DNA of 62,232 bases. It comes from Cryomorphaceae bacterium. GTDB taxonomy: Bacteria; Bacteroidota; Bacteroidia; Flavobacteriales; Schleiferiaceae. Made by a program: the position numbers and the translations under genes. The stretch is taken from assembly GCA_003566715.1 (NCBI GenBank), contig PXCF01000009.1, forward strand, positions 1 to 62,232, given 5' to 3'. The notes under the pieces are model-generated. The model was not told the origin of the DNA, did no database searches, and saw nothing but the letters and a program-made list of their open reading frames with translations. Positions 1-62,232 of the stretch are shown in pieces. Numbering within the stretch: position 1 is the first letter of the stretch; the number at the start of each line of letters is the position of its first letter.

Positions 1-73
1 AGTATTCAGTTTGGAGTATTCAGTTTTTAGTCTACGATACTCAAAAACTTACTCTTAACTATTAAGTATTCAT
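1..73. repeat. 14-base tandem repeat, left copy
   Basis: Degenerate tandem units of the form AGTATTCAGTTTGG and AGTATTCAGTTTTT start at base 1, and a further partial unit lies near 63-73. The same 14-base family recurs at 1773-1874, so the lipoprotein and CPBP protease genes lie between two blocks of it. The block is cut by the window edge, so its full length is unknown. Confidence 0.7.
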
Positions 74-205
74 TTTTTTGGTGGTTGCTAAATAGCGTGA
101 GTTGAGAGGCGCGGCAGTGCATCTTTCAAACTTCCCTTTGACAAAGAAGCAAAACGCATCCCCTCTGCAGGCATTGGTTTGTAAACGTCTCAACAGCCAA
201 AGAGA

Positions 206-237
206 TTTGGTGTGAATTTTACTTTTGTATACATTTG
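206..237 (+). promoter_or_regulatory. Bacteroidota-type promoter of the first lipoprotein gene
   Basis: TTTG at 206-209, a 20-base spacer, then TACATTTG at 230-237, which matches the TTTG/TAnnTTTG consensus of the Bacteroidota housekeeping sigma factor. The ATG follows 23 bases later. A second TACTTTTG at 220-227 has no -33 partner at the right distance. Confidence 0.7.
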
Positions 238-260
238 CGGGACACCTAAAACCAATTATT

Positions 261-926
261 ATGAAATTTTTTTCTAAATCCATGCTTTTGAGCATGTCAA
301 TTTTGTTTTTTGCAAGTTGTTCTAGCGATGATGATTTAAACGATGAGAACGGTGGTAATGGTAATGGCGGCGAACAGCAGTCATGTGATGATATGCCTCA
401 ATTTGCCGATGCCCAACACCAACAAATGTTTTCTATGTTAGGGAGTTCATGTATAAATACGTCCCTGTATGACCACAATCAAGTAGGGAGTGCTACGCTG
501 GTGCAAAGCGACGGCTCGCCAGAATGTATGATTGGCACGCCTTTTTTTAAAATTCATATGGGGCATGCCAGTGTAGAAGACTTTGCTAAGACCTTTGACG
601 TGGATATATATATGCTTACAGAAGACAAGTTCAATGTCGGCGATGAAATGGATTTATCCAGCGCTGATATTCACGTATATTACACCTATTTTGACAATAA
701 CGTCATTAAATCAGCAAAGGTAAACAGCGGCACGTTGAAGGTTGAAGCCGCCAATGATGCTGATTTTGGAGGAGAATTTTCTTTTACCGCACTTGAATTT
801 GAGGTTGATGCCGGCATCGACGCCTTTGTCAATGGCAGTGGATCATTTGTTAATGATGGTGATGAAATAGAGATTTCCGGTCGTTTTCTCATTCAGGACC
901 AAGGACTAAGTCCCGATTGTCAATAA
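261..926 (+). CDS. Secreted lipoprotein of unknown function
   Basis: This 221-residue protein has a short basic start, a hydrophobic stretch and a lipobox ending FFASC at about residue 18, followed by SSDDD and a Gly/Asn-rich linker. It should be exported, lipidated on that cysteine and held in the outer membrane; acidic residues after the cysteine fit Bacteroidota lipoproteins. The rest is acidic, beta-rich and contains a few cysteines (CDDMPQF, near the C-terminal CQ). I recognise no family. The ATG at 261 is preferred to the in-frame 225 because the signal peptide begins there and the promoter box at 230-237 would fall inside a longer reading frame. A good terminator follows. Confidence 0.8.
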   Translation: MKFFSKSMLLSMSILFFASCSSDDDLNDENGGNGNGGEQQSCDDMPQFADAQHQQMFSMLGSSCINTSLYDHNQVGSATLVQSDGSPECMIGTPFFKIHMGHASVEDFAKTFDVDIYMLTEDKFNVGDEMDLSSADIHVYYTYFDNNVIKSAKVNSGTLKVEAANDADFGGEFSFTALEFEVDAGIDAFVNGSGSFVNDGDEIEISGRFLIQDQGLSPDCQ

Positions 927-950
927 ACCTCAGTTTTGTAAAACTAAAAA

Positions 951-985
951 AGCGAAGATCAATATCGGTCTTCGCTTTTTTTATT
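951..985 (+). terminator. Rho-independent terminator after the lipoprotein gene
   Basis: AGCGAAGATC at 951-960 pairs with GGTCTTCGCT at 967-976 (10 bp with one G-T pair) around a six-base loop, followed by a T-rich run. Confidence 0.85.
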
Positions 986-1027
986 TTTGTCTTCAAACAG
1001 AATTAAAACCTACACTTCTTTTCTGCC

Positions 1028-1735
1028 TCAATCATCAATCCTTCGTTCCTGCTCATCACTCTTCACTCTAATTCTTCTAACCCCATAAACAATCAGTGTA
1101 GCATTGTTCAGTAAATGCAGAATGACAGGGGTCCAAATGCTTTCGGTAATGATATAGGATATGGCCAGGAAAATACCAATGATGAAGCTGCCTACAAGAC
1201 CTTTCAAGCCTTGATAGGAGTGGCCCATGCAAAAGATCAAAGAAGAAATGATGATCAACCACCAGCCGGTCATGCCCAATGTTTCGAATAGTAGGTAAAA
1301 TAACACCAAACGAAAAACGAATTCTTCAAACACGACGGCAATGGCAACGTCAAAGGCAAATGAGCGCATACGTTTCAGGTTGTCGGGTAGCATGGTTACC
1401 GGAAAGCCCATGATTTCTTTCCGAGACTTGAGTTCATTTCTTTTGTAGGGTGCCCAGGGTGTAAAGCTCAAAATTAAATGAACGGTAAAAATGGGTGTTA
1501 TAACGGATAGTAAATCACTTTCTTTTTCAAAAAGAATCCAGCTATTAGGTGCCCAAAGCTCGTGTGGGGCAAACCAAAATGCCTTCGGAACCAGTAGGTA
1601 AATGATAAGTAGGCCAAATAATGAGTAGTAAATATTTTTTCTGAAGTCGCCCTTTTCAAAAGACGTATGGCGAAATCCAATAATCATAGACATGAAGGAA
1701 AAACCAATGATGATGAAAAGTGCTATCCAGTCCAT
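1028..1735 (-). CDS. CPBP family intramembrane metalloprotease
   Basis: A 235-residue polytopic membrane protein with the three CPBP (CAAX protease/bacteriocin-processing, Abi) motifs: EExxxR (E137, E138, R142), FxxxH (F168 to H172) and HxxxN (H207 to N211). These form the glutamate/histidine metal-binding site of an intramembrane protease. Several hydrophobic segments precede the motifs. Substrates cannot be predicted: the family includes CAAX endopeptidases, bacteriocin-immunity proteins and regulators. It is transcribed alone, convergent with the preceding lipoprotein gene, and its upstream region is filled with 14-base repeats. Confidence 0.85.
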   Translation of the reverse strand: MDWIALFIIIGFSFMSMIIGFRHTSFEKGDFRKNIYYSLFGLLIIYLLVPKAFWFAPHELWAPNSWILFEKESDLLSVITPIFTVHLILSFTPWAPYKRNELKSRKEIMGFPVTMLPDNLKRMRSFAFDVAIAVVFEEFVFRLVLFYLLFETLGMTGWWLIIISSLIFCMGHSYQGLKGLVGSFIIGIFLAISYIITESIWTPVILHLLNNATLIVYGVRRIRVKSDEQERRIDD

Positions 1736-1772
1736 TTTTTGATATTAGTATGCAATAATACGCTAATAATTT

Positions 1773-1874
1773 AGTATTCAGTGTTCAGTATTCAGTGTTC
1801 AGTATTCAGTGTTCAGTATTTAGTGTTCAGTATTAAGTTTTTAGTATTCAGTTTTCAGTGTTTAGTGTTCAGTT
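1773..1874. repeat. 14-base tandem repeat, right copy
   Basis: Three perfect units AGTATTCAGTGTTC (1773-1786, 1787-1800, 1801-1814), a fourth with one change (1815-1828), then degenerate TTTAGT/TTCAGT units to about 1874. The 423-base gene-free stretch 1736-2158 holds this block and, on the minus strand at 1993-2158, a possible remnant of a beta-barrel C-terminus. No clear dnaE promoter was seen. Confidence 0.85.
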
Positions 1875-2158
1875 TGGACGGAGGGTGGGGATGGAACGTT
1901 TGGTTTAAATACCGGCCATAAGCTTATGTAGAGACGTACGGCAGTCTTTTTTTATAAACAATCAATTCTAGTCTGAAGTCTGGATAGACGTATCATTTAT
2001 TAAAAAATTCTACGCTAATATTGACGTTAGCGCCCCAGCTCCATGCTCCTCGCTCACTGCTAAATTGTGGAAAACTTCCCCCTAATATCACCCGTAGATT
2101 TAGTATTTTTATAGCTGCAAATGAACGGCGTTGTTCAATTTTACCATACTGAAAGCCA

Positions 2159-5100
2159 ATGTATTTAATTTTTGATACCGAGACTACCGGACTGCCCAAG
2201 GACTGGAATAAACCATTTACCGATGTTGATAACTGGCCGCGGATGGTGCAAATTGCTTGGCAGTTACACGACGATATGGGGCAGTTGCTAGAGCACGTGG
2301 ATTACCTCATTCAACCCGATGGTTACGATATCCCTTATGATGCGGAAAAAGTCCACGGTATATCCACCGCATTGGCCAAGGAGGAAGGGGTGCCGCTCAA
2401 CCAAGCACTGGAACATCTCATCAAGGCGTTGTCGCAGGCTAAATTTGCCGTTGGACAAAATTTGAACTTCGATATTAATATCGTTGGTGCTGAATTGGTA
2501 CGTGCGGGTATGTCGCATCAACCGCTTACCGACATGCCAATCTTGGATACCTGTACGGAAACCACAGCGGAATTAATCAAACTGCCCGGTGGACGCGGAG
2601 GGAGGTTTAAATTACCCAACCTTACCGAGCTTCACCAGTACCTATTCGGCGTGCCTTTTGCCGAAGCCCACAATGCCACGGCCGACGTAGAAGCGACCAC
2701 CCGCTGTTTCTTTGAATTGCTGCGAAGAGGTGTTTTTACCACCAAGGAACTGCAAGCGGAACAGGATTATTTGGCCGCTTTTCAAGCGCGGCACCAAGAC
2801 CCCATTGGCACCTACGGATTAAAGCACCAAAATCTCAAGGAGAAAAGCGCATCCTTAGTCGCCCCCACGAGCGATGGTCCCAGTGCGCAAGACATTAAAG
2901 AAAACCTCTCCGTACTGGCAGAAACGCCTTTTTTCCACATCCACAACCACACCCAATACTCGGTATTGCAATCCACCACCGAGCTTCCCGCATTGGTACA
3001 AAAAGCTGCTGAGATGAAAATGCCGGCGGTGAGTATGACCGACCTGGGCAATATGATGGGGGCGTTTCACTTCATCAGTGAGGTTGAGCGCTACAACAAA
3101 TCACAAAAGCAAAAACAAGAAGCAGACCCCGAATTTGAACCCCAATTTATGCGCGCCATCGTGGGGGGGGAGTTGTTTTTATGTCGCGATCGCTTAAACC
3201 ACAGCTCCAAAGACAACGGCTACCAAATCGTCTTTTTGGCCAAAAATAAAAAGGGCTACCACAACCTGGCCAAGTTGTCATCCACCGGCTACCTCGATGG
3301 CTTTTACTACGTGCCGCGCATCGATAGAGACATTTTACTCCAGCACAAGGAAGACATCATTGTTACCACCGGCGGAATTTCCGGGGAGGTACCGCAACTC
3401 ATTTTACAGGAGGGCGAGGCCAAAGCCGAAGAAGCGCTGCTCTGGTGGAAAGAGCACTTCGGTGAAGATTTTTACGTGGAACTGGTGCGCCATGATTTGC
3501 CGGAAGAAGACCGGGTCAATCCGGTACTTTTGGCTCTGGCGAAAAAACACGATGTGAAAGTAGTGGCGGCCAACGATAATTTTTACTTAGAACGCAGCGA
3601 TGCGAACGCTCACGATGCCCTTTTGTGTGTCAAAGAAGGTGAAAAACAAAGCACACCCATCGGTAGAGGTCGCGGTTATCGTTACGGTTTCCCCAACGAC
3701 CTGTATTATTTCGCCTCATCCGACGAAATGAAGCGCCGCTTTGCCGACATCCCCGAAGCGATTGAAAACCTCGGTGAGATCTATGATAAAATTGAGGAGT
3801 ACACCTTGGCGCGTGACGTACTCTTACCGGCGTTTGATATTCCGGAAGAGTTTCAAGACCCGCAAGACAAAGAAGATGGGGGCAAGCGCGGAGAGAATGC
3901 GTATCTACGCCACTTGACCTACGAAGGAGCAAAAGTGCGCTACGGAGAGATTACCGATGAGATTCGTGAGCGCATAGACTTTGAGCTGGAAACCATTGCC
4001 AATACGGGTTATCCCGGTTACTTCCTCATCGTGCAAGATTTTTGCAACGAAGCCCGAAATATGGGGGTTTCTGTGGGACCAGGTAGGGGCTCCGCCGCCG
4101 GTTCGGTGGTGGCTTATTGCAACGGAATTACCAACATCGACCCCATCAAGTACGACCTGCTTTTTGAGCGTTTCCTCAATCCGGAGCGGGTGTCTTTACC
4201 CGATATCGATATCGACTTTGACGACCTCGGAAGAGGGAAAGTCATTCAGTACGTAATCGATAAGTACGGCGAAAATCAGGTGGCCCAAATCATTACTTAC
4301 GGTAAAATGGCGGCCAAGTCGGCCATTCGCGATACGGGAAGAGTGATGGAGCTGCCTTTGTCCGATACCGACCGCTTGGCTAAAATGGTACCCAACAACC
4401 TGTCCTTGGCCAAACTTTTCAACATGGAAGAAAAGGATCTCAAGGACAAAGTGCGTTCGGAAGAGTGGGAAAACACTCTGGTTTTGCGCAACCTTTATGC
4501 CGGGTCATCGCCGGAGTCTAAAGTCTTGCAACAAGCCGCCATTCTCGAAGGCTCGGTGCGAAATACGGGGATACACGCATGTGGGGTCATCATCACGCCT
4601 TCGGATATACGTGAATTTATTCCCGTAGCCACTTCTAAAGACTCTGAACTTTGGTATACGCAGTTTGACAATGCCGTGGTAGAAAATGCCGGTTTGTTGA
4701 AAATGGACTTCCTCGGTTTACGCACCTTGTCCATCATCAAAAAAGCAGTAGACATCATTGAGGAGCTCACCGGCAAGCGCATCGATCCTGAGGAAGTGCC
4801 ACTCGACGATGAAAAGACCTACGAACTCTTCCAGCGCGGTGATACCATGGGGATATTCCAGTACGAATCTGGTGGTATGCGCTCCAACCTTCGCGAACTT
4901 CGTCCTACGGTATTTGAAGACCTCATTGCCATGAACGCCTTGTACCGTCCGGGTCCGATGGACTACATACCGTCCTTTATCAAGCGTAAGCACGGAGAGG
5001 AAGAGATCGTTTATGATTTGCCGGAAATGGAAGGTAACCTAAAGGAAACCTACGGGATTACCGTGTACCAAGAGCAGGTAATGTTACTCTCACAGCACTT

Positions 5101-6556
5101 AGCCGACTTTACCAAGGGGGAGGCCGACGTACTGCGTAAGGCCATGGGTAAAAAGCAGCGTGCTGTACTTGACGCCATGAAGCCCAAGTTTATCGAGCAG
5201 GCCAATGCCAAAGGTCACCCCTCGGAGGTCTTGGAGAAAATCTGGACCGACTGGGAGAAGTTTGCCGCCTACGCCTTTAACAAATCACATTCCACCTGTT
5301 ACGCCTACGTAGCCTTTCAAACGGCCTACCTCAAGGCGCACCATCCCGAAGCGTTTTATGCCTCGGTATTGTCTAACAACCTCAGTGATATCAAGACCTT
5401 GGGGCTTTACATGGAGGCATGCAAGTCGGTCGATATCAAAGTACGCGTCCCTTCCGTGAACGAAAGTAAGCTAGACTTTACCGTCAACAAAGACAAGCAG
5501 ATTGTCTTCGGTTTGGCCGGCATTAAAGGGGTAGGAGAAAATGCCGCCCGCAGCATCATCGAAGAGCGAGAAGCCAATGGCGAGTACACCGACTTATTTG
5601 ATTTTGCGCAGCGTACTGACTGGAAGACGGTCAATAAAAAGTGCATTGAAAACCTCATTTTAAGTGGGGCATTTGACGATTTCAAAATTCCTCGTGCTGC
5701 CTATTTTCATGAAGTATCCGAAGGGAAGACCTTTTTGGAAATTCTCGTTAAATTTGGTCAAGCAGTGCAAAGTGACCAACAAAACGCTCAGGCCAGTTTG
5801 TTTGGCGGTGTGGAAGAGATCGAAATTCAAACACCGGACGTTCCGCAGGTGAGCGAGTGGGACCGCATGGTGCTGCTTAACAAAGAAAAAGACGTTAACG
5901 GCGTTTACATCAGCAGCCACCCCTTAGACGATTATAAGCTGGAAATTGAGATGTTTGTTCGCCACAAACTCTCCATGCTCAACCGCAACCTCAATGACTT
6001 TCTGCCCAAGATGGCCGATGACCAGCGACAAGTCACCAGTCCCGAGTTCACCATGGCCGGGATGGTCACCGGCGTGCAGCACCGTACCAGTTCACGCGAC
6101 GGTAAACCATTTGCCATCTTCCACATCCTTGATCACAGTGGAGCGTATGAGTTCCGACTCTTCGGTGACGACTACGTCAAATATCGCAACTACCTATTTG
6201 AAGGCTGTTTTGTGCTTTTTAGAATGAACATCCAGTCTGGTTACCGCCGACAAGATGGCACCATTGGTGATCCACGCGAAAAGATCACCCAAATGACCCT
6301 TTTGTCTGAAGTTTTGGAGAAATCCCTCAAGAGCCTCAAGCTCTCCGTCATGATCGACAAGGCCACCGACGAGCGCATTGTGGCCCTGCAGCAAATCATC
6401 GATGCCAATCCTGGTGAACTGCCCCTTTCTGTAGAGATCAAAGCCGGCAAAGACAAAGTTAACATGGCCTGTGGTCGCCGCGTCTCTGCCGATCGCGCCT
6501 TCTTGCGTCAGCTGTTGAAAATGAATAGTTGGGTGCATTGGGGGATGGAGCGGTGA
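2159..6556 (+). CDS. dnaE: DNA polymerase III alpha subunit with fused N-terminal 3'-5' exonuclease
   Basis: The replicative polymerase subunit, 1465 residues. Residues 1-190 are a DnaQ-like DEDDh exonuclease: D6-x-E8 in FDTETTG, D105 in LNFDINIVG, and H171/D176 in HNATAD. A PHP domain begins near residue 255. It keeps H260, H262 and H264 (HIHNHT), but the usual TDHG motif reads TDLG (L296), so PHP metal binding is probably weakened. The polymerase core has PDIDIDF at 681-687 (D682 and D684, matching E. coli D401/D403) and the third aspartate D850 in LKMDFLG. Helix-hairpin-helix and OB-fold regions follow in the C-terminal third. The exonuclease fusion presumably supplies proofreading in cis. 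The start is the first ATG and places the exonuclease beta-1 strand right at the N-terminus. It is transcribed alone. Confidence 0.95.
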   Translation: MYLIFDTETTGLPKDWNKPFTDVDNWPRMVQIAWQLHDDMGQLLEHVDYLIQPDGYDIPYDAEKVHGISTALAKEEGVPLNQALEHLIKALSQAKFAVGQNLNFDINIVGAELVRAGMSHQPLTDMPILDTCTETTAELIKLPGGRGGRFKLPNLTELHQYLFGVPFAEAHNATADVEATTRCFFELLRRGVFTTKELQAEQDYLAAFQARHQDPIGTYGLKHQNLKEKSASLVAPTSDGPSAQDIKENLSVLAETPFFHIHNHTQYSVLQSTTELPALVQKAAEMKMPAVSMTDLGNMMGAFHFISEVERYNKSQKQKQEADPEFEPQFMRAIVGGELFLCRDRLNHSSKDNGYQIVFLAKNKKGYHNLAKLSSTGYLDGFYYVPRIDRDILLQHKEDIIVTTGGISGEVPQLILQEGEAKAEEALLWWKEHFGEDFYVELVRHDLPEEDRVNPVLLALAKKHDVKVVAANDNFYLERSDANAHDALLCVKEGEKQSTPIGRGRGYRYGFPNDLYYFASSDEMKRRFADIPEAIENLGEIYDKIEEYTLARDVLLPAFDIPEEFQDPQDKEDGGKRGENAYLRHLTYEGAKVRYGEITDEIRERIDFELETIANTGYPGYFLIVQDFCNEARNMGVSVGPGRGSAAGSVVAYCNGITNIDPIKYDLLFERFLNPERVSLPDIDIDFDDLGRGKVIQYVIDKYGENQVAQIITYGKMAAKSAIRDTGRVMELPLSDTDRLAKMVPNNLSLAKLFNMEEKDLKDKVRSEEWENTLVLRNLYAGSSPESKVLQQAAILEGSVRNTGIHACGVIITPSDIREFIPVATSKDSELWYTQFDNAVVENAGLLKMDFLGLRTLSIIKKAVDIIEELTGKRIDPEEVPLDDEKTYELFQRGDTMGIFQYESGGMRSNLRELRPTVFEDLIAMNALYRPGPMDYIPSFIKRKHGEEEIVYDLPEMEGNLKETYGITVYQEQVMLLSQHLADFTKGEADVLRKAMGKKQRAVLDAMKPKFIEQANAKGHPSEVLEKIWTDWEKFAAYAFNKSHSTCYAYVAFQTAYLKAHHPEAFYASVLSNNLSDIKTLGLYMEACKSVDIKVRVPSVNESKLDFTVNKDKQIVFGLAGIKGVGENAARSIIEEREANGEYTDLFDFAQRTDWKTVNKKCIENLILSGAFDDFKIPRAAYFHEVSEGKTFLEILVKFGQAVQSDQQNAQASLFGGVEEIEIQTPDVPQVSEWDRMVLLNKEKDVNGVYISSHPLDDYKLEIEMFVRHKLSMLNRNLNDFLPKMADDQRQVTSPEFTMAGMVTGVQHRTSSRDGKPFAIFHILDHSGAYEFRLFGDDYVKYRNYLFEGCFVLFRMNIQSGYRRQDGTIGDPREKITQMTLLSEVLEKSLKSLKLSVMIDKATDERIVALQQIIDANPGELPLSVEIKAGKDKVNMACGRRVSADRAFLRQLLKMNSWVHWGMER

Positions 6557-6723
6557 GCTTGAGGGTGCTATAAAAATAGCTCAATTATTTTGAAATAACT
6601 CGAATAAGGCATTTTTCCCTTTCAAGGCTTGCCTTTTAAACCACTCCTACCCAAAACCATTGAGGGAAGCAATACGTCATCAAGTCGCTAAGACCCCTCG
6701 AAGTTATGTTTATACTGCTGCAT

Positions 6724-7689
6724 TCACGGCAACGTCAAACTATACAGCCTCGCTGGTAGGTTGTGCTCTTTGGTCTTTTCTGAGCTCAAATAGAGTTCGT
6801 TATGGCTTTTAAACACGACCGCTTCCATTTGTCCAATGGAGGCGAAGCTGCCTAAACCAATGCGCTTTTTTTCGCCGGAAAAGAAGTTATCACCTTCGAA
6901 ATTGCTGAGGACCCAAAGAAAGACATCGTCGGACTTGTTGTAGCCAGAGAGAATTACCACGCGACCGTCTTGTCGGATATCTGCACCGGTGATTCTTCCC
7001 CCTGCGGGAAAAGAGGCCAATAGTTCGGCGGCATATTCGTCTTCGCTTGGTTCAGCGGGAATTCGGTAGAGGTTGGTGCGGTTATCGGTGCGGTGCTTGG
7101 TGAAAAGGTAGAGATAGTTGTTGCGATAAATCAATGCTTCACAGTCGAAGTTGTGGTCGTCGAGAAAAAAGATGGTTTGCTCGGGGTAGCGAAGGCGAAT
7201 AATGCCGTCATGCTGTACCTGGCGATCGCCGCTGCCTTCGAGGTCTGACTTCTTTACGCGATAGATTTTTAAATCTTTGCGATTGCCGTCGTTGTTGCCC
7301 ATGTCACCCACAAACAAGTGGGTTTCGCTGCGAGCCAAGTCTTCCCAGTCTTCGTTGGTGCCATTGGTTAGCTCAATGGTAGCTGTTATGTTGCCAGTCT
7401 CCGGGTCTATGGTGTACAAGTGGTTGGTATGACCGCGATCGTTGTGGGTAAAAAGTTCCCCATTCATGAGTTCTAGTCCGGAGGTTTCTTTGACCGTTTT
7501 GGGCAATTCGGTAAGTATGTTGGGGGTTTTCTTGCGCTCCTTATAAATACATCCTTCATCTGTTCGTGCCCGGGATGAAAAGTTGGTTGCCGCTGGGTCG
7601 TCACAGTTTCTGTCGCCCGAAGAGCACCCGGTGATAATGAGGAAAAGGACGAGAAATTGTCTGAAAATGATGATCATGACTTGAAACAT
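6724..7689 (-). CDS. Beta-propeller-like lipoprotein
   Basis: 321 residues with a hydrophobic signal and lipobox IITGC near residue 22. Next comes one NCDDPAATNF...DEGCIY module, the calcium-loop-like GCxDPxAxNYxxxAxxDDGSC motif common in Bacteroidota surface proteins. The body has regularly spaced motifs (ETSGLELMNGELFTHND, HLYTIDPETG, NLYRIPAE) typical of propeller blades and of esterase-like/phytase-like beta-propellers. It is likely exported to the cell surface; the ligand is unknown. It lies 15 bases downstream of the NusG-like gene and is probably co-transcribed with it. An ATG four codons downstream (7677) is an equally good start. Confidence 0.7.
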   Translation of the reverse strand: MFQVMIIIFRQFLVLFLIITGCSSGDRNCDDPAATNFSSRARTDEGCIYKERKKTPNILTELPKTVKETSGLELMNGELFTHNDRGHTNHLYTIDPETGNITATIELTNGTNEDWEDLARSETHLFVGDMGNNDGNRKDLKIYRVKKSDLEGSGDRQVQHDGIIRLRYPEQTIFFLDDHNFDCEALIYRNNYLYLFTKHRTDNRTNLYRIPAEPSEDEYAAELLASFPAGGRITGADIRQDGRVVILSGYNKSDDVFLWVLSNFEGDNFFSGEKKRIGLGSFASIGQMEAVVFKSHNELYLSSEKTKEHNLPARLYSLTLP

Positions 7690-7704
7690 ATCGGTTGATA
7701 GTTG

Positions 7705-8211
7705 TTATTCGGTGGTGCTGGTTTTGCTAGGACGGATGTTTGAGCGCTTGACGTTGGCAATCAACGCTATGCCCAAACCTTCAATCTCTACACGCGCTTG
7801 TTTTTTGTTCACAGAAACAACTTTTCCGCTTTTGCCGCCCAGCGCACCGCTTTCAATTTCGATGGTCATGCCGGGACGAATGGACACCACTTCAATTTTG
7901 TCTTCGTGGTGATTATCGAGGAAATGCTGCAGTGCAATCATCTCTTCGTCGCGAACAACTGCCGGTTTTTTGAGCCAGTAGACAAAGTTCATGGCACCTG
8001 GAGTCTGCAGCACTTGATGACGAGCTTTTTCCTCACATTTCACAAATACATAGGAGGGAATCACCACCATGTCGACCCACTTCTTGCGGTCGCTCCACTG
8101 TCGAAGTTGCTTTTGCACCGGACAGTAAACTTCAAATCCTTCACGTTCGAGTAATTCAGCGGTTTTCTTTTCGCTTCGTGGCTTGGTGTATATGACGTAC
8201 CAGTTTTTCAT
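7705..8211 (-). CDS. NusG-family (UpxY-like) transcription antiterminator
   Basis: 168 residues. An N-terminal NGN domain starts WYVIYTKPRSEKK and runs to about residue 100. A KOW domain follows (GMTIEIESGALGGKSGKVV), ending in VKRSNI. This is the layout of specialised NusG paralogues such as UpxY in Bacteroides, LoaP and RfaH, which ride on RNA polymerase and suppress termination in long operons. UpxY proteins normally head capsule loci. Here the only gene behind it is the 321-residue lipoprotein, so its target operon is not evident. A minus-strand TAATTTTG (8237-8230) could be its -7 box. Confidence 0.85.
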   Translation of the reverse strand: MKNWYVIYTKPRSEKKTAELLEREGFEVYCPVQKQLRQWSDRKKWVDMVVIPSYVFVKCEEKARHQVLQTPGAMNFVYWLKKPAVVRDEEMIALQHFLDNHHEDKIEVVSIRPGMTIEIESGALGGKSGKVVSVNKKQARVEIEGLGIALIANVKRSNIRPSKTSTTE

Positions 8212-8305
8212 TTAAGATAAATCTAAAAACAAAATTACGCCTACTAAATCAGTTCGCCTAATTTTTTTAGTTAATGGTTTCAAAGTAATGCACATTTACG
8301 GTAGT

Positions 8306-9064
8306 TTATTCAGCGGATACCACGTGGGTATCTAATGACAAGTGACAGTTGGGCGGCAACGTGATGTCGTTGTGTTTTCCCAAGTGGTGACTGATGTGAG
8401 TGAAATAGGTTTGCTTGGCACCAATGCTTTTTGACAGTTTTACAGCCTCCTCTAGGGTTAAATGAGAGTGGTGGGTTTTGTGCCGTAGTGCGTTCAATAC
8501 CAATGTGTGCACACCTTTCAATTTTTCCATAGATTTAGCCGGAATGGTTTTTACATCGGTCAGGTAAGCGGTATTCCTCACTCGAAACCCTAAAATCGGC
8601 AAGTCACCGTGAAACACGCGAATAGGGGTAATCAAGGTGTTTTCAATAGTGAAGGGTTGTTCGTCAATGGTATGCAATTCAAAGCGCGGGGCACCGGGGT
8701 AGGGATTTTTCTCAAAGGCGTATGCGTACTGCTGCCGAATGCGTTGAAGAACTTTTAATTCGGCATAAATGGGAAATGGCTTGTCGAGTGCATGAATCAA
8801 CGGCCGAAGATCATCAAGGCCGCCGGTATGATCCTGATGTGCATGGGTGAGGAGCAACGCAGTTGGTAGCGGCAATTGGGTTCGCAGCAGCTGTAACCGT
8901 AAGTCAGGACCGGCATCGATGAGAATCGAAAGATTGTGGGTGCTTATTAATGCGCTGGTTCTTAATCGGTAATCGCGTTTGTCTTCGCTGTTACATACCG
9001 CACAATCACATCCGATCACTGGAATACCTTGAGAGGTTCCTGTTCCTAAAAACTCAATTTGCAT
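8306..9064 (-). CDS. PhnP-like MBL-fold metallohydrolase
   Basis: 252 residues of the metallo-beta-lactamase fold. The metal-binding motif is HAHQDH at 74-79, with further ligands in ILIDAGPD (near 50) and the C-terminal FTHISHH. The cysteine cluster C19, C21, C24 (GCDCAVC) after GTGTSQGIP is the structural zinc site of the PhnP/PqqB-like subgroup. PhnP is a cyclic-ribose phosphodiesterase in phosphonate breakdown, but no phn genes are near, so phosphodiesterase activity is likely and the substrate is unknown. It is transcribed alone, divergent from the next gene. Confidence 0.85.
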   Translation of the reverse strand: MQIEFLGTGTSQGIPVIGCDCAVCNSEDKRDYRLRTSALISTHNLSILIDAGPDLRLQLLRTQLPLPTALLLTHAHQDHTGGLDDLRPLIHALDKPFPIYAELKVLQRIRQQYAYAFEKNPYPGAPRFELHTIDEQPFTIENTLITPIRVFHGDLPILGFRVRNTAYLTDVKTIPAKSMEKLKGVHTLVLNALRHKTHHSHLTLEEAVKLSKSIGAKQTYFTHISHHLGKHNDITLPPNCHLSLDTHVVSAE

Positions 9065-9166
9065 GAAGTTAATTTGTGTTGAAAATCCAATCAGTCATAA
9101 ATCAAAAAAAACAATCATGAATAATCGTTAATACGATGCCAAAAGTACGGATTTATAACAAAAACC

Positions 9167-9198
9167 TTTGCTCTAAGTCTATAAGCATTTTACCTTTG
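9167..9198 (+). promoter_or_regulatory. Promoter of the 477-residue conserved gene
   Basis: TTTG at 9167-9170, a spacer of exactly 20 bases and TACCTTTG at 9191-9198. This is a near-ideal Bacteroidota promoter, 25 bases upstream of the ATG at 9224. Confidence 0.8.
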
Positions 9199-9223
9199 TT
9201 GGGTAAATATAACACAGGAATTG

Positions 9224-10657
9224 ATGGATCGCTACATTCTTACGACGCAGCAAAAGGCTCTTAAAATTAATTTAGACCGTTCAATTTACGGTACATTTTC
9301 GGAAATAGGTGCTGGCCAAGAGGTTGTGCGCCATTTTTTTCGTGCTGGAGCAGCGTCGGGTACGGTAGCAAAGGCCATGTCGGCATACGATAAAGACTTC
9401 TCTGATGCCATTTACGGAAAGGAAGACGATGGACGATATGTTACAGAAGTTCGTCTACGCAAGATGCTCTCCCAAGAATACCGCTTGATGATTGAGCGTA
9501 TTGCGGAGGATAAAATGCCGAATACCTGTTTTTTTGCCTTTTCAAATACGGTGGCTACCATTGACTTTACTAAACGCTATAAAGGTCATGGCTGGATGGG
9601 GTGTAAGTTTCAATTAGCACCCGATCGCGAACCCAATGAGGTCATCATCCACGTGCGGATGAAGGAAAATGAGTCGACCTTGCAGCAAGAGACCATTGGC
9701 ATTATGGGGGTCAACCTCATTTATGCGTGTTATTATATTCACAGTGATCCCAACGAAATGCTCCGTGCATTGTACGACAATATCACCATCGATAAGGTGG
9801 AAATAGACATGGTACATATGTCGGGACCCGATTTTGAGCACGTTGACAACCGTTTGTTGAGTTTGCAGTTGGTTAAAAACGGTTTTACCAACGCGGTGAT
9901 TTTTGGACCACACGGCAACAATCTCTTACCAGCCGGTTTGCTATACAAGAAAAATATCTTGGCCATCCGCGGTAGTTTCAGGCCGGTTACTAAAGTCAAT
10001 ATGGATATGATTCAGACGGGCTATAAGTATTTTATCGAAGATCCGCGTGTAGATCCCGACAATGTAGAGGTTTTGTTCGAAATCACCCTCAACAACCTGA
10101 AGGCAGAAGGAGAGATTGACGAGCAGGATTTTGTGGACAGAGCAGAGATTCTTTGTTCCCTTGGCCAAAAAGTATTGATATCTAACTTTCCACAATACTA
10201 TAAGCTCGTGCACTATTTTGATGAGTTTACCCGTGCGCGAATGGGATTGATTATGGGCTTGAGTAATCTGGAAGACGTATTTGACGAGAAATATTATCGC
10301 GCCTTGCCGGGAGGAATTCTCGAAGCCATGGGGGTTATGTTCTCCCGCGACTTGAAAGTATATGTTTATCCCGCCAAGAACCAGGAAACCGGTAACGTAG
10401 AAAACATTCAATCATTGAATGTTCACCCAAGGTTGCGACCTTTGTTCAACTACATGAGTTACAATGGTCGTATCAAAGACATCAAAACCTATTCTACCGA
10501 TATATTGGATATTTTTAGCCGTGAGGTTCTTAAAAAAATTCGCAATAAAGAAGACGGTTGGGAAGATTGTTTGCCAGAGTATGTCGATGAAATCATCAAA
10601 AAGAAGGAACTCTTTGGTTACAAAAAAGATACAACGAAAGAAATTTCTAATTCCTAA
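9224..10657 (+). CDS. Conserved Bacteroidota protein of unknown function
   Basis: A soluble-looking 477-residue protein with no signal peptide or membrane segment. It contains conserved-looking blocks such as TFSEIGAGQEVVRHFFRAG (residues about 22-40), AMSAYDKDFSDAIYG, GNNLLPAGLLYKKN, LRGSFRPVTKVNMDM and EGEIDEQDFVDRAE. I recall close relatives across Bacteroidota under inconsistent names, including 'TonB-dependent receptor', which the sequence does not support: there is no beta-barrel, plug or signal. The function is unknown. The start is the ATG at 9224 rather than the TTG one codon earlier. It is monocistronic behind a strong promoter, which suggests a housekeeping role. Confidence 0.75.
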   Translation: MDRYILTTQQKALKINLDRSIYGTFSEIGAGQEVVRHFFRAGAASGTVAKAMSAYDKDFSDAIYGKEDDGRYVTEVRLRKMLSQEYRLMIERIAEDKMPNTCFFAFSNTVATIDFTKRYKGHGWMGCKFQLAPDREPNEVIIHVRMKENESTLQQETIGIMGVNLIYACYYIHSDPNEMLRALYDNITIDKVEIDMVHMSGPDFEHVDNRLLSLQLVKNGFTNAVIFGPHGNNLLPAGLLYKKNILAIRGSFRPVTKVNMDMIQTGYKYFIEDPRVDPDNVEVLFEITLNNLKAEGEIDEQDFVDRAEILCSLGQKVLISNFPQYYKLVHYFDEFTRARMGLIMGLSNLEDVFDEKYYRALPGGILEAMGVMFSRDLKVYVYPAKNQETGNVENIQSLNVHPRLRPLFNYMSYNGRIKDIKTYSTDILDIFSREVLKKIRNKEDGWEDCLPEYVDEIIKKKELFGYKKDTTKEISNS

Positions 10658-10707
10658 TAGGTTGACCTTTATATAAACGGATTTTTGTGGTAGAAAAGCC
10701 TTGATTG

Positions 10708-10854
10708 CTATTTGTTTCTTCTACATCGTTCGCTACAATAAATAACATTATCCCAATCGCGTTCCCATTTCTTACGCCAGGTAAAAGGCCGTTCACACAC
10801 CGGACATATTTTCTCCGGCAAATTCTTTTTGGATATTGGTTTAGATTTTTTCAA
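10708..10854 (-). CDS. DUF2256 family small zinc-ribbon protein (TTG start)
   Basis: A 48-residue protein hidden on the minus strand: it begins [10 protein letters not shown], then has [16 protein letters not shown], then [10 protein letters not shown] before the stop. The CPVC plus YCxxRC pairs make a four-cysteine zinc site, and [20 protein letters not shown] is the hallmark of DUF2256 proteins, whose function is unknown. The reading frame has no ATG before an upstream stop; the TTG at 10854 gives the usual short basic start and a second TTG lies two codons upstream. A plus-strand open frame over the same bases is only its shadow. It is divergent from folP. Confidence 0.75.
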
Positions 10855-10925
10855 TGTCAATGTTTTAAATTTATACGCCCAAACGACTGCATTGTTTACA
10901 ATGTTAAAATCATAAATCTGAAATA

Positions 10926-11747
10926 ATGATAAACATCAATGGCCGATTACTAGATACCCAACAACCACTGATTATGGGTATCATAAACGTGACACCCGAC
11001 TCGTTTTATGCGGGAAGTAGAGCAGCGTCGGATAAAGAGGTCTTGCAAAAAGCGGCTGACATGTTGGAGCAGGGGGCGGATATTTTGGACATCGGTGGGC
11101 AATCAACGCGACCCAATGCCAGCATACTATCTGCGGAAGAAGAGTGGAAGCGCTTGTCGAGCGTGATACCTTTGCTCACTTCAACCTTTCCCGATGCGGT
11201 ATTGTCAATCGATACTTTTCACGCAGATGTGGCGGAAAAAGCCGTTAATTCCGGGGTTGCCATCGTCAACGATGTCAGCGGAGGGGGACAAGACGAACGA
11301 ATGTTTCCCTTAGTAGCCGATTTACGTGTTCCCTACATCATGATGCACTCCAGAGGCAATGCACAAACCATGCAGTCACTCACTCAATACGAGGACGTTG
11401 TTGAAGAGGTCGTTCGTTTTTTTTACGAGCGTGTCGACAAACTTCGTCGACTTGGACACTCCGATATCATCATCGATCCGGGCTTTGGTTTTGCTAAAAC
11501 GGTTGATCAAAGCTTTGAACTTCTCAAACACATAGACGCTTTATCCGTTTTACAGTTACCGATTTTAGCCGGCGTATCTAGAAAATCAATGGTTTATAAA
11601 TCGCTTGGTGTATCGGCTGAAGATGCATTGCACGGAACAACAGCACTTCACATGTGGTGTCTTTCCCATGGCGTGCGTATCTTGCGGGTCCACGATGTAA
11701 TGGCGGCAAAGCATGCCGTAGAAATGTATAAACGCGTATGTCAATAG
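10926..11747 (+). CDS. folP: Dihydropteroate synthase
   Basis: 273 residues, the normal size. It condenses 6-hydroxymethyl-dihydropterin diphosphate with p-aminobenzoate in folate synthesis. Signatures are [11 protein letters not shown] near residue 18, [14 protein letters not shown] around 56-68, SIDTF (about 96), NDVSGG (about 115) and the phosphate/pterin-binding region [10 protein letters not shown]. The C-terminus has RVHDV. The stop overlaps the start of cdaA by 10 bases, giving a folP-cdaA operon. Confidence 0.95.
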
Positions 11748-12529
11748 TTTACTGGGCTTCTATTTGGGACGTAGCCATTGTGGTGGTGGTGCTTGCCATT
11801 GCATTCTTCTACATTCGTCGCACGGTATTGGCCAATCTATTTTTATTGATTATCGCCCTATTTCTCTTGGGAGAGTTTTTGGCCTACATCGGATTAAAAC
11901 TGCTTTCAGATTTTCTCTTTCTTTCCTTACAATTGGCCATCATTGCTTTACTCATTGTCTTCCAGCCGGAGTTGAGAAGGCTGTTTTTGCGCTTTGCGTC
12001 GGTGGACATTCAAATGAAGCATTGGTTTAGAATCAGGCGGATGTCCAATCAACGTAAAAAAACCAAGGAAATTACCAACTGGGAGCCAGTCATAACGGCT
12101 TTGCAGAACATGCAGTCGGAGCGCATCGGGGCCATCGTGATTATTGCGCGAAAAAGTGCACTCTCGTATTATGCAGAGAGCGGTGTCCTTATGGATGCTC
12201 AGATCAATGCTCGATTGCTTGAAGCCATTTTTCAACCGCAAAGTCCGCTGCACGACGGGGCGGTCATCATCAAAAATAACCGCATCGTTTCTGCAAGTGC
12301 CATACTTCCCGTAAGTGAAGGGCAAGCCATTTCCGGAAGAAAAGGATTAAGGCACCGTGCCGCCATTGGATTGGTCGAGAGAACCGATGCCGTGGCCATT
12401 GTTCTCAGTGAGGAAACAGGCAAACTCTTTATGGCCCACGACGACTATATCGAAGAGGATGTGTCAATCGAAAGTTTGCGGAAACGACTCAAACGCCTCT
12501 TTACTGAAGATACAAAATCTAAAGACTAA
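11738..12529 (+). CDS. cdaA: Diadenylate cyclase CdaA
   Basis: 263 residues. Three hydrophobic segments in the first 80 residues anchor a cytosolic DAC domain carrying the catalytic DGA (about 173-175, in LHDGAVII) and RHRAA (about 204-208). It makes cyclic di-AMP from two ATP. CdaA normally pairs with the YbbR-type regulator CdaR in Firmicutes; no such gene follows here. Instead the operon continues with a DUF4197 lipoprotein and a sodium symporter. Translation is probably coupled to folP through the 10-base overlap. Confidence 0.93.
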   Translation: MSIVYWASIWDVAIVVVVLAIAFFYIRRTVLANLFLLIIALFLLGEFLAYIGLKLLSDFLFLSLQLAIIALLIVFQPELRRLFLRFASVDIQMKHWFRIRRMSNQRKKTKEITNWEPVITALQNMQSERIGAIVIIARKSALSYYAESGVLMDAQINARLLEAIFQPQSPLHDGAVIIKNNRIVSASAILPVSEGQAISGRKGLRHRAAIGLVERTDAVAIVLSEETGKLFMAHDDYIEEDVSIESLRKRLKRLFTEDTKSKD

Positions 12530-12570
12530 TTTAACAACATAATCATCACCTACTTTTTAATCACTCCCCA

Positions 12571-13323
12571 ATGACTATTTCACTACAACAATTGAAAAAA
12601 ACCAGCTTGATCATACTGCTTGCATTCTCCGCTGTCTCTTGCGAAGAACTGTTTCACCTGACGCAACAAAGACCAACCTCTATCGGGTTAACCCAGCAAG
12701 AAATAGCTTCCGGAATGAGGGAGTCACTTATTGTAGGCGCGAGAAATGCAGTTGGGGATTTGGCCAAAGAAGGTGGCTTTTACAATAACCAACTCATTCG
12801 CATCCCCTTCCCTCCGGAAGCAGAACGCATGGCGACGACGCTTCGCTCTGCCGGAATGGGTAAACTTGTGGACGAGTTTGTAGAAACACTCAATAGAAGT
12901 GCAGAAGTTGCGTCCGAGTTGGCTTTAGACGTTTTCGTCGGCGCCGTACGCCAAATGTCATTCCAAAATGTGATGGATATATTTATGGGGCCAGAGGATG
13001 CTGCTACACAGTATCTCATTCGCACAACCTCAGATTCACTGACCAATGCGTTTATGCCACCGGTCAGACAAGCCATTGATCAAGTAGAATTAACAGCCGT
13101 GTGGAACCCATTGGTATCCGCTTACAACAAAATACCATTCACCACTCAGGTCAATCCCAATCTGGAAGAATACGTGACAGAAAAAGCTCTCCAAGGATTA
13201 TTTTTTACCGTGGCTAAAGAAGAAGCGCTCATTAGAGAGAATCCTCAAGCCAGAACTACAGAGCTTTTGCGCCGTGTTTTTGGGGATAGGGACAGACGTA
13301 TGCAATCTGAAAATCAAAATTAA
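12571..13323 (+). CDS. DUF4197 domain lipoprotein
   Basis: 250 residues with a signal ending AVSCEE (lipidated cysteine about residue 24). The rest is helical and matches DUF4197: TQQEIASGMRESLIVGARNAV at the N-terminus, then GFYNNQLIRIPFPPE, ALDVFVGAVRQMSF and TEKALQGLFFTVAKEEALIRENP. DUF4197 has no assigned function and is expected to be periplasmic. It begins 41 bases after cdaA and ends two bases before the TTG of the symporter, so it is in the same operon. Confidence 0.85.
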   Translation: MTISLQQLKKTSLIILLAFSAVSCEELFHLTQQRPTSIGLTQQEIASGMRESLIVGARNAVGDLAKEGGFYNNQLIRIPFPPEAERMATTLRSAGMGKLVDEFVETLNRSAEVASELALDVFVGAVRQMSFQNVMDIFMGPEDAATQYLIRTTSDSLTNAFMPPVRQAIDQVELTAVWNPLVSAYNKIPFTTQVNPNLEEYVTEKALQGLFFTVAKEEALIRENPQARTTELLRRVFGDRDRRMQSENQN

Positions 13324-13325
13324 TA

Positions 13326-14750
13326 TTGGCTTTAGTAGATTACTTAGTTTTTGTACTTTATTTCATCGGAATTATTTATGTCGGGTTTTATTTCTACAAA
13401 AAGAATAAGGCATCGGAGGATTACTATGTAGGTAACCGCTCCATAAATTTTTTTCACATAGGTTTATCTACAGTTGCCACCGACGTTGGTGGCGGCTTTT
13501 CCATTGGTTTAGGTGGATTGGGATTTCTCATGGGACTTTCCGGTTCTTATCTTTTATTCACTGGATTGGTAGGCGCATGGCTCAGTGCCGTTTTCTTAAT
13601 ACCCAAGGTTAAAAATCTTTCCACCGTTCAAAAGTTTAAAACCTTTCCGCAATTCTTTGGACATTATTACAATGGAAAAGTCGCTTTATTTGCCGGGGTA
13701 ATCAGTGCTATTGGCTATTTGGGTTTTACCAGTTCGCAGTTGCTAGGTGGCACTAAGTTGGCTTCAGCGGCGTTCCCCGAAATAAACACCAATACGCTTT
13801 TGCTTTTCATGGGAGGTGTTGCTGTTTTTTATACGGTTTTAGGCGGACTTAAAGCAGTTATCTACACGGACACCTTTCAGTGGTCGCTGCTTTTTTTGGG
13901 GTTGATTTTTATAGGCATTCCCTTGTCTTACATTTCAGTAGGCGGATGGGAAGTTATTAAAGACACCTTACCGGAGGCTCATTTTAGCATGACCAATGTT
14001 TCGGTGCTTCAACTTATAAACTGGGCGGTGACCATCATTCCCATTTGGTTTATCGGTATGACGCTATACCAGCGTATTTATGCGGCAAGAGACGAGAAAA
14101 CGGCTAAGAGAGCCTGGTATCTTGCCGGTATACTTGAGTGGCCATTGATGGCCTTTATGGGAACGGCTTTGGGTATGCTTGGACGTGTGGCTTACGAGCA
14201 AAACGCATTTGCCTCATGGGGGTATTCTGCATCTATGCCCATGGACGAAGAAATGGGATTACCACTACTCATGGTGGAGGTTCTCCCCCCCGGACTGATG
14301 GGCATTATGTTGGCGGCCTACTTTTCTGCCATTCTTTCCACGGCTGATAGTTGCTTGATGGCAGCCTCCGGCAATGTAACCGGAGATATTTTTAAAAAAT
14401 ATATGCCCAAACAGCTCGATAGAGAATTGAACGTTGGACAGTGGGTAACGCTGATCATAGGTACTTTAGCGATTGTGCTGGCGTGGAAACTGGAAAATGT
14501 CTTATCTCTTATGCTGGACTCCTACGCGGTGATGGTTGGGGGCTTATTTGTACCGACCATTGCCATCATTACCAATCGCGCAGGCTCTTCAAATGCAGCA
14601 CTGGGCGCTATTGTGGTTGGGGGAGGAACCACATTGCTTTTTCAATACTTAGATATTTCTATTGGAGGACTAGATCCCTTGATTTTGGGACTGAGCTTAT
14701 CTGCATTGACATTCTTTGTGGTAGGCCGGTTTAAAAAGCAAAATAAATAA
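13326..14750 (+). CDS. Sodium:solute symporter (SSS family)
   Basis: 474 residues with about 13 predicted membrane segments. The SSS signature is seen in ATDVGGGFSIGLGGLGFLMG and in TGMLAAYFSAILSTADSCLMAASG-like sequence at 14295-14370, where conserved Ser/Thr residues bind sodium. The solute cannot be inferred. The start is TTG at 13326, two bases after the DUF4197 stop; the first ATG would remove most of the first membrane segment. The last 20 bases overlap the convergent MBOAT gene. Confidence 0.88.
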   Translation: MALVDYLVFVLYFIGIIYVGFYFYKKNKASEDYYVGNRSINFFHIGLSTVATDVGGGFSIGLGGLGFLMGLSGSYLLFTGLVGAWLSAVFLIPKVKNLSTVQKFKTFPQFFGHYYNGKVALFAGVISAIGYLGFTSSQLLGGTKLASAAFPEINTNTLLLFMGGVAVFYTVLGGLKAVIYTDTFQWSLLFLGLIFIGIPLSYISVGGWEVIKDTLPEAHFSMTNVSVLQLINWAVTIIPIWFIGMTLYQRIYAARDEKTAKRAWYLAGILEWPLMAFMGTALGMLGRVAYEQNAFASWGYSASMPMDEEMGLPLLMVEVLPPGLMGIMLAAYFSAILSTADSCLMAASGNVTGDIFKKYMPKQLDRELNVGQWVTLIIGTLAIVLAWKLENVLSLMLDSYAVMVGGLFVPTIAIITNRAGSSNAALGAIVVGGGTTLLFQYLDISIGGLDPLILGLSLSALTFFVVGRFKKQNK

Positions 14751-16398
14751 ACGGTTGCAGATCTGCCGATAGCACCTGGTAAATTATGGTAAAGACCCCA
14801 AAGCCAACGGCTATTTTGCCTACCAACGGCAGTTTGATAAACCCGTGACGGTACCAAAGTTTCCACTTTGCGGGAAACCAGTGGATGATGTATCCGAAGA
14901 GCATGACCCAAAACACTTTGTCAAATTCTTGCAGTACATCCGTCGCGGTGTTCCACTGAAATGAGCCGCCAATTTGGTTGAGCATTACCATGGCTTTTTC
15001 GTGGTTTTCTCCGCGGAACCATACGCGTGTAAAGGTGATGAAGTTCAGGGTGATAAAAATACCTAAGGCGCGATTAAACCAAAACTCTTTATTTCTCCAG
15101 GGCAGAACCTTACGTGTCCATTTGTAAATCACCAAACCAATTCCGTTGAGCGCGCCCCAAATGACCATGGTCCAACTAGCTCCGTGCCATAATCCACCAA
15201 TGGTCATCGTTAGCATAAGGTTGATGTTGGTGTCGACTTGTCGGCGTACATTTTCAATCTTGATGTACAAAAGTACCAGAATGATGATAACAGCAATGGA
15301 TAAAATGGGCACCCAAATGTTTCCCGCCAAAATGCTCACAAATACTAAAATAACGCCCACCATGATATAGGAAAACAATGAGCCATTACGGTTTCCTCCC
15401 ATGGGGATGTAGAGGTAGTCTTTTAGCCAGCTTGACAAACTGATGTGCCATCGCTTCCAAAACTCTCCCACGTTATTGGCTTTGTAGGGCGAGTTAAAGT
15501 TGACCGGTAAGTGAAAGCCAAGCAACAAAGCCAAACCAATGGCTATGTCGGTATACCCGGAGAAGTCGGCGTAAACCTGCAGCGAATACCCGTACAGCGC
15601 CATGAGGTTTTCAAAGCCGGAGTAACTGCCAGGATTGACAAACACCCGGTCGATGAAATTCACAGCGATGTAGTCGGCCAATACCATTTTTTTGAGCAGG
15701 CCATTGAAAATCCAAAACAACGCCAAGCCAAAGTCCAATCGGTTGATTTGATAAGGCTTGTAGAGTTGAGGGATAAAGTCGGCCGCACGAACGATGGGCC
15801 CGGCCACCAACTGCGGAAAAAAGGACACGTAAAAACCAAAGTCAAATACCGATTTTACCGGTTTGATTAGCCCTCTATAAATGTCGATGGAGTAGCTGAT
15901 GGTCTGAAACGTAAAAAAAGAAATACCTACCGGAAGCAGAATGCGGTCCACCCGAAAGTCACTGCCGAAAAAACTGTTGCTCCAAAGTGCAAAATGGTTG
16001 TAAACCTCTACGTCGGTTTGAAAAAGGGCATTGAAATTTTCGGTAAAAAAGTAAGCGTACTTGAAATATCCGAGCACTGATAAATTGACAAACACAGACA
16101 AGGCCACCCATAGTCGTTTGTTGATATCGGCTTTTGCGGAGTAGATACGTTTGCCAATGAGGTAGTCGACCAACGTGGAAAATATGAGGATGAGAAAAAA
16201 GAATCCGCTGGTTTGGTAGTAAAAGTACAGGGAGATAAAAAACAAATACGCATTTCTGAGTCGCATGCGTTTGTATAGCAAGCCAAAGAAAAACAATACT
16301 ACGGCATAGAAGTACCAGAAATAGGCACGGGTAAAAATCAGGGGTTTGTCTTCCGCATACCCCAGTAGTGATGTAATATGTTCAAATATTTCAGTCAT
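14731..16398 (-). CDS. MBOAT family O-acyltransferase (AlgI/PatA-like)
   Basis: 555 residues with about 11-12 membrane segments. AlgI/DltB/PatA-type motifs are GEFWKRWHISLSSWLKDYLY followed by IPMGGNR, and GGLWHGASWTMVIWG, whose histidine is the catalytic residue of the family. Such proteins move acetyl groups across the inner membrane onto exported polysaccharide or peptidoglycan, handing over to SGNH-type partners. Its ATG overlaps the upstream SGNH stop by one base (TAATG). It is the last gene of the LysM-SGNH-SGNH-MBOAT operon and overlaps the symporter tail by 20 bases. Confidence 0.93.
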   Translation of the reverse strand: MTEIFEHITSLLGYAEDKPLIFTRAYFWYFYAVVLFFFGLLYKRMRLRNAYLFFISLYFYYQTSGFFFLILIFSTLVDYLIGKRIYSAKADINKRLWVALSVFVNLSVLGYFKYAYFFTENFNALFQTDVEVYNHFALWSNSFFGSDFRVDRILLPVGISFFTFQTISYSIDIYRGLIKPVKSVFDFGFYVSFFPQLVAGPIVRAADFIPQLYKPYQINRLDFGLALFWIFNGLLKKMVLADYIAVNFIDRVFVNPGSYSGFENLMALYGYSLQVYADFSGYTDIAIGLALLLGFHLPVNFNSPYKANNVGEFWKRWHISLSSWLKDYLYIPMGGNRNGSLFSYIMVGVILVFVSILAGNIWVPILSIAVIIILVLLYIKIENVRRQVDTNINLMLTMTIGGLWHGASWTMVIWGALNGIGLVIYKWTRKVLPWRNKEFWFNRALGIFITLNFITFTRVWFRGENHEKAMVMLNQIGGSFQWNTATDVLQEFDKVFWVMLFGYIIHWFPAKWKLWYRHGFIKLPLVGKIAVGFGVFTIIYQVLSADLQPFIYFAF

Positions 16399-17657
16399 TA
16401 GGGAATCAGTGGTTCGGGGTATTTGTTTTTCAAAAAATCAAAAAAACTAAGCTTTACCGACTGATAAAGGGCATCAGCGTGCAGTAAGTAGCCTTCTTTA
16501 GTGAAGTGAATTTTGTCGCGTTTACCCAGTCCGTGTTGAAACCAAACCTGTGATGCACTCATTCCGCCCATATAGTTGAAAAGGTCGAATACCCAGCCGC
16601 CGTATTCTTCTGCCAATTGGCGCATGGCAATTTGCACGCGCTTGGCATTTGGGTTGGGGATACCTTTGTAGTAACTGTCGTTGTTGGTCATAAAAATGAA
16701 CGCCGTATTCGGGTTATGCGCCCGTAATTCATCGAGAACCTCTCTGTAATTGCGTTTGTATTCCTCCACGTTGAATGCGCTTTGTGATTTATGTGCGTCG
16801 TTTATCCCAATGCCAAATATGGCCAAATCGGCGTCGAGGTACTTTATTTGGTGAGGCATGGCTTCACTGCGAACCAAAGAACCGGTACTATTGCCATTAG
16901 CGCCCATCCCGTGATAGGTAATTCCCGGACGACTATTGAGTAATTGAATGCCGTCTAAATAGAGCACCTGCTGTAAACTGTCTGTTTTTTCCCAGTGAAA
17001 AGTAAGGCTGTGATAAAGGGTGTCTAAGGTCCATTCAACCATCCCGGCGGCGCTATCAATGTTCTTATCCAATACATTATACGCGGAATCCAATTTCAGT
17101 GAAAAGCAGCTGTCGCCCAGCGGAGTAAAAATTCTAACCTTGTCAAACACCCAATTTGCTTTGTCGTCACCCATGCCTTTCACCATTACATAGCCGCTGC
17201 TGTCGTGTGTGTAAACGGTAATGGCCGACATACCCCAGCGGCCCATATCCGATGGCTTGGCGGCACGTATCGATGTAAACGGTGCATTGCTTTCGCTGTA
17301 GTAATGGGCGGGGTTGTTTGTTTTTGCCAGGTGGAAGGGAAAGAAAAACCCCGGAGCCCCTGTATGGTTGGGGTTGAGCGATTGTAGATTTTTTTGCATT
17401 CGTCGGGATAAAGTACCTGCCTGCACATGAGAGCCGCCAAAGTGCGCCACAGCAATTTGTTCGTCGCCACAGAGATTCAATTGCTCGTACTTATCAAAAA
17501 AGTGTTTGGCTGCTGATGCGTCACCATAGTGGGTGAGCAGGGCATTTTGTGCTTTTAGAAATGGATAAAGCCGCTCGATTTCGCTCAATGTCTTAGGCGA
17601 TTGTGCCATAAGAGCGGACATCCATAACGAAAAAGTGATGCCTAAAATGCGTTTCAT
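16398..17657 (-). CDS. Secreted SGNH/GDSL-like protein, second copy
   Basis: 419 residues with a cleavable signal (MKRILGITFSLWMSALMAQ). SGNH blocks: FGGSHVQ with the presumed nucleophile S76 in a GGS rather than GDS context, FGIGINDAH (block III, GxND) and DKIHFTKEGY (block V, DxxH). It is probably a periplasmic acetyl-transferase or esterase working with the MBOAT protein, like PatB or AlgX/AlgJ. The ATG at 17657 is chosen because it follows a signal peptide and gives an ATGA overlap with the upstream gene; a longer frame reaches 17717 inside that gene. The Gly in place of Asp before Ser is unusual. Confidence 0.85.
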   Translation of the reverse strand: MKRILGITFSLWMSALMAQSPKTLSEIERLYPFLKAQNALLTHYGDASAAKHFFDKYEQLNLCGDEQIAVAHFGGSHVQAGTLSRRMQKNLQSLNPNHTGAPGFFFPFHLAKTNNPAHYYSESNAPFTSIRAAKPSDMGRWGMSAITVYTHDSSGYVMVKGMGDDKANWVFDKVRIFTPLGDSCFSLKLDSAYNVLDKNIDSAAGMVEWTLDTLYHSLTFHWEKTDSLQQVLYLDGIQLLNSRPGITYHGMGANGNSTGSLVRSEAMPHQIKYLDADLAIFGIGINDAHKSQSAFNVEEYKRNYREVLDELRAHNPNTAFIFMTNNDSYYKGIPNPNAKRVQIAMRQLAEEYGGWVFDLFNYMGGMSASQVWFQHGLGKRDKIHFTKEGYLLHADALYQSVKLSFFDFLKNKYPEPLIP

Positions 17658-19135
17658 GGGGTTTGATTGCTTTTTTTCCATTCTTGATAACTGTCCATAA
17701 TGGCCTCGGTAAGCCATTGTGCTACGACGGATGCGCCTTTGGGGGTAAAGTGTACGTAATCAGAAGCGGCCAATGGCGGATCGTTGGTTACCCATGATTC
17801 CATAGAGTTTTCGCCGCCCATGGCTTCAAATATGTCCCAATAAGCGACCCCTCGGTTAAATGCCGCTTCCTTTAGCGCGTCTCTCACGTCGATAAGGTGA
17901 GGGAAGGTTTCCATGTTTGTGCGGACTTTCGTCGCCATGTCGCTGGGGCCAATAAACAATATATCGGCATTGGGGAAGCGTTTTTGGAAAACGGCGATTT
18001 CCCTTTCCATCCGACTCCCATAAGCTTCGGCTCGTTTTTTAGCGTCGATGTAGGGAACCACATTTCCACCAAATTGCAAGATCAGTAGCTTAACTTCGTC
18101 TGCGGCAAAATGTCCGGTGAAGTGCTGTGTGTTGATGTTGGAAAAAAACGTACCGGACGCACCTCTCAAAGCGATGTTGTCTACGATAATGCCACTTGTG
18201 CTTTGAGCAGAGTAACCATACCAGTCGGCAGAGGGGCCATCAAAAGTCAAACGTATATTGTCGGTTGGATGGGGGAGGTTTATTCTCTTTGGCGAGACAG
18301 ATCCCGGATGAATGATTAGTTCGGAAAAGATTGAGTCATTTGAGGTAGCAGCAACAACGACCGTATCAACAACATTCCCAAAGTACAAATCGATAACGTC
18401 GTATGAGCGAATCTTCTTGTAACCCGATTTGCTCGGTCCAATGTCCACGTATGGATTCTTCACTGAGTCGTTGGTCTCGTAGCGTGATATTGAAATCAAC
18501 GGACCGTATTCGTTGTGGGTGATGTTGGTGTCTTTTTTCCCAAAGCCCGGATAGCGTTTCCAATGGTTTGATGCTTCGCTTCTGATCGACCATGATTTCA
18601 CCAGAGGAGTGAAGGACTGCAATCCCGGGCCATTGCCACCAAAAGAACGCTGTAATTCCTCTCTTAATCTGGCGGTTATGCGGTCACCTTCAATTTGTGA
18701 GTCGCCGTAGTGCAGCACGCGGGTCATTTTACTGCGGTGTTTATTGATGTGTGCAAAAAAGTTATGCAGTGGATGGTCGCCTGTTTTATCCCATTGTAAA
18801 TCCCTGGGAGGCGGCGTGTATACTTCTTCCACCTTTTTTTTAGTGGTGTCTTTATCGCTAATTATCTCCGTTGAGATATCTACGGAGTCGATAACAGCAT
18901 CTTGCTTGCTGCGCTTGCCTCGTACGTCAATTTCGTGATAGTCTTGAAGCAAACGTTCCATGTCCACCGAACGGCCACTACCTTTGGTGAGGTCTTCTTC
19001 GGTGGGAAACATCAATTCAAATGGACCAATTCTTCTTCCGTCCAGTTTTACGAAAATGCCAAGAAAAATAAGCAGACCAATTCCCGCCAACAAGGTCAGT
19101 GTGTGCCACGGAGATATGAAGTCCTTTTTGTTCAT
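17654..19135 (-). CDS. Membrane-anchored SGNH/GDSL-like protein, first copy
   Basis: 493 residues. One N-terminal membrane anchor (TLTLLAGIGLLIFLGIFV), a linker with acidic and PPP-containing stretches, then an SGNH domain: HYGDSQIEGD with S146 nucleophile, FGGNVVP (block III) and DYVHFTPKGA (DxxH). It should face the periplasm. The intact GDS motif contrasts with GGS in its downstream paralogue, so the two may not have the same activity. The start at 19135 forms an ATGA overlap with the LysM gene; an in-frame extension to 19252 lies within that gene and lacks export features. Confidence 0.87.
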   Translation of the reverse strand: MNKKDFISPWHTLTLLAGIGLLIFLGIFVKLDGRRIGPFELMFPTEEDLTKGSGRSVDMERLLQDYHEIDVRGKRSKQDAVIDSVDISTEIISDKDTTKKKVEEVYTPPPRDLQWDKTGDHPLHNFFAHINKHRSKMTRVLHYGDSQIEGDRITARLREELQRSFGGNGPGLQSFTPLVKSWSIRSEASNHWKRYPGFGKKDTNITHNEYGPLISISRYETNDSVKNPYVDIGPSKSGYKKIRSYDVIDLYFGNVVDTVVVAATSNDSIFSELIIHPGSVSPKRINLPHPTDNIRLTFDGPSADWYGYSAQSTSGIIVDNIALRGASGTFFSNINTQHFTGHFAADEVKLLILQFGGNVVPYIDAKKRAEAYGSRMEREIAVFQKRFPNADILFIGPSDMATKVRTNMETFPHLIDVRDALKEAAFNRGVAYWDIFEAMGGENSMESWVTNDPPLAASDYVHFTPKGASVVAQWLTEAIMDSYQEWKKSNQTP

Positions 19136-20103
19136 TGTTTTTTCTGCGGTATGTAGAGTACTTGCCCAACATCGATCATCGTGCCAGTTAAGTGGTTGTG
19201 AATGATGATGTCTTCCGCTGTAACGCCCGTGAATTTTTGCGCAATAATCCACAATGACTCGCCTTCTTGCACGGTGTAGGGGACCGAGTTATCAATATCA
19301 ATGGTTTTTTTCTCTACCGGTTTAGGTGGTGCTTGGGTGGTTTGTTGTCCTTTGGGAACAGAAATGATGAGTTTTTGTCCGACGTAAATTCTGTCGCTGC
19401 GCAATTTGTTCCAACGGATGATGTCATTGACACTTACCTTCTCTCTTTCTGCGATGACCGACAAGCTTTCCCCTTGGCGCACCACCACTTCTTTAAATTC
19501 TGTGGGCTTGTCCACTTTCATTTGCGAAGCAATAAAATCTTCTTTTGCCAATGTTGATAGCGAATCTATGGACGCCATTTCGTATGAAGGAACAAAGAGT
19601 CGTGTGTTAGATGAAGGTAAAACACGAAAGAGCAGGTGGGGATTGGCGCGTTTCCACGTAATATTTGCGGCGTTTGAGTGTGCAGCCATTTGTTTTAAAT
19701 CAATAGGACCGTTTATTTCCACCGGTTGCCAGTGACCGTCGTCAAATGTTTGGGCGAAAAAGGCTGATTTGTATGATTCATCCAATGGCTCAGCTGAAGG
19801 TGCTTCGCATCCATCGCTGTTGATCAGCCTTTCAAAGGCCAAAGCAGCCAGGTAAGGGTGGCGGCGCTCGTCTACAGAGTCATTGATGTTGAGTCCATAT
19901 CGCACGGCTTGAACTTCACTTAGGTCAAACCAATTATCGGCATGACCAAAGGCGGCATAAAAAACGATGTTGCTGTCAACCTCGGGAAACAGCGACATTA
20001 CTTTAACCCGTTCTTTCCATTCCCCAAGAGCAATGGCTTTCTGCTGCGCGTTGACGGCAGAGGAGCAAAGGAGTAAGTATAAAAATAGTATGCTGTTTCG
20101 CAT
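19132..20103 (-). CDS. Degenerate MltD-like protein with two LysM domains
   Basis: 323 residues. A signal peptide (LLLCSSAVNAQ) is followed by a segment at about 60-95 reading AVRYGLNINDSVDERRHPYLAALAF, which resembles the ARRYGLxVDxxxDERRDPxxSTxAA block of MltD-type lytic transglycosylases. A later block (ITWKRANPHLLFRVLPSS) matches the post-catalytic part of that family. The catalytic ES-F motif and surrounding helices appear to be missing, so it is probably not an active enzyme. LysM domains at about 205-249 and 275-319 should bind peptidoglycan or another GlcNAc polymer. It heads the operon with the two SGNH proteins and the MBOAT acyltransferase, suggesting a targeting or scaffold role. 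The LysM calls are firm; the MltD relation is by eye. Confidence 0.85.
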   Translation of the reverse strand: MRNSILFLYLLLCSSAVNAQQKAIALGEWKERVKVMSLFPEVDSNIVFYAAFGHADNWFDLSEVQAVRYGLNINDSVDERRHPYLAALAFERLINSDGCEAPSAEPLDESYKSAFFAQTFDDGHWQPVEINGPIDLKQMAAHSNAANITWKRANPHLLFRVLPSSNTRLFVPSYEMASIDSLSTLAKEDFIASQMKVDKPTEFKEVVVRQGESLSVIAEREKVSVNDIIRWNKLRSDRIYVGQKLIISVPKGQQTTQAPPKPVEKKTIDIDNSVPYTVQEGESLWIIAQKFTGVTAEDIIIHNHLTGTMIDVGQVLYIPQKKQ

Positions 20104-20107
20104 GAAT

Positions 20108-20139
20108 TTGTCTAAGATATCGGCAGTTTTTTATATTTG
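20108..20139 (+). promoter_or_regulatory. Possible plus-strand promoter with a tiny downstream ORF
   Basis: TTG at 20108-20110, a 21-base spacer and TATATTTG at 20132-20139. An ATG four bases later (20144) opens a 21-codon frame ending at 20209 (MEIYSNQITC...). There is no other plus-strand gene for over 5 kb, so a short peptide or a small RNA is the only candidate product. It may be a chance match. Confidence 0.3.
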
Positions 20140-20318
20140 GCTTATGGAAATTTATTCAAACCAAATAACGTGCAAGATAAAAGCCAATGGCAAAACCATA
20201 GGACTATAGCGAAAAATTTTGTTAAGTGTGTAGTAAGGCAGATTTTAGACCTTTTCCTAAGATTCTCAGTTTGGGTATTATAAATAGATAATCTAGCTTC
20301 CAGCTCACGGCTCATCCT

Positions 20319-21011
20319 TCACAACTCAATGCATCTTACATAGCGCTCAATCACATCAAAAGACTCGGCCAGTTCACTTCCCAGAAATCCACTGATGTCA
20401 TCGTAGGTGATGCTGTACTGATATGCCAAGCGAATTTTTTCGGCTGTTGGACGAAAGGACCAGTGCCACTTTTCTTCAAAATATCCGTCGTCCCGCCAAT
20501 TGTTAAAGGCTTGATAGGGTTGAAAAAAGCCGTAATCCGCTGCGTGTTTTACCAGCCATTCGTACATGGCTTTTCCTTGCGGTGTATCGAAATAGCTGGG
20601 TTCTACCGTGTTTAAATCAAAGTCGGTTCCCCAGTGGTGTCTACTGGTGCCCGGCATGGAACTATACTCCAGTATTTGTGCCACCTTTTCTTGAGAGCTT
20701 CCACTAAAACGGTTGTATTTGTTGTTCCAAATGGTTTTCTGCCGATAATACGAGCGGTATGCCGATACAACCTCCAAAGACACCCCATCGCGGGCGGCGT
20801 GCTTGCACATTTTCACCAAAGAATCAACCACTTCCGTTCGAAGATAATGACCGCTGTGCGAGGCAAATCGATCGGGCACTTTACTAAAGTCGGGGTGCGC
20901 ATTCGCCTCAAACTTCCCCAATAAATCGTCTTTGGTAAAACGAACCGGACTTTCACTTTCACTCAATGACGAAAATGAAAGGAAGCCAATAATGAGTATC
21001 CAGTAGGGCAT
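20319..21011 (-). CDS. VanY-type D-alanyl-D-alanine carboxypeptidase family protein
   Basis: 230 residues with an N-terminal hydrophobic signal (WILIIGFLSFSSLS). The M15B zinc-peptidase motifs are SRHHWGTDFD (His and Asp zinc ligands near residue 124) and EKWHWSF (catalytic Glu and third ligand His near 178), with the substrate-pocket block SAYRSYYRQ upstream. It should trim D-Ala from peptidoglycan stem peptides in the periplasm. It is monocistronic. A nine-unit hexanucleotide repeat lies 11 bases upstream of its ATG and could affect expression. Confidence 0.88.
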   Translation of the reverse strand: MPYWILIIGFLSFSSLSESESPVRFTKDDLLGKFEANAHPDFSKVPDRFASHSGHYLRTEVVDSLVKMCKHAARDGVSLEVVSAYRSYYRQKTIWNNKYNRFSGSSQEKVAQILEYSSMPGTSRHHWGTDFDLNTVEPSYFDTPQGKAMYEWLVKHAADYGFFQPYQAFNNWRDDGYFEEKWHWSFRPTAEKIRLAYQYSITYDDISGFLGSELAESFDVIERYVRCIEL

Positions 21012-21022
21012 GGGTTTATTTG

Positions 21023-21076
21023 CTAAGACTAAGACTAAGACAATGACTAAGACTAAGACAATGACAATGACAATGA
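21023..21076. repeat. Hexanucleotide repeat upstream of the VanY-like gene
   Basis: Nine contiguous six-base units of two kinds, CTAAGA (five) and CAATGA (four), in the order CTAAGA x3, CAATGA, CTAAGA x2, CAATGA x3. The block ends 11 bases before the minus-strand ATG at 21011, in the 5' untranslated or promoter region. Confidence 0.9.
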
Positions 21077-21165
21077 CTGGAATGAAATCATAATTATGTT
21101 GGTCGTACTTTCAACATTCAAATCACATTATTTCAACCCCAGTCTATACAATTTTCTTATTGGCT

Positions 21166-21294
21166 AGGCTAGAAAGTTCGATAGCAAGGCTTGCGAACCC
21201 CGATAGCTATCGGGGTAAAATCAAGGAGTTTACATTAGTAAATGACTTGATTTTAGACTGAGCATAACGAAGCTATCGGACTTTCTAGACAGCC
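21166..21294 (-). repeat. 128-base multi-hairpin intergenic element, copy 1 (after icd)
   Basis: Read on the minus strand this starts six bases after the icd stop. An outer stem joins 21272-21294 (GCTATCGGACTTTCTAGACAGCC) to 21166-21185. Inside are a 10-bp hairpin TAAAATCAAG/CTTGATTTTA with an inner partly paired region, the perfect 18-base palindrome CCCCGATAGCTATCGGGG at 21198-21215 and a small GCAAG/CTTGC hairpin at 21184-21194. A diverged full-length copy lies at 52265-52390. No T-run follows, so it is not a simple terminator. Confidence 0.85.
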
Positions 21295-21300
21295 AAAGTG

Positions 21301-22524
21301 TTACAAGCGGTTTTTGAGTTCCTTATTTAAAGCCTCCAAGAACTCCTCCGTAGTGAGATAGTGTTCCGGCTTCATTTCACTTCCGTGAATACATAAAGCC
21401 AAATCTTTGGTCATCATGCCTTTTTCCACGGTATCAACGCACACACTTTCCAATGTTTGGGCAAAATTGATAAGTTCTTGGTTGCCGTCAAGTTTACCGC
21501 GGTGTGCCAATCCTCTTGTCCACGCAAAGATGGAGGCGATGGGATTGGTGGAGGTCTTTTTACCTTGTTGATGCTGTCTGTAGTGACGCGTTACCGTTCC
21601 GTGTGCTGCCTCGGCTTCTAGGGTTTTCCCGTCCGGAGTTACTAGTACAGAGGTCATCAGACCTAAAGAACCAAAGCCCTGCGCGACGGTGTCCGACTGT
21701 ACATCGCCGTCGTAGTTTTTACAGGCCCAAACAAATGCACCTTCCCACTTCAATGCAGAGGCAACCATGTCGTCGATCAAACGGTGTTCATAAACGATAC
21801 CTTCCTGGTCAAATTTTGCTTTAAACTCATTTTGATAGACCTCTTCGAAGATGTCCTTAAAACGACCATCGTATTTTTTTAGGATGGTGTTCTTGGTACT
21901 CAAATACAAAGGCCATTTCTTTTCCAGTGCCATATTGAAACATGAGCGGGCGAAACCGTAGATGGATTCGTCGGTGTTGTACATACTCATGGCCACACCA
22001 CCACCTTCAAAGTTATATACGTCAAAGGTTTGTGGTTCACTGCCGTCTTCCGGGGTGAAGGTCATGGTGAGTTTACCTTTGCCTTCAATCACGGTGTCGG
22101 TGGCTCTATATTGGTCTCCAAAGGCGTGACGGCCAATAACGATGGGTTTGTTCCAAGTGGTTACCAATCTCGGTACATTGCTGCAAATAATGGGTTCACG
22201 AAAAACGGTTCCACCGAGAATATTTCGGATGGTTCCGTTGGGCGAACGCCACATTTTTTTGAGTTTAAACTCTTCAACACGTTGCTCGTCGGGCGTGATT
22301 GTTGCACATTTGATTCCCACATTGTACTTCTTGATGGCATTGGCAGCATCTACGGTTATCTGATCGTCGGTGGCATCACGGCTCTCCATACCCAGGTCGT
22401 AGTACTTGATATCTAAGTCTACATATGGTAATATGAGTTCGTCTTTAATAAATTTCCAAATAATTCGGGTCATTTCGTCTCCATCGAGTTCTACAACCGG
22501 ATGAGCTACTTTGATTTTTTGCAT
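21301..22524 (-). CDS. icd: NADP-dependent isocitrate dehydrogenase (type II)
   Basis: 407 residues, the length of the eukaryote-like homodimeric class. It oxidatively decarboxylates isocitrate to 2-oxoglutarate in the TCA cycle, making NADPH. Typical blocks: [22 protein letters not shown] at the N-terminus, [33 protein letters not shown] and [21 protein letters not shown]. It lies 17 bases after dnaX and is probably last in tkt-dnaX-icd. The 128-base structured element begins six bases past its stop. Confidence 0.95.
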
Positions 22525-22541
22525 GATAAACGTTTTTTGAA

Positions 22542-24338
22542 TTAATAATCGAGTTTTAGATCAAGTTGATCTATGAGTTTTTGCGTGATGGGATGCGCAT
22601 CTAAAATATTAGAGAGCTTTTCCTGAGGCGATTTAACACCTGTATCGGCCTCTTGTTCAATAACATTTAATTGTAATTCAATTGCGCCATGGCCTAATTT
22701 ATCACGCAAATAGGCCATCATTTCTGTTTGGCATTCGCCGATGATGTTACGCTGTGTTTCGGAGTGTAGGGTGATTTCTATCACGTAATCATCTTTCTTA
22801 ACCGGCTTTAGCGACTGCAAGGTGCTGTAAAGTAAAGTGTGATTGCCGTCGTTTTTCTTGTCGATAAAAAGGCGATAAAACTGCTGCAATTGCTCTGCAT
22901 CTAAGGAAAAATCAGCAGATTTTTCTACCACTTCTTCGCTTTTGTCGCCCTCATTTTCTTGCGCTTCTTTGTTGGATTTCAACTTAGAGTTGATGGAAAA
23001 GCCACGACGTGCCTTGTCTCGATTGCCCAGTTTTGGTATTGGTTTGACATCCTCGGACTTTACCTCCGGCGAACTTTGTTTTACTTCCGGCTCAACGTTC
23101 TTATTAACTTCCTGAACGGGTGGAGCAGGGTTGGCAAGGGGAGGCGGAGGTTTCACCTCTTGAGGTTTAGGTGTTTCTTGTGGCGGAGGTGGCGGAGGTG
23201 GCGCTGGAGATGGAGACTTTGCTGCTGGAGCTGCTGCTTGAACTTGTCCGGTGGTTTTTACCGGTGGTTGGTCATTTTTTTTTTCTTCGTCCTGGCTTCC
23301 GGCCAGGCGAAGTAAAGTAAGTTCTGTCAGTAATTGCGGTTGTTGTGCGCGCTTGTAATTGAAATCTGCATCTTGTAAATGTCTCAATGCAAATTCCAAC
23401 CAAGCAGAAGTGCACTTACTGGCCTGGGCTTGGTATTGCTCTTGTAAATCAGAAGAGACACTGAGCAGGCCTAAGGTTCGCGGGTCTTTGCACATCCACA
23501 AATCGCGAAGGTGAGAGGCCATGCCACCGATGAATAAGTGTAGGTCAAATCCGCGATCGATGATTTCCCCAAGAGTGCTTAGGGCTGTAACGGCATCGCT
23601 TTGGAGTAAGGCGTCGGTGATGCGGAAATAGTAATTGTAATCAAGCACGTTGAGAAGTTCCGTAGTGGCTTCAAAAGTGATGTTTTTTTGGGTAAACGAA
23701 CTGATACGGTCGAAGATTGACAAGGCATCGCGAAGAGCGCCATCGGCCTTTTGTGCAATTAAGTGTAAAGATCGCTCGTCATAGGTGATGCCTTCTTTCT
23801 CGGCTATTTTCTTAAGGTGCTGATGAATATCGTCGACGGTGATTCTTCGAAAGTCATAAATCTGACAACGACTGAGTATGGTAGGTAAAATTTTGTGTTT
23901 TTCCGTGGTTGCAAGAATGAAAATGGCGTGTGATGGCGGTTCTTCAAGCGTTTTCAGAAAAGCGTTGAATGCGCCGGCCGACAGCATGTGCACTTCATCA
24001 ATAATGTAAACTTTGAATTGACCAACCTGTGGAGCGAAACGCACTTTGTCGGTAAGCTCACGGATGTCATTAACAGAGTTATTAGAAGCAGCATCCAGTT
24101 CAAAAATATTGAACGAGTAATCGGTTTGATCCTCTTCGGAAGTGCGATTGATGATTTTGGCAAGGATGCGCGCACAAGTGGTTTTTCCGACACCGCGGGG
24201 GCCGGTAAACAACAAAGCTTGACTGAGTTGGTTGTTGCTGACAGCATTCAGCAAAGACGTGGTAATATGCTGCTGACCAACAACCGTTTCAAAGGCTTGC
24301 GGGCGATATTTTCGTGCGGATACAACAAATGGTTCCAT
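22542..24338 (-). CDS. dnaX: DNA polymerase III subunit gamma/tau
   Basis: 598 residues, the clamp-loader ATPase. Walker [10 protein letters not shown] at 46-54, Walker [12 protein letters not shown] motif [12 protein letters not shown]. The four-cysteine zinc module between the Walker motifs is absent, replaced by [24 protein letters not shown]; Flavobacteriia are known to lack it. A proline-rich linker (about 355-405) precedes a tau-like C-terminal domain. It begins 44 bases after the transketolase gene, and a promoter lies in that gap. Confidence 0.95.
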
Positions 24339-24343
24339 GTCGA

Positions 24344-24374
24344 CAAAGATAAGCCCTTAAAGAAGTGTTTGCAA
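24344..24374 (-). promoter_or_regulatory. dnaX promoter giving a nearly leaderless mRNA
   Basis: On the minus strand, TTG at 24374-24372, a 20-base spacer and TATCTTTG at 24351-24344. The dnaX ATG is only five bases beyond the box, so the transcript would have little or no 5' leader. Confidence 0.7.
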
Positions 24375-24382
24375 GTTTTTTA

Positions 24383-25234
24383 TCAATAATCACCGATGGT
24401 TTCCGGGAGTTGAGCCAATGCGTCAGCTAGTTGCTCATCATTGGGGGCAACACCGTGCCATTTGTGGGTTCCAGTCATGAAATCCACACCACTACCCATT
24501 TCCGTTCTCATTACCATGACCACCGGTTTTCCCTTGCCCGACAAATCAATAGCGCGTTTTAAACCGTCAATAACGGCCTTTAATTCGTTGCCGGCAGCTA
24601 AGTGCACAACCTCCCAGCCGAATGCGGCAAATTTTTCACCAATATTACCTAAGTCAAGCACGTCTTCGGTATCACCGTCAATTTGGCGACCATTGGCATC
24701 TATGGTAGCGATGAGGTTGTCAACTTTTTTGGAACCTGCGTACATAGCGGCTTCCCAGATCTGTCCTTCTTGAAGCTCCCCGTCACCGTGAAGAGAGAAG
24801 ACGAGCTTATTGTCTTGGTTGCGTTTCTTGGCCAATGCAGCACCTATGGCAACGGAAAGCCCTTGTCCCAAGGAGCCTGACGCAATTCGCACACCAGGTA
24901 AGCCTTCATGGGTGGTGGGGTGGCCTTGTAATCGCGTGTCAATTTTTCTGAATGTGTGAAGTTCGTCGACGTCAAAATATCCACTACGAGCAAGAACGCT
25001 GTAGTAGACAGGCGAAATGTGACCGTTAGACAAGAAAAATAAATCTTCACCAATTCCATCCATATCAAACGACTTAGGGTCGTGGGTCATGATGTGTTTG
25101 TAAAGTGCGACGAAGTACTCTGTACATCCTAGAGAACCTCCTGGGTGTCCTGAGTTTACTGCGTGAACCATGCGAACAATGTCGCGGCGTACTTGGTGGC
25201 AAAGGTCGATGGATTCCTGAATATTGTGGGGCAT
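24383..25234 (-). CDS. Transketolase N-terminal subunit
   Basis: 283 residues covering only the thiamine-diphosphate-binding half of transketolase. It begins with RRDIVRMVHAVNSGHPGGSLGCTE and carries the GDGELQEGQIWEA motif (GDG...N-type TPP/Mg site) and LIATIDANGRQIDGDTEDVL. In many Bacteroidota the enzyme is split into N and C subunits encoded side by side; both are required in the non-oxidative pentose phosphate pathway. Here no C-terminal half follows: the next gene is dnaX. A minus-strand TACCTTTG at 25266-25259 is the probable -7 box. Confidence 0.92.
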   Translation of the reverse strand: MPHNIQESIDLCHQVRRDIVRMVHAVNSGHPGGSLGCTEYFVALYKHIMTHDPKSFDMDGIGEDLFFLSNGHISPVYYSVLARSGYFDVDELHTFRKIDTRLQGHPTTHEGLPGVRIASGSLGQGLSVAIGAALAKKRNQDNKLVFSLHGDGELQEGQIWEAAMYAGSKKVDNLIATIDANGRQIDGDTEDVLDLGNIGEKFAAFGWEVVHLAAGNELKAVIDGLKRAIDLSGKGKPVVMVMRTEMGSGVDFMTGTHKWHGVAPNDEQLADALAQLPETIGDY

Positions 25235-25314
25235 GTTTAGGGTATTCTAAGTTAGCGGCAAAGGTAACAAATGTAGTTTTAAAATTTCCACGTGTTTTTT
25301 TATTGTTTGTTTGT

Positions 25315-25322
25315 TACTTTTG
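25315..25322 (+). promoter_or_regulatory. -7 element of the response regulator gene
   Basis: TACTTTTG at 25315-25322, 44 bases before the ATG. The upstream region is T/G-rich and no TTTG sits at the canonical distance, so only the -7 element is supported. Confidence 0.45.
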
Positions 25323-25366
25323 TTTCCTTGAATCCTTCTTCTACGAATTGAAATTAAAGCAAAAGA

Positions 25367-26713
25367 ATGTCGCTCATAAAAATATATGTCATTGAAGATG
25401 ACATGTTTTACGCAAGATACCTCAAACATCACTTGTCTTTAAATGAAGATAACGAGGTCGAAATTTTTAACTCGGGTAAGGATATTTTGAAGGGTGGTTT
25501 AGATCGCCCGGACATTATTACTTTAGATTATTCACTTCCAGATATAGATGGTTTAACTTTATTGTCCGATTTACAAAAGCGATGGAAAAATGTGCCCATT
25601 ATAGTAATTTCCGGTCAGCAAGAGGTGTCAACTGCGGTAAAGTTGTTAAAGAAAGGAGCGTACGACTACATCGTAAAAGACGACGATACCAAAGATCGTT
25701 TGTGGGCAATCATCAATAGAATTCGCGAAAATGTTGGTTTGCGTGACCAATTGGAACGCCTACAGGCTGAAGTAGATGCACAATACGACTTTACCAAGAT
25801 TATTGGTAACTCACCGGTTATGCAGCGCATTTTTGACATGATGAAAAAAGGGTCTCGCAGCAATATCACCGTTTCTATTACCGGGGAGACAGGAACAGGA
25901 AAAGAATTAGCTGCCAAGGCCTTGCACTACAATTCACAGCGCAGTGACAAACCTTTTGTTGCGGTTAATATTGCCGCAATCCCCAAAGAACTCATCGAGA
26001 GTGAACTCTTTGGTCATGAAAAAGGAGCATTTACTGGTGCCGTTAGTACCAGAAAGGGGAAATTTGAAGAGGCACATAAAGGGACCCTGTTTCTCGATGA
26101 AATTGGTGAAATGGACATCAACCTACAAAGTAAATTGTTGCGAGCTTTACAAGAACGTGAAATCACGAGGGTAGGGGGGAATAAAGTAATTCAGGTTGAT
26201 GTACGTGTTATTGTAGCAACCCATCGAAATCTTTCTGAAGAGGTGAAAGCCGGAAACTTTAGAGAAGACCTCTATTACCGCTTGCTGGGATTACCCATTG
26301 AGCTTCCGCCATTGAGAGATAGAGGCAATGATATTCTCTTGCTGGCAAAGAGCTTTCTGGAAAATTTTTGTGCTGAGAATCAAATGGGAGCAAAGCGTTT
26401 ATCTAATGCCGCACAAAAAAAACTACTCAACTACCATTGGCCGGGTAATGTACGTGAATTGCGCGCCATCATTGAACTGGCTGCTGTAATGACGGAAGGA
26501 GATGTAATCGAATCAGATCACGTCAATTTCAACAATACAGAAGAAATCTCCGACGTGGTTTTTGAAGAAGGAACCCTGCGCGACTACACCTGTAAAATCA
26601 TTGAATATTTCCTAAAAAAGTACGATAACAACGTTGTTGAAGTAGCTAAAAGACTTGATGTGGGAAAATCTACAATCTACCGAATGATCAAAAACGATGA
26701 AATAAACGTTTAG
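25367..26713 (+). CDS. NtrC-family sigma-54-dependent response regulator
   Basis: 448 residues. Receiver domain 1-120 with acidic pocket E10, D11, D12, phospho-acceptor D54 (TLDYSLPD) and the VISG and K switch residues. AAA+ domain about 140-375 with Walker A GETGTGKE (about 171), GAFTGA (about 220-225, contact with sigma-54), Walker B FLDEIGEM and the arginine-finger region. The C-terminal Fis-type helix-turn-helix ends [19 protein letters not shown]. It activates RpoN promoters on phosphorylation. No sensor kinase is adjacent; an Hpt protein follows, so it may be fed by a phosphorelay. Confidence 0.95.
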
Positions 26714-26738
26714 TATTAATTAATCATTACCAGGAACC

Positions 26739-27077
26739 ATCAAAAAGCTATACGACATATCAGGTTTGCGTGAAGAAACCGACGACGCTTTTGTCAATGA
26801 AATGCTGGCGCTATTCGTCGAAACAACACCTGTGGCCCTTGAGGAGATTGAACTGTCTATGCAAAACAATCAACCAAAAGTGTTGGGTGATACCATGCAT
26901 AGAATAAAGTCTTCACTGCGGATTTTGAGAATTTCAAATTTGGTATCAATGGCGCAAGAATTAGAAGACCTTGGCAGAAAAGAAGGTGAAATAGACGTGG
27001 AAAAAACCAATCAATTTATCAAAATACTCAATGCCTGCCTGGATCAAATGCGGGAAGAGTTAGACGGGGATTTGTAG
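26739..27077 (+). CDS. Hpt (histidine phosphotransfer) domain protein with unclear start codon
   Basis: A small all-helical Hpt protein. The phospho-accepting histidine is in MHRIKSSLRIL. If read from ATC at 26739 it begins (M)KKLYDISGLREETDDAFVNEML, which is the normal N-terminus of Bacteroidota Hpt proteins, and AGGA stands just upstream (26732-26735). No ATG, GTG or TTG precedes that position before an in-frame stop at 26721. The first conventional start is a TTG at 26766, which would remove the first nine residues. Either a rare ATC start or an ATG-to-ATC change is likely. It follows the response regulator by 25 bases and presumably shares its operon and phosphorelay. Confidence 0.75.
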   Translation: MKKLYDISGLREETDDAFVNEMLALFVETTPVALEEIELSMQNNQPKVLGDTMHRIKSSLRILRISNLVSMAQELEDLGRKEGEIDVEKTNQFIKILNACLDQMREELDGDL

Positions 27078-27105
27078 TCGTTTGATTTATTGGGTGGGTC
27101 AAGAC

Positions 27106-27993
27106 CTACTCTGATCGGATTTCAATTTTTCCGTTCATACTTACGGGTACGGCGGTCTCTCCACCATCCGGATTTTGTGCGTAAATCGTCCCTTCAAAAT
27201 TCATATCGATTACCCCTGAACTTATCCACCCGGTTTCAGGTTCTACTTTAAAATATGACCGCATTTCTCCGTTTATGTCATACCTGTTTTTACCTTGATG
27301 TTCTTTATCGGGTTTTAGGGTGCTTTTTCCTTCGATGATATAACCGTTTTTATTGGCTGTTTTTAGTGTGTATGTGTGGTTGGCCATGCCTTTCACGTTG
27401 CTGTGATAAGGTGCGCTGTAGGACCAACTTTCGCCAACGGCTACCGGTTTTTTTGGCAATACAGCCACCGACATTTCCAAGTGACTGGTCAGCGCCTCGT
27501 AGCCGTAAACATCGTCCAGCATTCGACGCACCTCAGCTTGTTGACCGGGCGACATCTGAACTGCCGCAAAAGCGTTTTGCATGACGTTATCTATACCATC
27601 GATGTTTTTTACCCTACCGTTGGTTTGGAACGTCACTTGAAAAGGTGTCAAATTTAATCGACTAAAAATGACTGCGGCAAAATCACTGCTGTCAATTTTT
27701 TTCGAGTCAAATCCCATCCGACCAAACGGTGACTGTACCTTGAACCGTAAATCGCGAAACTGCGCCTGCATAACTACTTCGTTTTTGTCTACACTTTTTG
27801 GCTCAAGTTTTATATCAGTTATGTACTCTGTATTGATGTCAATATTTTGGCCGTCGATGGTTTGCTTCAATACTGCAATGGTTGAAGCTTTCTGCCAATA
27901 GCTTTTATCCATTTCCGGTTGTAATACAATCATGTGTTTATCGGACTGACATGCCACTATGGAAAATATAAATAAAAAAGCTAAGTATCGCAT
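27106..27993 (-). CDS. DUF6263 family lipoprotein
   Basis: 295 residues. The signal MRYLAFLFIFSIVAC has a lipidation cysteine at 15. The body has NVMQNAFAAVQMSPGQQAEVRRMLDDVYG and VAVLPKKPVAVGESW, a pattern seen in DUF6263-type periplasmic proteins of Bacteroidota with a beta-rich core. The function is unknown. It is monocistronic and convergent with the Hpt gene (28-base gap). A promoter is visible upstream. Confidence 0.75.
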   Translation of the reverse strand: MRYLAFLFIFSIVACQSDKHMIVLQPEMDKSYWQKASTIAVLKQTIDGQNIDINTEYITDIKLEPKSVDKNEVVMQAQFRDLRFKVQSPFGRMGFDSKKIDSSDFAAVIFSRLNLTPFQVTFQTNGRVKNIDGIDNVMQNAFAAVQMSPGQQAEVRRMLDDVYGYEALTSHLEMSVAVLPKKPVAVGESWSYSAPYHSNVKGMANHTYTLKTANKNGYIIEGKSTLKPDKEHQGKNRYDINGEMRSYFKVEPETGWISSGVIDMNFEGTIYAQNPDGGETAVPVSMNGKIEIRSE

Positions 27994-28015
27994 GTTGGTT
28001 TTTTTGAAGTTGATG

Positions 28016-28046
28016 CAAATGTAGTGTGTTTGCGAGGCAAAACAAA
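28016..28046 (-). promoter_or_regulatory. Promoter of the DUF6263 gene
   Basis: On the minus strand, TTTG at 28046-28043, a 19-base spacer and TACATTTG at 28023-28016, with the ATG 23 bases further on. Confidence 0.7.
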
Positions 28047-28147
28047 AATTTTACAGGGCTTTACATTCATCCGTTCATCATTCACCGGTATCAATATCAC
28101 TCTCCCCAAAGTGGTTGATTTATAAGGAAGGTGGTGTTTGGTCAGTT

Positions 28148-29071
28148 CTAGAAATAAATGCCGTGCCCCCTGAGCCCTCTTCCGGGTGAAAACTCTACTG
28201 CTGGGAATGGTATTTTTACCACATTGATGGCGTGGAATAAAGTGCGGAGGAATTTGTTTTTAACGGGTATCTTGGTCATGTCAATATCCAGGGATGCAAA
28301 GAATTGTGGTGCACGTTCGAGATAGGCGAATTCGGGTCTGCTGGCTTGGTTGTCGGCGTCGCCGGTGATCATCCCACGACCGCTATAACCGGCGGAGAGA
28401 CAAAGCCACTCGGGCCAGATGTCCCAGCCAAAGCTGCCCGGACTAACCGACAGCCAATAGGTCTGGCCGTTGTAGTCTTTCAGCCAAGAAGACCAGAGAG
28501 ATTCACCAAGCATCTCCGGACGGAGTTTGCGGTAAGGACTTTCGTGAAAAGAGAATTTGAGCATGATTCTCTGCTCCTGCCAAAGTGCTTCTTGACCAAT
28601 AGCCAAAGCGGAGCCACCGGTGTTTGCAATAAAGTCGCCGGTAGAAAACCCCCACTGCTCGCTGAAACCATCGAAAATTTCTACCGTGGCCAAAAACAAC
28701 CATCCAGGCAGTGCCCCGTACCATATGGCCTTTCTGTTTTTTACCCCTGCCCAGCGCATGGCTCTAATGCCGGTTACGGCCGTGTAATAGGCGGTGGTTG
28801 CGTGCCCAAGTTTATCCATGCCCAGCCAATCGCGGTTGTCGTTGTTGAACTGAAAAGAGGTTTGTGGATAATCGGCATACCAGAGTTGGTATAGCCCAGC
28901 CAATGTAGCAGTACCGCCAAGGGTAGAACCAATAACCAAGGTATTGAGCCGTTGTTTGTTCAGGGTGTCTGAAGGCGTTAGTATGCGCTCGGAAAAGGAT
29001 GCTTGTGCGTGACTAGCAAACTGTGCAAATAAAAGAAAAATCAGCGTCGTATGCCTTGTTTTTGTAACCAT
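28148..29071 (-). CDS. DUF2279 family outer-membrane/periplasmic protein
   Basis: 307 residues from the ATG at 29071, which gives a signal peptide ending in SHAQA. DUF2279 features are LYQLWYADYPQTSFQFNNDNRDWLGMDKLGHATTAYY and EIFDGFSEQWGFSTGDFIANTGGSALAI, the latter with hydrophobic segments. The function is unknown; DUF2279 proteins are probably exported. The gene overlaps the end of mltG by 31 bases and is the last gene of dapF-cytochrome-mltG-DUF2279. The reading frame remains open further upstream inside mltG, but that part lacks export features. Confidence 0.83.
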   Translation of the reverse strand: MVTKTRHTTLIFLLFAQFASHAQASFSERILTPSDTLNKQRLNTLVIGSTLGGTATLAGLYQLWYADYPQTSFQFNNDNRDWLGMDKLGHATTAYYTAVTGIRAMRWAGVKNRKAIWYGALPGWLFLATVEIFDGFSEQWGFSTGDFIANTGGSALAIGQEALWQEQRIMLKFSFHESPYRKLRPEMLGESLWSSWLKDYNGQTYWLSVSPGSFGWDIWPEWLCLSAGYSGRGMITGDADNQASRPEFAYLERAPQFFASLDIDMTKIPVKNKFLRTLFHAINVVKIPFPAVEFSPGRGLRGHGIYF

Positions 29072-30090
29072 TGCACGTAGCGTTGCTTGTTGATTTCGTG
29101 TTCGCGATTGTTGCGGGCAAAACTGTGATAACCGGGCACATCGGGGTTGGCACACATGTAATAGTAATTGTGCTGTTCGGCGTTGAGCACCGCTTCAATG
29201 GCAGTTACGCTCGGAAAACCTATCGGTCCGGGAGGTAAGCCGCTGTAAAGGTACGTATTGTATGGTGAATCAAATGTCAAGTCATCGTAAAGAACGCGCC
29301 TCGGACTAAAGGTCGGATCAGATTGCTGGATCGCAAATATCACGGTGGGATCGGATTGTAATTTCCAATTGTCTCTAAGTCGATTGAGATACAATCCCGC
29401 TACCTTGGCCATTTCATCACGCTTGATGGTTTCGCGCTCAACTATCGATGCCAGAATACTCACGCGGTGCGGACATAAATTGATGGCTTTGGCCTTTTCT
29501 CTTCGGTCGTCGCTCCAAAAGGAGTGGTACTCAACAATCATGCGTTCCACCCATCTATCGGCGGAGGTGTTCCAGTAAAACTCGTAGGTGTTGGGGATAA
29601 ACACAGCGCGGTTGTTCTGTTTGTTGATTTTATCTGGCCAACTGCGATTGGCGTTGTTAATTTCTCGAAGAATAGAAACGCTGTCGGCTTCGATATGACG
29701 GGCAATTTTTCCGGCCAGCTCTTCTTTGTTATTGACGTGATTAAAGGTGACGCGAACTGGCGTTTGGTTTCCACTGCGCAAGAGGTTGATCACTTCGTTC
29801 ATGGTGTAGTTGGCAGGAATGACATATCTGCCTGGTTTGATGTTGTTGTGCAGGTTTTTTTGTTGCGCAAACAAACCAAAAACGGCCGTATCAGCTCTGG
29901 TTTCCCACTGAGCAATTTGATGCATAAGATCTTGATAGGCGCTCCCGGTGGGAATCAACACTTCCTTGCTTTGCTTTTCTGTTAAGAAGGGCTTTTTCCA
30001 AACTTGAAAGTAGAACCAACCCAACATGGCACCAAGTAATAGGGCACCTACCACTATAAATCCTATCAGTATGCGAAAAATATTTTTCAT
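29041..30090 (-). CDS. mltG: Endolytic murein transglycosylase MltG
   Basis: 349 residues. One N-terminal membrane helix (IGFIVVGALLLGAMLGWFYF), a LysM-like YceG subdomain and the catalytic region with E218 in ASIVERET, the same number as in E. coli. Later blocks are LQSDPTVIFAI, SPYNTYLYSGLPPGPIGFPS and FARNNREHE. It cleaves nascent glycan strands and sets their length. The ATG at 30090 is chosen; a TTG at 30111 overlapping the cytochrome stop is possible but adds only a charged extension. It sits in an operon with dapF (peptidoglycan precursor), the cytochrome and DUF2279. Confidence 0.92.
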   Translation of the reverse strand: MKNIFRILIGFIVVGALLLGAMLGWFYFQVWKKPFLTEKQSKEVLIPTGSAYQDLMHQIAQWETRADTAVFGLFAQQKNLHNNIKPGRYVIPANYTMNEVINLLRSGNQTPVRVTFNHVNNKEELAGKIARHIEADSVSILREINNANRSWPDKINKQNNRAVFIPNTYEFYWNTSADRWVERMIVEYHSFWSDDRREKAKAINLCPHRVSILASIVERETIKRDEMAKVAGLYLNRLRDNWKLQSDPTVIFAIQQSDPTFSPRRVLYDDLTFDSPYNTYLYSGLPPGPIGFPSVTAIEAVLNAEQHNYYYMCANPDVPGYHSFARNNREHEINKQRYVQWLQKQGIRR

Positions 30091-30107
30091 GGTTTTTATT
30101 CTTTCAA

Positions 30108-32114
30108 TCAATTGCTGTTTTTGGCCTTGGCTTCTTTGACCAAAGATAAAAGATACGACATTTGCTCTTTTAATTCCGGATTGTCGGGGTCGTTTTTATG
30201 GGCTCTTTTGAGAATGTCAATTGCGTCTTTATAATTCTTGTCTTGATAATGCAACCCGGCAATTTTCACGTAGGCGGGCATGTAATCTGGGTCAGCATCT
30301 ATGGCTTTGCTATATGCACTAATGGCACTCTGCGATTGCCCTTGCAATTGATAGAGGTAACCCAAGTTGTTCCATACCACCGGATCTAATGGTTGTAGCT
30401 CTATCAGTCTTTGGTAAAGCAGCCCGGCACTTTCAAATCGTTTGAGCTTGATGTCGATGATGGCGGCTTTTTGCAAAAAATCGGGGTGATGAGGTGCCAA
30501 TTCAATCGCTTTCCCTATAAAAATATGTGCGGGATTCATTTGTTGAAGTTGGTTATATGCCTCAGCGATTCGGTAGGCCGTCCAAGCATCTCGGTTGCTG
30601 AAGTCTTGTTGGTTTAAATCATTCACGGCATTGTAAAAATGCGATTGGTGGTACTCCGCAACGGCGCGGTGGTTATTGAGTAAATGGTGGTACTGTATCC
30701 ATTCGTGCTTGAAGGTGTCTTTTCCGGCTGTTCGAAGCAATACAAATGCCGAGTCGAGTAAAAACGACCAATTGTCGAAGCGCTCAAACTGCTGCAGATA
30801 AGCGTTGATTCGGCTGCGCAAATCTGGATTGGGGTTATTGATGGCCACCAATCCGGCAAAGATCTTGTTTGATTTGTTCCTGGAAATGGTATCGCTGTAG
30901 TCTTTTCGAACGTAATGGTCGTGAACAAACACGTGTGGGATGTCGCTCGAGCCCGAGCTCGGCATGTGGCATTCAACGCAATTGTTGTCAACGGCCTTTC
31001 GTTTTCCTGCGTCTTCTGTACACACATCTCCACTTGAGCTATGACAGTCTTTACAGGTGTTATTAAATACCTCACTGCCGGTTATCTTCACGCTTTTGTG
31101 GGGATTGTGACAGGAGGTACAGACGTATTCTTCGGGAGCACTTTGGAAGCATTTACTCATTTTAAAGCGGTCGACGTGAGAGGCCATGATGAATGAGGAG
31201 GAGTCACCTTCATATCTCGGTGTATAAACATCCATAACCTCTTTGAGGTGCATACCGGGAATAAAGTCGAAAAAGGACTTACCTTCTTTGAGAACGGCAT
31301 TGCCTTGCAGGTGACAGCGGGAGCAGAGTTCAAAGCGCAGTTGCGCTGTTAGTCTGGCCGGGTTGACAATGCTGTAGTCGGCATGCAGTGCGGTATCGGT
31401 GATGTCGCCACGACTAATTTTGGCCACGTGGGCACTTCCGGGGCCGTGACAACGTTCGCAGTCGATGCCTTGAGGTACACTTTTAAATTTATTTTCTGAA
31501 CCAAGCACAAATTCAGTAGGCATGGCGTTGTGACAGCTCATGCACTCCAATCCGATAATGCGTGAAAAACGGCTATTGGCCCCGTCTTCATAACCGGGAG
31601 GTAGGTCGGCTTGATCACTTTGTACGTACCAAGTAATGGGGGCTTGGTAGTAGTGGTTGTTGATGGAGAAAATGTGGGAGTTGGTGTGCTGTCCGGAACC
31701 TATGATGTCATCAACTCTTTGTTCTAGTTTATGTACGGTGTCTTTGTTGTTGTTCAGACGGTACTCAATAACATATAATGCTTTTTCCTTCCATCGGGCA
31801 ATATAGTAGAAGTTGTTGATGTCGTCGTAAACGGGAGGGTGGTTGTGAAAATCAGCTTTACTCTTAGCGGGATGAGCGTGATCGTAAGATTGGCCCATGC
31901 CAGTTTGAATATAGGTTTCGTATATGTCGGCGTGACAGCCTTTACATGTTTCAATGCCCACATAGTGCAAGCTGTCCCCATGCGCCCAAAATGGCAGCTT
32001 GTCATCAGCTTCAGCAAGTTTGCTTTTGGGGTTCTGACAAACGGTCGCCAGCAAGACAATACACAATAAAAGTCCTGAAAAAACACCCCATTTTCGTATG
32101 CTACCCTTCATCAT
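30108..32114 (-). CDS. Heptaheme c-type cytochrome with C-terminal TPR repeats
   Basis: 668 residues. A lipoprotein-like signal ends LATVC (about 26). Seven CxxCH haem sites lie at 57-61, 191-195, 219-223, 264-268, 332-336, 354-358 and 379-383, in the arrangement of cytochrome c554-type multihaem proteins. After about residue 500 come helical repeats with TPR motifs (VWNNLGYLYQLQGQSQSAISAYSKAIDADPDY and neighbours). It should be a periplasmic or outer-membrane electron carrier needing the Ccm/Ccs haem-attachment machinery. Its substrate is unknown. The start overlaps dapF by 14 bases and mltG follows, so a cell-wall connection is possible. Confidence 0.9.
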   Translation of the reverse strand: MMKGSIRKWGVFSGLLLCIVLLATVCQNPKSKLAEADDKLPFWAHGDSLHYVGIETCKGCHADIYETYIQTGMGQSYDHAHPAKSKADFHNHPPVYDDINNFYYIARWKEKALYVIEYRLNNNKDTVHKLEQRVDDIIGSGQHTNSHIFSINNHYYQAPITWYVQSDQADLPPGYEDGANSRFSRIIGLECMSCHNAMPTEFVLGSENKFKSVPQGIDCERCHGPGSAHVAKISRGDITDTALHADYSIVNPARLTAQLRFELCSRCHLQGNAVLKEGKSFFDFIPGMHLKEVMDVYTPRYEGDSSSFIMASHVDRFKMSKCFQSAPEEYVCTSCHNPHKSVKITGSEVFNNTCKDCHSSSGDVCTEDAGKRKAVDNNCVECHMPSSGSSDIPHVFVHDHYVRKDYSDTISRNKSNKIFAGLVAINNPNPDLRSRINAYLQQFERFDNWSFLLDSAFVLLRTAGKDTFKHEWIQYHHLLNNHRAVAEYHQSHFYNAVNDLNQQDFSNRDAWTAYRIAEAYNQLQQMNPAHIFIGKAIELAPHHPDFLQKAAIIDIKLKRFESAGLLYQRLIELQPLDPVVWNNLGYLYQLQGQSQSAISAYSKAIDADPDYMPAYVKIAGLHYQDKNYKDAIDILKRAHKNDPDNPELKEQMSYLLSLVKEAKAKNSN

Positions 32115-32895
32115 AATAATCTACACTGCCATTAAAAACTTTAGTGGCAGGTCCTTTAAGCCAAATGTTTATATATTTGGTATTCTTTCGTTCAAGAGAA
32201 ACGCTGAGTGTCCCGCCCAAGGTATGAATGGTGTATTCAGCTTCGTTTTTATTGTCTAAAAATGCCGCCGTAATGGCGCAAGCGGTCACCCCAGTGCCAC
32301 AACTGTAGGTTTCGTCTTCAACGCCTCGCTCGAAGGTGCGCACGTTTAGAACGCCGTCATCCATACGTTGCATAAAGTTCACATTGATGCCTTGCTCAAC
32401 ATAGGCCGGTTCATTACGGAATTTCCTGCCCTTTTCACTGACGTTAATTTCCGCAACATTACGCTCCTTCACGACCAGATGTGGTGAGCCGGTGTCTAAT
32501 TCATAACCGGGAGATACAACTTTAGGAATATCTGCTTTGTTCATTTGCAGCCTCACTTCACTGTCGCCGGTAATTTCAGCACGGTGTATGCCATCTGGCG
32601 CTTTGAAGCTGGTCATGTTACCAATTATGCCCAATTGAAATGCAAAATGAACTATGCAACGGCCACCATTTCCACACATCGAGCTCAAGCCTCCGTCGCT
32701 GTTGAAATAGACCATTTCAAAATCAGCTTCGCTGTGATTTTCTAATAACATAAGTCCATCGGCACCAATGCCAAAACGTCTATGACACATTTTCTTAATC
32801 CACTCGCTATTAGTATGTCTAACGCGTTTGTCTCTGTTATCAATGATGATGAAATCATTGCCAGTGCCGTGGTATTTCACGAACTGTAAGGTCAT
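32101..32895 (-). CDS. dapF: Diaminopimelate epimerase
   Basis: 264 residues. It interconverts LL- and meso-diaminopimelate for lysine and peptidoglycan synthesis. The two catalytic cysteines are in SMCGNGGRC and ETYSCGTGVTAC, with the N-terminal FVKYHGTGNDFIIID block. It is the first gene of a four-gene run with mltG and overlaps the cytochrome by 14 bases. This fits a peptidoglycan-linked operon. Confidence 0.96.
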   Translation of the reverse strand: MTLQFVKYHGTGNDFIIIDNRDKRVRHTNSEWIKKMCHRRFGIGADGLMLLENHSEADFEMVYFNSDGGLSSMCGNGGRCIVHFAFQLGIIGNMTSFKAPDGIHRAEITGDSEVRLQMNKADIPKVVSPGYELDTGSPHLVVKERNVAEINVSEKGRKFRNEPAYVEQGINVNFMQRMDDGVLNVRTFERGVEDETYSCGTGVTACAITAAFLDNKNEAEYTIHTLGGTLSVSLERKNTKYINIWLKGPATKVFNGSVDYYDEG

Positions 32896-33053
32896 GATAA
32901 AGTGATTTTAATCGTTCATTTTTACGTTGTAAAATTACTCGGTAAAGCGGTTAAACCTCTGTTAAAAGCTACAATCACCGTATGCACATTGTTAAAATGG
33001 AATAATTTTCGAATAAATTTGGCAATGTGTCTAATACGGCCATTTGACCGTGT

Positions 33054-33061
33054 TATTTTTG
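33054..33061 (+). promoter_or_regulatory. -7 element upstream of the Deg protease gene
   Basis: TATTTTTG 28 bases before the ATG. No well-spaced TTTG partner was found, so the assignment is tentative. Confidence 0.4.
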
Positions 33062-33089
33062 ACATTAATCAAATAAATATTTAATAGTT

Positions 33090-34544
33090 ATGACTAAACG
33101 TATTTTATTTTCTGTAGTCACTGCAGTTATTACCGGTGCGGTTACCTTGGTAGGATATAAGTTGTTTTTCGAAAAGCCGGAAGTGACCATTATTAAGGAA
33201 GAACCATCAAGTTGGGTTAGGTTGGCATCAGGAACTGCTGTGGCCGAAGGTGTTAATTTTGTTGACGCTGCAGAGTTTGCCTTGCCTACTGTGGTGCACG
33301 TAAAAACAGCCACGCCAACCCGCAGACGCCCTATGAATCCCATTGAGGAGTTCTTTTTTGGTCCGCAGCCACAGCGGCCACAAATTCAGAGAGGAACAGG
33401 GTCCGGAGTCATCGTTAGTCCGGATGGATACATCGTCACCAACAACCATGTGATTGCCAATGCAGCAGAAATCGAAGTGGTGCTCAATGACGGTAAAGAG
33501 CTTCCGGCCCGAGTTGTGGGCACCGATCCTTCCACCGATTTGGCGCTTATTAAAGTTGACTATTCTGATTTAACCCCGGCTATTTTTGCCAATTCCGATG
33601 AAGTACGGGTAGGTGAGTGGGTGTTGGCTCTGGGGAACCCATTCAACTTAACCAATACGGTAACCCATGGCATCATCAGTGCCAAGGGACGTTCCATTAA
33701 TATTATCAATCGTCATTTACAAGGAGCCAATACCGCCATCGAAGCCTTTATTCAAACCGATGCGGCGGTAAATCCCGGAAACTCTGGCGGTGCTTTGGTT
33801 AATACTCGTGGCGAACTCATTGGTATCAACACAGCCATTTCTTCTCGCTCTGGAAGTTTTGAGGGGTATTCCTTCGCCATCCCCAGTAATATTGTAAAGA
33901 AGGTAATGGAAGATATCGTAGAGTTTGGTGTTGTACAGCGTGCATTTATCGGTGTACAGATTGCAGAGTTGTCGCAAACAAAAGCCCGTGATCTCAAACT
34001 AGACAATCGCAATGGCGTTTTGGTAACCGGTTTATCTAAAGGCGGGGCGGCCGAAGAAGCTGGTTTAAAAGAAGACGATGTTATTGTTTCGGTAGATGGT
34101 TACGAAGTGAAAACACCATCACAGCTCCAAGAGCGTATCGGCCGTAAAAGACCAGGTGATTCCGTTACTGTAGAAGTGATTCGTAAAGGAAAAAGCAAGA
34201 AGTTTGATATGATCCTTCGCAATGAAGAAGGAACAACCGACGTGCTAGAAAAAGATGTGATTGCCTCTGAACTTGGCTTGGGAGCAGACTTTGAAGAGAT
34301 AGAGAAGGAAGACAAGGAGCGTCTCAACGTGAAAGGAGGATTGAAAATAACCGAACTTCGCAGTGGCAAACTTATGCGCGAAGGTATCCCTGAAGGCTTC
34401 ATCATTACGCACGTGGAGCGCAAACCTGTAAGTACCGTTGATGAATTAAAGGCCATTCTTACAGACCTAAAGAAGGGACAAGGTGTCATGATTGAAGGAC
34501 GTTATCAAGACGGGCGAAGAGGATTCTTTGCCTTTGAATGGTAA
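33090..34544 (+). CDS. Deg/HtrA family serine protease
   Basis: 484 residues. An N-terminal membrane or signal segment (VVTAVITGAVTLVGYKLFF) is followed by a trypsin-like domain with triad H120 (NNHVIANA), D150 (STDLALIKVD) and S232 (NPGNSGGAL). The first PDZ domain covers about 270-370 (GVLVTGLSKGGAAEEAGLKEDDVIVSVDG) and a second covers about 400-484. This is the DegP/DegQ layout: periplasmic quality-control protease and chaperone. It is monocistronic, with a strong terminator. Confidence 0.95.
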   Translation: MTKRILFSVVTAVITGAVTLVGYKLFFEKPEVTIIKEEPSSWVRLASGTAVAEGVNFVDAAEFALPTVVHVKTATPTRRRPMNPIEEFFFGPQPQRPQIQRGTGSGVIVSPDGYIVTNNHVIANAAEIEVVLNDGKELPARVVGTDPSTDLALIKVDYSDLTPAIFANSDEVRVGEWVLALGNPFNLTNTVTHGIISAKGRSINIINRHLQGANTAIEAFIQTDAAVNPGNSGGALVNTRGELIGINTAISSRSGSFEGYSFAIPSNIVKKVMEDIVEFGVVQRAFIGVQIAELSQTKARDLKLDNRNGVLVTGLSKGGAAEEAGLKEDDVIVSVDGYEVKTPSQLQERIGRKRPGDSVTVEVIRKGKSKKFDMILRNEEGTTDVLEKDVIASELGLGADFEEIEKEDKERLNVKGGLKITELRSGKLMREGIPEGFIITHVERKPVSTVDELKAILTDLKKGQGVMIEGRYQDGRRGFFAFEW

Positions 34545-34567
34545 TGCCAATATTTGATTGATCTAAA

Positions 34568-34596
34568 ACGCGGGAAGAACCCGCGTTTTTTATTTT
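34568..34596 (+). terminator. Terminator after the Deg protease gene
   Basis: ACGCGGG at 34568-34574 pairs perfectly with CCCGCGT at 34580-34586 around AAGAA, followed by T6 and a T/A-rich tail. Confidence 0.9.
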
Positions 34597-34601
34597 AACA
34601 T

Positions 34602-34609
34602 TAGCTTTG
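34602..34609 (+). promoter_or_regulatory. -7 element of the first LamG/T9SS gene
   Basis: TAGCTTTG at 34602-34609, 25 bases before the ATG. The upstream position is taken by the previous terminator and holds no clear TTTG. Confidence 0.45.
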
Positions 34610-34634
34610 TAGAGAAATTACAATTTTACATGTC

Positions 34635-36119
34635 ATGAAAAAAAAATACATACTTCTTCTTTTAAGTGGGCTTTTCTTTACCATAAATCTAATTGGACAA
34701 AGCTACCCCCTTCCAGAGTTGATATATTACAAGTTTGATGAAGATCCGCTTATTGTCAACGATGCCTCTAATCCCGTTGGCGTAAATCCAACTTTAATCA
34801 TTGGCAACGGCTTAACTTTAGGAGGGACCGGTATGTTTGGAACCGCTCTTCAGGGAACGGGAACGCCTAGTTCAACCAATAGAATAAGTACGGGGTGGGC
34901 GACTTCTCTTACTTCTTCATTTACCATAGGATTCTGGTCTAATATCACTACACCGAGCTCTACGCTGTGGTATATTTTTGGTGATAATACGGCATCCAGC
35001 TTTCGTTGTTTAACCAATGGTTCTGCAGGAGCTAATAACTGGATGTTGAGTTGCTTTAGCTGTGGCATGCCTGATGTAATTGCATTTAATGGAGCGGATT
35101 CTGGGGCTAATTACACACACTTTGTTTATGATGCGACAGCGTCTATGATGCGTGCATATGTCAATGGTGTAAAAGTTGATTCAGCGAATGTTATTGGTAA
35201 TGTGACATTATCAGGAAATAATTTTACCGTTGGCGCATATGGTTCAAGTACAGGTTTGTCCGGCTCTATGGATGAATTTAGACTATACAGTCGCGCGTTA
35301 ACCGATGCGGAAATTTTAGCAACGTACAACATTGAGTTAGGTGCCTGCTCAATGCCTACGAACGTTACCCTCGATTCTGCAGGTTGTGACGAACTAACCA
35401 TTTCTTGGGATTCCGATACAGGTGTTGTTGCAAGCTATTTAGAATACGGTCCTCCGGGTTTTATGCCAGGAACTGGAACATCGGTTTTAGCCTCAACAAA
35501 CCCTTTTACACTTTCAGGTTTATCACCAAACACCTTTTATGATATTTATGTGAGTGACAGTTGTTCACGTGGTCTAAGTGCGCCAAGCGATAGTTTGCCT
35601 GCATCTACCATACCACTTCCTTTGGGTTCTTTTACTTCGGTAGTTGTAGCGGTTACATTTAATGATGTTACTTATGAATTTGATGCATCGGCTTCAACAA
35701 ACACCAATTTTTATAATTGGGATTTTGGCGATGGTAACACAGGTACAGGAATGGTAACCAATCATACGTACACAGTAGATTCAAATTATACGGTAACGTT
35801 GGAAACGGAAGGTGAATGTGGTATAACTACCTTTACACAACCTATTATCGTTCGTGGTATTTCCGTAGATACTTGGGATGCACAAGGGTTTAAAACCCAA
35901 CCTAATCCTGTAAAAGATATTCTTTTTATTAATGCAAGTCGCTATAAAGGCAAGTCATACCACGTAAAGATTCTCGATATGTCCGGACGCAAGATGTATC
36001 ACGCTCGTGACGTTCAGGGCAATTCTGAAATAAACATGCTGAACCTGCCTGCAGGTACGTATATCTTGAACGTTGACGGTGAAAGTGGCGTTTTTCGACA
36101 AAAGCTTATCAAGCAATAA
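34635..36119 (+). CDS. Secreted LamG/FnIII/PKD protein with T9SS type A sorting domain, copy 1
   Basis: 494 residues. A signal peptide (LLLSGLFFTINLIGQ) is followed by a LamG/concanavalin-like lectin fold at about 25-235 (MDEFRLYSRALTDAEILATYN at its end). A fibronectin III-like domain covers 240-325 (LSPNTFYDIYVSDSC) and a PKD domain 330-405 (YNWDFGDGNTGTG). The C-terminal type A sorting domain contains NPVKDILFINASRYKGKSY and NLPAGTYILNVDGESGV. The sorting domain sends it through the type IX system to the surface or medium. LamG suggests carbohydrate or protein binding; there is no catalytic domain. It is the tandem paralogue of the next gene. Confidence 0.9.
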   Translation: MKKKYILLLLSGLFFTINLIGQSYPLPELIYYKFDEDPLIVNDASNPVGVNPTLIIGNGLTLGGTGMFGTALQGTGTPSSTNRISTGWATSLTSSFTIGFWSNITTPSSTLWYIFGDNTASSFRCLTNGSAGANNWMLSCFSCGMPDVIAFNGADSGANYTHFVYDATASMMRAYVNGVKVDSANVIGNVTLSGNNFTVGAYGSSTGLSGSMDEFRLYSRALTDAEILATYNIELGACSMPTNVTLDSAGCDELTISWDSDTGVVASYLEYGPPGFMPGTGTSVLASTNPFTLSGLSPNTFYDIYVSDSCSRGLSAPSDSLPASTIPLPLGSFTSVVVAVTFNDVTYEFDASASTNTNFYNWDFGDGNTGTGMVTNHTYTVDSNYTVTLETEGECGITTFTQPIIVRGISVDTWDAQGFKTQPNPVKDILFINASRYKGKSYHVKILDMSGRKMYHARDVQGNSEINMLNLPAGTYILNVDGESGVFRQKLIKQ

Positions 36120-36230
36120 TCAAAAATCCATTTAATAAGACGTTTCAATTTACCTCACTTGACGCTTTTTTTTCAAACGTGTAAAAAGTATTTTAACAAC
36201 CAAAAAATGAATGTATTTGGTTTTTATTTG

Positions 36231-36238
36231 TAGATTTG
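36231..36238 (+). promoter_or_regulatory. -7 element of the second LamG/T9SS gene
   Basis: TAGATTTG at 36231-36238, 32 bases before the ATG at 36271. The second copy therefore probably has its own promoter and is not just read through from copy 1. Confidence 0.4.
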
Positions 36239-36270
36239 TGCCATTAGATATTAATTAAAAATCACTCGTC

Positions 36271-37749
36271 ATGAATAAAATTTATTCGCTTTTGGTTCTG
36301 GGCGGACTTTCATTAAGTCTCAATCTTTTTGGACAAGCGGTTCCCGAACTTATTTATTACAAGTTTGATTCCGGTTCAAGCATTGTCAACGATGCATCCA
36401 GTCCTGTTGGGACCAATCCCACAACCATTACAGGTACAACGCTTACCGTTGGAGGAACGGGGATGTTTGGAACAGCACTTTTGGGTACAGGAGGAACGAG
36501 TTCGGCACACAGAATTGCCACGGGTTGGGCGACTTCTTTGAGTTCGTCCTTCACCATTGGCTTTTGGACAGATAACATCACGTCCAGTTCAACCTTGTGG
36601 TATGTATTTGGAGACAATACAGCTTCAAGTTTACGTTGCTTCACAAATGGTGTAGCCGGCGCCAATAACTGGTTGTTGCGTTGTACCGGCTGCGGAATGC
36701 CGGATATTACAGCCACCAATGGTGCCACGACTGGTTCAAACTACACGCACTTTGTGTATGATGCAACGGCTTCAATGATGCGTGCCTATGTGAATGGTGT
36801 CAAAGTTGATTCTGCTGCAGTTACAGGAACTGTTTCTCTGTCCGGAACAGAATTTACCGTTGGTGCATATGCATCTAGTTCAGGTTTATCGGGCTCCATG
36901 GACGAGTTTAGACTTTACAACCGCGCTCTCAGCGATGCAGAAATTTTAGCGACATATAATATTGAGTTAGGAGGTTGTTCATCGCCTGATAATGTCGCAC
37001 TTGACACTGCCGGTTGTGATGAACTCACCATCTCATGGGATTCCGACACAGCCGCAGTTGGAAGCGTTGTTGAATATGGTCCTACTGGCTTCACCCCGGG
37101 AACAGGAACAACAGTTTTTACTGCGTCAAGTCCTTTTACCATTACCGGTTTGTCACCCAGCATGGATTATGATATTTATGTGAGTGATAGCTGTACCAGT
37201 GGCCTAAGTGCGCCAAGTGATAGTTTGCCTGCCTCTACTTTACCTCTACCTGTCGGTTCATTTACTTCAACCGTAGTGACGGTAACGTTTAATGATGCTG
37301 AATATGAGTTTGACGCAACGGCTTCAACCGATGCCAATACCTATAACTGGGATTTTGGCGATGGTAACACAGGTACGGGAATGGTGGTCAATCATACGTA
37401 TACGATGGATTCAACCTATACGGTAACATTGGTAACGGAAGGTGACTGTGGATTTGATACCATTTCGGAACCGGTTGTTGTTCGTGGTATTTCCGTAGAT
37501 ACTTGGGATGCACAAGGATTTAAAACGCATCCCAATCCTGTAAAAGATGTTCTCTTTATCAATGCCAGTCGTTATAAAGGTCAGTCCTATAGCGTTACAC
37601 TTGTCGACATGTCTGGACGTATGATGTATCACGCTCGTGATGTTCAGGGCAATTCTGAAATAAACATGCAGAACCTACCTGCAGGTACGTATATTTTGAA
37701 CGTTGACGGTGAAAGTGGCATGTACCGACAAAACGTCATCAAGCAATAA
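36271..37749 (+). CDS. Secreted LamG/FnIII/PKD protein with T9SS type A sorting domain, copy 2
   Basis: 492 residues with the same order as its neighbour: signal peptide, LamG, FnIII, PKD, type A sorting domain. The two align end to end with few gaps. Near-identical stretches include THFVYDATASMMRAYVNGVK, YNWDFGDGNTGTGM and RGISVDTWDAQGFKT, with DNA identity highest at the 3' end. The divergence is concentrated in loops of LamG and FnIII. It is presumably an adhesin or matrix protein. It ends in a bidirectional terminator shared with the convergent phosphohexomutase gene. Confidence 0.9.
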   Translation: MNKIYSLLVLGGLSLSLNLFGQAVPELIYYKFDSGSSIVNDASSPVGTNPTTITGTTLTVGGTGMFGTALLGTGGTSSAHRIATGWATSLSSSFTIGFWTDNITSSSTLWYVFGDNTASSLRCFTNGVAGANNWLLRCTGCGMPDITATNGATTGSNYTHFVYDATASMMRAYVNGVKVDSAAVTGTVSLSGTEFTVGAYASSSGLSGSMDEFRLYNRALSDAEILATYNIELGGCSSPDNVALDTAGCDELTISWDSDTAAVGSVVEYGPTGFTPGTGTTVFTASSPFTITGLSPSMDYDIYVSDSCTSGLSAPSDSLPASTLPLPVGSFTSTVVTVTFNDAEYEFDATASTDANTYNWDFGDGNTGTGMVVNHTYTMDSTYTVTLVTEGDCGFDTISEPVVVRGISVDTWDAQGFKTHPNPVKDVLFINASRYKGQSYSVTLVDMSGRMMYHARDVQGNSEINMQNLPAGTYILNVDGESGMYRQNVIKQ

Positions 37750-37768
37750 GTATAGACATCCAAATAAA

Positions 37769-37800
37769 AAAGCCGCTTTGTATCAAAGCGGCTTTTTTAT
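37769..37800. terminator. Bidirectional terminator between LamG copy 2 and the phosphohexomutase gene
   Basis: AGCCGCTTTG (37771-37780) pairs perfectly with CAAAGCGGCT (37784-37793) around TAT, with A-runs on the left and T-runs on the right so that it can serve both convergent genes. Confidence 0.9.
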
Positions 37801-37815
37801 TGTACAAACATGCGT

Positions 37816-39519
37816 TTATAAGAGCATTTCAATGGCATCTTCTACCAAGTTCTCGCCCTTTTTGATGTAACTTTCTAAATCTGTTCCCGGTAGCATATCC
37901 ATCACGATGCTGAAGTAGAATTTAATTTTAGGCTCTGTTCCTGATGGACGAGCGGTTATGCGCGTTCCGTTTTGGGTAAATATTTGAATGACGTTTGAGC
38001 GTTCAAATTCAAATTCGCTACGGTCACCCGTGACTAAATTGTAATCGGTCAAACTAGAGTAGTCTTTAACGAGCTTTACTTTTTGCCCCATAATTTCCTC
38101 CGGTGGATTGCTGCGCAGGTTTTCCATCATGCTTTCAATTTTTCTCGCGCCCTCGCTGCCTTTCAAGGTTAAAGAAAAAAGTTGGTCGTGGTAATACCCG
38201 TACTGCTTGTATATTTCTATGAGCTCATTCCAAAATGAGCTACCACGTTGTTTGGCCCAAGCCACAATTTCGGCCAAAACAACGGCCGAAACGATGCTGT
38301 CTTTGTCTCTTACAAAGTCGCCTACCAAATAGCCATAGCTCTCTTCCCCGCCGCCAATAAATGTTTGAACACCCTCATTTTCTCGAATGAGCTTGGCAAT
38401 CCACTTAAATCCGGTTAAACACGACTTGCAATCGGTATTAAATGTTTTAGCAATTTCCTCGATAAGATTGGTGGTGACAATGGTTTTAGCCACAAATCCA
38501 TTCTTGGGTAAGGTGCCATTTGCACTGTGCTCTCTAAGCAGGTATCGCACCATGACAGCAGCGACCTGATTGCCATTTAGCAAAGTAATTTCTCCTTTGT
38601 TATCGCGTACACCAATTCCAATACGATCCCCGTCGGGATCTGTGCCGATAACCATGTCGGCACACTCGTCTTCGGCCATTTTTACTGCGTCTTTAAGCGC
38701 ACTAGCCTCTTCGGGGTTGGGCGATGCTACGGTGGGAAAGTTTCCGTCTGGCGTAGCCTGGTGTTTGACCATCAATGGCGGCTGAAATCCGGCAGCGATG
38801 AGTGCTTTGGGAAGAATATCCACGGTGGTACCGTGAAGTGGGGTAAATACAATTTTGATGTTCTTTTTCCCGGCGTGATGAATACTAAGGCCGTTGATTT
38901 TTTCAAAATAGCCTTGGTGCAATTCGTCGCTAATTAAGGTGATGTTGTCCGTGTTGCCTTCAAAACGAATATCGGCGTATTTGGTGTTTCTCACTTCGTT
39001 GATAATCGCTTTATCGTGTGGTGGGACAATCTGTCCGCCATCGTTCCAATACACTTTGTACCCGTTGTATTCGGGGGGATTGTGCGAAGCGGTCAATACA
39101 ATGCCGGCATGGCATTTTAGTTGACGAACGGCATATGACAGCAGTGGCGTAGGAGCAAAGTCTTTAAAGAGAAACACCTTAAAGCCATGGGCGGAGAACA
39201 CGGAAGAAATGGCCTTGGTAAATTCGTCGCTTTGATTGCGGGTGTCGTTGGCAATGGCGATGCGGATTTCTTCTTGAGGAAACTGTTTTTTCAAGTAGCG
39301 ACTTAAGCCCTCGCTGGCCAGTCCCAATGTGTACACATTGATTCTATTGGTGCCAATACCCATTATGCCACGCATGCCTCCGGTGCCAAAGTCAATGTCC
39401 TTGTAAAATGATTCGTAAAGCTCTTTTTTATCGAATGACATCATTGCCTTCACCGTTTCCCTTACTTCCTCACTAAACGGATCCTTCGTCCACACCAATG
39501 CTTTTTCTTCTGCTGTCAT
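37816..39519 (-). CDS. Phospho-sugar mutase (phosphoglucomutase/phosphomannomutase)
   Basis: 567 residues, the long PgcA-like class. It contains the phosphoserine loop LTASHNPPEYNGYKVYW, the metal loop GTDPDGDRIGIGV, the sugar-binding GGGEESYGY and the phosphate-binding RPSGTEPKIKFY. It interconverts hexose 1- and 6-phosphates, linking glycolysis to polysaccharide precursors. Substrate preference cannot be decided from sequence. It is transcribed alone, with a 44-base gap to the upstream polyprenyl synthase gene on the same strand. Confidence 0.92.
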   Translation of the reverse strand: MTAEEKALVWTKDPFSEEVRETVKAMMSFDKKELYESFYKDIDFGTGGMRGIMGIGTNRINVYTLGLASEGLSRYLKKQFPQEEIRIAIANDTRNQSDEFTKAISSVFSAHGFKVFLFKDFAPTPLLSYAVRQLKCHAGIVLTASHNPPEYNGYKVYWNDGGQIVPPHDKAIINEVRNTKYADIRFEGNTDNITLISDELHQGYFEKINGLSIHHAGKKNIKIVFTPLHGTTVDILPKALIAAGFQPPLMVKHQATPDGNFPTVASPNPEEASALKDAVKMAEDECADMVIGTDPDGDRIGIGVRDNKGEITLLNGNQVAAVMVRYLLREHSANGTLPKNGFVAKTIVTTNLIEEIAKTFNTDCKSCLTGFKWIAKLIRENEGVQTFIGGGEESYGYLVGDFVRDKDSIVSAVVLAEIVAWAKQRGSSFWNELIEIYKQYGYYHDQLFSLTLKGSEGARKIESMMENLRSNPPEEIMGQKVKLVKDYSSLTDYNLVTGDRSEFEFERSNVIQIFTQNGTRITARPSGTEPKIKFYFSIVMDMLPGTDLESYIKKGENLVEDAIEMLL

Positions 39520-39563
39520 AGTTTATTTATATAGTTTTCTAACCATTAACCAAAGAACGACAA

Positions 39564-40523
39564 TCAATTTTCTCTTCTCAAAATGTGCTCTGCCAATTTC
39601 TCCATCATTTTTCTTGGCTCACGGGGTAGCACCAGTTCACTGAAGAGGTTATTGCCTTTTTTGTAGTATCGATTGGCCATGCTCATACATTCGTTGTGGG
39701 CATCATATTTTTCGTAAATGCTTTTTACTGCATCAATTTTTTCTTGGGTTCGATCACTTTTACTAAACCAATCATCCAAGGTTGCGCGGTCTTCTGCACT
39801 GGCTTTCTCGCGAGCAATCAAGTGCAGAGCAGTTCGTTTGTTTGACAAGATATCGCCACCGATAACTTTTCCTGATTTTTCACCCCCATATAAATCGATG
39901 AAGTCATCTTTAATTTGAAACGCTATGCCCCAATTAACACCGCAATGATACAGTCTTGACGCAGCAGTTTCGTCATCTTTGGCTATTAAAAAACCAATTT
40001 GCAGCGCAGCCCCCAAGAGGACAGCCGTTTTCTGACGGATCATGTCAATATACTCTTCCATCGTTGGGTTTTGGTTTTCAAACGACATGTCCTTCATTTG
40101 TCCTTCGCAAACGTCAAGCGCCATTTTTGAAAAGATGTTAATGAGTTTTGGCGTGCTTTCAAAAGCTTGTTTGATGAGGTATTGGTAGGCCATGACCATC
40201 ATACCGTCACCCGAAAGAATGGCGGTGGGTTCATCCCACTTTTTGTGGACGGTGGTGTTGCCTCTTCTTAGGTCAGCTCTATCCATAATGTCGTCATGCA
40301 TCAACGAGAAGTTGTGAAATAACTCAACGGCAATGGCTTGTGAAAGAGCATCTTTGGCATTGGCACCTCCTAATTCTGCACCAATTAGTGTAAGAGATGG
40401 GCGAATGCGTTTTCCCCCAATATCTAAAATGTATTTCATGGGCTCGTACAAAGCTTGTTCGGGCCACTTGATGTTGGAAAGTCCTTCGTTTATGATATTG
40501 GTGTAACGGTCAAATGATTCCAT
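39564..40523 (-). CDS. Polyprenyl (trans-isoprenyl) diphosphate synthase
   Basis: 319 residues. The first aspartate-rich motif is LMHDDIMDRADLRRG and the second FQIKDDFIDLYGG, with the GGKRIRPSL block for IPP binding. Elongates allylic diphosphates. Product length cannot be read directly, but short bulky residues before the first motif (ELFHNFS) suggest C15-C20 or longer. Divergent from the GGGP synthase gene, which uses a polyprenyl diphosphate: the pair may make a polyprenyl glyceryl ether. Confidence 0.9.
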   Translation of the reverse strand: MESFDRYTNIINEGLSNIKWPEQALYEPMKYILDIGGKRIRPSLTLIGAELGGANAKDALSQAIAVELFHNFSLMHDDIMDRADLRRGNTTVHKKWDEPTAILSGDGMMVMAYQYLIKQAFESTPKLINIFSKMALDVCEGQMKDMSFENQNPTMEEYIDMIRQKTAVLLGAALQIGFLIAKDDETAASRLYHCGVNWGIAFQIKDDFIDLYGGEKSGKVIGGDILSNKRTALHLIAREKASAEDRATLDDWFSKSDRTQEKIDAVKSIYEKYDAHNECMSMANRYYKKGNNLFSELVLPREPRKMMEKLAEHILRREN

Positions 40524-40566
40524 GTAATTGGGTGTTGTGATATGTTTACTGCAAAGAAAATGGTTA

Positions 40567-40598
40567 TTGTTGGTATAAGGAAAATTTTTTTACCTTTA
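40567..40598 (+). promoter_or_regulatory. Promoter of the GGGP synthase operon
   Basis: TTG at 40567-40569, a 21-base spacer and TACCTTTA at 40591-40598 (one base off TAnnTTTG). The chosen ATG is at 40656, so the longer reading frame that starts at 40542 lies upstream of the promoter and is unlikely. Confidence 0.55.
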
Positions 40599-40655
40599 CA
40601 TCACACCGTATTTTTTATTATTGATGTACCTTGCGGCCATCAGGAAAACACAACT

Positions 40656-41402
40656 ATGTCTAAAGACGTTTTAGATATCATTCACGGAGCACAGTCTAAA
40701 AAACGGTCATTGTTTGCCGTGCTTTTGGATCCGGATGCTTCAGTTGACCAGTCATTTATAGATAGGGTCCGCGACGCAGAGCGCGCGGGTGTGGATTTGT
40801 TTTTTGTGGGCGGTAGTCTGATGTCTAACGATTTTCTCGACGAGACATTACAAGCCATTAAAGCCATTTGTCAAGTTCCCGTGGTTTTATTTCCCGGGTC
40901 ATCCATGCAAATATCGCCCGAAGCCGATGCACTTTTGTTCCTGAGTTTGATTTCTGGAAGAAATGCTGATTTACTCATCGGACAGCACGTGATTGCAGCA
41001 CCCTACGTTAAAAAAGCCAATATCGAAGTGATTCCTACAGGTTATATGCTTGTCGATGGAGGAGCTCCAACGACTGCCCATTACGTGTCGCAAACCATGC
41101 CCATTCCTAGGAACAAACCCAACATTGCGGCAACAACTGCTTTGGCAGGGGAGATGTTGGGACTGAGATTACTTTACCTAGACGCCGGTAGTGGAGCAGA
41201 ATTTCCCGTTTCTTCAGAAATGATTCGTGCCGTAAGAGACGCCGTGTCTCTTCCCATCGTTGTTGGTGGAGGGATGACCTCCTTTTATGATATACGCAAG
41301 GCTGTAGAGGCTGGCGCTGATGTCGTTGTCGTAGGCAACGCTCTAGAATGTGGAGCAGCCAAATTAGAGGATTTGATTCACGCGGTAAAGGGCTCGGTTT
41401 GA
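40656..41402 (+). CDS. Geranylgeranylglyceryl phosphate synthase family protein (PcrB-like)
   Basis: 248 residues forming a TIM barrel. It begins MSKDVLDIIHG, with LLDPDAS (metal/diphosphate-binding aspartate), FVGGSLMS, LFPGSSMQISPEADALLFLSLISG, YLDAGSGAEFPV and the phosphate loop VVGGGMTS and VVVGNALE. The family transfers a polyprenyl group to glycerol 1-phosphate, the first step of archaeal-type ether lipids; Bacteroidota carry the group II enzyme. The role in bacteria is unsettled. The stop overlaps the pnuC ATG. Confidence 0.92.
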   Translation: MSKDVLDIIHGAQSKKRSLFAVLLDPDASVDQSFIDRVRDAERAGVDLFFVGGSLMSNDFLDETLQAIKAICQVPVVLFPGSSMQISPEADALLFLSLISGRNADLLIGQHVIAAPYVKKANIEVIPTGYMLVDGGAPTTAHYVSQTMPIPRNKPNIAATTALAGEMLGLRLLYLDAGSGAEFPVSSEMIRAVRDAVSLPIVVGGGMTSFYDIRKAVEAGADVVVVGNALECGAAKLEDLIHAVKGSV

Positions 41403-41947
41403 TGCGTTTTTACTATTGGGAGTTCTTGGCCGTCGTCTTGAGCTTATCCTTTACCTTTTTGATTGGAACGGGATGGGTATATGCGTTTCCATTCGCTATT
41501 ATCGCTTCCGTAATCTATGTAGGTCTTTGTCTGCAAAAAAAGATTTACGCCGAATCATTCCTACATCTATTCTATTTTTTTACAGGTATATATGGCTGGC
41601 TAACTTGGCATAACAATACGGCCGATGGTTTTCAAAGCACATTGCCCATTGAAGCTCATCTGATCGCCATTCCATCCCTATTTTTACTAACCTATTTATC
41701 CGGTAGGTTGCTTCAAAAGTATACCGATGCGCGTGCAAAGTACATCGATTCATTTACCACTATTTTTAGCGTTTGGGCCACCTACTTAATGGTGAATGTT
41801 TACCTGGAAAACTGGTGGTATTTCATTTTTATCAATGGCGTAGCTGTTTACCTCTACGCCAGCCGGAAAATGTACCTCACTTCCGTATTGATGGTGGTAT
41901 ATGTTGTTTTGTCAATCAAAGGGTATTGGGAATGGACAATCATGTAA
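41402..41947 (+). CDS. pnuC: PnuC-like nicotinamide riboside transporter
   Basis: 181 residues with about seven membrane segments. PnuC hallmarks: YFFTGIYGWLTWHN (the WxxW type motif of helix 3-4), and ENWWYFIFINGVAVYLYASRKMYLTSVLMVVYVVLSIKGYWEW, whose conserved Trp, Asn and Tyr line the nicotinamide riboside path. It moves NR by facilitated diffusion, driven by phosphorylation inside. The ATG at 41402 overlaps the GGGPS stop (TGATG); the next gene, a nicotinamide riboside kinase, overlaps it by 16 bases. This supports the substrate assignment. Confidence 0.9.
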   Translation: MRFYYWEFLAVVLSLSFTFLIGTGWVYAFPFAIIASVIYVGLCLQKKIYAESFLHLFYFFTGIYGWLTWHNNTADGFQSTLPIEAHLIAIPSLFLLTYLSGRLLQKYTDARAKYIDSFTTIFSVWATYLMVNVYLENWWYFIFINGVAVYLYASRKMYLTSVLMVVYVVLSIKGYWEWTIM

Positions 41948-42462
41948 AACACATTTGCATTACTGGTCCGGAGAGTACGGGTAAAAGTACAGTTACTAAA
42001 TTGATGGCCAATAGGTTTTTGGTGGAAAGTGCTTCGGAGTATGCCAGAGAGTATTTATCAGTCTGTCAAACTTATGAATACGAAGATTTATTGAAAATTG
42101 CACGCGGTCAACAAGAAATCATCAACAAGGTTGCCTCACGTTCTAAGTCGTTATTTTTCTCCGATACCGATTTGTTGACCATCATTATTTGGTCTAAATA
42201 CCTTTTCGGAAAAGTGGATATAGAGATTTATCGCACATGGAAAGAAAGTTTACCCGACAGGTACTTATTATGCGCGGTGGATATCCCGTGGGAAGAAGAT
42301 CCGCTGAGAGAGCATCCACATCAAAGAGAGGAAATCTTTGATATTTACAAGACACATATCGAAAACAGTGGCGTGCCTTATGAATTGGTGCAGGGGGATA
42401 GGAGGACGTTTGTGGAGATTTATGATTTTGGGCAGAAGTTAATGGTTTTGCCTAAATCTTAA
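41932..42462 (+). CDS. NadR-type nicotinamide riboside kinase (P-loop)
   Basis: 176 residues. Walker A GPESTGKST at about 12-20 follows KHICIT, then SEYAREYL and FSDTDLLTIIIW (DxD/Walker B region), WEEDPLREHPHQREEIFDIY. This is the kinase half of NadR without the adenylyltransferase or repressor domains. It phosphorylates nicotinamide riboside to NMN, trapping the substrate brought in by PnuC. The start at 41932 overlaps pnuC by 16 bases. Convergent with paaD, which ends four bases away, so the two transcripts probably overlap. Confidence 0.9.
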   Translation: MDNHVKHICITGPESTGKSTVTKLMANRFLVESASEYAREYLSVCQTYEYEDLLKIARGQQEIINKVASRSKSLFFSDTDLLTIIIWSKYLFGKVDIEIYRTWKESLPDRYLLCAVDIPWEEDPLREHPHQREEIFDIYKTHIENSGVPYELVQGDRRTFVEIYDFGQKLMVLPKS

Positions 42463-42466
42463 ATCA

Positions 42467-42946
42467 TCAAATGCATTTGAAGTAATCGAAGGGCTCAGCA
42501 CAATCTGCGCACTTGTATAGTGATTTGCAGGGGGTGGAGCCAAATTGGCTGACGAGGGAGGTGTTCATCGATTTGCAGTGCGGACAACGAACTTCCGGTG
42601 CTTTCCCAAAAAGTGTACGCTTGTCTTTCATACCTTTTACTGGTGGCGCAATGCCGTAATCTTCCAGTTTTTTTCTTCCGTCTTCAGACATCCAATCGGT
42701 GGTCCACGGTGGGTCTAAGATGGTTTTTACATTGACTTCGTATCCTGCCTCATTCAACGCCTTTTTAATATCGTCTTCAATGGTGTCCATAGCCGGACAA
42801 CCGCTGTATGTTGGCGTGATAACTACGGTGACTTTATTGCTGGTGTCAATACTTACTTCGCGAACAATCCCCATGTCTTCAATGGTAAGCACCGGGATTT
42901 CCGGGTCTTTCACTTCACTCAATATGTTCTTGATGGTATCGATCAT
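42467..42946 (-). CDS. paaD: Phenylacetyl-CoA epoxidase subunit PaaD
   Basis: 159 residues. An N-terminal MIP18/DUF59 domain (VKDPEIPVLTIEDMGIVREV, with TYSGCPAMD) is followed by a C-terminal zinc ribbon (CPHCKSMN...CKSLYKCADC). PaaD probably helps mature or assemble metal centres of the epoxidase. It lies 22 bases after paaC. The usual next gene, paaE (the reductase), is absent; the neighbour is the convergent kinase gene. Confidence 0.93.
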   Translation of the reverse strand: MIDTIKNILSEVKDPEIPVLTIEDMGIVREVSIDTSNKVTVVITPTYSGCPAMDTIEDDIKKALNEAGYEVNVKTILDPPWTTDWMSEDGRKKLEDYGIAPPVKGMKDKRTLFGKAPEVRCPHCKSMNTSLVSQFGSTPCKSLYKCADCAEPFDYFKCI

Positions 42947-42968
42947 GTCTTTATGTTTTCAGTGAATC

Positions 42969-43718
42969 TTACCAGCTCATCCCGGGATAGGCTCTTTGCA
43001 TAAACTGCAATTCGGCGAGAACAAAACCGAGATGCTCGCCGTGTTCCCCAACTTTTCCTCCCGTTTGCATAAACGATTCTTCTGGCCTTTTAAGCGTTGC
43101 AATATCGAGGATCTCGTTCACTTTACGTTTCCACTTAGTGGCTATATCGTCAAGGTTGGGTCCCACACCTTCAGCTTCCATTTTTCTGTCCAATTCATCG
43201 GGCGTCATCATTTCCCCGGTATAGGTCCACAAATCGTTGATGGAACGTTGAACGCGCTCGTGACTTTCATCGGTGCCATCTCCCAAGCGAATAATCCACT
43301 CTGCACTAAACTGCGCATGATAGGATATTTCTTTAAAGCTTTTACGGGCGATTTCTGCAATACGTACGTCTTTGCTGTTACACAAAAACTCGTACAAGTA
43401 ATAGTTGTACGTATCGTAATAAAACTGACGCACCAAGGTATGTCCCCAATCGCCATTAGGCTGTTCTACCAGCAATACATTGTAAAAGTCAAACACATCG
43501 CGCTTCATGGCGAGGTCATCTTCTGTACTGCCGTCTCCTTTACATTCGGCAGCATACTGGTATAGCATTCTCGATTGACCAATCAAATCTAAAGCGATAT
43601 TCGTCAAAGCAATATCTTGTTCCAACACTGGGCCATGGCCACACCATTCACCCAGTCTTTGACCCAAGATCAAAGCATTGTCGGCTAGTCTTAGTACGTA
43701 TTTGGTTTTATCGTCCAT
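42969..43718 (-). CDS. paaC: Phenylacetyl-CoA epoxidase structural subunit PaaC
   Basis: 249 residues, a ferritin-like fold without the full set of iron ligands, partner of PaaA in the PaaAC heterodimer. Typical sequence: NALILGQRLGEWCGHGPVLEQDIALTNIALDLIGQ, then KEISYHAQFSAEWIIRLGDGTDESH and the C-terminal GEHLGFVLAELQFMQRAYPGMSW. It is needed for stability and activity of the epoxidase. It is separated from paaB by 111 bases with no clear signal. Confidence 0.94.
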   Translation of the reverse strand: MDDKTKYVLRLADNALILGQRLGEWCGHGPVLEQDIALTNIALDLIGQSRMLYQYAAECKGDGSTEDDLAMKRDVFDFYNVLLVEQPNGDWGHTLVRQFYYDTYNYYLYEFLCNSKDVRIAEIARKSFKEISYHAQFSAEWIIRLGDGTDESHERVQRSINDLWTYTGEMMTPDELDRKMEAEGVGPNLDDIATKWKRKVNEILDIATLKRPEESFMQTGGKVGEHGEHLGFVLAELQFMQRAYPGMSW

Positions 43719-43829
43719 TTATGTTGTTTAGTTGTTTAGTCGTTGAGCAGTTATTAAGGCAGTGACAATAAAGATATGGGCTCACCAAATCTTACTATTT
43801 ATCAAACCATTAACTATCAATCATTAACC

Positions 43830-44120
43830 CTACATATGTCCCACATCATCTGGGATGTCGTAAAACGTCGGATGGCGGTACACCTTATCATCGGCAGGGG
43901 CAAATAGCGGTTCTTTTTCGTCGGGACGAGAAGCCGTAATGGCATCGGATGGTACCACCCAGATGCTGATGCCTTCAGAGCGACGGGTGTAAACATCACG
44001 TGCGTTTTTGATGGCGATTTCTGCGTCGGGGGCATGCAGTGAACCCACATGCTTATGACTTATGCCATTTTTGCTTCTAATGAAAACTTCCCAGATTTTC
44101 CAGTTGTCTTTTTGGCTCAT
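43830..44120 (-). CDS. paaB: Phenylacetyl-CoA epoxidase subunit PaaB
   Basis: 96 residues, the normal size. WEVFIRSKNGISHKHVGSLHAPDAEIAIKNARDVYTRR is the conserved PaaB core. This small subunit bridges PaaAC dimers in the complex. It lies 30 bases after paaA. Confidence 0.95.
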   Translation of the reverse strand: MSQKDNWKIWEVFIRSKNGISHKHVGSLHAPDAEIAIKNARDVYTRRSEGISIWVVPSDAITASRPDEKEPLFAPADDKVYRHPTFYDIPDDVGHM

Positions 44121-44150
44121 TATTGGTTATCTTGGTAATTGGTTTTAAAA

Positions 44151-45113
44151 TTAGGCAACAGAAGAGGAGGTGCTTTCTCTTTTTGCTCTTTTCTCAGCGT
44201 AAGCATTAGCTGCTTCTCTGATCCATTTGCCTTCGTCGTGTGCTTTGTTTCTCGCTTCAAGACGTTGCTTGTTACACTTTCCGTTACCCGCAATCACGTT
44301 ATAAAATTCGTCCCAGTTGATTTCACCAAAGTCGTAGTGACCTTTTTCATCGTTCCACTTCAAATCGGGATCGGGAATGGTAAGACCAATGAATTCGGCT
44401 TGTGGAACAGTTTTGTCTATAAATTCTTGACGTAATTCATCGTTGCTTTTCCGCTTAATACGCCATTTCATAGACTGTGCAGAATTAGGTGAATGTTCGT
44501 CGGTGGGGCCAAACATCATAAGTGATGGCCACCACCATCGGTTCAATGCGTCTTGAGCCATTCTTTTTTGCTCGGGTGTGCCCGCAGCCAAGGCCATCAT
44601 AATTTCGTAGCCTTGACGTTGATGGAAGCTTTCCTCTTTACAAATGCGTACCATGGCACGAGCGTATGGACCATATGACGTACGGCATAACATCACCTGA
44701 TTGGCAATGGCTGCACCGTCAACCAACCACCCAATGGCGCCCATATCGGCCCAAGTAGGGGTGGGGTAATTAAAGATGCTTGAATATTTTGCTTTACCGC
44801 TCAATAGATCTTCAACCAATTGCTGACGATCGGCACCGAGTGTTTCGGCGGCGGAGTATAAATAAAGTCCGTGACCGGCTTCGTCTTGTACTTTGGCTAA
44901 CAAAGCCACTTTTCTGCGCAGCGACGGAGCACGGGAAATCCAGTTCGCTTCGGGCAACATACCCACAACTTCTGAATGGGCGTGCTGACTGATTTGACGA
45001 ATCAACGTCTTGCGGTATTTCTCCGGCATCCAATCTTTTGGCTCTACCTTGTTTTCCTCTGCAACATAGCGCTCAAAACGCGCCTCCAAGTTCAACATTT
45101 CTTCCTTGCTCAT
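44151..45113 (-). CDS. paaA: Phenylacetyl-CoA epoxidase catalytic subunit PaaA
   Basis: 320 residues, a di-iron ferritin-like subunit that epoxidises phenylacetyl-CoA at the ring 1,2 position. Ligand helices are seen in [33 protein letters not shown] (ExxH) and [15 protein letters not shown] (ExxH). The start is the ATG at 45113 ([10 protein letters not shown]): the longer frame to 45164 would run through the promoter boxes. First gene of paaABCD, giving aerobic phenylacetate breakdown when combined with CoA ligase and downstream paa genes, which are not in this window. Confidence 0.94.
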
Positions 45114-45133
45114 TGTGATGTTTTTTTGCTCTA

Positions 45134-45165
45134 CAAATATAGCGCTTAAGCGCTTTTTGTCCAAA
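45134..45165 (-). promoter_or_regulatory. paaABCD promoter
   Basis: On the minus strand, TTTG at 45165-45162, a spacer of 20 bases and TATATTTG at 45141-45134: a near-consensus Bacteroidota promoter 20 bases ahead of the paaA ATG. The spacer contains a perfect palindrome (separate entry). Confidence 0.8.
45141..45154. promoter_or_regulatory. Candidate operator: palindrome in the paa promoter spacer
   Basis: AGCGCTTAAGCGCT is a perfect 14-base palindrome placed directly between the -33 and -7 boxes of the paaA promoter, sharing its last base with the -7 box. A dimeric repressor bound here would block RNA polymerase. No regulator gene is adjacent; a PaaR/TetR-type repressor is a guess. Confidence 0.6.
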
Positions 45166-45213
45166 TAACGTTTGACGATTTAATTGGTTCACTGATTTTG
45201 TGCTAACGCAAGC

Positions 45214-45256
45214 TCAGATGGCCTTCGGCCGCCCAAGTGTGCTGTGCACGCACAGG
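45214..45256. repeat. 19-base hairpin repeats, cluster A
   Basis: Unit TCAGATGGCCTTCGGCCGC at 45214-45232, a 20-base unit with core GTGTGCTGTGCACGC at 45233-45252, then a partial unit. Each unit is a small hairpin with a three-base loop. The 321-base gene-free stretch 45114-45434 holds the paa promoter, this cluster and near 45390-45408 a short CAGACAA-type repeat; nothing else was recognised. Confidence 0.7.
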
Positions 45257-45434
45257 GCCAAGAGCTTGGGGCAGATGTCGGATGTCGTTTGTTGTGAAGG
45301 ACTTAGCGTAAGCAACAGCCACTGCTTGTTTTTTACTGTGCAAAGTCAGGTATAAAAATGAAATACTATTTATTGCGATTCGCGAAACCAGACAACAGAC
45401 AGCAGACATCCGCTATTCGTCTGTTATTTTATAT

Positions 45435-46910
45435 TTACTCCTCATAAAACGACCTTACATCCCTCGTAAACTTCTCCAGCTCACTGGGAATGCTGTACAT
45501 CATATGACCGGCATCGTAGTATTTGGTTTCGATGTTGCCTTTCAGTTCGGGTGCCAAAAACATGTGATTGATGGTGTAATCGGTGGCAAAGTATGGCGTG
45601 GCAAGATCAAACCGTCCGCTGCATACCAATACTTTGAGGTGGTTGTTTTTGTGCATGGCGCTTCTCAAGGTTTCGGCCGTGTTGATGTATTTGTTTTGAG
45701 CCTTTCCGTAGTTCCACGGACGAACATTTCCGGTGAGAATTTCGTAAGTGGTCTCGTCCCAGTGAAAATCCAATGTGCTTTTTAAGTGGCTGTTGATGGC
45801 GGCCGTATAGGCACCGAAAATGGAAAGATTATAACTGGGGTCAAAATCGTAAGAATCTCCGCCGTCGGATTTGTCACGACCTTTTACCAGTGCATCAAAT
45901 CGGCCGATCGTCAATCCTTCGTCGCGCAGTAACTCCTTGGTGAAAGTCCACGTATTAATACGAAAGTGATGGTGTCTAAGAAAGGTTTCCGACAAGCCGG
46001 TATAACTGGAAAGCGTTTTGGCCAATTCTGCCTTTTCCGCTTCGGTAAGTCCATCACCGGCGTTTAGGTATAAGGTGTATTCACCGAGAGCGAAATTTTC
46101 AACTTCCTTTAAAAAGACATCTTTGTCGGGGTAAGCCGTTTTGTCAATTTTCCCGTGGGCGTATGCTGTAGCGGCAAAAGACGGAAGAAAAAGCGCGTGC
46201 GGCAAATCATTACCTTCGTTAAAGGCCAGTGTTTGAAAATTGAGAACTGCCGAAATCAGAACGATTCCATTGAGGTACATGCCGTGGCGATCTTGAAGAT
46301 AACCGGACAGTCCTGCGGCACGGGTGGTTCCGTAACTCTCCCCGGCTAGGTACTTGGGCGATAACCAGCGGTTTTCCATGCTTACGTAGTGTCGGATAAA
46401 ATCGCCCACACTCTTAATGTCTTCGTCGTAGCCGGTAAATTCTTTTTTATCAACACCGTCATACGGCCGACTAAAACCGGTTTCTACCGGGTCTATAAAG
46501 ACCAAATCAGTTTTGTCCAGCCAAGAATAATCGTTGTCGACCACGTTGTAGGGGGGAGGTGTTGCTAAGCCATCCTCCGTCATCAATACCCGCTTTGGTC
46601 CCAAGGCGCCCATATGCAGCCATACTGAGCTTGAGCCTGGACCGCCATTAAAGACAAACGTGACGGGGCGCTTGTTTTCCTTATCCTTGTTTTCCGCTAC
46701 GTAGGCAACGTAGAAAAACTGCGCAATTTGCTCTCCCTTGTCGTTGTGAAGCGGTAGATGTGCTGCAGTGGCTGTATAGTTGATTCGCTTGCCGTTAATG
46801 GTAGATCGGTGCTCGGTGGTTGAGGACTCCGGCCAATTTCGATTGTTGTCTTGGGCTTGCAAAATTCCAAAAGAGAAAAGCGTGATGAAAACAAGAATAA
46901 TTTTGCGCAT
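45435..46910 (-). CDS. S10 family serine carboxypeptidase
   Basis: 491 residues with a signal peptide (LVFITLFSFGILQAQ). Oxyanion/substrate block FVFNGGPGSSSVWLHMGALGP, nucleophile serine in YLAGESYGTTRAAGL, catalytic aspartate in CSGRFDLATPYFA and histidine in AGHMMYS: an intact alpha/beta-hydrolase triad of the S10 family. It should release C-terminal residues from peptides in the periplasm or outside the cell. It is monocistronic. Confidence 0.92.
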   Translation of the reverse strand: MRKIILVFITLFSFGILQAQDNNRNWPESSTTEHRSTINGKRINYTATAAHLPLHNDKGEQIAQFFYVAYVAENKDKENKRPVTFVFNGGPGSSSVWLHMGALGPKRVLMTEDGLATPPPYNVVDNDYSWLDKTDLVFIDPVETGFSRPYDGVDKKEFTGYDEDIKSVGDFIRHYVSMENRWLSPKYLAGESYGTTRAAGLSGYLQDRHGMYLNGIVLISAVLNFQTLAFNEGNDLPHALFLPSFAATAYAHGKIDKTAYPDKDVFLKEVENFALGEYTLYLNAGDGLTEAEKAELAKTLSSYTGLSETFLRHHHFRINTWTFTKELLRDEGLTIGRFDALVKGRDKSDGGDSYDFDPSYNLSIFGAYTAAINSHLKSTLDFHWDETTYEILTGNVRPWNYGKAQNKYINTAETLRSAMHKNNHLKVLVCSGRFDLATPYFATDYTINHMFLAPELKGNIETKYYDAGHMMYSIPSELEKFTRDVRSFYEE

Positions 46911-47087
46911 TTTTATTATTTTTCCGCGAAAATACGTTTAAAATGGAAATGTTTCTATTCCCATTTGGTTTTCAATTTTAATCATTTCATTTTTTTAAAA
47001 ATCATTCTACCACTCTAAGTGCACTAAAAATCGTGTAATAGTATAATGTGTCATACTTTAGCACCTCAGATTCAATTTCGATAATAT

Positions 47088-48176
47088 ATGCTTTCAACGC
47101 TGCTGACGTTTACCTGGAACATGCCACAGGGCATTGAAATAGGCGCTTTTACCTTACGGTTTTACAGTTTACTGTTTGCTTTGGGATTTTTTGTTGGTTA
47201 CCTAATCATGAAACGGATCTTCCAAAAAGAGAACATTCCTATTGAATGGTTAGATTCACTGTTGACATACGTGGTCATTGCCACCATCATTGGCGCACGA
47301 CTTGGTCATGTCTTTTTCTACGAATGGGCATATTACAGTCAGCACCCCGGAGAGATACTTAAGGTGTGGGAAGGCGGCCTAGCCAGCCACGGTGCAGCCA
47401 TTGCCATCATACTCGCGCTCATTATTTTCTCCAAACGCGTGAGTAAAAAGAGTGTACTATGGGTTTTGGATAGAGCGGTTATCACCATTGCCTTAGCGGG
47501 GTGTTTTATTCGTTTGGGAAATATGGCCAACTCTGAAATATATGGTGCCAAGGCCAATTCAGCCATCGAAACGGTCTATCTCAAACCGGCGCAAAATCGA
47601 ATCATGAATACATTCCAAGGCGTTGAGGATGTTTCGTTTACCAAAACAAACGAACGCTTTGAAACAGAAGGCATCAACTACCCCGTGTACACCATGGCCG
47701 TTACCTTTGTGCCAAACGCCATAGAAGAATATGCCAAGCGCTCGGTGGATGAGCAAATTCCCAATTATTTGAGAAACATGCACATCGACAATCAAACTGT
47801 ACTCCCCAAACCGGATGCAACTTCCGAACTTATCAACGTCAATAATGCCATCGTGGCTCAAGTACAGGTACTGGGCGTACCTCGATATCCCACGCAAGTC
47901 ATTGAAGCCTTGGGATACTTGCTGATTTTTATCTTGTTGTTTACGCTTTTTAAAAAGACAAATATCCGTTTTGCGCAAGGGCGTATTTTCGGACTCTTTT
48001 TGCTGACCGTTTTTGGGTTTAGGTTTTTTGTTGAGTTCTATAAAGCCAATCAGGTGGCCTTTGAGTCTTATCTACAATTTAACATGGGACAAAACCTGAG
48101 TATTCCTCTCGTCGCCCTTGGTTTGTTTTTTATTTTTAAACCAAATCACGTCAAACCGGAAACGGTAAAGAAATAA
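47088..48176 (+). CDS. lgt: Prolipoprotein diacylglyceryl transferase
   Basis: 362 residues, longer than the roughly 290 of E. coli Lgt. Core motifs are intact: GARLGHVFFYEW, the signature EGGLASHGAAIAII with its catalytic-region histidine, and RLGNMANSEIYG. An extra hydrophilic domain of about 90 residues (AKANSAIETVYLKP to VQVLGVPRYP) is inserted in a periplasmic loop before the C-terminal PTQVIEALGY, as is common in Bacteroidota. It attaches diacylglycerol to lipobox cysteines, so it serves the lipoproteins found in this window. Confidence 0.94.
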   Translation: MLSTLLTFTWNMPQGIEIGAFTLRFYSLLFALGFFVGYLIMKRIFQKENIPIEWLDSLLTYVVIATIIGARLGHVFFYEWAYYSQHPGEILKVWEGGLASHGAAIAIILALIIFSKRVSKKSVLWVLDRAVITIALAGCFIRLGNMANSEIYGAKANSAIETVYLKPAQNRIMNTFQGVEDVSFTKTNERFETEGINYPVYTMAVTFVPNAIEEYAKRSVDEQIPNYLRNMHIDNQTVLPKPDATSELINVNNAIVAQVQVLGVPRYPTQVIEALGYLLIFILLFTLFKKTNIRFAQGRIFGLFLLTVFGFRFFVEFYKANQVAFESYLQFNMGQNLSIPLVALGLFFIFKPNHVKPETVKK

Positions 48177-48244
48177 ATTGTCCTTGTTGTGATTTAATAT
48201 ATGTGAATCCAAAAGGCTTGACTCAATTACACACGATCTATCAA

Positions 48245-48739
48245 ATGAAGACTATGAGATTATTTTTGTTGTCCTTCGCCGCCGTTTTATTTATTGGCTG
48301 CAATAATCAACAGGAAGAGGAATCGGTAAAACGCAAACGAACGGAGCCTACATTTCGCCATGATGGCCAACTGTGGATATTGGATCACATCAGTGGAGAT
48401 ACCATTTCCGAATTGCGCATAGAAATGGTTAAAAAGCGCCAAGACATCGAATACGGTATGATGTACCGTACCTTTATGGATGAGAATACCGGAATGTTGT
48501 TTTTTATGCAACAAGAACGCCCGCAAAGTTTTTACATGAAAAATACCTACGTATCACTCGATATCATTTACATCAATCGCGACAAAGAGATAGTGAGTAT
48601 TGTGGAAAGAGCCGAACCCTTAAGCGAAAAGAGCCTGCCCAGTGGAAAACCCGCCCTTTACGTACTCGAGGTCATCGGTGGGTATTCGGCGAAGTATGGC
48701 GTGAAGGCCGGAGATAAGATTGATTTTGTTGAGATTTAG
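48245..48739 (+). CDS. DUF192 family lipoprotein
   Basis: 164 residues from the ATG at 48245. The signal (MRLFLLSFAAVLFIGC) ends in a lipidated cysteine at about 19. The DUF192 domain has MMYRTFMDENTGMLFFMQQERPQSFYMKNTYVSLDIIYIN and VLEVIGGYSAKYGVKAGDKIDF. Function unknown; the small beta-barrel fold is widespread in exported proteins. An in-frame extension to 48203 lacks export features. It follows lgt by 68 bases on the same strand. Confidence 0.88.
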   Translation: MKTMRLFLLSFAAVLFIGCNNQQEEESVKRKRTEPTFRHDGQLWILDHISGDTISELRIEMVKKRQDIEYGMMYRTFMDENTGMLFFMQQERPQSFYMKNTYVSLDIIYINRDKEIVSIVERAEPLSEKSLPSGKPALYVLEVIGGYSAKYGVKAGDKIDFVEI

Positions 48740-48770
48740 TCTGGAGACTTAGGCCATCAACGCCTCAACA

Positions 48771-49409
48771 TCATGTAGGAAATATTCTTTGCAAGATCGG
48801 CGTTAATCCGCTAAAGAAAAACTCCACGGCAATTACCATCACAATCAGTCCCATAAGACGCATCATAATATTGGTGCCCGTTTCCCCGAGAATGGAGGAG
48901 ATTCTACCGGCGCCTATAAGAACGAGTAAACTCACAATACAAACGACTAATATGGCACCAATCAGCACGGCTTTCATGCCCATGCCTTGAGCGTCTTCCA
49001 TCAAGACAATGGCGTTGGTGATGGCGCCGGGACCACAAATCATGGGAATAGCCAGTGGGGTAACGGAGATGTCCCCTATATATTTTCTGGTTTGATTGTC
49101 GTCTTCAACCTTGTAGCGACCAAGCCTCGCTTGCAGCATGTCCTGACCGAGTAAGAAGAACAGAATACCACCCACCACGCGAAAACTGTCAACCGAAATA
49201 CCGAAAAAACTAAAGAGTAGCTGTCCGGTAAAAGCAAAACCAAGAAGGGCGAAAAAGGCAACAGTAATGGCTTTGGTAGCGGTTCTTTTCTGATTGCTGC
49301 GATCCAATGTCGCTGTCATCCCCATGAATACGGGCATGATCCCTAAGGGGTTCATCAACGTGAAGAAACTGGTGAGTGCGATTAAAAAAAAGTTGGTGTA
49401 TTGTTCCAA
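48771..49409 (-). CDS. MarC family integral membrane protein
   Basis: 212 residues with six membrane segments. MarC blocks: ALTSFFTLMNPLGIMPVFMGMT at the N-terminus, VGGILFFLLGQDMLQA and VTPLAIPMICGPGAITNAIVLM. The transported substrate, if any, is unknown. Same strand as and 19 bases after the proline dehydrogenase gene, so probably co-transcribed. Confidence 0.92.
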   Translation of the reverse strand: MEQYTNFFLIALTSFFTLMNPLGIMPVFMGMTATLDRSNQKRTATKAITVAFFALLGFAFTGQLLFSFFGISVDSFRVVGGILFFLLGQDMLQARLGRYKVEDDNQTRKYIGDISVTPLAIPMICGPGAITNAIVLMEDAQGMGMKAVLIGAILVVCIVSLLVLIGAGRISSILGETGTNIMMRLMGLIVMVIAVEFFFSGLTPILQRIFPT

Positions 49410-49428
49410 GATATCGATGTTTTTTCGA

Positions 49429-50643
49429 TTATGGCATTTCTTTCATCAGTGGCTTTTCCTTTTTCCTGCGTTTTAATTCTGCTTGTATCAAAGCGAGTTC
49501 TCTACCGGTTTGTCCCTTCACAGAGGTGTTCTCTTCAGCACGACGGATGAGGTAGGGAAGCACTTCTTTTACCGGGCCAAAGGGCAAATACTTAACCACG
49601 TTGTAGCCGGCATGGGCCAGGTTGAAACTCAGGTTGTCGCTCATACCGTAGAGCTGCGAAAAGTATATGCGTTCGTCGTTGGGCAACAATTCTTTGGCTT
49701 CCATGAGATCGACCAAATGTTTGGAGCTGGCTTCGTTGTGGGTCCCGGCAACCAAACTGATGTCGTTGATGTGGTCAATAATAAATTCTATTGCCTTGTC
49801 ATAATCGCGATCGGATGCTGCCTTGTCCAATTGAATAGGCGATGGATAACCCATTTCCTCGGCGCGCTCGCGTTCCTTTTCCATGTAGGCGCCGCGCACC
49901 ACTTTGATGCCTAAGAAGTATTTTTCTTTTTTTGCCCGCTCGTATAAACTTTTTAAATAATCGAGTCTGTCGTGGCGGTACATTTGTACTGTATTGTAAA
50001 TAAGTGGCTTTTCTTTGTTGAAGCGGGCCATCATTTCTTCACACAACTCATCAATCCCCCCTTGAATCCAACTCTCTTCCGCGTCGATCATAACGGGAAA
50101 TTCGTTCTTAGCCCCCGCTTCACATATGCGCATCACACGCTGCTTTACGCGCGTCCACTCTTGCTCTTCTTCGTAGGACAAACTGACGTTCTTGGATTTT
50201 TTTTCCAATAATTCATGGCGGCACAACGCTGTTACTTTAAACACCGCAAAAGGAATGGCCAGCTGCGTCTCTGCCATGCGAACCGTTTTCAGTAGCTTCG
50301 TAGTGGCCTTTTCAAATTCCTCTTCATTTTCATTGCCCTCCACGGAATAATCCAAAATGGCCTTGACGCCATATCCCTTGATCCGGTCAATGACATCGTT
50401 ACTCTCTTCAACCGTTTCTCCTCCACAGAACTGTTGAAAAACGGTAACCTTAACCAAACCTTGTAGAGGCAAGCCCCACTCGATGGCAGGAATCAACACT
50501 TTTTTACCCAAATTCACTAAACTGGGGTACCCCAGCATCTTAAACATGTAATAGGCCTTTTTCAATTCCGTATTGGAACGATAGGCAAATGCGACTTGGG
50601 TATTATCAAAATCAATATGTTGCTGATCGGTAGCTGACATCAT
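49429..50643 (-). CDS. Proline dehydrogenase family protein
   Basis: 404 residues, an FAD-dependent TIM barrel without the P5C dehydrogenase half of PutA. Evidence: GVKAILDYSVEGNENEEEF, PVMIDAEESWIQGGID, VRGAYMEKERERAEEMGYPSP (the conserved RGAY(L)xxE loop), VAGTHNEAS and QLYGMSDNLSF. It oxidises proline to pyrroline-5-carboxylate and passes electrons to the quinone pool. The protein could start at either of two adjacent ATGs. A promoter candidate lies at 50716-50687. Confidence 0.92.
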   Translation of the reverse strand: MMSATDQQHIDFDNTQVAFAYRSNTELKKAYYMFKMLGYPSLVNLGKKVLIPAIEWGLPLQGLVKVTVFQQFCGGETVEESNDVIDRIKGYGVKAILDYSVEGNENEEEFEKATTKLLKTVRMAETQLAIPFAVFKVTALCRHELLEKKSKNVSLSYEEEQEWTRVKQRVMRICEAGAKNEFPVMIDAEESWIQGGIDELCEEMMARFNKEKPLIYNTVQMYRHDRLDYLKSLYERAKKEKYFLGIKVVRGAYMEKERERAEEMGYPSPIQLDKAASDRDYDKAIEFIIDHINDISLVAGTHNEASSKHLVDLMEAKELLPNDERIYFSQLYGMSDNLSFNLAHAGYNVVKYLPFGPVKEVLPYLIRRAEENTSVKGQTGRELALIQAELKRRKKEKPLMKEMP

Positions 50644-50686
50644 CTAAGCAAAAAATAAATTAACAAGTCTCGCTGTTTATGGTGCA

Positions 50687-50716
50687 CAAATGTACACGCC
50701 ATTTTGGATGTGCAAA
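50687..50716 (-). promoter_or_regulatory. Possible promoter of proline dehydrogenase
   Basis: On the minus strand, TTTG at 50716-50713, an 18-base spacer and TACATTTG at 50694-50687, 43 bases before the ATG. The spacer is slightly short. Confidence 0.45.
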
Positions 50717-50865
50717 TTGATGTTACCGCTTTTTTATGCCAATATAACGATTTGTCAAATCATTAACGTGTTGTTCAGGTTATCGTAGATCTAGCGCATC
50801 AGCTGTATTTTTTTGGCAAATACCAAATACATGAAATGTACGCAAATTTTTTACTCGACGATTTA

Positions 50866-50873
50866 TATCTTTG
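50866..50873 (+). promoter_or_regulatory. -7 element of recF, giving a nearly leaderless mRNA
   Basis: TATCTTTG at 50866-50873 ends six bases before the recF ATG at 50880. The -33 region is T-rich without a clean TTTG. Confidence 0.5.
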
Positions 50874-50879
50874 ACCAAT

Positions 50880-51980
50880 ATGAAAGAATGGACCCTTCAA
50901 TCTCTTGAATTGCTGAATTTCAAGAGCTACCCACACGCCAATTTCGATTTTGGTGCGCGGATTAACTGCATCGTAGGACCCAATGGTGCCGGAAAGACCA
51001 ATGTGCTGGACGCCATTTATTACTTAAGCACGGGTAAGAGCTATTTTCAATCTTCAGATGCGCCCAATATCCACCATCAGCAACAGCAGATGTCCATTCA
51101 AGGTCTGTACGCCCACGATGGGGAAGAGGAGCGCATTCACATTGGCTTGGAAAAGGGGCAGCGCAAAAAAATCTACCGCAATGACGAGCTTTACAAGCGC
51201 TTGGCCGACCACGTTGGACTCATTCCTGTGGTTATGATCAGTCCGTCCGATCGCGACTTGATTGCCGAGGGGGGAGAGGTGCGACGTCGTTTTATTGACG
51301 CCACCCTTTCGCAAACCGATCCGGTCTATTTTGACCACCTTTTGCAGTACCATCAAGCGCTTAAACAACGCAATACTATGCTGCGCAATGGCATGGGTAA
51401 AGACAACTCTCTGCGGGAGATTTACGACCATCAACTGGTGGAACACGGCTTGGAAATATTCAAAAGACGCCGGGCTTTCTCCCAAACTTTTGCCGAAGAT
51501 GTGGCCAAACACTACGAGGCCATCAGCAATGGCGCCGAAACGGTGACCTTCGCGTATGCCACCAAAATAGAAGAAGACCATTATGCCGAGCAGTTAAAAG
51601 AGGCATTACCCAAGGATCTGGTCATGGAATATACCACCTTTGGCATTCACAAAGACGATCTTAAACTGAGCATGGACGGGCGACTGATTAAACGCTACGG
51701 CTCGCAAGGTCAGCAAAAGACCTATCTCATAGCCCTTAAGTTGGCGCAGTATCACTATCTGCACCAGGTCAAAGGATTCAGGCCCATTTTACTGCTCGAC
51801 GATATTTTCGATAAACTGGACGCCGAACGCGTTCACCGCATGATTGACCGCGTGAACCAAGGGGTATTTGGACAGATATTTATTACCGACACCCATCCTG
51901 AGCGTGCCCAAGCCATCGCAGAAGCCGAAGGCGTAGAGGCCAACATCATTCACGTTGAAAGACAAAACCAACCGGTATGA
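50880..51980 (+). CDS. recF: DNA replication/repair protein RecF
   Basis: 366 residues. An SMC-like ATPase that loads RecA at gaps. Walker A GPNGAGKT at 33-40, a Q/signature region with GQQKTYLIALKLAQ, and Walker B/D-loop ILLLDDIFDKLD. The ATG at 50880 is preferred to the TTG three codons earlier (50871), which lies in the promoter box. The stop overlaps the DUF721 ATG by four bases (ATGA). Confidence 0.95.
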   Translation: MKEWTLQSLELLNFKSYPHANFDFGARINCIVGPNGAGKTNVLDAIYYLSTGKSYFQSSDAPNIHHQQQQMSIQGLYAHDGEEERIHIGLEKGQRKKIYRNDELYKRLADHVGLIPVVMISPSDRDLIAEGGEVRRRFIDATLSQTDPVYFDHLLQYHQALKQRNTMLRNGMGKDNSLREIYDHQLVEHGLEIFKRRRAFSQTFAEDVAKHYEAISNGAETVTFAYATKIEEDHYAEQLKEALPKDLVMEYTTFGIHKDDLKLSMDGRLIKRYGSQGQQKTYLIALKLAQYHYLHQVKGFRPILLLDDIFDKLDAERVHRMIDRVNQGVFGQIFITDTHPERAQAIAEAEGVEANIIHVERQNQPV

Positions 51981-52261
51981 GTAACCTAAAAGGCATCGGA
52001 CAAATCGTAAAGCAAATCGTTCGCGAAAACGGATGGGAAGACAAGATGGAAAAGCAAAAGCTGTACATCGCCTGGGACGAAGTCATGGGTCCGGCCGTCG
52101 CCAGACGCACCGACAGTATCATCCTGCAAGGCCGTAAATTGGTCATCAAAATCGACTCCGCCCCATTAAAACACGAATTGACAATGCAGAGAAATAGAAT
52201 CATTGAGTTGTTGAAGGAACATACAGGAAAAGATATGGTCGACATCGTTGTTATTCGTTAA
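51977..52261 (+). CDS. DUF721 (DciA-like) protein
   Basis: 94 residues. KQIVRENGWEDKMEKQKLYIAWDEVMGPAVARRTDSIILQGRKLVIKIDSAPLKHELTMQRNRIIELL is the DUF721 core, the short version lacking the long tail of DciA. Relatives (DciA) load or activate the replicative helicase in bacteria without DnaC. It is coupled to recF by ATGA overlap, which fits a replication role. The second copy of the 128-base element starts three bases after its stop. Confidence 0.87.
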   Translation: MSNLKGIGQIVKQIVRENGWEDKMEKQKLYIAWDEVMGPAVARRTDSIILQGRKLVIKIDSAPLKHELTMQRNRIIELLKEHTGKDMVDIVVIR

Positions 52262-52264
52262 TGC

Positions 52265-52390
52265 GGTTGTCTATAAAGCCCAATAGCTGTGTTATGCTCA
52301 TCTGAAAAATGCTCATTTACTTCATGTAAACTGTGCTTTTTCCCCCGATAGCTTTGGGGTAGCGAGCCTTGCTCTCGGACTTTCTAGCCT
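52265..52390 (+). repeat. 128-base multi-hairpin intergenic element, copy 2 (after DUF721)
   Basis: Begins three bases after the DUF721 stop and aligns over its whole length with the minus-strand reading of 21294-21166. Shared blocks include GTTATGCTCA, CATTTACT, ATGTAAACT, CCCCGATAGCT, GCCTTGCT and ACTTTCTAGCCT. The outer stem (52265-52287 with 52369-52389), the central hairpin, a GC-rich hairpin at 52343-52359 and the small GCGAG/CTTGC hairpin all remain possible despite many substitutions. It fills most of the gap before aroC. Confidence 0.8.
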
Positions 52391-52435
52391 TACTAATTTA
52401 CATTGAAAGTATTTGAATACGTTTTTTAAAAAAAT

Positions 52436-53485
52436 ATGAACACATTTGGCAGGATATTAAAATTGCACACCTGGGGGGAATCCCACGGGGAGCGCATCGG
52501 TGGGGTGCTGGATGGTTTTCCCGCGGGAATCGATATTGATTTGTCGGCCGTGCAGGCGTTTTGTGATCGGCGGAAACCCGGACAAAGCGACATCAGTACG
52601 CCGCGGAAGGAACAAGACATTATCAACATCAGTTCGGGTGTATACGAAGGCAAGACCACGGGGATGCCCATTGCCTTTCATTTCGACAATGCCAATAAAA
52701 AGAGCAGCGACTACGATCATTTGAAAGATGTTTATCGTCCAGGACATGCCGATCAAACCTACGACGCCAAATACGGTCACCGCGATCATCGCGGAGGTGG
52801 ACGATCTTCGGCCAGGGAAACGGCCAATTGGGTAGCGGCTGGTGCATTGGCGCGACATATCACGCCTGAAATTAAAGCGACCGCTTGGGTCGAACAGGTG
52901 GGTGATGTTGTTATGCCCGATGTCGATGAAACACCGAAGTTCGAAGCCATTGAAGCCAACGCTCTGCGCTGTCCACACGAAGAAACTGCCAATAAGATGC
53001 GCACGTTAATCGAAGTGGTACGCGCTGAGGGCGACAGTTTGGGCGGGGTGATTCGCTGTAGAATTGAAGGCGTGCCCGCCTCGCTGGGGGAGCCCATTTT
53101 TGATAAATTACACGCCCGTCTAGGGCAAGCCATGTTGAGTATCAACGCGGTTAAGGGTTTTGCCTATGGCGCCGGATTTGCTGCCGCGGCCATGCGTGGG
53201 AGTCAGCACAACGACGTATTTGACGACCGCGGAAAGATGGTAAAAAACAACAGCGGCGGTGTTATTGGCGGGATTTCCAACGGACAAGTCATCGACTTCC
53301 GAGTGGCCTTTAAGCCCGTGGCCTCGGTGGCGGTGGAGCAGATGATGGCCAATAAAGAGGGGGGAGCCTCAAAGAAGCGCGTCACCGGTCGTCACGATCC
53401 ATGTGTGGTGCCACGCGCCGTGCCCATCGTGGAGGCAATGAGCTACCTGGTTCTGGCCGATTTTTACTTGCTGTCTAATACCTGA
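52436..53485 (+). CDS. aroC: Chorismate synthase
   Basis: 349 residues. It makes chorismate from EPSP using reduced FMN, the last step of the shikimate pathway. Signatures: HTWGESHGERIGGVLDGFPAG at the start, KYGHRDHRGGGRSSARETANWVAAGA in the middle and RHDPCVVPRAVPIVEAM at the end. Its last 22 bases overlap the convergent apbE gene. Confidence 0.96.
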   Translation: MNTFGRILKLHTWGESHGERIGGVLDGFPAGIDIDLSAVQAFCDRRKPGQSDISTPRKEQDIINISSGVYEGKTTGMPIAFHFDNANKKSSDYDHLKDVYRPGHADQTYDAKYGHRDHRGGGRSSARETANWVAAGALARHITPEIKATAWVEQVGDVVMPDVDETPKFEAIEANALRCPHEETANKMRTLIEVVRAEGDSLGGVIRCRIEGVPASLGEPIFDKLHARLGQAMLSINAVKGFAYGAGFAAAAMRGSQHNDVFDDRGKMVKNNSGGVIGGISNGQVIDFRVAFKPVASVAVEQMMANKEGGASKKRVTGRHDPCVVPRAVPIVEAMSYLVLADFYLLSNT

Positions 53486-54474
53486 AAAGCGGCATTCTCT
53501 ATTTCTTGCCAGCCTTTGTATTTGTCGTAGTAAATGAGGTAAATGGCCATATCGTTTCGCTGGTGCATAAATTTTTTTGCTTTTTCCAAACCCATGACTA
53601 AGAGGGCAGTGGCGTAGGCATCGGCATCCATACACGTCTCCGCAATCACGGTCACACTCATCAGAGGATCATTGGTGGCAAAACCGGTGATGGGGTTGAC
53701 CGCGTGTGAGTAACGCATGCCGGTTATCGTATCTTCTACATATTTTCTGTACGATCCCGAGGTGGCCAAAGCAGCATCTTTCAAAGGTACTATTCGTTGA
53801 AAGCGATCTTGACGTTCTTCTTCATCAGGTTTTTCAATACCGATGCGCCAAATCTGTCCGTCAATGTTTTTTCCTTTGGTACGCAGCTCTCCTCCAACTT
53901 CTACCAAGTAATTATGGATGTCTTTCGACTCTAAAAACTCCGCAATCACATCTACGGTATATCCTTGAGCAATGGCGTTGAAGTCCATTTTCATGTTGAG
54001 GGGCAAAGCAAAGCTATCTTGGGTAACGCCTTTGACCATCTCCATGCCGACAATGGTGCGAACGCTGTCGATGATCTCTTCGCCGGGAATGCGCTGTTGT
54101 TTTCTTTCAAAATTCCACAGTGCAATGAGCGGGTAAATGGTCACGTCAAACAAACCTTCGCTGTCTTTCCATATGTCAACCGAGCGCTGCCATACGCGCC
54201 AAAAGTGCTCGTCTACAGCTACGCTTTCTCCGCGATTGATGGCCGAGATGGTGCTGTTGTCGCGGTAGGTTGACATGCTCTTGTCGATGACCTCGAGAAT
54301 GGAGTCAATCGATGCTTGGTGCTTGGTGCCCGAAGGTGCAATGTAGGATATGGCGTAGGTAGATCCCTGTGCACGTCCGTAATCGGTTCGTTGAACGGTT
54401 TTCGGAGAGGTTTGACAACTCGAAATAAAAATGGCTGTTATCGTCAGTGCAATGGTTGTTCTTAGCATGTTCAT
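53464..54474 (-). CDS. FAD:protein FMN transferase (ApbE family)
   Basis: 336 residues. Lipoprotein signal TITAIFISSC, then the ApbE domain: GSTYAISY, MKMDFNAIAQGYTVD, LVEVGGELRTKG, ALATSGSYRKY and SHAVNPITGFA with metal-binding residues DADAYATALLVMG. It covalently attaches FMN to threonines of membrane flavoproteins such as NqrB/NqrC and RnfG. The ATG at 54474 is four bases after xseB and starts the signal peptide; the open frame continues upstream into xseB but has no export signal there. The last 22 bases overlap aroC tail to tail. Confidence 0.92.
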   Translation of the reverse strand: MNMLRTTIALTITAIFISSCQTSPKTVQRTDYGRAQGSTYAISYIAPSGTKHQASIDSILEVIDKSMSTYRDNSTISAINRGESVAVDEHFWRVWQRSVDIWKDSEGLFDVTIYPLIALWNFERKQQRIPGEEIIDSVRTIVGMEMVKGVTQDSFALPLNMKMDFNAIAQGYTVDVIAEFLESKDIHNYLVEVGGELRTKGKNIDGQIWRIGIEKPDEEERQDRFQRIVPLKDAALATSGSYRKYVEDTITGMRYSHAVNPITGFATNDPLMSVTVIAETCMDADAYATALLVMGLEKAKKFMHQRNDMAIYLIYYDKYKGWQEIENAAFQVLDSK

Positions 54475-54478
54475 GTGT

Positions 54479-54685
54479 TTACAGACCCAATTCTTTGATG
54501 ATGTCGCTGACTTGCTTCTCGGTGTTGCGCAGCATTTGGTTGCAGTGGGTGATGAGAAATGAGGCCCGTTGCACCTTGGCCGTAAGTTCATCTACCGAAA
54601 TCTCGTCGTTTTGCAAATCGTTCATGATGGCCTCCAACTCGGCAAAGGCATCGTCGTACGTGGGGTTTTCCTTTTCTTCGCTCAT
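54479..54685 (-). CDS. xseB: Exodeoxyribonuclease VII small subunit
   Basis: 68 residues, normal length. YDDAFAELEAIMNDLQNDEISVDELTAKVQRA is the XseB coiled-coil core, several copies of which surround XseA. It overlaps the xseA stop by four bases (ATGA), and apbE follows closely. Confidence 0.93.
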   Translation of the reverse strand: MSEEKENPTYDDAFAELEAIMNDLQNDEISVDELTAKVQRASFLITHCNQMLRNTEKQVSDIIKELGL

Positions 54686-56058
54686 GTCTTTTTTATATCG
54701 GTTACCGTTGAGGTGATTTGTCCGTTCAGTAGTTCGGTGGTGAGCTGGTCGCCAACCTTCAGTTTAGTTACATCGGTTAAACTCTCACCGTTGACCCGTG
54801 AGATGCTGAAACCTCTCGCCAGCGTTTTCTTTGGGTGCAGCAAAGCTACGGAAGATTCCAGTTGCTGCATGCGTTGTCGGTATAAAGTCAGCTTGTGCTG
54901 AAACAAAGTGCTCAACCGCTGCGAGGCCTCATTGATGCGCTTGGGTTCGCTGCGTTTGACCTTGTCGAGTGCCAGTTGCATGGTATTCGACTCTGTACGT
55001 CTGAGGATGATTTGCTTGGCGTGGATCAGCTCTTCGGTGAGACGGAGCAGGCGAACGCTGCGGTCGTGTAGCTGTCCTCTTTCTCGCTGACAAAAGGATA
55101 CCGGATATTTCTCCGCAATGGCGTAGAAGTTTTTCAGCACCAGTTCGTTTTGCTTGATGCGGTTGGCCGAATTGCGGGCGATTTGTACCATCATTCGCGC
55201 CATTTGGCCCTCGAACTCGTACATGCGATCGATGAGAAAATCGGCAATGGCGGTGGGGGTTTTGTGCGGACTACCTGCCACCATATCGAGAATGGATAAA
55301 TCCGTTTCGTGTCCGATTCCCGTGAGCACCGGCAAGGGGAAATTGGCCGCAGCTGCGCAGAGTTCGTAGTCGTTAAAGGCGTCGAGATCGAGGGCGCTGC
55401 CACCACCGCGTATAAATACCACCGCATCGAAATTTTGGGCGTTTACCTTTAGCAATGCGTTGATAAGTTCCCGGGGTGCTTGTTCTCCTTGCACTTTTGA
55501 GGGGAACAGCTCAATGTGGAAACGATAGCGGTGCTCGTTTTGCAGGAGGTGCTGACGAAAGTCTTCGCAAGCGGCCGAATCTGGCGCGGTAATCAAGGCA
55601 ATATTTTGCATGATTCTAGGCAGCGGAATGGCGCGGTTGCGTTCCATCAGTCCCTCTTTTTTCAAGCGTTCTAAGGTCTCGGCCTTGCGTTTTTCCAGGG
55701 CACCGAGGGCAAAGGACAAATCGATGTCGTTGATGCGCAATTTCAATCCGTACACCGAGTGAAACTCTACCGTAGCCAAGCATACCATTTCTTGTCCCTG
55801 ACTCACAATATTGTCGAAATCGCCGCTCATTTTTCGGCGCATCATTTGGATATCACCTTGCCAAATAACTGCGCTCATGGATGCTACCTTCTGGTTGTTG
55901 CGCAGTTCGACCAGTTCCAAGTAAGCGTGTCCCGAGCCGGAAAATTTTACCTGAGCAATTTCCGCCTTGATCCAAAACTGGCGATCGCCCGTGGCGTCGC
56001 GAATGGTTTTTTGGAGCGATTTGGTAAGCTGTTCTAGCGTGAATATCTTTTTATCCAT
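54682..56058 (-). CDS. xseA: Exodeoxyribonuclease VII large subunit
   Basis: 458 residues. An N-terminal OB fold (FWIKAEIAQVKFSGSGHAYLELVE), then the catalytic domain with VALITAPDSAACEDF, FPSKVQGEQAP, AVVFIRGGGSALDLDAFND and GIGHETDLSILDMVAGSPHKTPTAIAD, a helical stalk and the C-terminal ARGFSISRVNGE strand region. It degrades single-stranded DNA from both ends in repair. It heads xseA-xseB-apbE. The 19-base hairpin repeat cluster B lies immediately upstream. Confidence 0.95.
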   Translation of the reverse strand: MDKKIFTLEQLTKSLQKTIRDATGDRQFWIKAEIAQVKFSGSGHAYLELVELRNNQKVASMSAVIWQGDIQMMRRKMSGDFDNIVSQGQEMVCLATVEFHSVYGLKLRINDIDLSFALGALEKRKAETLERLKKEGLMERNRAIPLPRIMQNIALITAPDSAACEDFRQHLLQNEHRYRFHIELFPSKVQGEQAPRELINALLKVNAQNFDAVVFIRGGGSALDLDAFNDYELCAAAANFPLPVLTGIGHETDLSILDMVAGSPHKTPTAIADFLIDRMYEFEGQMARMMVQIARNSANRIKQNELVLKNFYAIAEKYPVSFCQRERGQLHDRSVRLLRLTEELIHAKQIILRRTESNTMQLALDKVKRSEPKRINEASQRLSTLFQHKLTLYRQRMQQLESSVALLHPKKTLARGFSISRVNGESLTDVTKLKVGDQLTTELLNGQITSTVTDIKKT

Positions 56059-56070
56059 AGGGTTGAATGC

Positions 56071-56138
56071 TCAGGTGTGCTGCGCACGCTCAGATGCGCT
56101 TCGCGCGCTAAGTGTGCTTTGCACGCACAGGTGCGCAG
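56071..56138. repeat. 19-base hairpin repeats, cluster B
   Basis: Three full 19-base units in exact register: TCAGGTGTGCTGCGCACGC (56071-56089), TCAGATGCGCTTCGCGCGC (56090-56108), TAAGTGTGCTTTGCACGCA (56109-56127), then part of a fourth to 56138. Each contains a triloop hairpin whose inner arms change together: TGC/GCA, CGC/GCG, TGC/GCA. The block starts 12 bases upstream of xseA. Confidence 0.85.
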
Positions 56139-56219
56139 GGGTTAAGGACGATGATCATAAATAGGTGATTTAACTATCAGTTCATAAAATTAAGACAAGG
56201 GGATTTACAGACCAAAAAA

Positions 56220-56639
56220 TCAGATGATAAACTTCACCAGATGTTTATCTGCGGGAAAGCTCAGCATGTTTTGGTGGAGCTGGTCTTTTTTGATCCAGTG
56301 GAAGGTTTGTGTATTATACGATTTGCCGGGCACGAGCGGTTCGTGCGGGATTTGTTTCCAATCAGGTATGTGAGCGCGATAGTAGATGGAAACGATTTGG
56401 TCGTTTGGATTGAAGGCACTTTGCAGGTAGAAATCCGTGGTGTACAGGTGTTGGGTAACTTCGCTCTTTAGTCCGGTTTCCTCCTTGATTTCGCGCTCTA
56501 GGCAGTCGATGGTGCCCTCGCCGTGTTCCAAGCCACCACCAATAAATTTGGTAAAATATTTTCGATGATACACCTCAGACGATAGCAGGATTTCGTTATG
56601 AGAATTTTCAACAATGCCGTAAACGCGTACGATAATCAT
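56220..56639 (-). CDS. NUDIX hydrolase
   Basis: 139 residues. A perfect Nudix box GX5EX7REUXEEXGU is present as GGLEHGE then GTIDCLE and REIKEETGL (about residues 37-59). It hydrolyses a nucleoside-diphosphate derivative; the substrate cannot be read from the sequence. It is monocistronic. Confidence 0.9.
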   Translation of the reverse strand: MIIVRVYGIVENSHNEILLSSEVYHRKYFTKFIGGGLEHGEGTIDCLEREIKEETGLKSEVTQHLYTTDFYLQSAFNPNDQIVSIYYRAHIPDWKQIPHEPLVPGKSYNTQTFHWIKKDQLHQNMLSFPADKHLVKFII

Positions 56640-56711
56640 GATGTTAATATTTATGGATAAGGCTATTTACACGCTCCCTGCTTCTCGGTTCTCCCGTCTC
56701 CAAGCTGCCAG

Positions 56712-57194
56712 CTAAAAAATAATCGGCCTAGTGGGGGAGAATAGGTCTTTCCAAGCGCCGGGTGGGCCGAGCTGTTCTTCGGTAAATCGATCGAGATTGT
56801 CTTTGGTTTCCTTGGACAAGATGTTTTGTAAATCCTCTAAGGCATCGTCGCTTATGTAGAGTTCATTGGTGAAGTAGCCGTCAGAGATGAAGGCACCTTG
56901 AATGAATTCGCAGGTGGATAAATCCTTCCCGTTGATGGCACACATACCGTCTTCTGCTTCTAAGTTTTGTTGGGCCATAAATGCCTTAATGTTGTTTCTC
57001 GATTCCTCGGAAATTTCGCTTTGCTTACTGCTCATACAGTCTGCGCACATGGCCATATCAAACAGTAAATTCCAGCCAAATTCACCGTATTTTTTCCACG
57101 CTTTTTCCATGACATGTTGTTGGTTTGGGAAGATTGGGGATTCGCAAACACTGCAAGGGAGGGGGTATTCGGAGGAGATGCTGGGGAGGTTCAT
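56712..57194 (-). CDS. Uncharacterised CxxC-containing protein
   Basis: 160 residues from the ATG at 57194 (MNLPSISSEYPLPCSVCESP); an in-frame ATG at 57221 lies in repeat sequence. Two CxxC pairs, CSVC near residue 14 and CADC near 52, probably form one zinc-ribbon site. The rest is acidic and helical (SKETKDNLDRFTEEQLGPPGAWKDLF). No signal or membrane segment is present. I do not recognise a family. Hairpin cluster C lies just upstream. Confidence 0.65.
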   Translation of the reverse strand: MNLPSISSEYPLPCSVCESPIFPNQQHVMEKAWKKYGEFGWNLLFDMAMCADCMSSKQSEISEESRNNIKAFMAQQNLEAEDGMCAINGKDLSTCEFIQGAFISDGYFTNELYISDDALEDLQNILSKETKDNLDRFTEEQLGPPGAWKDLFSPTRPIIF

Positions 57195-57226
57195 AGAGCT
57201 AAAGGCTTTTAGTAGAAGCATGGAAG

Positions 57227-57271
57227 CATGGAGCGCTTTGTGCGCATGGGATGCTTACGCATGCATGGGTT
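57227..57271. repeat. 19-base hairpin repeats, cluster C
   Basis: Two 19-base units in register, CATGGAGCGCTTTGTGCGC (57227-57245) and ATGGGATGCTTACGCATGC (57246-57264), then the start of a third. The spacing and stem-loop position match clusters A and B, with different arm sequences. Around 57306-57346 there is also GGCACAGAAACTTAGAGGCA, a further short repeat-like phrase. Confidence 0.55.
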
Positions 57272-57410
57272 AAGGGGTGGATCTTGGTTTGTTTTTGTAT
57301 TGGCATAGAGGTGGTGGCACAGAAACTTAGAGGCACAGAGACGCGATTTCGTATGGCCGTGGTTGTTTTTTATACATGCTTTGGTTTTGAGGGTTTTGGC
57401 GTTGATGGGT

Positions 57411-57881
57411 TTAGTTTTGTTCAGCTTTTTCTTCGACAATGTCCCATGTGTGGTCGGCGAGAAGTTTGACGGAGTAGACGAAGTGTCCCGGCGGGTTGGA
57501 GCGTCCCCATTCTTCGGGGCCTACCATCGACAAGACGAAGGGGTATTCTGCTTCTTTGTCGTCTTTTTGGTAGAGGTGGTAAACGTGATTGATTTCCGGT
57601 TTAAAGCCCATTTTGGCGAGGTAGATCATCTCCGAAAGGGTCTTGCGTTCTTGAATGGCCTGTGCCTGTTTGGCCAGCAAATCAATCTGTTGTTTTATTT
57701 GGTCGAGCTGACGGTCGGTTTGCTCTTCCATGGCCGACAGCGCGCGGCTCTTGTTTTTCTTCAAGTCATCCGGTCGAATCACCGCTCCACCAACGGTATG
57801 CGCATACGGAAGCGTGGAAGGGTTCTCGGTAATCTTATCCTCGTCGATCGGATTGATGATGTTCTTTTTGTCTTTGGACAC
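57411..57881 (-). CDS. DUF2452 domain protein
   Basis: 156 residues from a GTG at 57881. The family pattern is clear: LPYAHTVGGAVIRPDDLKK, SAMEEQTDRQLDQIKQQIDLLAKQAQAIQERK, YLAKMGFKPEINHVYHLYQK, and VLSMVGPEEWGR with VKLLADHTWD. The function of DUF2452 is unknown; it looks soluble with a coiled-coil middle. A TTG at 57899 gives a longer frame, but the TATTTTTG box at 57904-57897 covers that codon, so GTG is preferred. Its promoter region is duplicated 2160 bases away on the far side of the AlbA_2 gene. Confidence 0.82.
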   Translation of the reverse strand: MSKDKKNIINPIDEDKITENPSTLPYAHTVGGAVIRPDDLKKNKSRALSAMEEQTDRQLDQIKQQIDLLAKQAQAIQERKTLSEMIYLAKMGFKPEINHVYHLYQKDDKEAEYPFVLSMVGPEEWGRSNPPGHFVYSVKLLADHTWDIVEEKAEQN

Positions 57882-57890
57882 AGTGAATAT

Positions 57891-57976
57891 TTTTTGCAAA
57901 AATAACGGTTGTAAGCGTACGGTCTATTGGTAAACGCGTTGAATTGGATAACACAGGGGAGAGGGGGAGGTTCATT
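57891..57976 (+). repeat. 86-base direct repeat, left copy
   Basis: Matches 60051-60136 at 83 of 86 positions (differences at 57947, 57955 and 57957), exactly 2160 bases apart. Both ends are sharp. It contains the presumed -7 box of the DUF2452 gene (TATTTTTG on the minus strand). The 301-base gap 57882-58182 holds this copy and about 200 bases in which I see nothing else. Confidence 0.95.
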
Positions 57977-58182
57977 TTACATATAAACGCAAGTTTCTTT
58001 TTCTAAGATAAGCAATGAACCTTTCAATCATTCAAAATCAAATCAAACCTAATGTTCCCCGGTAATTGTTCTAATTTCTTATTCATAACTTCTTAGTACT
58101 ACAGCTGTCGGACATTTTCCTGAACGGAGAGAGTCTTTTTATAATGATTTGATTTGTCTTTGTTTGCGAAATACCCTATTTT

Positions 58183-59874
58183 TCATATTGCGCCACCCCC
58201 TAAAAATAACTTTCCTCGGTTTGTGATTATATATTGTTGATTAGGGTCATTTGCCTGTTCCAATGTGTATTGAATCAATTTATTGTCTTTTAATGGCTTT
58301 ACATAATCATCTCGATAGCGTTCTCTGCTTCGATAGCCTAATGCATTTGCCAATTCATCAAGCGATATGGGAGTAAAAGTGAGCAATAGTGTACTCAATA
58401 ATACCCTTGCTCTTTTTTTTAGTAACTCCCCACTTTTTTCAGACCAACTCCCCACTTTTTTTAACTCATCAACTGTTAATTCATTGTTTGTCAGAAACCT
58501 CAATCCTGACAGCTTCCCACTTTTTTTAGACCAGCTCCCTACTAATAGTGTGGCGAGTTCATCCAAATCATCTATGTTTTTGAGATTCAAATCTAGAGGG
58601 AGTTCTTGAAGTGCTCTGGTTTTCTCAGCATCTAATAGTTTATCTGATAGTTGAGCAAGGTGTAGGAATAAAGGTGCTTTTGCACCTACCTTTTGCAGCA
58701 ACATAGGTATGGTGCTTTTAAATGGCTCATCTTCTATAAATATCGGATGTGCCCCACCTGTGTAATTAGCTACAAACTTGTTCATATTTCGAACGCCTGA
58801 CCCAATTTCATCAGCCCAAGTAAGGATATTAAAAAATGCGCGTATGTTTGGGTTCTTTGGTTCTGCCTCAAAGGTTTCTAAGTCTAAAGGCCCAGTAAAT
58901 CGTCTTCGATTTGGATTGGTGGCCTCAACACGGTCTTCGTAAATAACTACTTGTGTTGGAGTGGCACTGTTATACTCTCGGTGAATGATAATGTTTGCCA
59001 CAAGTTCACGGAAAATTAGCTCACGCAAATCTTTGCGGTTTCCATCTGCATCTTGCCAAAACTTTTCCGGCCAGTGATCTTTGATAAATTGCATGGATTG
59101 AAGGTAAGAATCTATGAGGTTGGTTTTTAGTAAAAGCCGGTCATCATAGCGGTCTTTATTCTCCCTGCGAACCAAAATATCTATACGGTATGCAGGTAAT
59201 AAATTGCCAATAACTTCATCTGTGCCAAATACTAAAGCAGCCGCTAAAGTCAAGCCTTCTTCACCTGTTGTAAAGTCCTTGCGAAGAAAGCGTGCATCTC
59301 TTAAAATACGCTCATTTGAATAACCGGTAGCAAGCCAAGGGTGGTTGGCATTAACCAAAGCTACTCTTGACTTAACCTGATCAAAAAGTGTTGGGTCTAA
59401 ATCTCCAACACACAAATTTGGAAATATTTGGTTTTCTGAAAATACATTTCGCTTACGAGCATACATTTCAGAAATTCGCGCCTCATCAGTAATTCTAAAA
59501 TCACTGTCGTTTTCACGGTCGTAAATTATCTGGCCGTGTTTGTGGACAAATGAGCTAACGGGTACACGGATATAAAGTATGATCTCATTATTATGAACCA
59601 CTTCATTTACAGCCAATGGAAATGGAGGGTTAATTACATCTGGGTTATTTAAAGCCGTCACAATATTTTGCTTGAGTTGCATGAGGTTTTGTTGATTTAT
59701 GCCCAACACATTGCCACCATCATCTATACCTAAAAGAATGACGCCTCCTTCACGGTTTAGAAAAGCAGAAACCGTATCATATAAGGTGTCAGGAACGCCA
59801 TTTTTTGCCTCTTTAAATTCAATACGCAGACCTTCTCCCAATGCTAAAATTCTATATAATTCTTTTGTTTCCAT
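58183..59874 (-). CDS. Schlafen/AlbA_2-type ATP-binding protein in a repeat-bounded module
   Basis: 563 residues. The AlbA_2 (Schlafen-like) domain at about 10-130 has LRIEFKEAKNGVPDTLYDTVSAFLNREGGVILLGIDDGG. A RecG-like GHKL ATP-binding region at about 280-390 has LRELIFRELVANIIIHREYN, VEATNPNRRRFTGPLDLE and WADEIGSGVRNMNKF. The C-terminus is a winged helix (LANALGYRSRERYRDDYVKPL). Such proteins are often transcription regulators or phage-defence components. Between the ATPase and the winged helix is a short internal repeat, VGSWSKKSGKL and VGSWSEKSGEL. The gene is more AT-rich than the core genes and is enclosed by 86-base direct repeats. Confidence 0.88.
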   Translation of the reverse strand: METKELYRILALGEGLRIEFKEAKNGVPDTLYDTVSAFLNREGGVILLGIDDGGNVLGINQQNLMQLKQNIVTALNNPDVINPPFPLAVNEVVHNNEIILYIRVPVSSFVHKHGQIIYDRENDSDFRITDEARISEMYARKRNVFSENQIFPNLCVGDLDPTLFDQVKSRVALVNANHPWLATGYSNERILRDARFLRKDFTTGEEGLTLAAALVFGTDEVIGNLLPAYRIDILVRRENKDRYDDRLLLKTNLIDSYLQSMQFIKDHWPEKFWQDADGNRKDLRELIFRELVANIIIHREYNSATPTQVVIYEDRVEATNPNRRRFTGPLDLETFEAEPKNPNIRAFFNILTWADEIGSGVRNMNKFVANYTGGAHPIFIEDEPFKSTIPMLLQKVGAKAPLFLHLAQLSDKLLDAEKTRALQELPLDLNLKNIDDLDELATLLVGSWSKKSGKLSGLRFLTNNELTVDELKKVGSWSEKSGELLKKRARVLLSTLLLTFTPISLDELANALGYRSRERYRDDYVKPLKDNKLIQYTLEQANDPNQQYIITNRGKLFLGGGAI

Positions 59875-60264
59875 GTTAAGTCACACTATTTTTCAGAGAA
59901 ATTGCTTTAAATAACAAACATACATATTTATTTTCCGGTAATACTGTTTACTAAAGGTATTGAATTCGACAGATGTAAAATCTGGTTTGTGTAAGTTTTC
60001 CACAGTCCAGTAAATTTCTCAGTGTTTATGTTACTTAACCAATTTGACTGTTTTTGCAAAAATAACGGTTGTAAGCGTACGGTCTATTGGTAAACGCGTT
60101 GAATTGAATAACACGGTGGAGAGGGGGAGGTTCATTGGGGGGCTTGCTCTAGCACTTAAAAATATTATGATATTTATAATCTGATTTAAAATGAATTACA
60201 TTTATTCATGTTTTATAAAGTTAAAATTAATTCTAATTTCAAATTGTCCTAATTTTGGGGAAGG
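59875..60264. other. Gene-free AT-rich gap with the right direct repeat
   Basis: This 390-base stretch holds the upstream region of the AlbA_2 gene, the right 86-base repeat, and about 130 bases of very AT-rich sequence (60137-60264) in which I recognise no gene, structure or promoter with confidence. Confidence 0.6.
60051..60136 (+). repeat. 86-base direct repeat, right copy
   Basis: Second copy of 57891-57976, with three substitutions and no gaps. Flanks on both sides differ from the left copy. It lies 177 bases upstream of the AlbA_2 start, on the side from which that gene is transcribed, and carries the same TATTTTTG box (minus strand, 60064-60057). Confidence 0.95.
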
Positions 60265-60389
60265 TTACAAAGGGCTGTTGTTGAACTTTTCTTCAAATTG
60301 ATGGTCTCAAAATTGCTTAAGAATTTCAGCGAACCCTGCCTCATCAACCTTAAAGGGCTTTTTACAATTTGAACATTTTTTTCATTCAT
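60265..60389 (-). pseudogene. Truncated DUF2130 gene remnant
   Basis: On the minus strand, MNE at 60389 followed after a frameshift by KKCSNCKKPFKVDEAGFAEILKQ, then a stop at 60309-60307 and DHQFEEKFNN. This resembles the N-terminus of DUF2130 proteins (CPxCxKxFKxDEAGxADILKQVRDHQFE). Two lesions are visible: one A missing from the A-run near 60380, and an Arg codon turned to TGA. After about 35 codons homology ends. The ATG overlaps the stop of the upstream unknown gene, so the two once formed an operon. Confidence 0.65.
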
Positions 60390-61137
60390 TATCTAAAAGG
60401 TATTTTTTTATTCTATCTACAGTTGTATTTGAAGCCTTAATTTTTGCTTCTTTGAAATATTCTTTGATATTTGCTTTTGTTACTTTGTTTAAATTTTTTT
60501 GCTTAAGCCATGATTGGTACTCACTTGCCCAATTAGCCCAATTAGCTTCTTCAATTTCCTTAAAGTTTATTTCAATTAATTCTCTGGCTAAGGACTCAGC
60601 TTCATAAATGTTTTCTCTGATTATATCTGGAATCTCCCATTGATCTACTAGCCCAATTGAATTCCAATATTTGGATTTTGCACTTGAGTATAGTGAACGA
60701 TCAAACCCTTTACTTAATTCCGGAAACTTTTTTAATGAATAGTTAAATATCTCATTCTGAAGGTCTTTAACGGTAAGATTTTTTAAATACTTAATTGCAT
60801 TCTTTTGACTTTCTTTTTGTTCTTCTAAAAGGTGGGATAGGAAATAGTCATCTTTATTTGTGTTTTCTGGCAATAAATCCGCAGAACCAATTTCAATTTT
60901 TTTGTATTGAAAATTTCTATTCAATTTAATTGCAAAATATGCAGCTTCGAGTCTATCAACTTCACTTAACGATTGGTCTGAAGAGAAATTAATCAGTATG
61001 TTGTACAAATCTTCGTATTTTCCATCTTGAATATTTTGTTCGATTGCTAATGGGATTTTAAATTCATCAATTGGCTTGAAATCTTTTGGAGAAAAAGAAA
61101 GATCTTCCATTAACTTTATTTTCGATTCAATCTTCAT
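60382..61137 (-). CDS. Uncharacterised AT-rich gene
   Basis: 251 residues from the ATG at 61137 (MKIESKIKLMEDLSFSPKDF). Charged, mostly helical, with no signal or membrane segment; lysine- and asparagine-rich with A/T-ending codons, unlike the core genes. The C-terminus (WASEYQSWLKQKNLNKVTKANIKEYFKEAKIKASNTTVDRIKKYLLDNE) could form a helix-turn-helix. The frame stays open to 61368; a TTG at 61287 would add a segment with CLCERHEKC, which could bind zinc, while the part beyond 61287 is repeat-like and unlikely to be coding. The 3' end overlaps the broken DUF2130 gene. No family is recognised. Confidence 0.6.
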   Translation of the reverse strand: MKIESKIKLMEDLSFSPKDFKPIDEFKIPLAIEQNIQDGKYEDLYNILINFSSDQSLSEVDRLEAAYFAIKLNRNFQYKKIEIGSADLLPENTNKDDYFLSHLLEEQKESQKNAIKYLKNLTVKDLQNEIFNYSLKKFPELSKGFDRSLYSSAKSKYWNSIGLVDQWEIPDIIRENIYEAESLARELIEINFKEIEEANWANWASEYQSWLKQKNLNKVTKANIKEYFKEAKIKASNTTVDRIKKYLLDNE

Positions 61138-61563
61138 TTTATATTTATTAAATACACCATAACTCGTTTCAATATGTGCACTTTTTTTCACAACATATCC
61201 CAAATCGGTATATTTTGTGCACTTTTCGTGTCTTTCACAAAGACAAATATACCCATAATTACTCAAAACTTTCGTTTCATTTTTCAACAGGTTATGCAAG
61301 GGGCTGGGGAGCTGGGGAGAACGGAGGCATGGAGGCACGGGAGTACGGAAGCGGGGGTCTTTAACCACGAATCACACGAATAGGAAAGTATTATAAAATG
61401 GCTTAGTTGTCCTAAGTTCACTTAGCCCGCTCAGCCGCTCAAATGATATCTCTCCCGGACAAAAACATGATGATAAATCCCATCCCCAAAAAAAACGCCA
61501 TATACAAAATACGTTAAAGCCCATACGACCATTCGTCAAACCCGACAACAGACAACAGACTCA
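61138..61563. other. Intergenic region with G-rich tracts
   Basis: This 426-base stretch contains the possible N-terminal extension of the unknown gene, then GGGG tracts at 61300-61317 followed by GGAGGCATGGAGGCACGGGA-type repeats and another G5 near 61352, and a CGACAACAGACAACAGAC repeat at 61543-61560. A 20-codon hydrophobic minus-strand frame (61501-61439, MAFFLGMGF...) is the only other open frame of note. Confidence 0.5.
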
Positions 61564-62232
61564 TCACTCACAATGCCGCCCCACTTCCAATTCCGCTTCC
61601 AAAAATCCCATCTTTGAGGCCTGTCGGAGATCTTCGCAGCCGCCCCGGTCATCTTCCAGCATGATTTTGGACAAGCCACGGAAGTAATAGGCCTTGGCGT
61701 TGCTCGGTTTGAGTTCAATGGCGGTAGAGAAATCGCTAACGGCGCCGCGATAGTCCTCGATGTTACCCTTAGATGCGCCGCGGTATAGGTAGGCATCTGT
61801 GTAGTTTGGGTCTAACGCAATGGCTCGTGAAAAGTCATCGATGGCGCCTTGGTAATCTTCCATGCCGTCTTTGACTACGCCGCGGTAATAGTAGGCCTGT
61901 GCGTATTGGTCTTCGATGTCGATGGCTTTGCTGTAATCGGCGAGAGCCCCTTTGAGGTCGTTGACAAATCCCTTGGTGCGCCCGCGGAAGTAGTAGGCCT
62001 CTGCGTATTGGGGTTGCAGTTCAATGGCCTTGTCGTAGTCGACGATGGAGGCGCGGTAAGCTTTAGTCAGTCCTCTGTAGCGCCCGCGAAAGTAATGGGC
62101 TTGCGCATTGTCCGGTTCCAGTTCAATCGCCTTGCTGAGGTCTTCAATGGCGCCTTTATAATCCTTGAGCTTGGCCTTTGCTCGCCCTCTGAGATAGTAG
62201 GCCTCGGCATTGTTCGGGTTTTGACGAATCAC
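61564..62232 (-). CDS. TPR repeat protein, 5' end beyond the window
   Basis: At least 222 residues made of six 34-residue tetratricopeptide repeats of the form AYYLRGRAKAKLKDYKGAIEDLSKAIELEPDNAQ, ending in a short cap (GCEDLRQASKMGFLEAELEVGRHCE) with two cysteines. The reading frame runs off the right edge, so the true start, and any signal peptide or extra domain, are not visible; the GTG at 62232 is not evidence for a start. The repeats should form a protein-binding superhelix. The partner is unknown. Confidence 0.88.
   Translation of the reverse strand: MIRQNPNNAEAYYLRGRAKAKLKDYKGAIEDLSKAIELEPDNAQAHYFRGRYRGLTKAYRASIVDYDKAIELQPQYAEAYYFRGRTKGFVNDLKGALADYSKAIDIEDQYAQAYYYRGVVKDGMEDYQGAIDDFSRAIALDPNYTDAYLYRGASKGNIEDYRGAVSDFSTAIELKPSNAKAYYFRGLSKIMLEDDRGGCEDLRQASKMGFLEAELEVGRHCE

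Follow-up and report, generated by a model that had tools for sequence, protein, structure and literature searches.

A previously undescribed MITE-like repeat family that often abuts stop codons in a genus of Cryomorphaceae

What is the strongly folding stretch of DNA that directly follows the icd gene of a Cryomorphaceae bacterium, and why does a diverged relative of it lie behind the stop codon of a second gene 31 kb away? The window analysed here is the whole stretch of 62,232 nucleotides of contig PXCF01000009.1 (assembly GCA_003566715.1). A first-pass annotation made from its sequence alone had described an element of about 128 bases and had offered two readings of it, a transcribed 3'-UTR element or a mobile palindromic element with a strong target preference. 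We followed both readings through the window's own genome and through related genomes.

Two copies in the window and the family they belong to

Gene names (icd, DUF721 and aroC) were taken from the first-pass annotation and from our inspection of the encoded proteins. Read on the minus strand, positions 21158-21298 fold with -58.2 kcal/mol compared with -26.0 +/- 3.4 kcal/mol for dinucleotide shuffles (z -9.35, 0/200 shuffles), which confirms the outer stem with enclosed hairpins that had been drawn on paper. The perfect palindrome of 18 bases and the diverged second copy were likewise recovered. The parts of the two copies are as follows.

21160..21296, minus strand: folded body of the icd copy, from the left inverted end (21280-21296 side) through the outer stem and two inner hairpins to the right arm ending at AGCCA (covariance model match 1-136 of 136, E 4e-39; fold z -9.35)
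21272..21296, minus strand: left arm of the outer stem including the left terminal inverted repeat (TTGGCTGTCTAGAAAGT in the icd copy; alignment A1 columns 1-25)
21216..21255, minus strand: middle hairpin (TAAAATCAAG ... CTTGATTTTA) with a conserved TTTAC/GTAAA inner stem (sequence; compensatory changes across copies)
21198..21215, minus strand: 18-bp perfect palindrome module CCCCGATAGCTATCGGGG, found in the 157-bp form and missing from the 143-bp form (sequence; alignment A1)
21160..21185, minus strand: right arm of the outer stem (GCTATCGAACTTTCTAGCCTAGCCAA; alignment A1 columns 116-141)
21140..21159, minus strand: expected place of the second (right) inverted end in the icd copy, decayed beyond recognition (10/17 matches, null 8-11)
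21301..21303, minus strand: icd stop codon (TAA), 4 nt before the left end of the element (ORF list, context table)
52263..52396, plus strand: second copy, 157-bp form, diverged, between the DUF721 ORF and aroC (covariance model match E = 8e-25; ORFs)

The second copy lies on the opposite strand and is 78% identical to the icd copy in a DNA search; folded alone, it is barely better than chance (z -1.72). Both copies follow a stop codon in the sense of the upstream gene, as had been noted: the left end lies 4 nt past the stop of icd (ORF 21301-22524, minus strand) and 1 nt past that of the DUF721 ORF (51977-52261, plus strand), with aroC (chorismate synthase, 52436) downstream of the latter copy. 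An Rfam scan of the window gave 0 matches at the gathering score. Behind the icd element, at 21023-21078 of the window, there are short tandem repeats (CTAAGACTAAGAC / AATGACAATGAC), and the orthologous place in genome G001 (L186) has GACGATGAC-type repeats directly 3' of icd, though without the element.

A DNA search of the window's own genome (G000; an assembly of 2.46 Mb in 153 contigs, 99.6% complete) returned 54 matches, about 30 of them near full length. The search for further copies by covariance model that the first-pass annotation had proposed as a check was also positive. With a model built from 53 copies and the best 55 candidates per genome scored, we found at least 41 copies in G000 at E <= 0.001, at least 19, 47, 30 and 12 in four other species of the genus, and 8 and 4 in two sister genera of the family, while none was seen among the best-scored candidates of 53 further genomes of the order. 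The core motif was also present in named relatives, which are genomes of Cryomorphaceae and Flavobacteriales assembled from metagenomes. Apart from the few copies in the two sister genera, the element is a dispersed repeat restricted to one genus of Cryomorphaceae.

Ends, target duplication and empty sites

The commonest full length of intact copies in relatives is 157 bp; without the palindrome module it is 143 bp, and with an extra hairpin 178-184 bp. These copies have inverted ends of about 17 bp (GTGNCTGTCTATAAAGT / GAGCCTGTCCATAAAGT) and run from GTGNCTGTCTATAAAGTCC... to ...GAACTTTCTAGCCTAGCCAC and on to the second inverted end ...ACTTTATGGACAGGCTC, with an identical 6-mer on each side. 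The extent of about 128 bases is thus valid for the folded body and not for the whole element, the right end of which lies outside that interval, about 21 bp past AGCCAC in relatives. Many copies with the exact 157- or 143-bp spacing match in 6/6 duplicated bases. The duplicated word is TANNTA, in the form TAATTA in 23 of the 41 copies scored as intact (right-end score of at least 12/17 and duplication match of at least 5/6), the remainder being mostly TAAATA, TAAGTA, TAACTA and similar. The mobility of the window copies has to be argued from relatives because they themselves have no recognisable right end and no recognisable duplication.

The window's species has the element at L014, whereas the corresponding site of a sister species (L071) is empty, with the break exactly at the stop GAATAG. 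At the 3' end of icd the element is absent in four relatives, two of them with an apparent ordinary terminator there, and it is absent from the DUF721-aroC gap in three relatives; in two of these three the genes are separated by a few nt only. Both window copies hence occupy sites at which the relatives checked have no element. A length below 200 bp, dispersed copies without coding capacity, terminal inverted repeats, a target duplication and empty sites are all characteristics of MITEs, and all were found here. Because of the inverted ends, the 6-bp duplication and the empty orthologous sites we read the element as mobile. Together with the dispersed copies and the genus-restricted range, these features uphold the earlier suggestion of a mobile palindromic element with a strong target preference. 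That it is a MITE-like, non-autonomous element of the cut-and-paste type of about 157 bp is likely in our judgement, which applies jointly to the whole of the explanation that we favour.

Such an element would be moved by a transposase supplied in trans. An autonomous transposon with the element's ends was not found in the genus among PF01609 (DDE_Tnp_1) loci or TIR-pattern matches. The PF01609 transposase loci of the genus were rejected as parents, being without the element's ends and having different inverted repeats where these are present. A broken transposase near element fragments on contig 43 of G000 proved unrelated, and solo GAGTCTGTCTATAAAGT ends in genome G002, considered as an insertion sequence, turned out to be truncated element copies. 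A pair of elements 1.43 kb apart on contig 97 of G002 was tried as a composite transposon and dismissed, each copy having its own duplication and a TPR/peptidase-like gene lying between them. Two observations were made at these places: on contig 43 of G000 (L099, 28641-29003) a broken DDE transposase gene is inserted near the end of a secreted-type protein reading frame, and on contig 97 of G002 (L074, 5356-6945) the two elements flanking the TPR/peptidase-like gene are intact, in the same orientation and each provided with its own TAATTA duplication.

Covarying fold, unlike interiors and the loss of one end

The paired bases of the fold covary between copies. RNAalifold on a mixed alignment of both forms returned the inner five pairs only, since the middle of the 143-bp form has no column-by-column alignment with that of the 157-bp form; a swap test of stem halves was used instead. 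Cognate halves of the middle stem pair far better than swapped ones (z -11.7 with 0/20,000 permutations for the 143-bp form, z -4.5 for the 157-bp form), and the same comparison gave z -4.9 for the outer stem, three positions of which are mismatched in most copies. Double-sided changes were seen in 12 of 34 pairs compared with 6.0 in shuffles, and in the orthologous copies L019/L072 three base pairs are changed on both sides. The strand opposite to the gene sense folds better (-45.7 vs -37.3).

Several copies that occupy the same site in two species differ in their interior. L006 and L158 have nearly identical arms around an interior replaced by a different hairpin; L007 and L162 have kept the left arm and the tail, with a partly diverged right arm and a different interior; and L107/L046 pair a 157-bp-like form bearing an extra hairpin with the 143-bp form. 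Like arms around unlike interiors at orthologous sites suggest that copies have exchanged sequence.

Identity to the consensus is 90-92% for the arms of the G000 copies but has fallen to 51% (background 39%) for the tail with the right inverted end; in G002 the tail is still 85% identical. Since the copies had been found by their body, a symmetric test of the end words was needed: TIR-pattern words with at most one mismatch occur in a left:right ratio of 27:1 in G000 and, by hand classification of the pattern matches, of about 39:36 in G002 (Fisher p 8e-6). No two copies in G000 are near-identical (identity to the nearest neighbour: median 86%, maximum 89%), so that there has been no recent spread in this genome. 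With a right end decayed to near random, the copies of G000 would no longer move. A decayed right end next to a kept folded body suggests that selection or gene conversion has acted on the latter.

Gene conversion or another exchange between copies could keep the arms alike in otherwise inert mobile DNA, a reading that competes with the selection part of our explanation and not with the MITE part. It would dispense with selection because orthologous copies, as in the three pairs above, have the same flanks and outer arms and different interiors. However, it agrees poorly with the lack of near-identical pairs in G000 and with the occurrence of compensatory changes, and homologous recombination is inefficient between arms of 30-37 nt that are about 85% identical. 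We regard exchange as the sole cause as conceivable but doubtful.

In the explanation that we prefer, the folded body is most likely kept by a useful hairpin or at least by exchange between copies. Given the constraint seen on the body, the fold may have a function, at the RNA or at the DNA level. The arms are conserved alike whether or not a copy lies in a sense 3'-UTR (p 0.99), which weakens the case for a role in mRNA. A copy in a 3' untranslated region would be transcribed together with its gene and form a stable hairpin that could, by analogy with ERIC, modulate mRNA decay. It is a tentative proposal, one that we would not call probable, that a tiny transposon with stop-rebuilding ends and exchangeable hairpin cassettes has left immobile copies which the host adopted as a selected fold, whatever their gene context. 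A separate hairpin, GGGTYAGC-n-GCTRACCC, was noticed nine times in G000, either inside the interior of an element, alone or just beside a copy (L175 on G000 contig 41 near 23120, L087, L090, L086).

Placement at stop codons and comparison with known repeats

Genes for the placement counts were called with a purpose-made simple hexamer gene caller in place of a standard annotator. In 55 of the 121 copies examined, a gene on the same strand has its stop no more than 4 nt from the left end; the placement that had been described as fixed is therefore frequent, but not fixed. It has two sharp modes: either the duplicated word supplies the whole stop with its first three bases, or its TA does so together with the element's own G. 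Insertion into a target word that contains TAA or TAG would let the gene keep its stop: the TA at the end of the target and the initial G of the element together form TAG again. Among the intact insertions, 23/41 are on a stop at one end, whereas 5.4/38 are expected for the same words across noncoding DNA (p 5e-10) and 13.8/38 when only occurrences of these words up to 80 nt from a stop are counted. Statistically, insertions on stops are more numerous than the target word would predict, also when the comparison is confined to sites shortly downstream of genes. With a stop codon inside the target word TAANTA, the placement after stops is largely explained by this word and by the avoidance of coding DNA and of regions upstream of genes; a part of the excess is left over.

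A regulatory RNA element of the 3'-UTR, held at gene ends by selection for the stability or processing of the upstream mRNA, would make the placement itself functional. Such a function would agree with the many copies that abut a stop in sense, with the orientation of the 41 intact insertions at stops (17 left-only vs 3 right-only, p 0.003), with the strong covariation and with a body kept in immobile copies. However, a large part of the placement is accounted for by the target word and the sense bias is modest: orientation is even at the palindromic TAATTA targets (5 left vs 4 right) and away from stops (16 sense vs 20 antisense). Furthermore, copies in sense 3'-UTRs are not better conserved than others, and it is the gene-antisense strand that folds better. 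The placement can therefore be accounted for without an RNA function, and we consider this alternative unlikely.

An intrinsic or bidirectional terminator could be suspected from the GC-rich palindrome after the stop and from the ordinary terminators that follow icd in two relatives. Yet the element has no T-run, as had been pointed out before, a terminator detector placed a site inside only 1 of the 55 stop-adjacent copies, ordinary terminators behind the element are no rarer than behind other genes, and the genes on either side of the DUF721 copy nearly adjoin in two relatives, with a few nt between them; termination is thus a very improbable role. A REP/REPIN-type element mobilised by a RAYT (REP-associated tyrosine transposase) would also be palindromic, extragenic, dispersed and gene-adjacent, but it can practically be dismissed, as the Y1_Tnp profile gave 0 matches in G000, G001 and G004 and the element has 6-bp target duplications and inverted ends, neither of which is known as a feature of single-strand REP/IS200-type transposition.

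The reading as a MITE-like element invites comparison with other repeats that fold and are of comparable size. ERIC/IRU (127 bp) is co-transcribed with the upstream gene and has an orientation-dependent effect on the stability of its mRNA in Yersinia (PMC2229807), and erosion of its ends has been reported in Vibrio cholerae (PMC2267715). ERIC resembles the new element in being short, dispersed, foldable and MITE-like with inverted ends, but differs in sequence, host phylum and target, which is TA instead of the 6-bp TAANTA. The new element in turn lands on stop codons, has several exchangeable inner hairpins and has lost one end in the window's species with the fold kept. NEMIS/Correia of Neisseria is MITE-like and hairpin-forming and has two size classes (PMC2229807); it is alike in kind and in the size classes and differs in target and stop-codon preference, the sequence comparison being that of the Rfam scan alone. 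The repeats bcr1 of the Bacillus cereus group and YPAL of Yersinia are similar in length (147-169 bp) and also have a conserved secondary structure (PMC2267715), and YPAL likewise has filled and empty sites (PMC2229807). However, YPAL duplications are 3-26 bp long and its inverted repeats are internal, and a stop-codon junction is described for neither repeat in PMC2229807 and PMC2267715. RUP of Streptococcus pneumoniae is a MITE with inverted ends whose movement is attributed to an insertion sequence acting in trans (PMC2229807). Its presumed parent is known (IS630-Spn1, target TA), whereas for the element with its TAANTA target no parent was found in the genus among the loci searched. By their descriptions in PMC2229807 and PMC2267715, ERIC, NEMIS, YPAL, RUP and bcr1 are set apart, as none of them has the element's target or a stop-rebuilding junction. 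Literature searches on MITEs of Flavobacteria, on MITEs with stop codons and on repeats of Cryomorphaceae returned nothing on the family. The family is previously undescribed and MITE-like, and is a variant of this kind through its stop-codon junction and its exchangeable hairpins.

The element is a natural case of mobile DNA that would settle harmlessly at gene ends, the stop being left by the duplicated target and the element's first base. The five species with their old, young and empty sites allow a test of whether MITE hairpins are domesticated after the loss of mobility, a question that is open for ERIC and similar repeats, and they also allow the study of inner hairpins swapped in place. 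For annotation, 3'-end hairpins of this kind should be taken as transposon copies and not as terminators.

Several copies (L003, L161, L019, L072, L010) flank a tRNA-Arg gene on one side or the other at a distance of 5-9 nt, and some of these are at orthologous sites in two species. The window contains further repeats of other kinds: 14-bp tandem repeats (TTCAGTATTCAGTG) at two places 1.7 kb apart (1-31 and 1756-1887), an 86-bp direct repeat with 97% identity at 57891-57976 and 60051-60136, 2.16 kb apart, and a direct duplication of about 400 bp with about 70% identical DNA at 34711-35120 and 36341-36750, 1.63 kb apart, which probably represents related neighbouring genes.

Follow-up and report, generated by a model that had tools for sequence, protein, structure and literature searches.

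A single gene between direct repeats upstream of DUF2452

The analyzed window, a stretch of 62,232 nucleotides from a Cryomorphaceae bacterium, contains two direct repeats of 86 nt each, which have the same orientation and sharp ends, are identical at 83 of 86 positions, and are spaced exactly 2160 nt apart. Coordinates, identity and spacing of the original prediction were all reproduced, and its claim that one gene is enclosed was borne out by a 563-aa open reading frame, the sole intact gene between the repeats. The locus has the following features.

57411 to 57881, minus strand: target gene DUF2452 (PF10504), probable GTG start
57891 to 57976, minus strand: left direct repeat, adjoining DUF2452 and holding its putative promoter core; conserved with the closest relative up to 57905
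57897 to 57904, minus strand: -7-like element TATTTTTG, which fits TAnnTTTG and is conserved in the closest relative in the form TATATTTG; putative promoter element
58183 to 59874, minus strand: cargo gene for an AlbA_2 (Schlafen core)-HATPase_c_4 (GHKL-like)-winged-helix-like protein of 563 aa with TrlG-like architecture; 39% GC
60051 to 60136, minus strand: right direct repeat, which brings a second copy of the putative promoter core in front of the AlbA_2 gene; 83/86 identical to the left repeat
60057 to 60064, minus strand: right copy of the -7-like element, reading toward the AlbA_2 gene; putative promoter element
60382 to 61251, minus strand: AT-rich orphan gene (about 27-31% GC), immediately past the right repeat

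A self-comparison of the whole window recovered the repeat pair with a BLAST E-value of 7e-34, and the only other direct repeats were a 58-bp pair and a tandem paralog pair at 34.7-37.7 kb. The latter consists of adjoining genes of about 490 aa each (34635-37749), which are 76% identical at the DNA level. The 86-bp repeat does not occur at many unrelated promoters: the genome (2.46 Mb, draft) contains two copies, and all remaining matches are 14-32 bp long, so a dispersed repeat was rejected. The three mismatches between the copies are at 57947, 57955, and 57957 and are thus all located inside 11 nt (P = 0.035 for random placement), and the longest identical run is 56 bp, on the target side. 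From about 43-54% in the flanking DNA, the GC content falls to 31-43% in the cargo, and it is 27-31% in the gene that follows. The draft assembly comprises 153 contigs and its nearest named relative is a metagenome-assembled genome, which leaves room for an assembly artefact. However, the copies differ at three sites, the four flanks of the two copies are all different, no identical stretch exceeds 56 bp, and the composition shifts match foreign DNA, so that an artefact is extremely improbable.

As originally predicted, no integrase or transposase could be recognized, either in the enclosed segment or close to it. An inverted pair at the ends of the repeat-bounded segment was likewise not found. 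A transposon or insertion sequence was rejected because a transposase and terminal inverted repeats are lacking and because the duplication is not short, but comprises 86 bp.

The duplicated promoter region and the relatives of the locus

DUF2452 is widespread across the family. Its start codon in the window is probably the GTG at 57881. The closest relative (L059, a metagenome-assembled genome of Cryomorphaceae) has an ATG that lies a few codons farther upstream. DNA similarity between both genomes spans DUF2452 and stops at 57905, 15 nt inside the left repeat, over TATTTTTGCAAAAA in the window and TATATTTGCAAAAA in the relative. The -7 element of Bacteroidota has the consensus TAnnTTTG. Because TATTTTTGCAAAAA/TATATTTGCAAAAA fits this element, the promoter core of DUF2452 appears to lie in the left repeat, with a copy in the right repeat that faces the cargo. 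The overlap of the left repeat with the DUF2452 promoter and the duplication of its core, which provides the cargo with its own copy, had both been predicted and agree with these results. The cargo may be expressed from the duplicated promoter. Both ends of the inserted segment abut copies of the DUF2452 5'-flank, the promoter core of which is homologous to the relative, while the other 70 nt of the repeat are conserved in no other of the five genomes in the genus.

In L059 the gene order DUF2452-hypothetical-NUDIX is kept, but the AlbA_2 gene and the repeat are both missing, and a Fur-like gene, as judged from its reading frame, is found upstream of DUF2452 instead. Thus, relatives do not all carry the same gene, and the predicted insertion-like structure with a single foreign gene is supported. 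The nearest genome is only 74% identical to the window in DNA. The 86-bp repeat is known from this genome alone, in a comparison with five genomes in the genus, none of which is from the same species. Among 32 DUF2452 loci of relatives, including a few duplicates from the same genome, none has a repeat that flanks an insertion, and the proposal that DUF2452 is a hot spot could thus not be upheld. One repeat that adjoins DUF2452 in a relative (L075) is hairpin-like and was therefore rejected as insertion-flanking.

The cargo is a foreign TrlG-like gene

The AlbA_2 domain of the cargo protein (PF04326, E = 9e-15) and its HATPase_c_4 domain both score above the curated Pfam cut-offs, and a winged-helix-like segment forms the C-terminus. 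E14, E19, N294, G358, and G360 are invariant in the alignment. An AlphaFold model (pLDDT 80, pTM 0.63) has its best fold match in DIP2311 (PDB 3lmm, E 4.5e-19), and Schlafen structures match too. The whole-chain TM-score is only about 0.36, so that the domains are either oriented differently or poorly modelled. PADLOC yielded only a weak match to an Argonaute model. Most likely, the protein is an ATP-dependent nucleic-acid-binding or -cleaving protein for growth arrest or defence, probably against phages in the latter case.

The cargo gene is foreign and has been acquired horizontally. No close homolog was detected among 88 genomes of the family, and the nearest homolog (72% over 560 aa) belongs to another family of the same order. 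That homolog directly adjoins genes for a MobB relaxase and a MobC/TraG-type coupling protein (L123:5044-9413). A viral origin was rejected, because a search of IMG/VR retrieved no relative and only distant homologs are present in satellite phages. The gene next to the right repeat (60382-61251) has no match in Pfam, PADLOC or NCBIfam; a homolog is absent from the family genomes searched, and weak matches were obtained only in two genomes of the order. It is either a separate acquisition or a part of the same variable region as the cargo.

Homologs of the cargo occur on plasmids and mobilizable elements, which would be in line with a Campbell-type event, i.e., the integration of a circle with the AlbA_2 gene and one promoter copy via a single RecA crossover. 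This would yield exactly two direct copies that differ by the polymorphism between donor and recipient, and the exchange between repeat copies or alleles at recC (see below) is a further point in its favor. However, the circle must already have held the DUF2452 promoter, and none like this was seen. In addition, 86 bp are short for efficient RecA exchange. Taken together, a Campbell-type integration is quite unlikely.

Repeat-flanked AlbA_2 genes and recC arrays in other genomes

The DNA on either side of AlbA_2 homologs was compared across other genomes, with 38 AlbA_2 loci set against 228 control genes. Three AlbA_2 loci (the window, L136, and L129) are flanked by repeats, compared to two control genes, both of which belong to the genus with the recC arrays described below. 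The enrichment has a p-value of 0.022 with the window and of 0.095, which is not significant, without it. Therefore, the link between AlbA_2 and flanking repeats is weak, and most AlbA_2 genes arrive otherwise. AlbA_2 as a mobilizing factor was rejected on these numbers, and the repeats are independent of AlbA_2, as other cargo in the recC arrays is flanked as well. A family search among relatives of G559 added few AlbA_2 loci and no repeats.

In L136, the AlbA_2 gene has on its left a fragment with the first 146 bp of recC and on its other side a complete recC, and the two copies are 87% identical. Upstream of this fragment, about 100 bp are contiguous with an intact recC in L221, L205, and L206. 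Therefore, the fragment is the native gene start, while the start of the complete recC came with the cargo. Near this array, a piece of a methyltransferase-like gene is duplicated at 86% identity around another gene (L136:1765-3331). In L129 (5731-8742), an intact glycosyltransferase-like gene, as read from its reading frame, is followed by AlbA_2 and then by a decayed glycosyltransferase remnant, which continues into a C-terminus different from that of the preceding glycosyltransferase. The C-terminus of the glycosyltransferase-like gene has been replaced, and the remnant is the old 3' end. The duplicated target pieces of these parallels have differing lengths and are derived from either end of the target gene, in L129 from its 3' part.

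The coding repeats in L136 and L129 have diverged by 13-15%. This is not readily explained by an illegitimate insertion in a single step, which would have duplicated 86 bp of the target at an end that was broken or re-replicated, with three point mutations acquired later. The sharp ends of the repeat, its uniqueness and the 97% identity of its copies would fit such an event, but the clustering of the mismatches (P = 0.035) does not, and it is very unlikely.

A genus-wide search for recC uncovered many extra recC 5' fragments. The genus may be Chlorobium-like, and the identity of recC was verified on the homolog in L212 (PF04257/PF17946). Arrays upstream of recC are present in L212 (2625-10263), L213, L215, L216, L218, L220, and L136. 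In these arrays, recC 5' fragments of 144-223 bp separate differing defence- or toxin-like cargo, including an AAA-ATPase with an RNA ligase, a ParE-like toxin, a DUF2971 protein, and AlbA_2. Up to three recC fragments are present, as in genome G571, where each is followed by a different cargo and the complete recC is last. The fragment ends are cargo-specific, i.e., 144-146 before AlbA_2, 210-215 before the AAA set, and 218-223 before a cargo that is labelled by its first residues, MAAILP. A fragment ending at about +151 has downstream sequence in common with the AAA set and was probably derived from the AAA-set form by deletion. The array order is permuted between genomes of the genus. The cargo-specific ends and the permuted order indicate that recC has received insertions independently at least three times. 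The same insertion is present in L136 and L216, yet their repeat copies are reciprocally mosaic, with sites 39-69 pairing the fragment of one genome with the full gene of the other, which points to an exchange between repeats or between alleles. The literature searched, which covers part of the published work, contains no description of such arrays at recC.

The parallels also bear on the proposal that the repeats are attL and attR of a site-specific integration, in which a tyrosine recombinase acting in trans moved the cassette and the 5' region of the target was restored. The exactness of the repeats, the restored promoter, and the clustering of the mismatches in one part, which leaves 56 identical bases next to the target, would agree with it. 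The recC fragments nearly all start at the gene start, which would allow for a shared core between +1 and +146. However, a recombinase is absent in or beside the cassette, and neither a second site or cargo nor a second genome with this repeat was found. A fixed att site also fits less well than homology-anchored recombination with the parallels at recC and at the glycosyltransferase gene, which differ in repeat length and in the affected gene end, one being in the 3' part, and which by eye share no inner-end motif. Site-specific integration is therefore unlikely. In summary, the structure is real and its reading as an insertion is supported, whereas the att-like and the hot-spot readings of the original prediction are unsupported.

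A model of insertion by one-sided homology

Insertion by one-sided homology is an experimentally known process (PMC3240628), and gene arrays in Vibrio have been suggested to arise in this way (PMC5361080). In the parallels, the variable ends, diverged copies and mosaic repeats suggest recombination that is anchored on homology to the target gene and leaves a truncated native copy. Diverged coding repeats of variable length, the restoration of targets at either gene end, and the lack of a recombinase are expected from such a process. For the window, one-sided homology seems to be the most economical reading. A TrlG-like AlbA_2 gene, horizontally acquired, would have been inserted 5' of DUF2452 with no dedicated recombinase involved. 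The DNA that came in would have consisted of this gene and, attached to it, a copy of the promoter region of DUF2452. The target side would have been joined by homologous exchange, and the other end illegitimately, at a point just within the promoter region of the host itself. This would have left the truncated native promoter copy, the right repeat, upstream of the cargo, and the complete promoter with DUF2452, including the left repeat, downstream of it. We infer this route and the native status of the right copy, as no relative is close enough to provide an empty site or a donor allele base by base. Two observations speak against it: the sharp distal end of the repeat requires a prior event in the donor, and the small number of just three differing bases is also compatible with a duplication during insertion and subsequent mutation. 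We assign a probability of about 0.5 to recombination that is anchored on target homology at one side and does not involve a dedicated recombinase.

The arrival of solitary defence-like genes in chromosomes, where neither integrases nor transposases take part, is poorly understood. Duplication of the promoter or start of a target gene would keep the target usable and provide the cargo with a promoter, and the remaining repeats can promote further exchange. It is a tentative and rather doubtful generalization that ordinary genes offer their 5' ends as attachment sites that need no recombinase, at which cargo, once it lies between two copies of the promoter or start of its target, can be excised, moved and stacked by general homologous recombination. 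If true, integron-like arrays of defence cargo could form, as at recC in one genus, and DUF2452 would represent a single step. The recC arrays show that this step can be repeated at one gene, so that the idea can be tested by a comparison of many genomes. They make the mechanism testable and are the more interesting result.

Comparison with known systems

The cargo shares its architecture with TrlG of the temperature-restriction locus of Photorhabdus, which limits growth at higher temperature (PMC7554251), and with DIP2311 (3lmm), i.e., AlbA_2 at about residues 14-128 and HATPase_c_4 near 300-380. However, trlG is part of a trlR-trlF-trlG operon, whereas the window gene is solitary and lacks trlF and trlR.

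Many integrative elements insert in the 5' ends of genes and restore them. They share with the window direct repeats of target sequence and a restored target, but here there is no integrase, the repeat length is variable, and the cargo is a single gene.

Homology-facilitated illegitimate recombination has been described for Acinetobacter, Pseudomonas stutzeri, Streptococcus pneumoniae, and E. coli (PMC3240628, cited in PMC5361080). There too, foreign DNA is gained with homology at only one side, and arrays can be built beside a conserved gene. However, the target segment is doubled here around the cargo, in one genus repeatedly at the same gene, and donor and recipient are putative. The arrays of orphan immunity genes of the type VI secretion system of V. 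cholerae have in common with the recC arrays a serial accretion beside a conserved anchor, for which the same mechanism has been proposed (PMC5361080). While old immunity genes remain in V. cholerae, here the truncated 5' ends of an unrelated housekeeping gene separate defence-like cargo.
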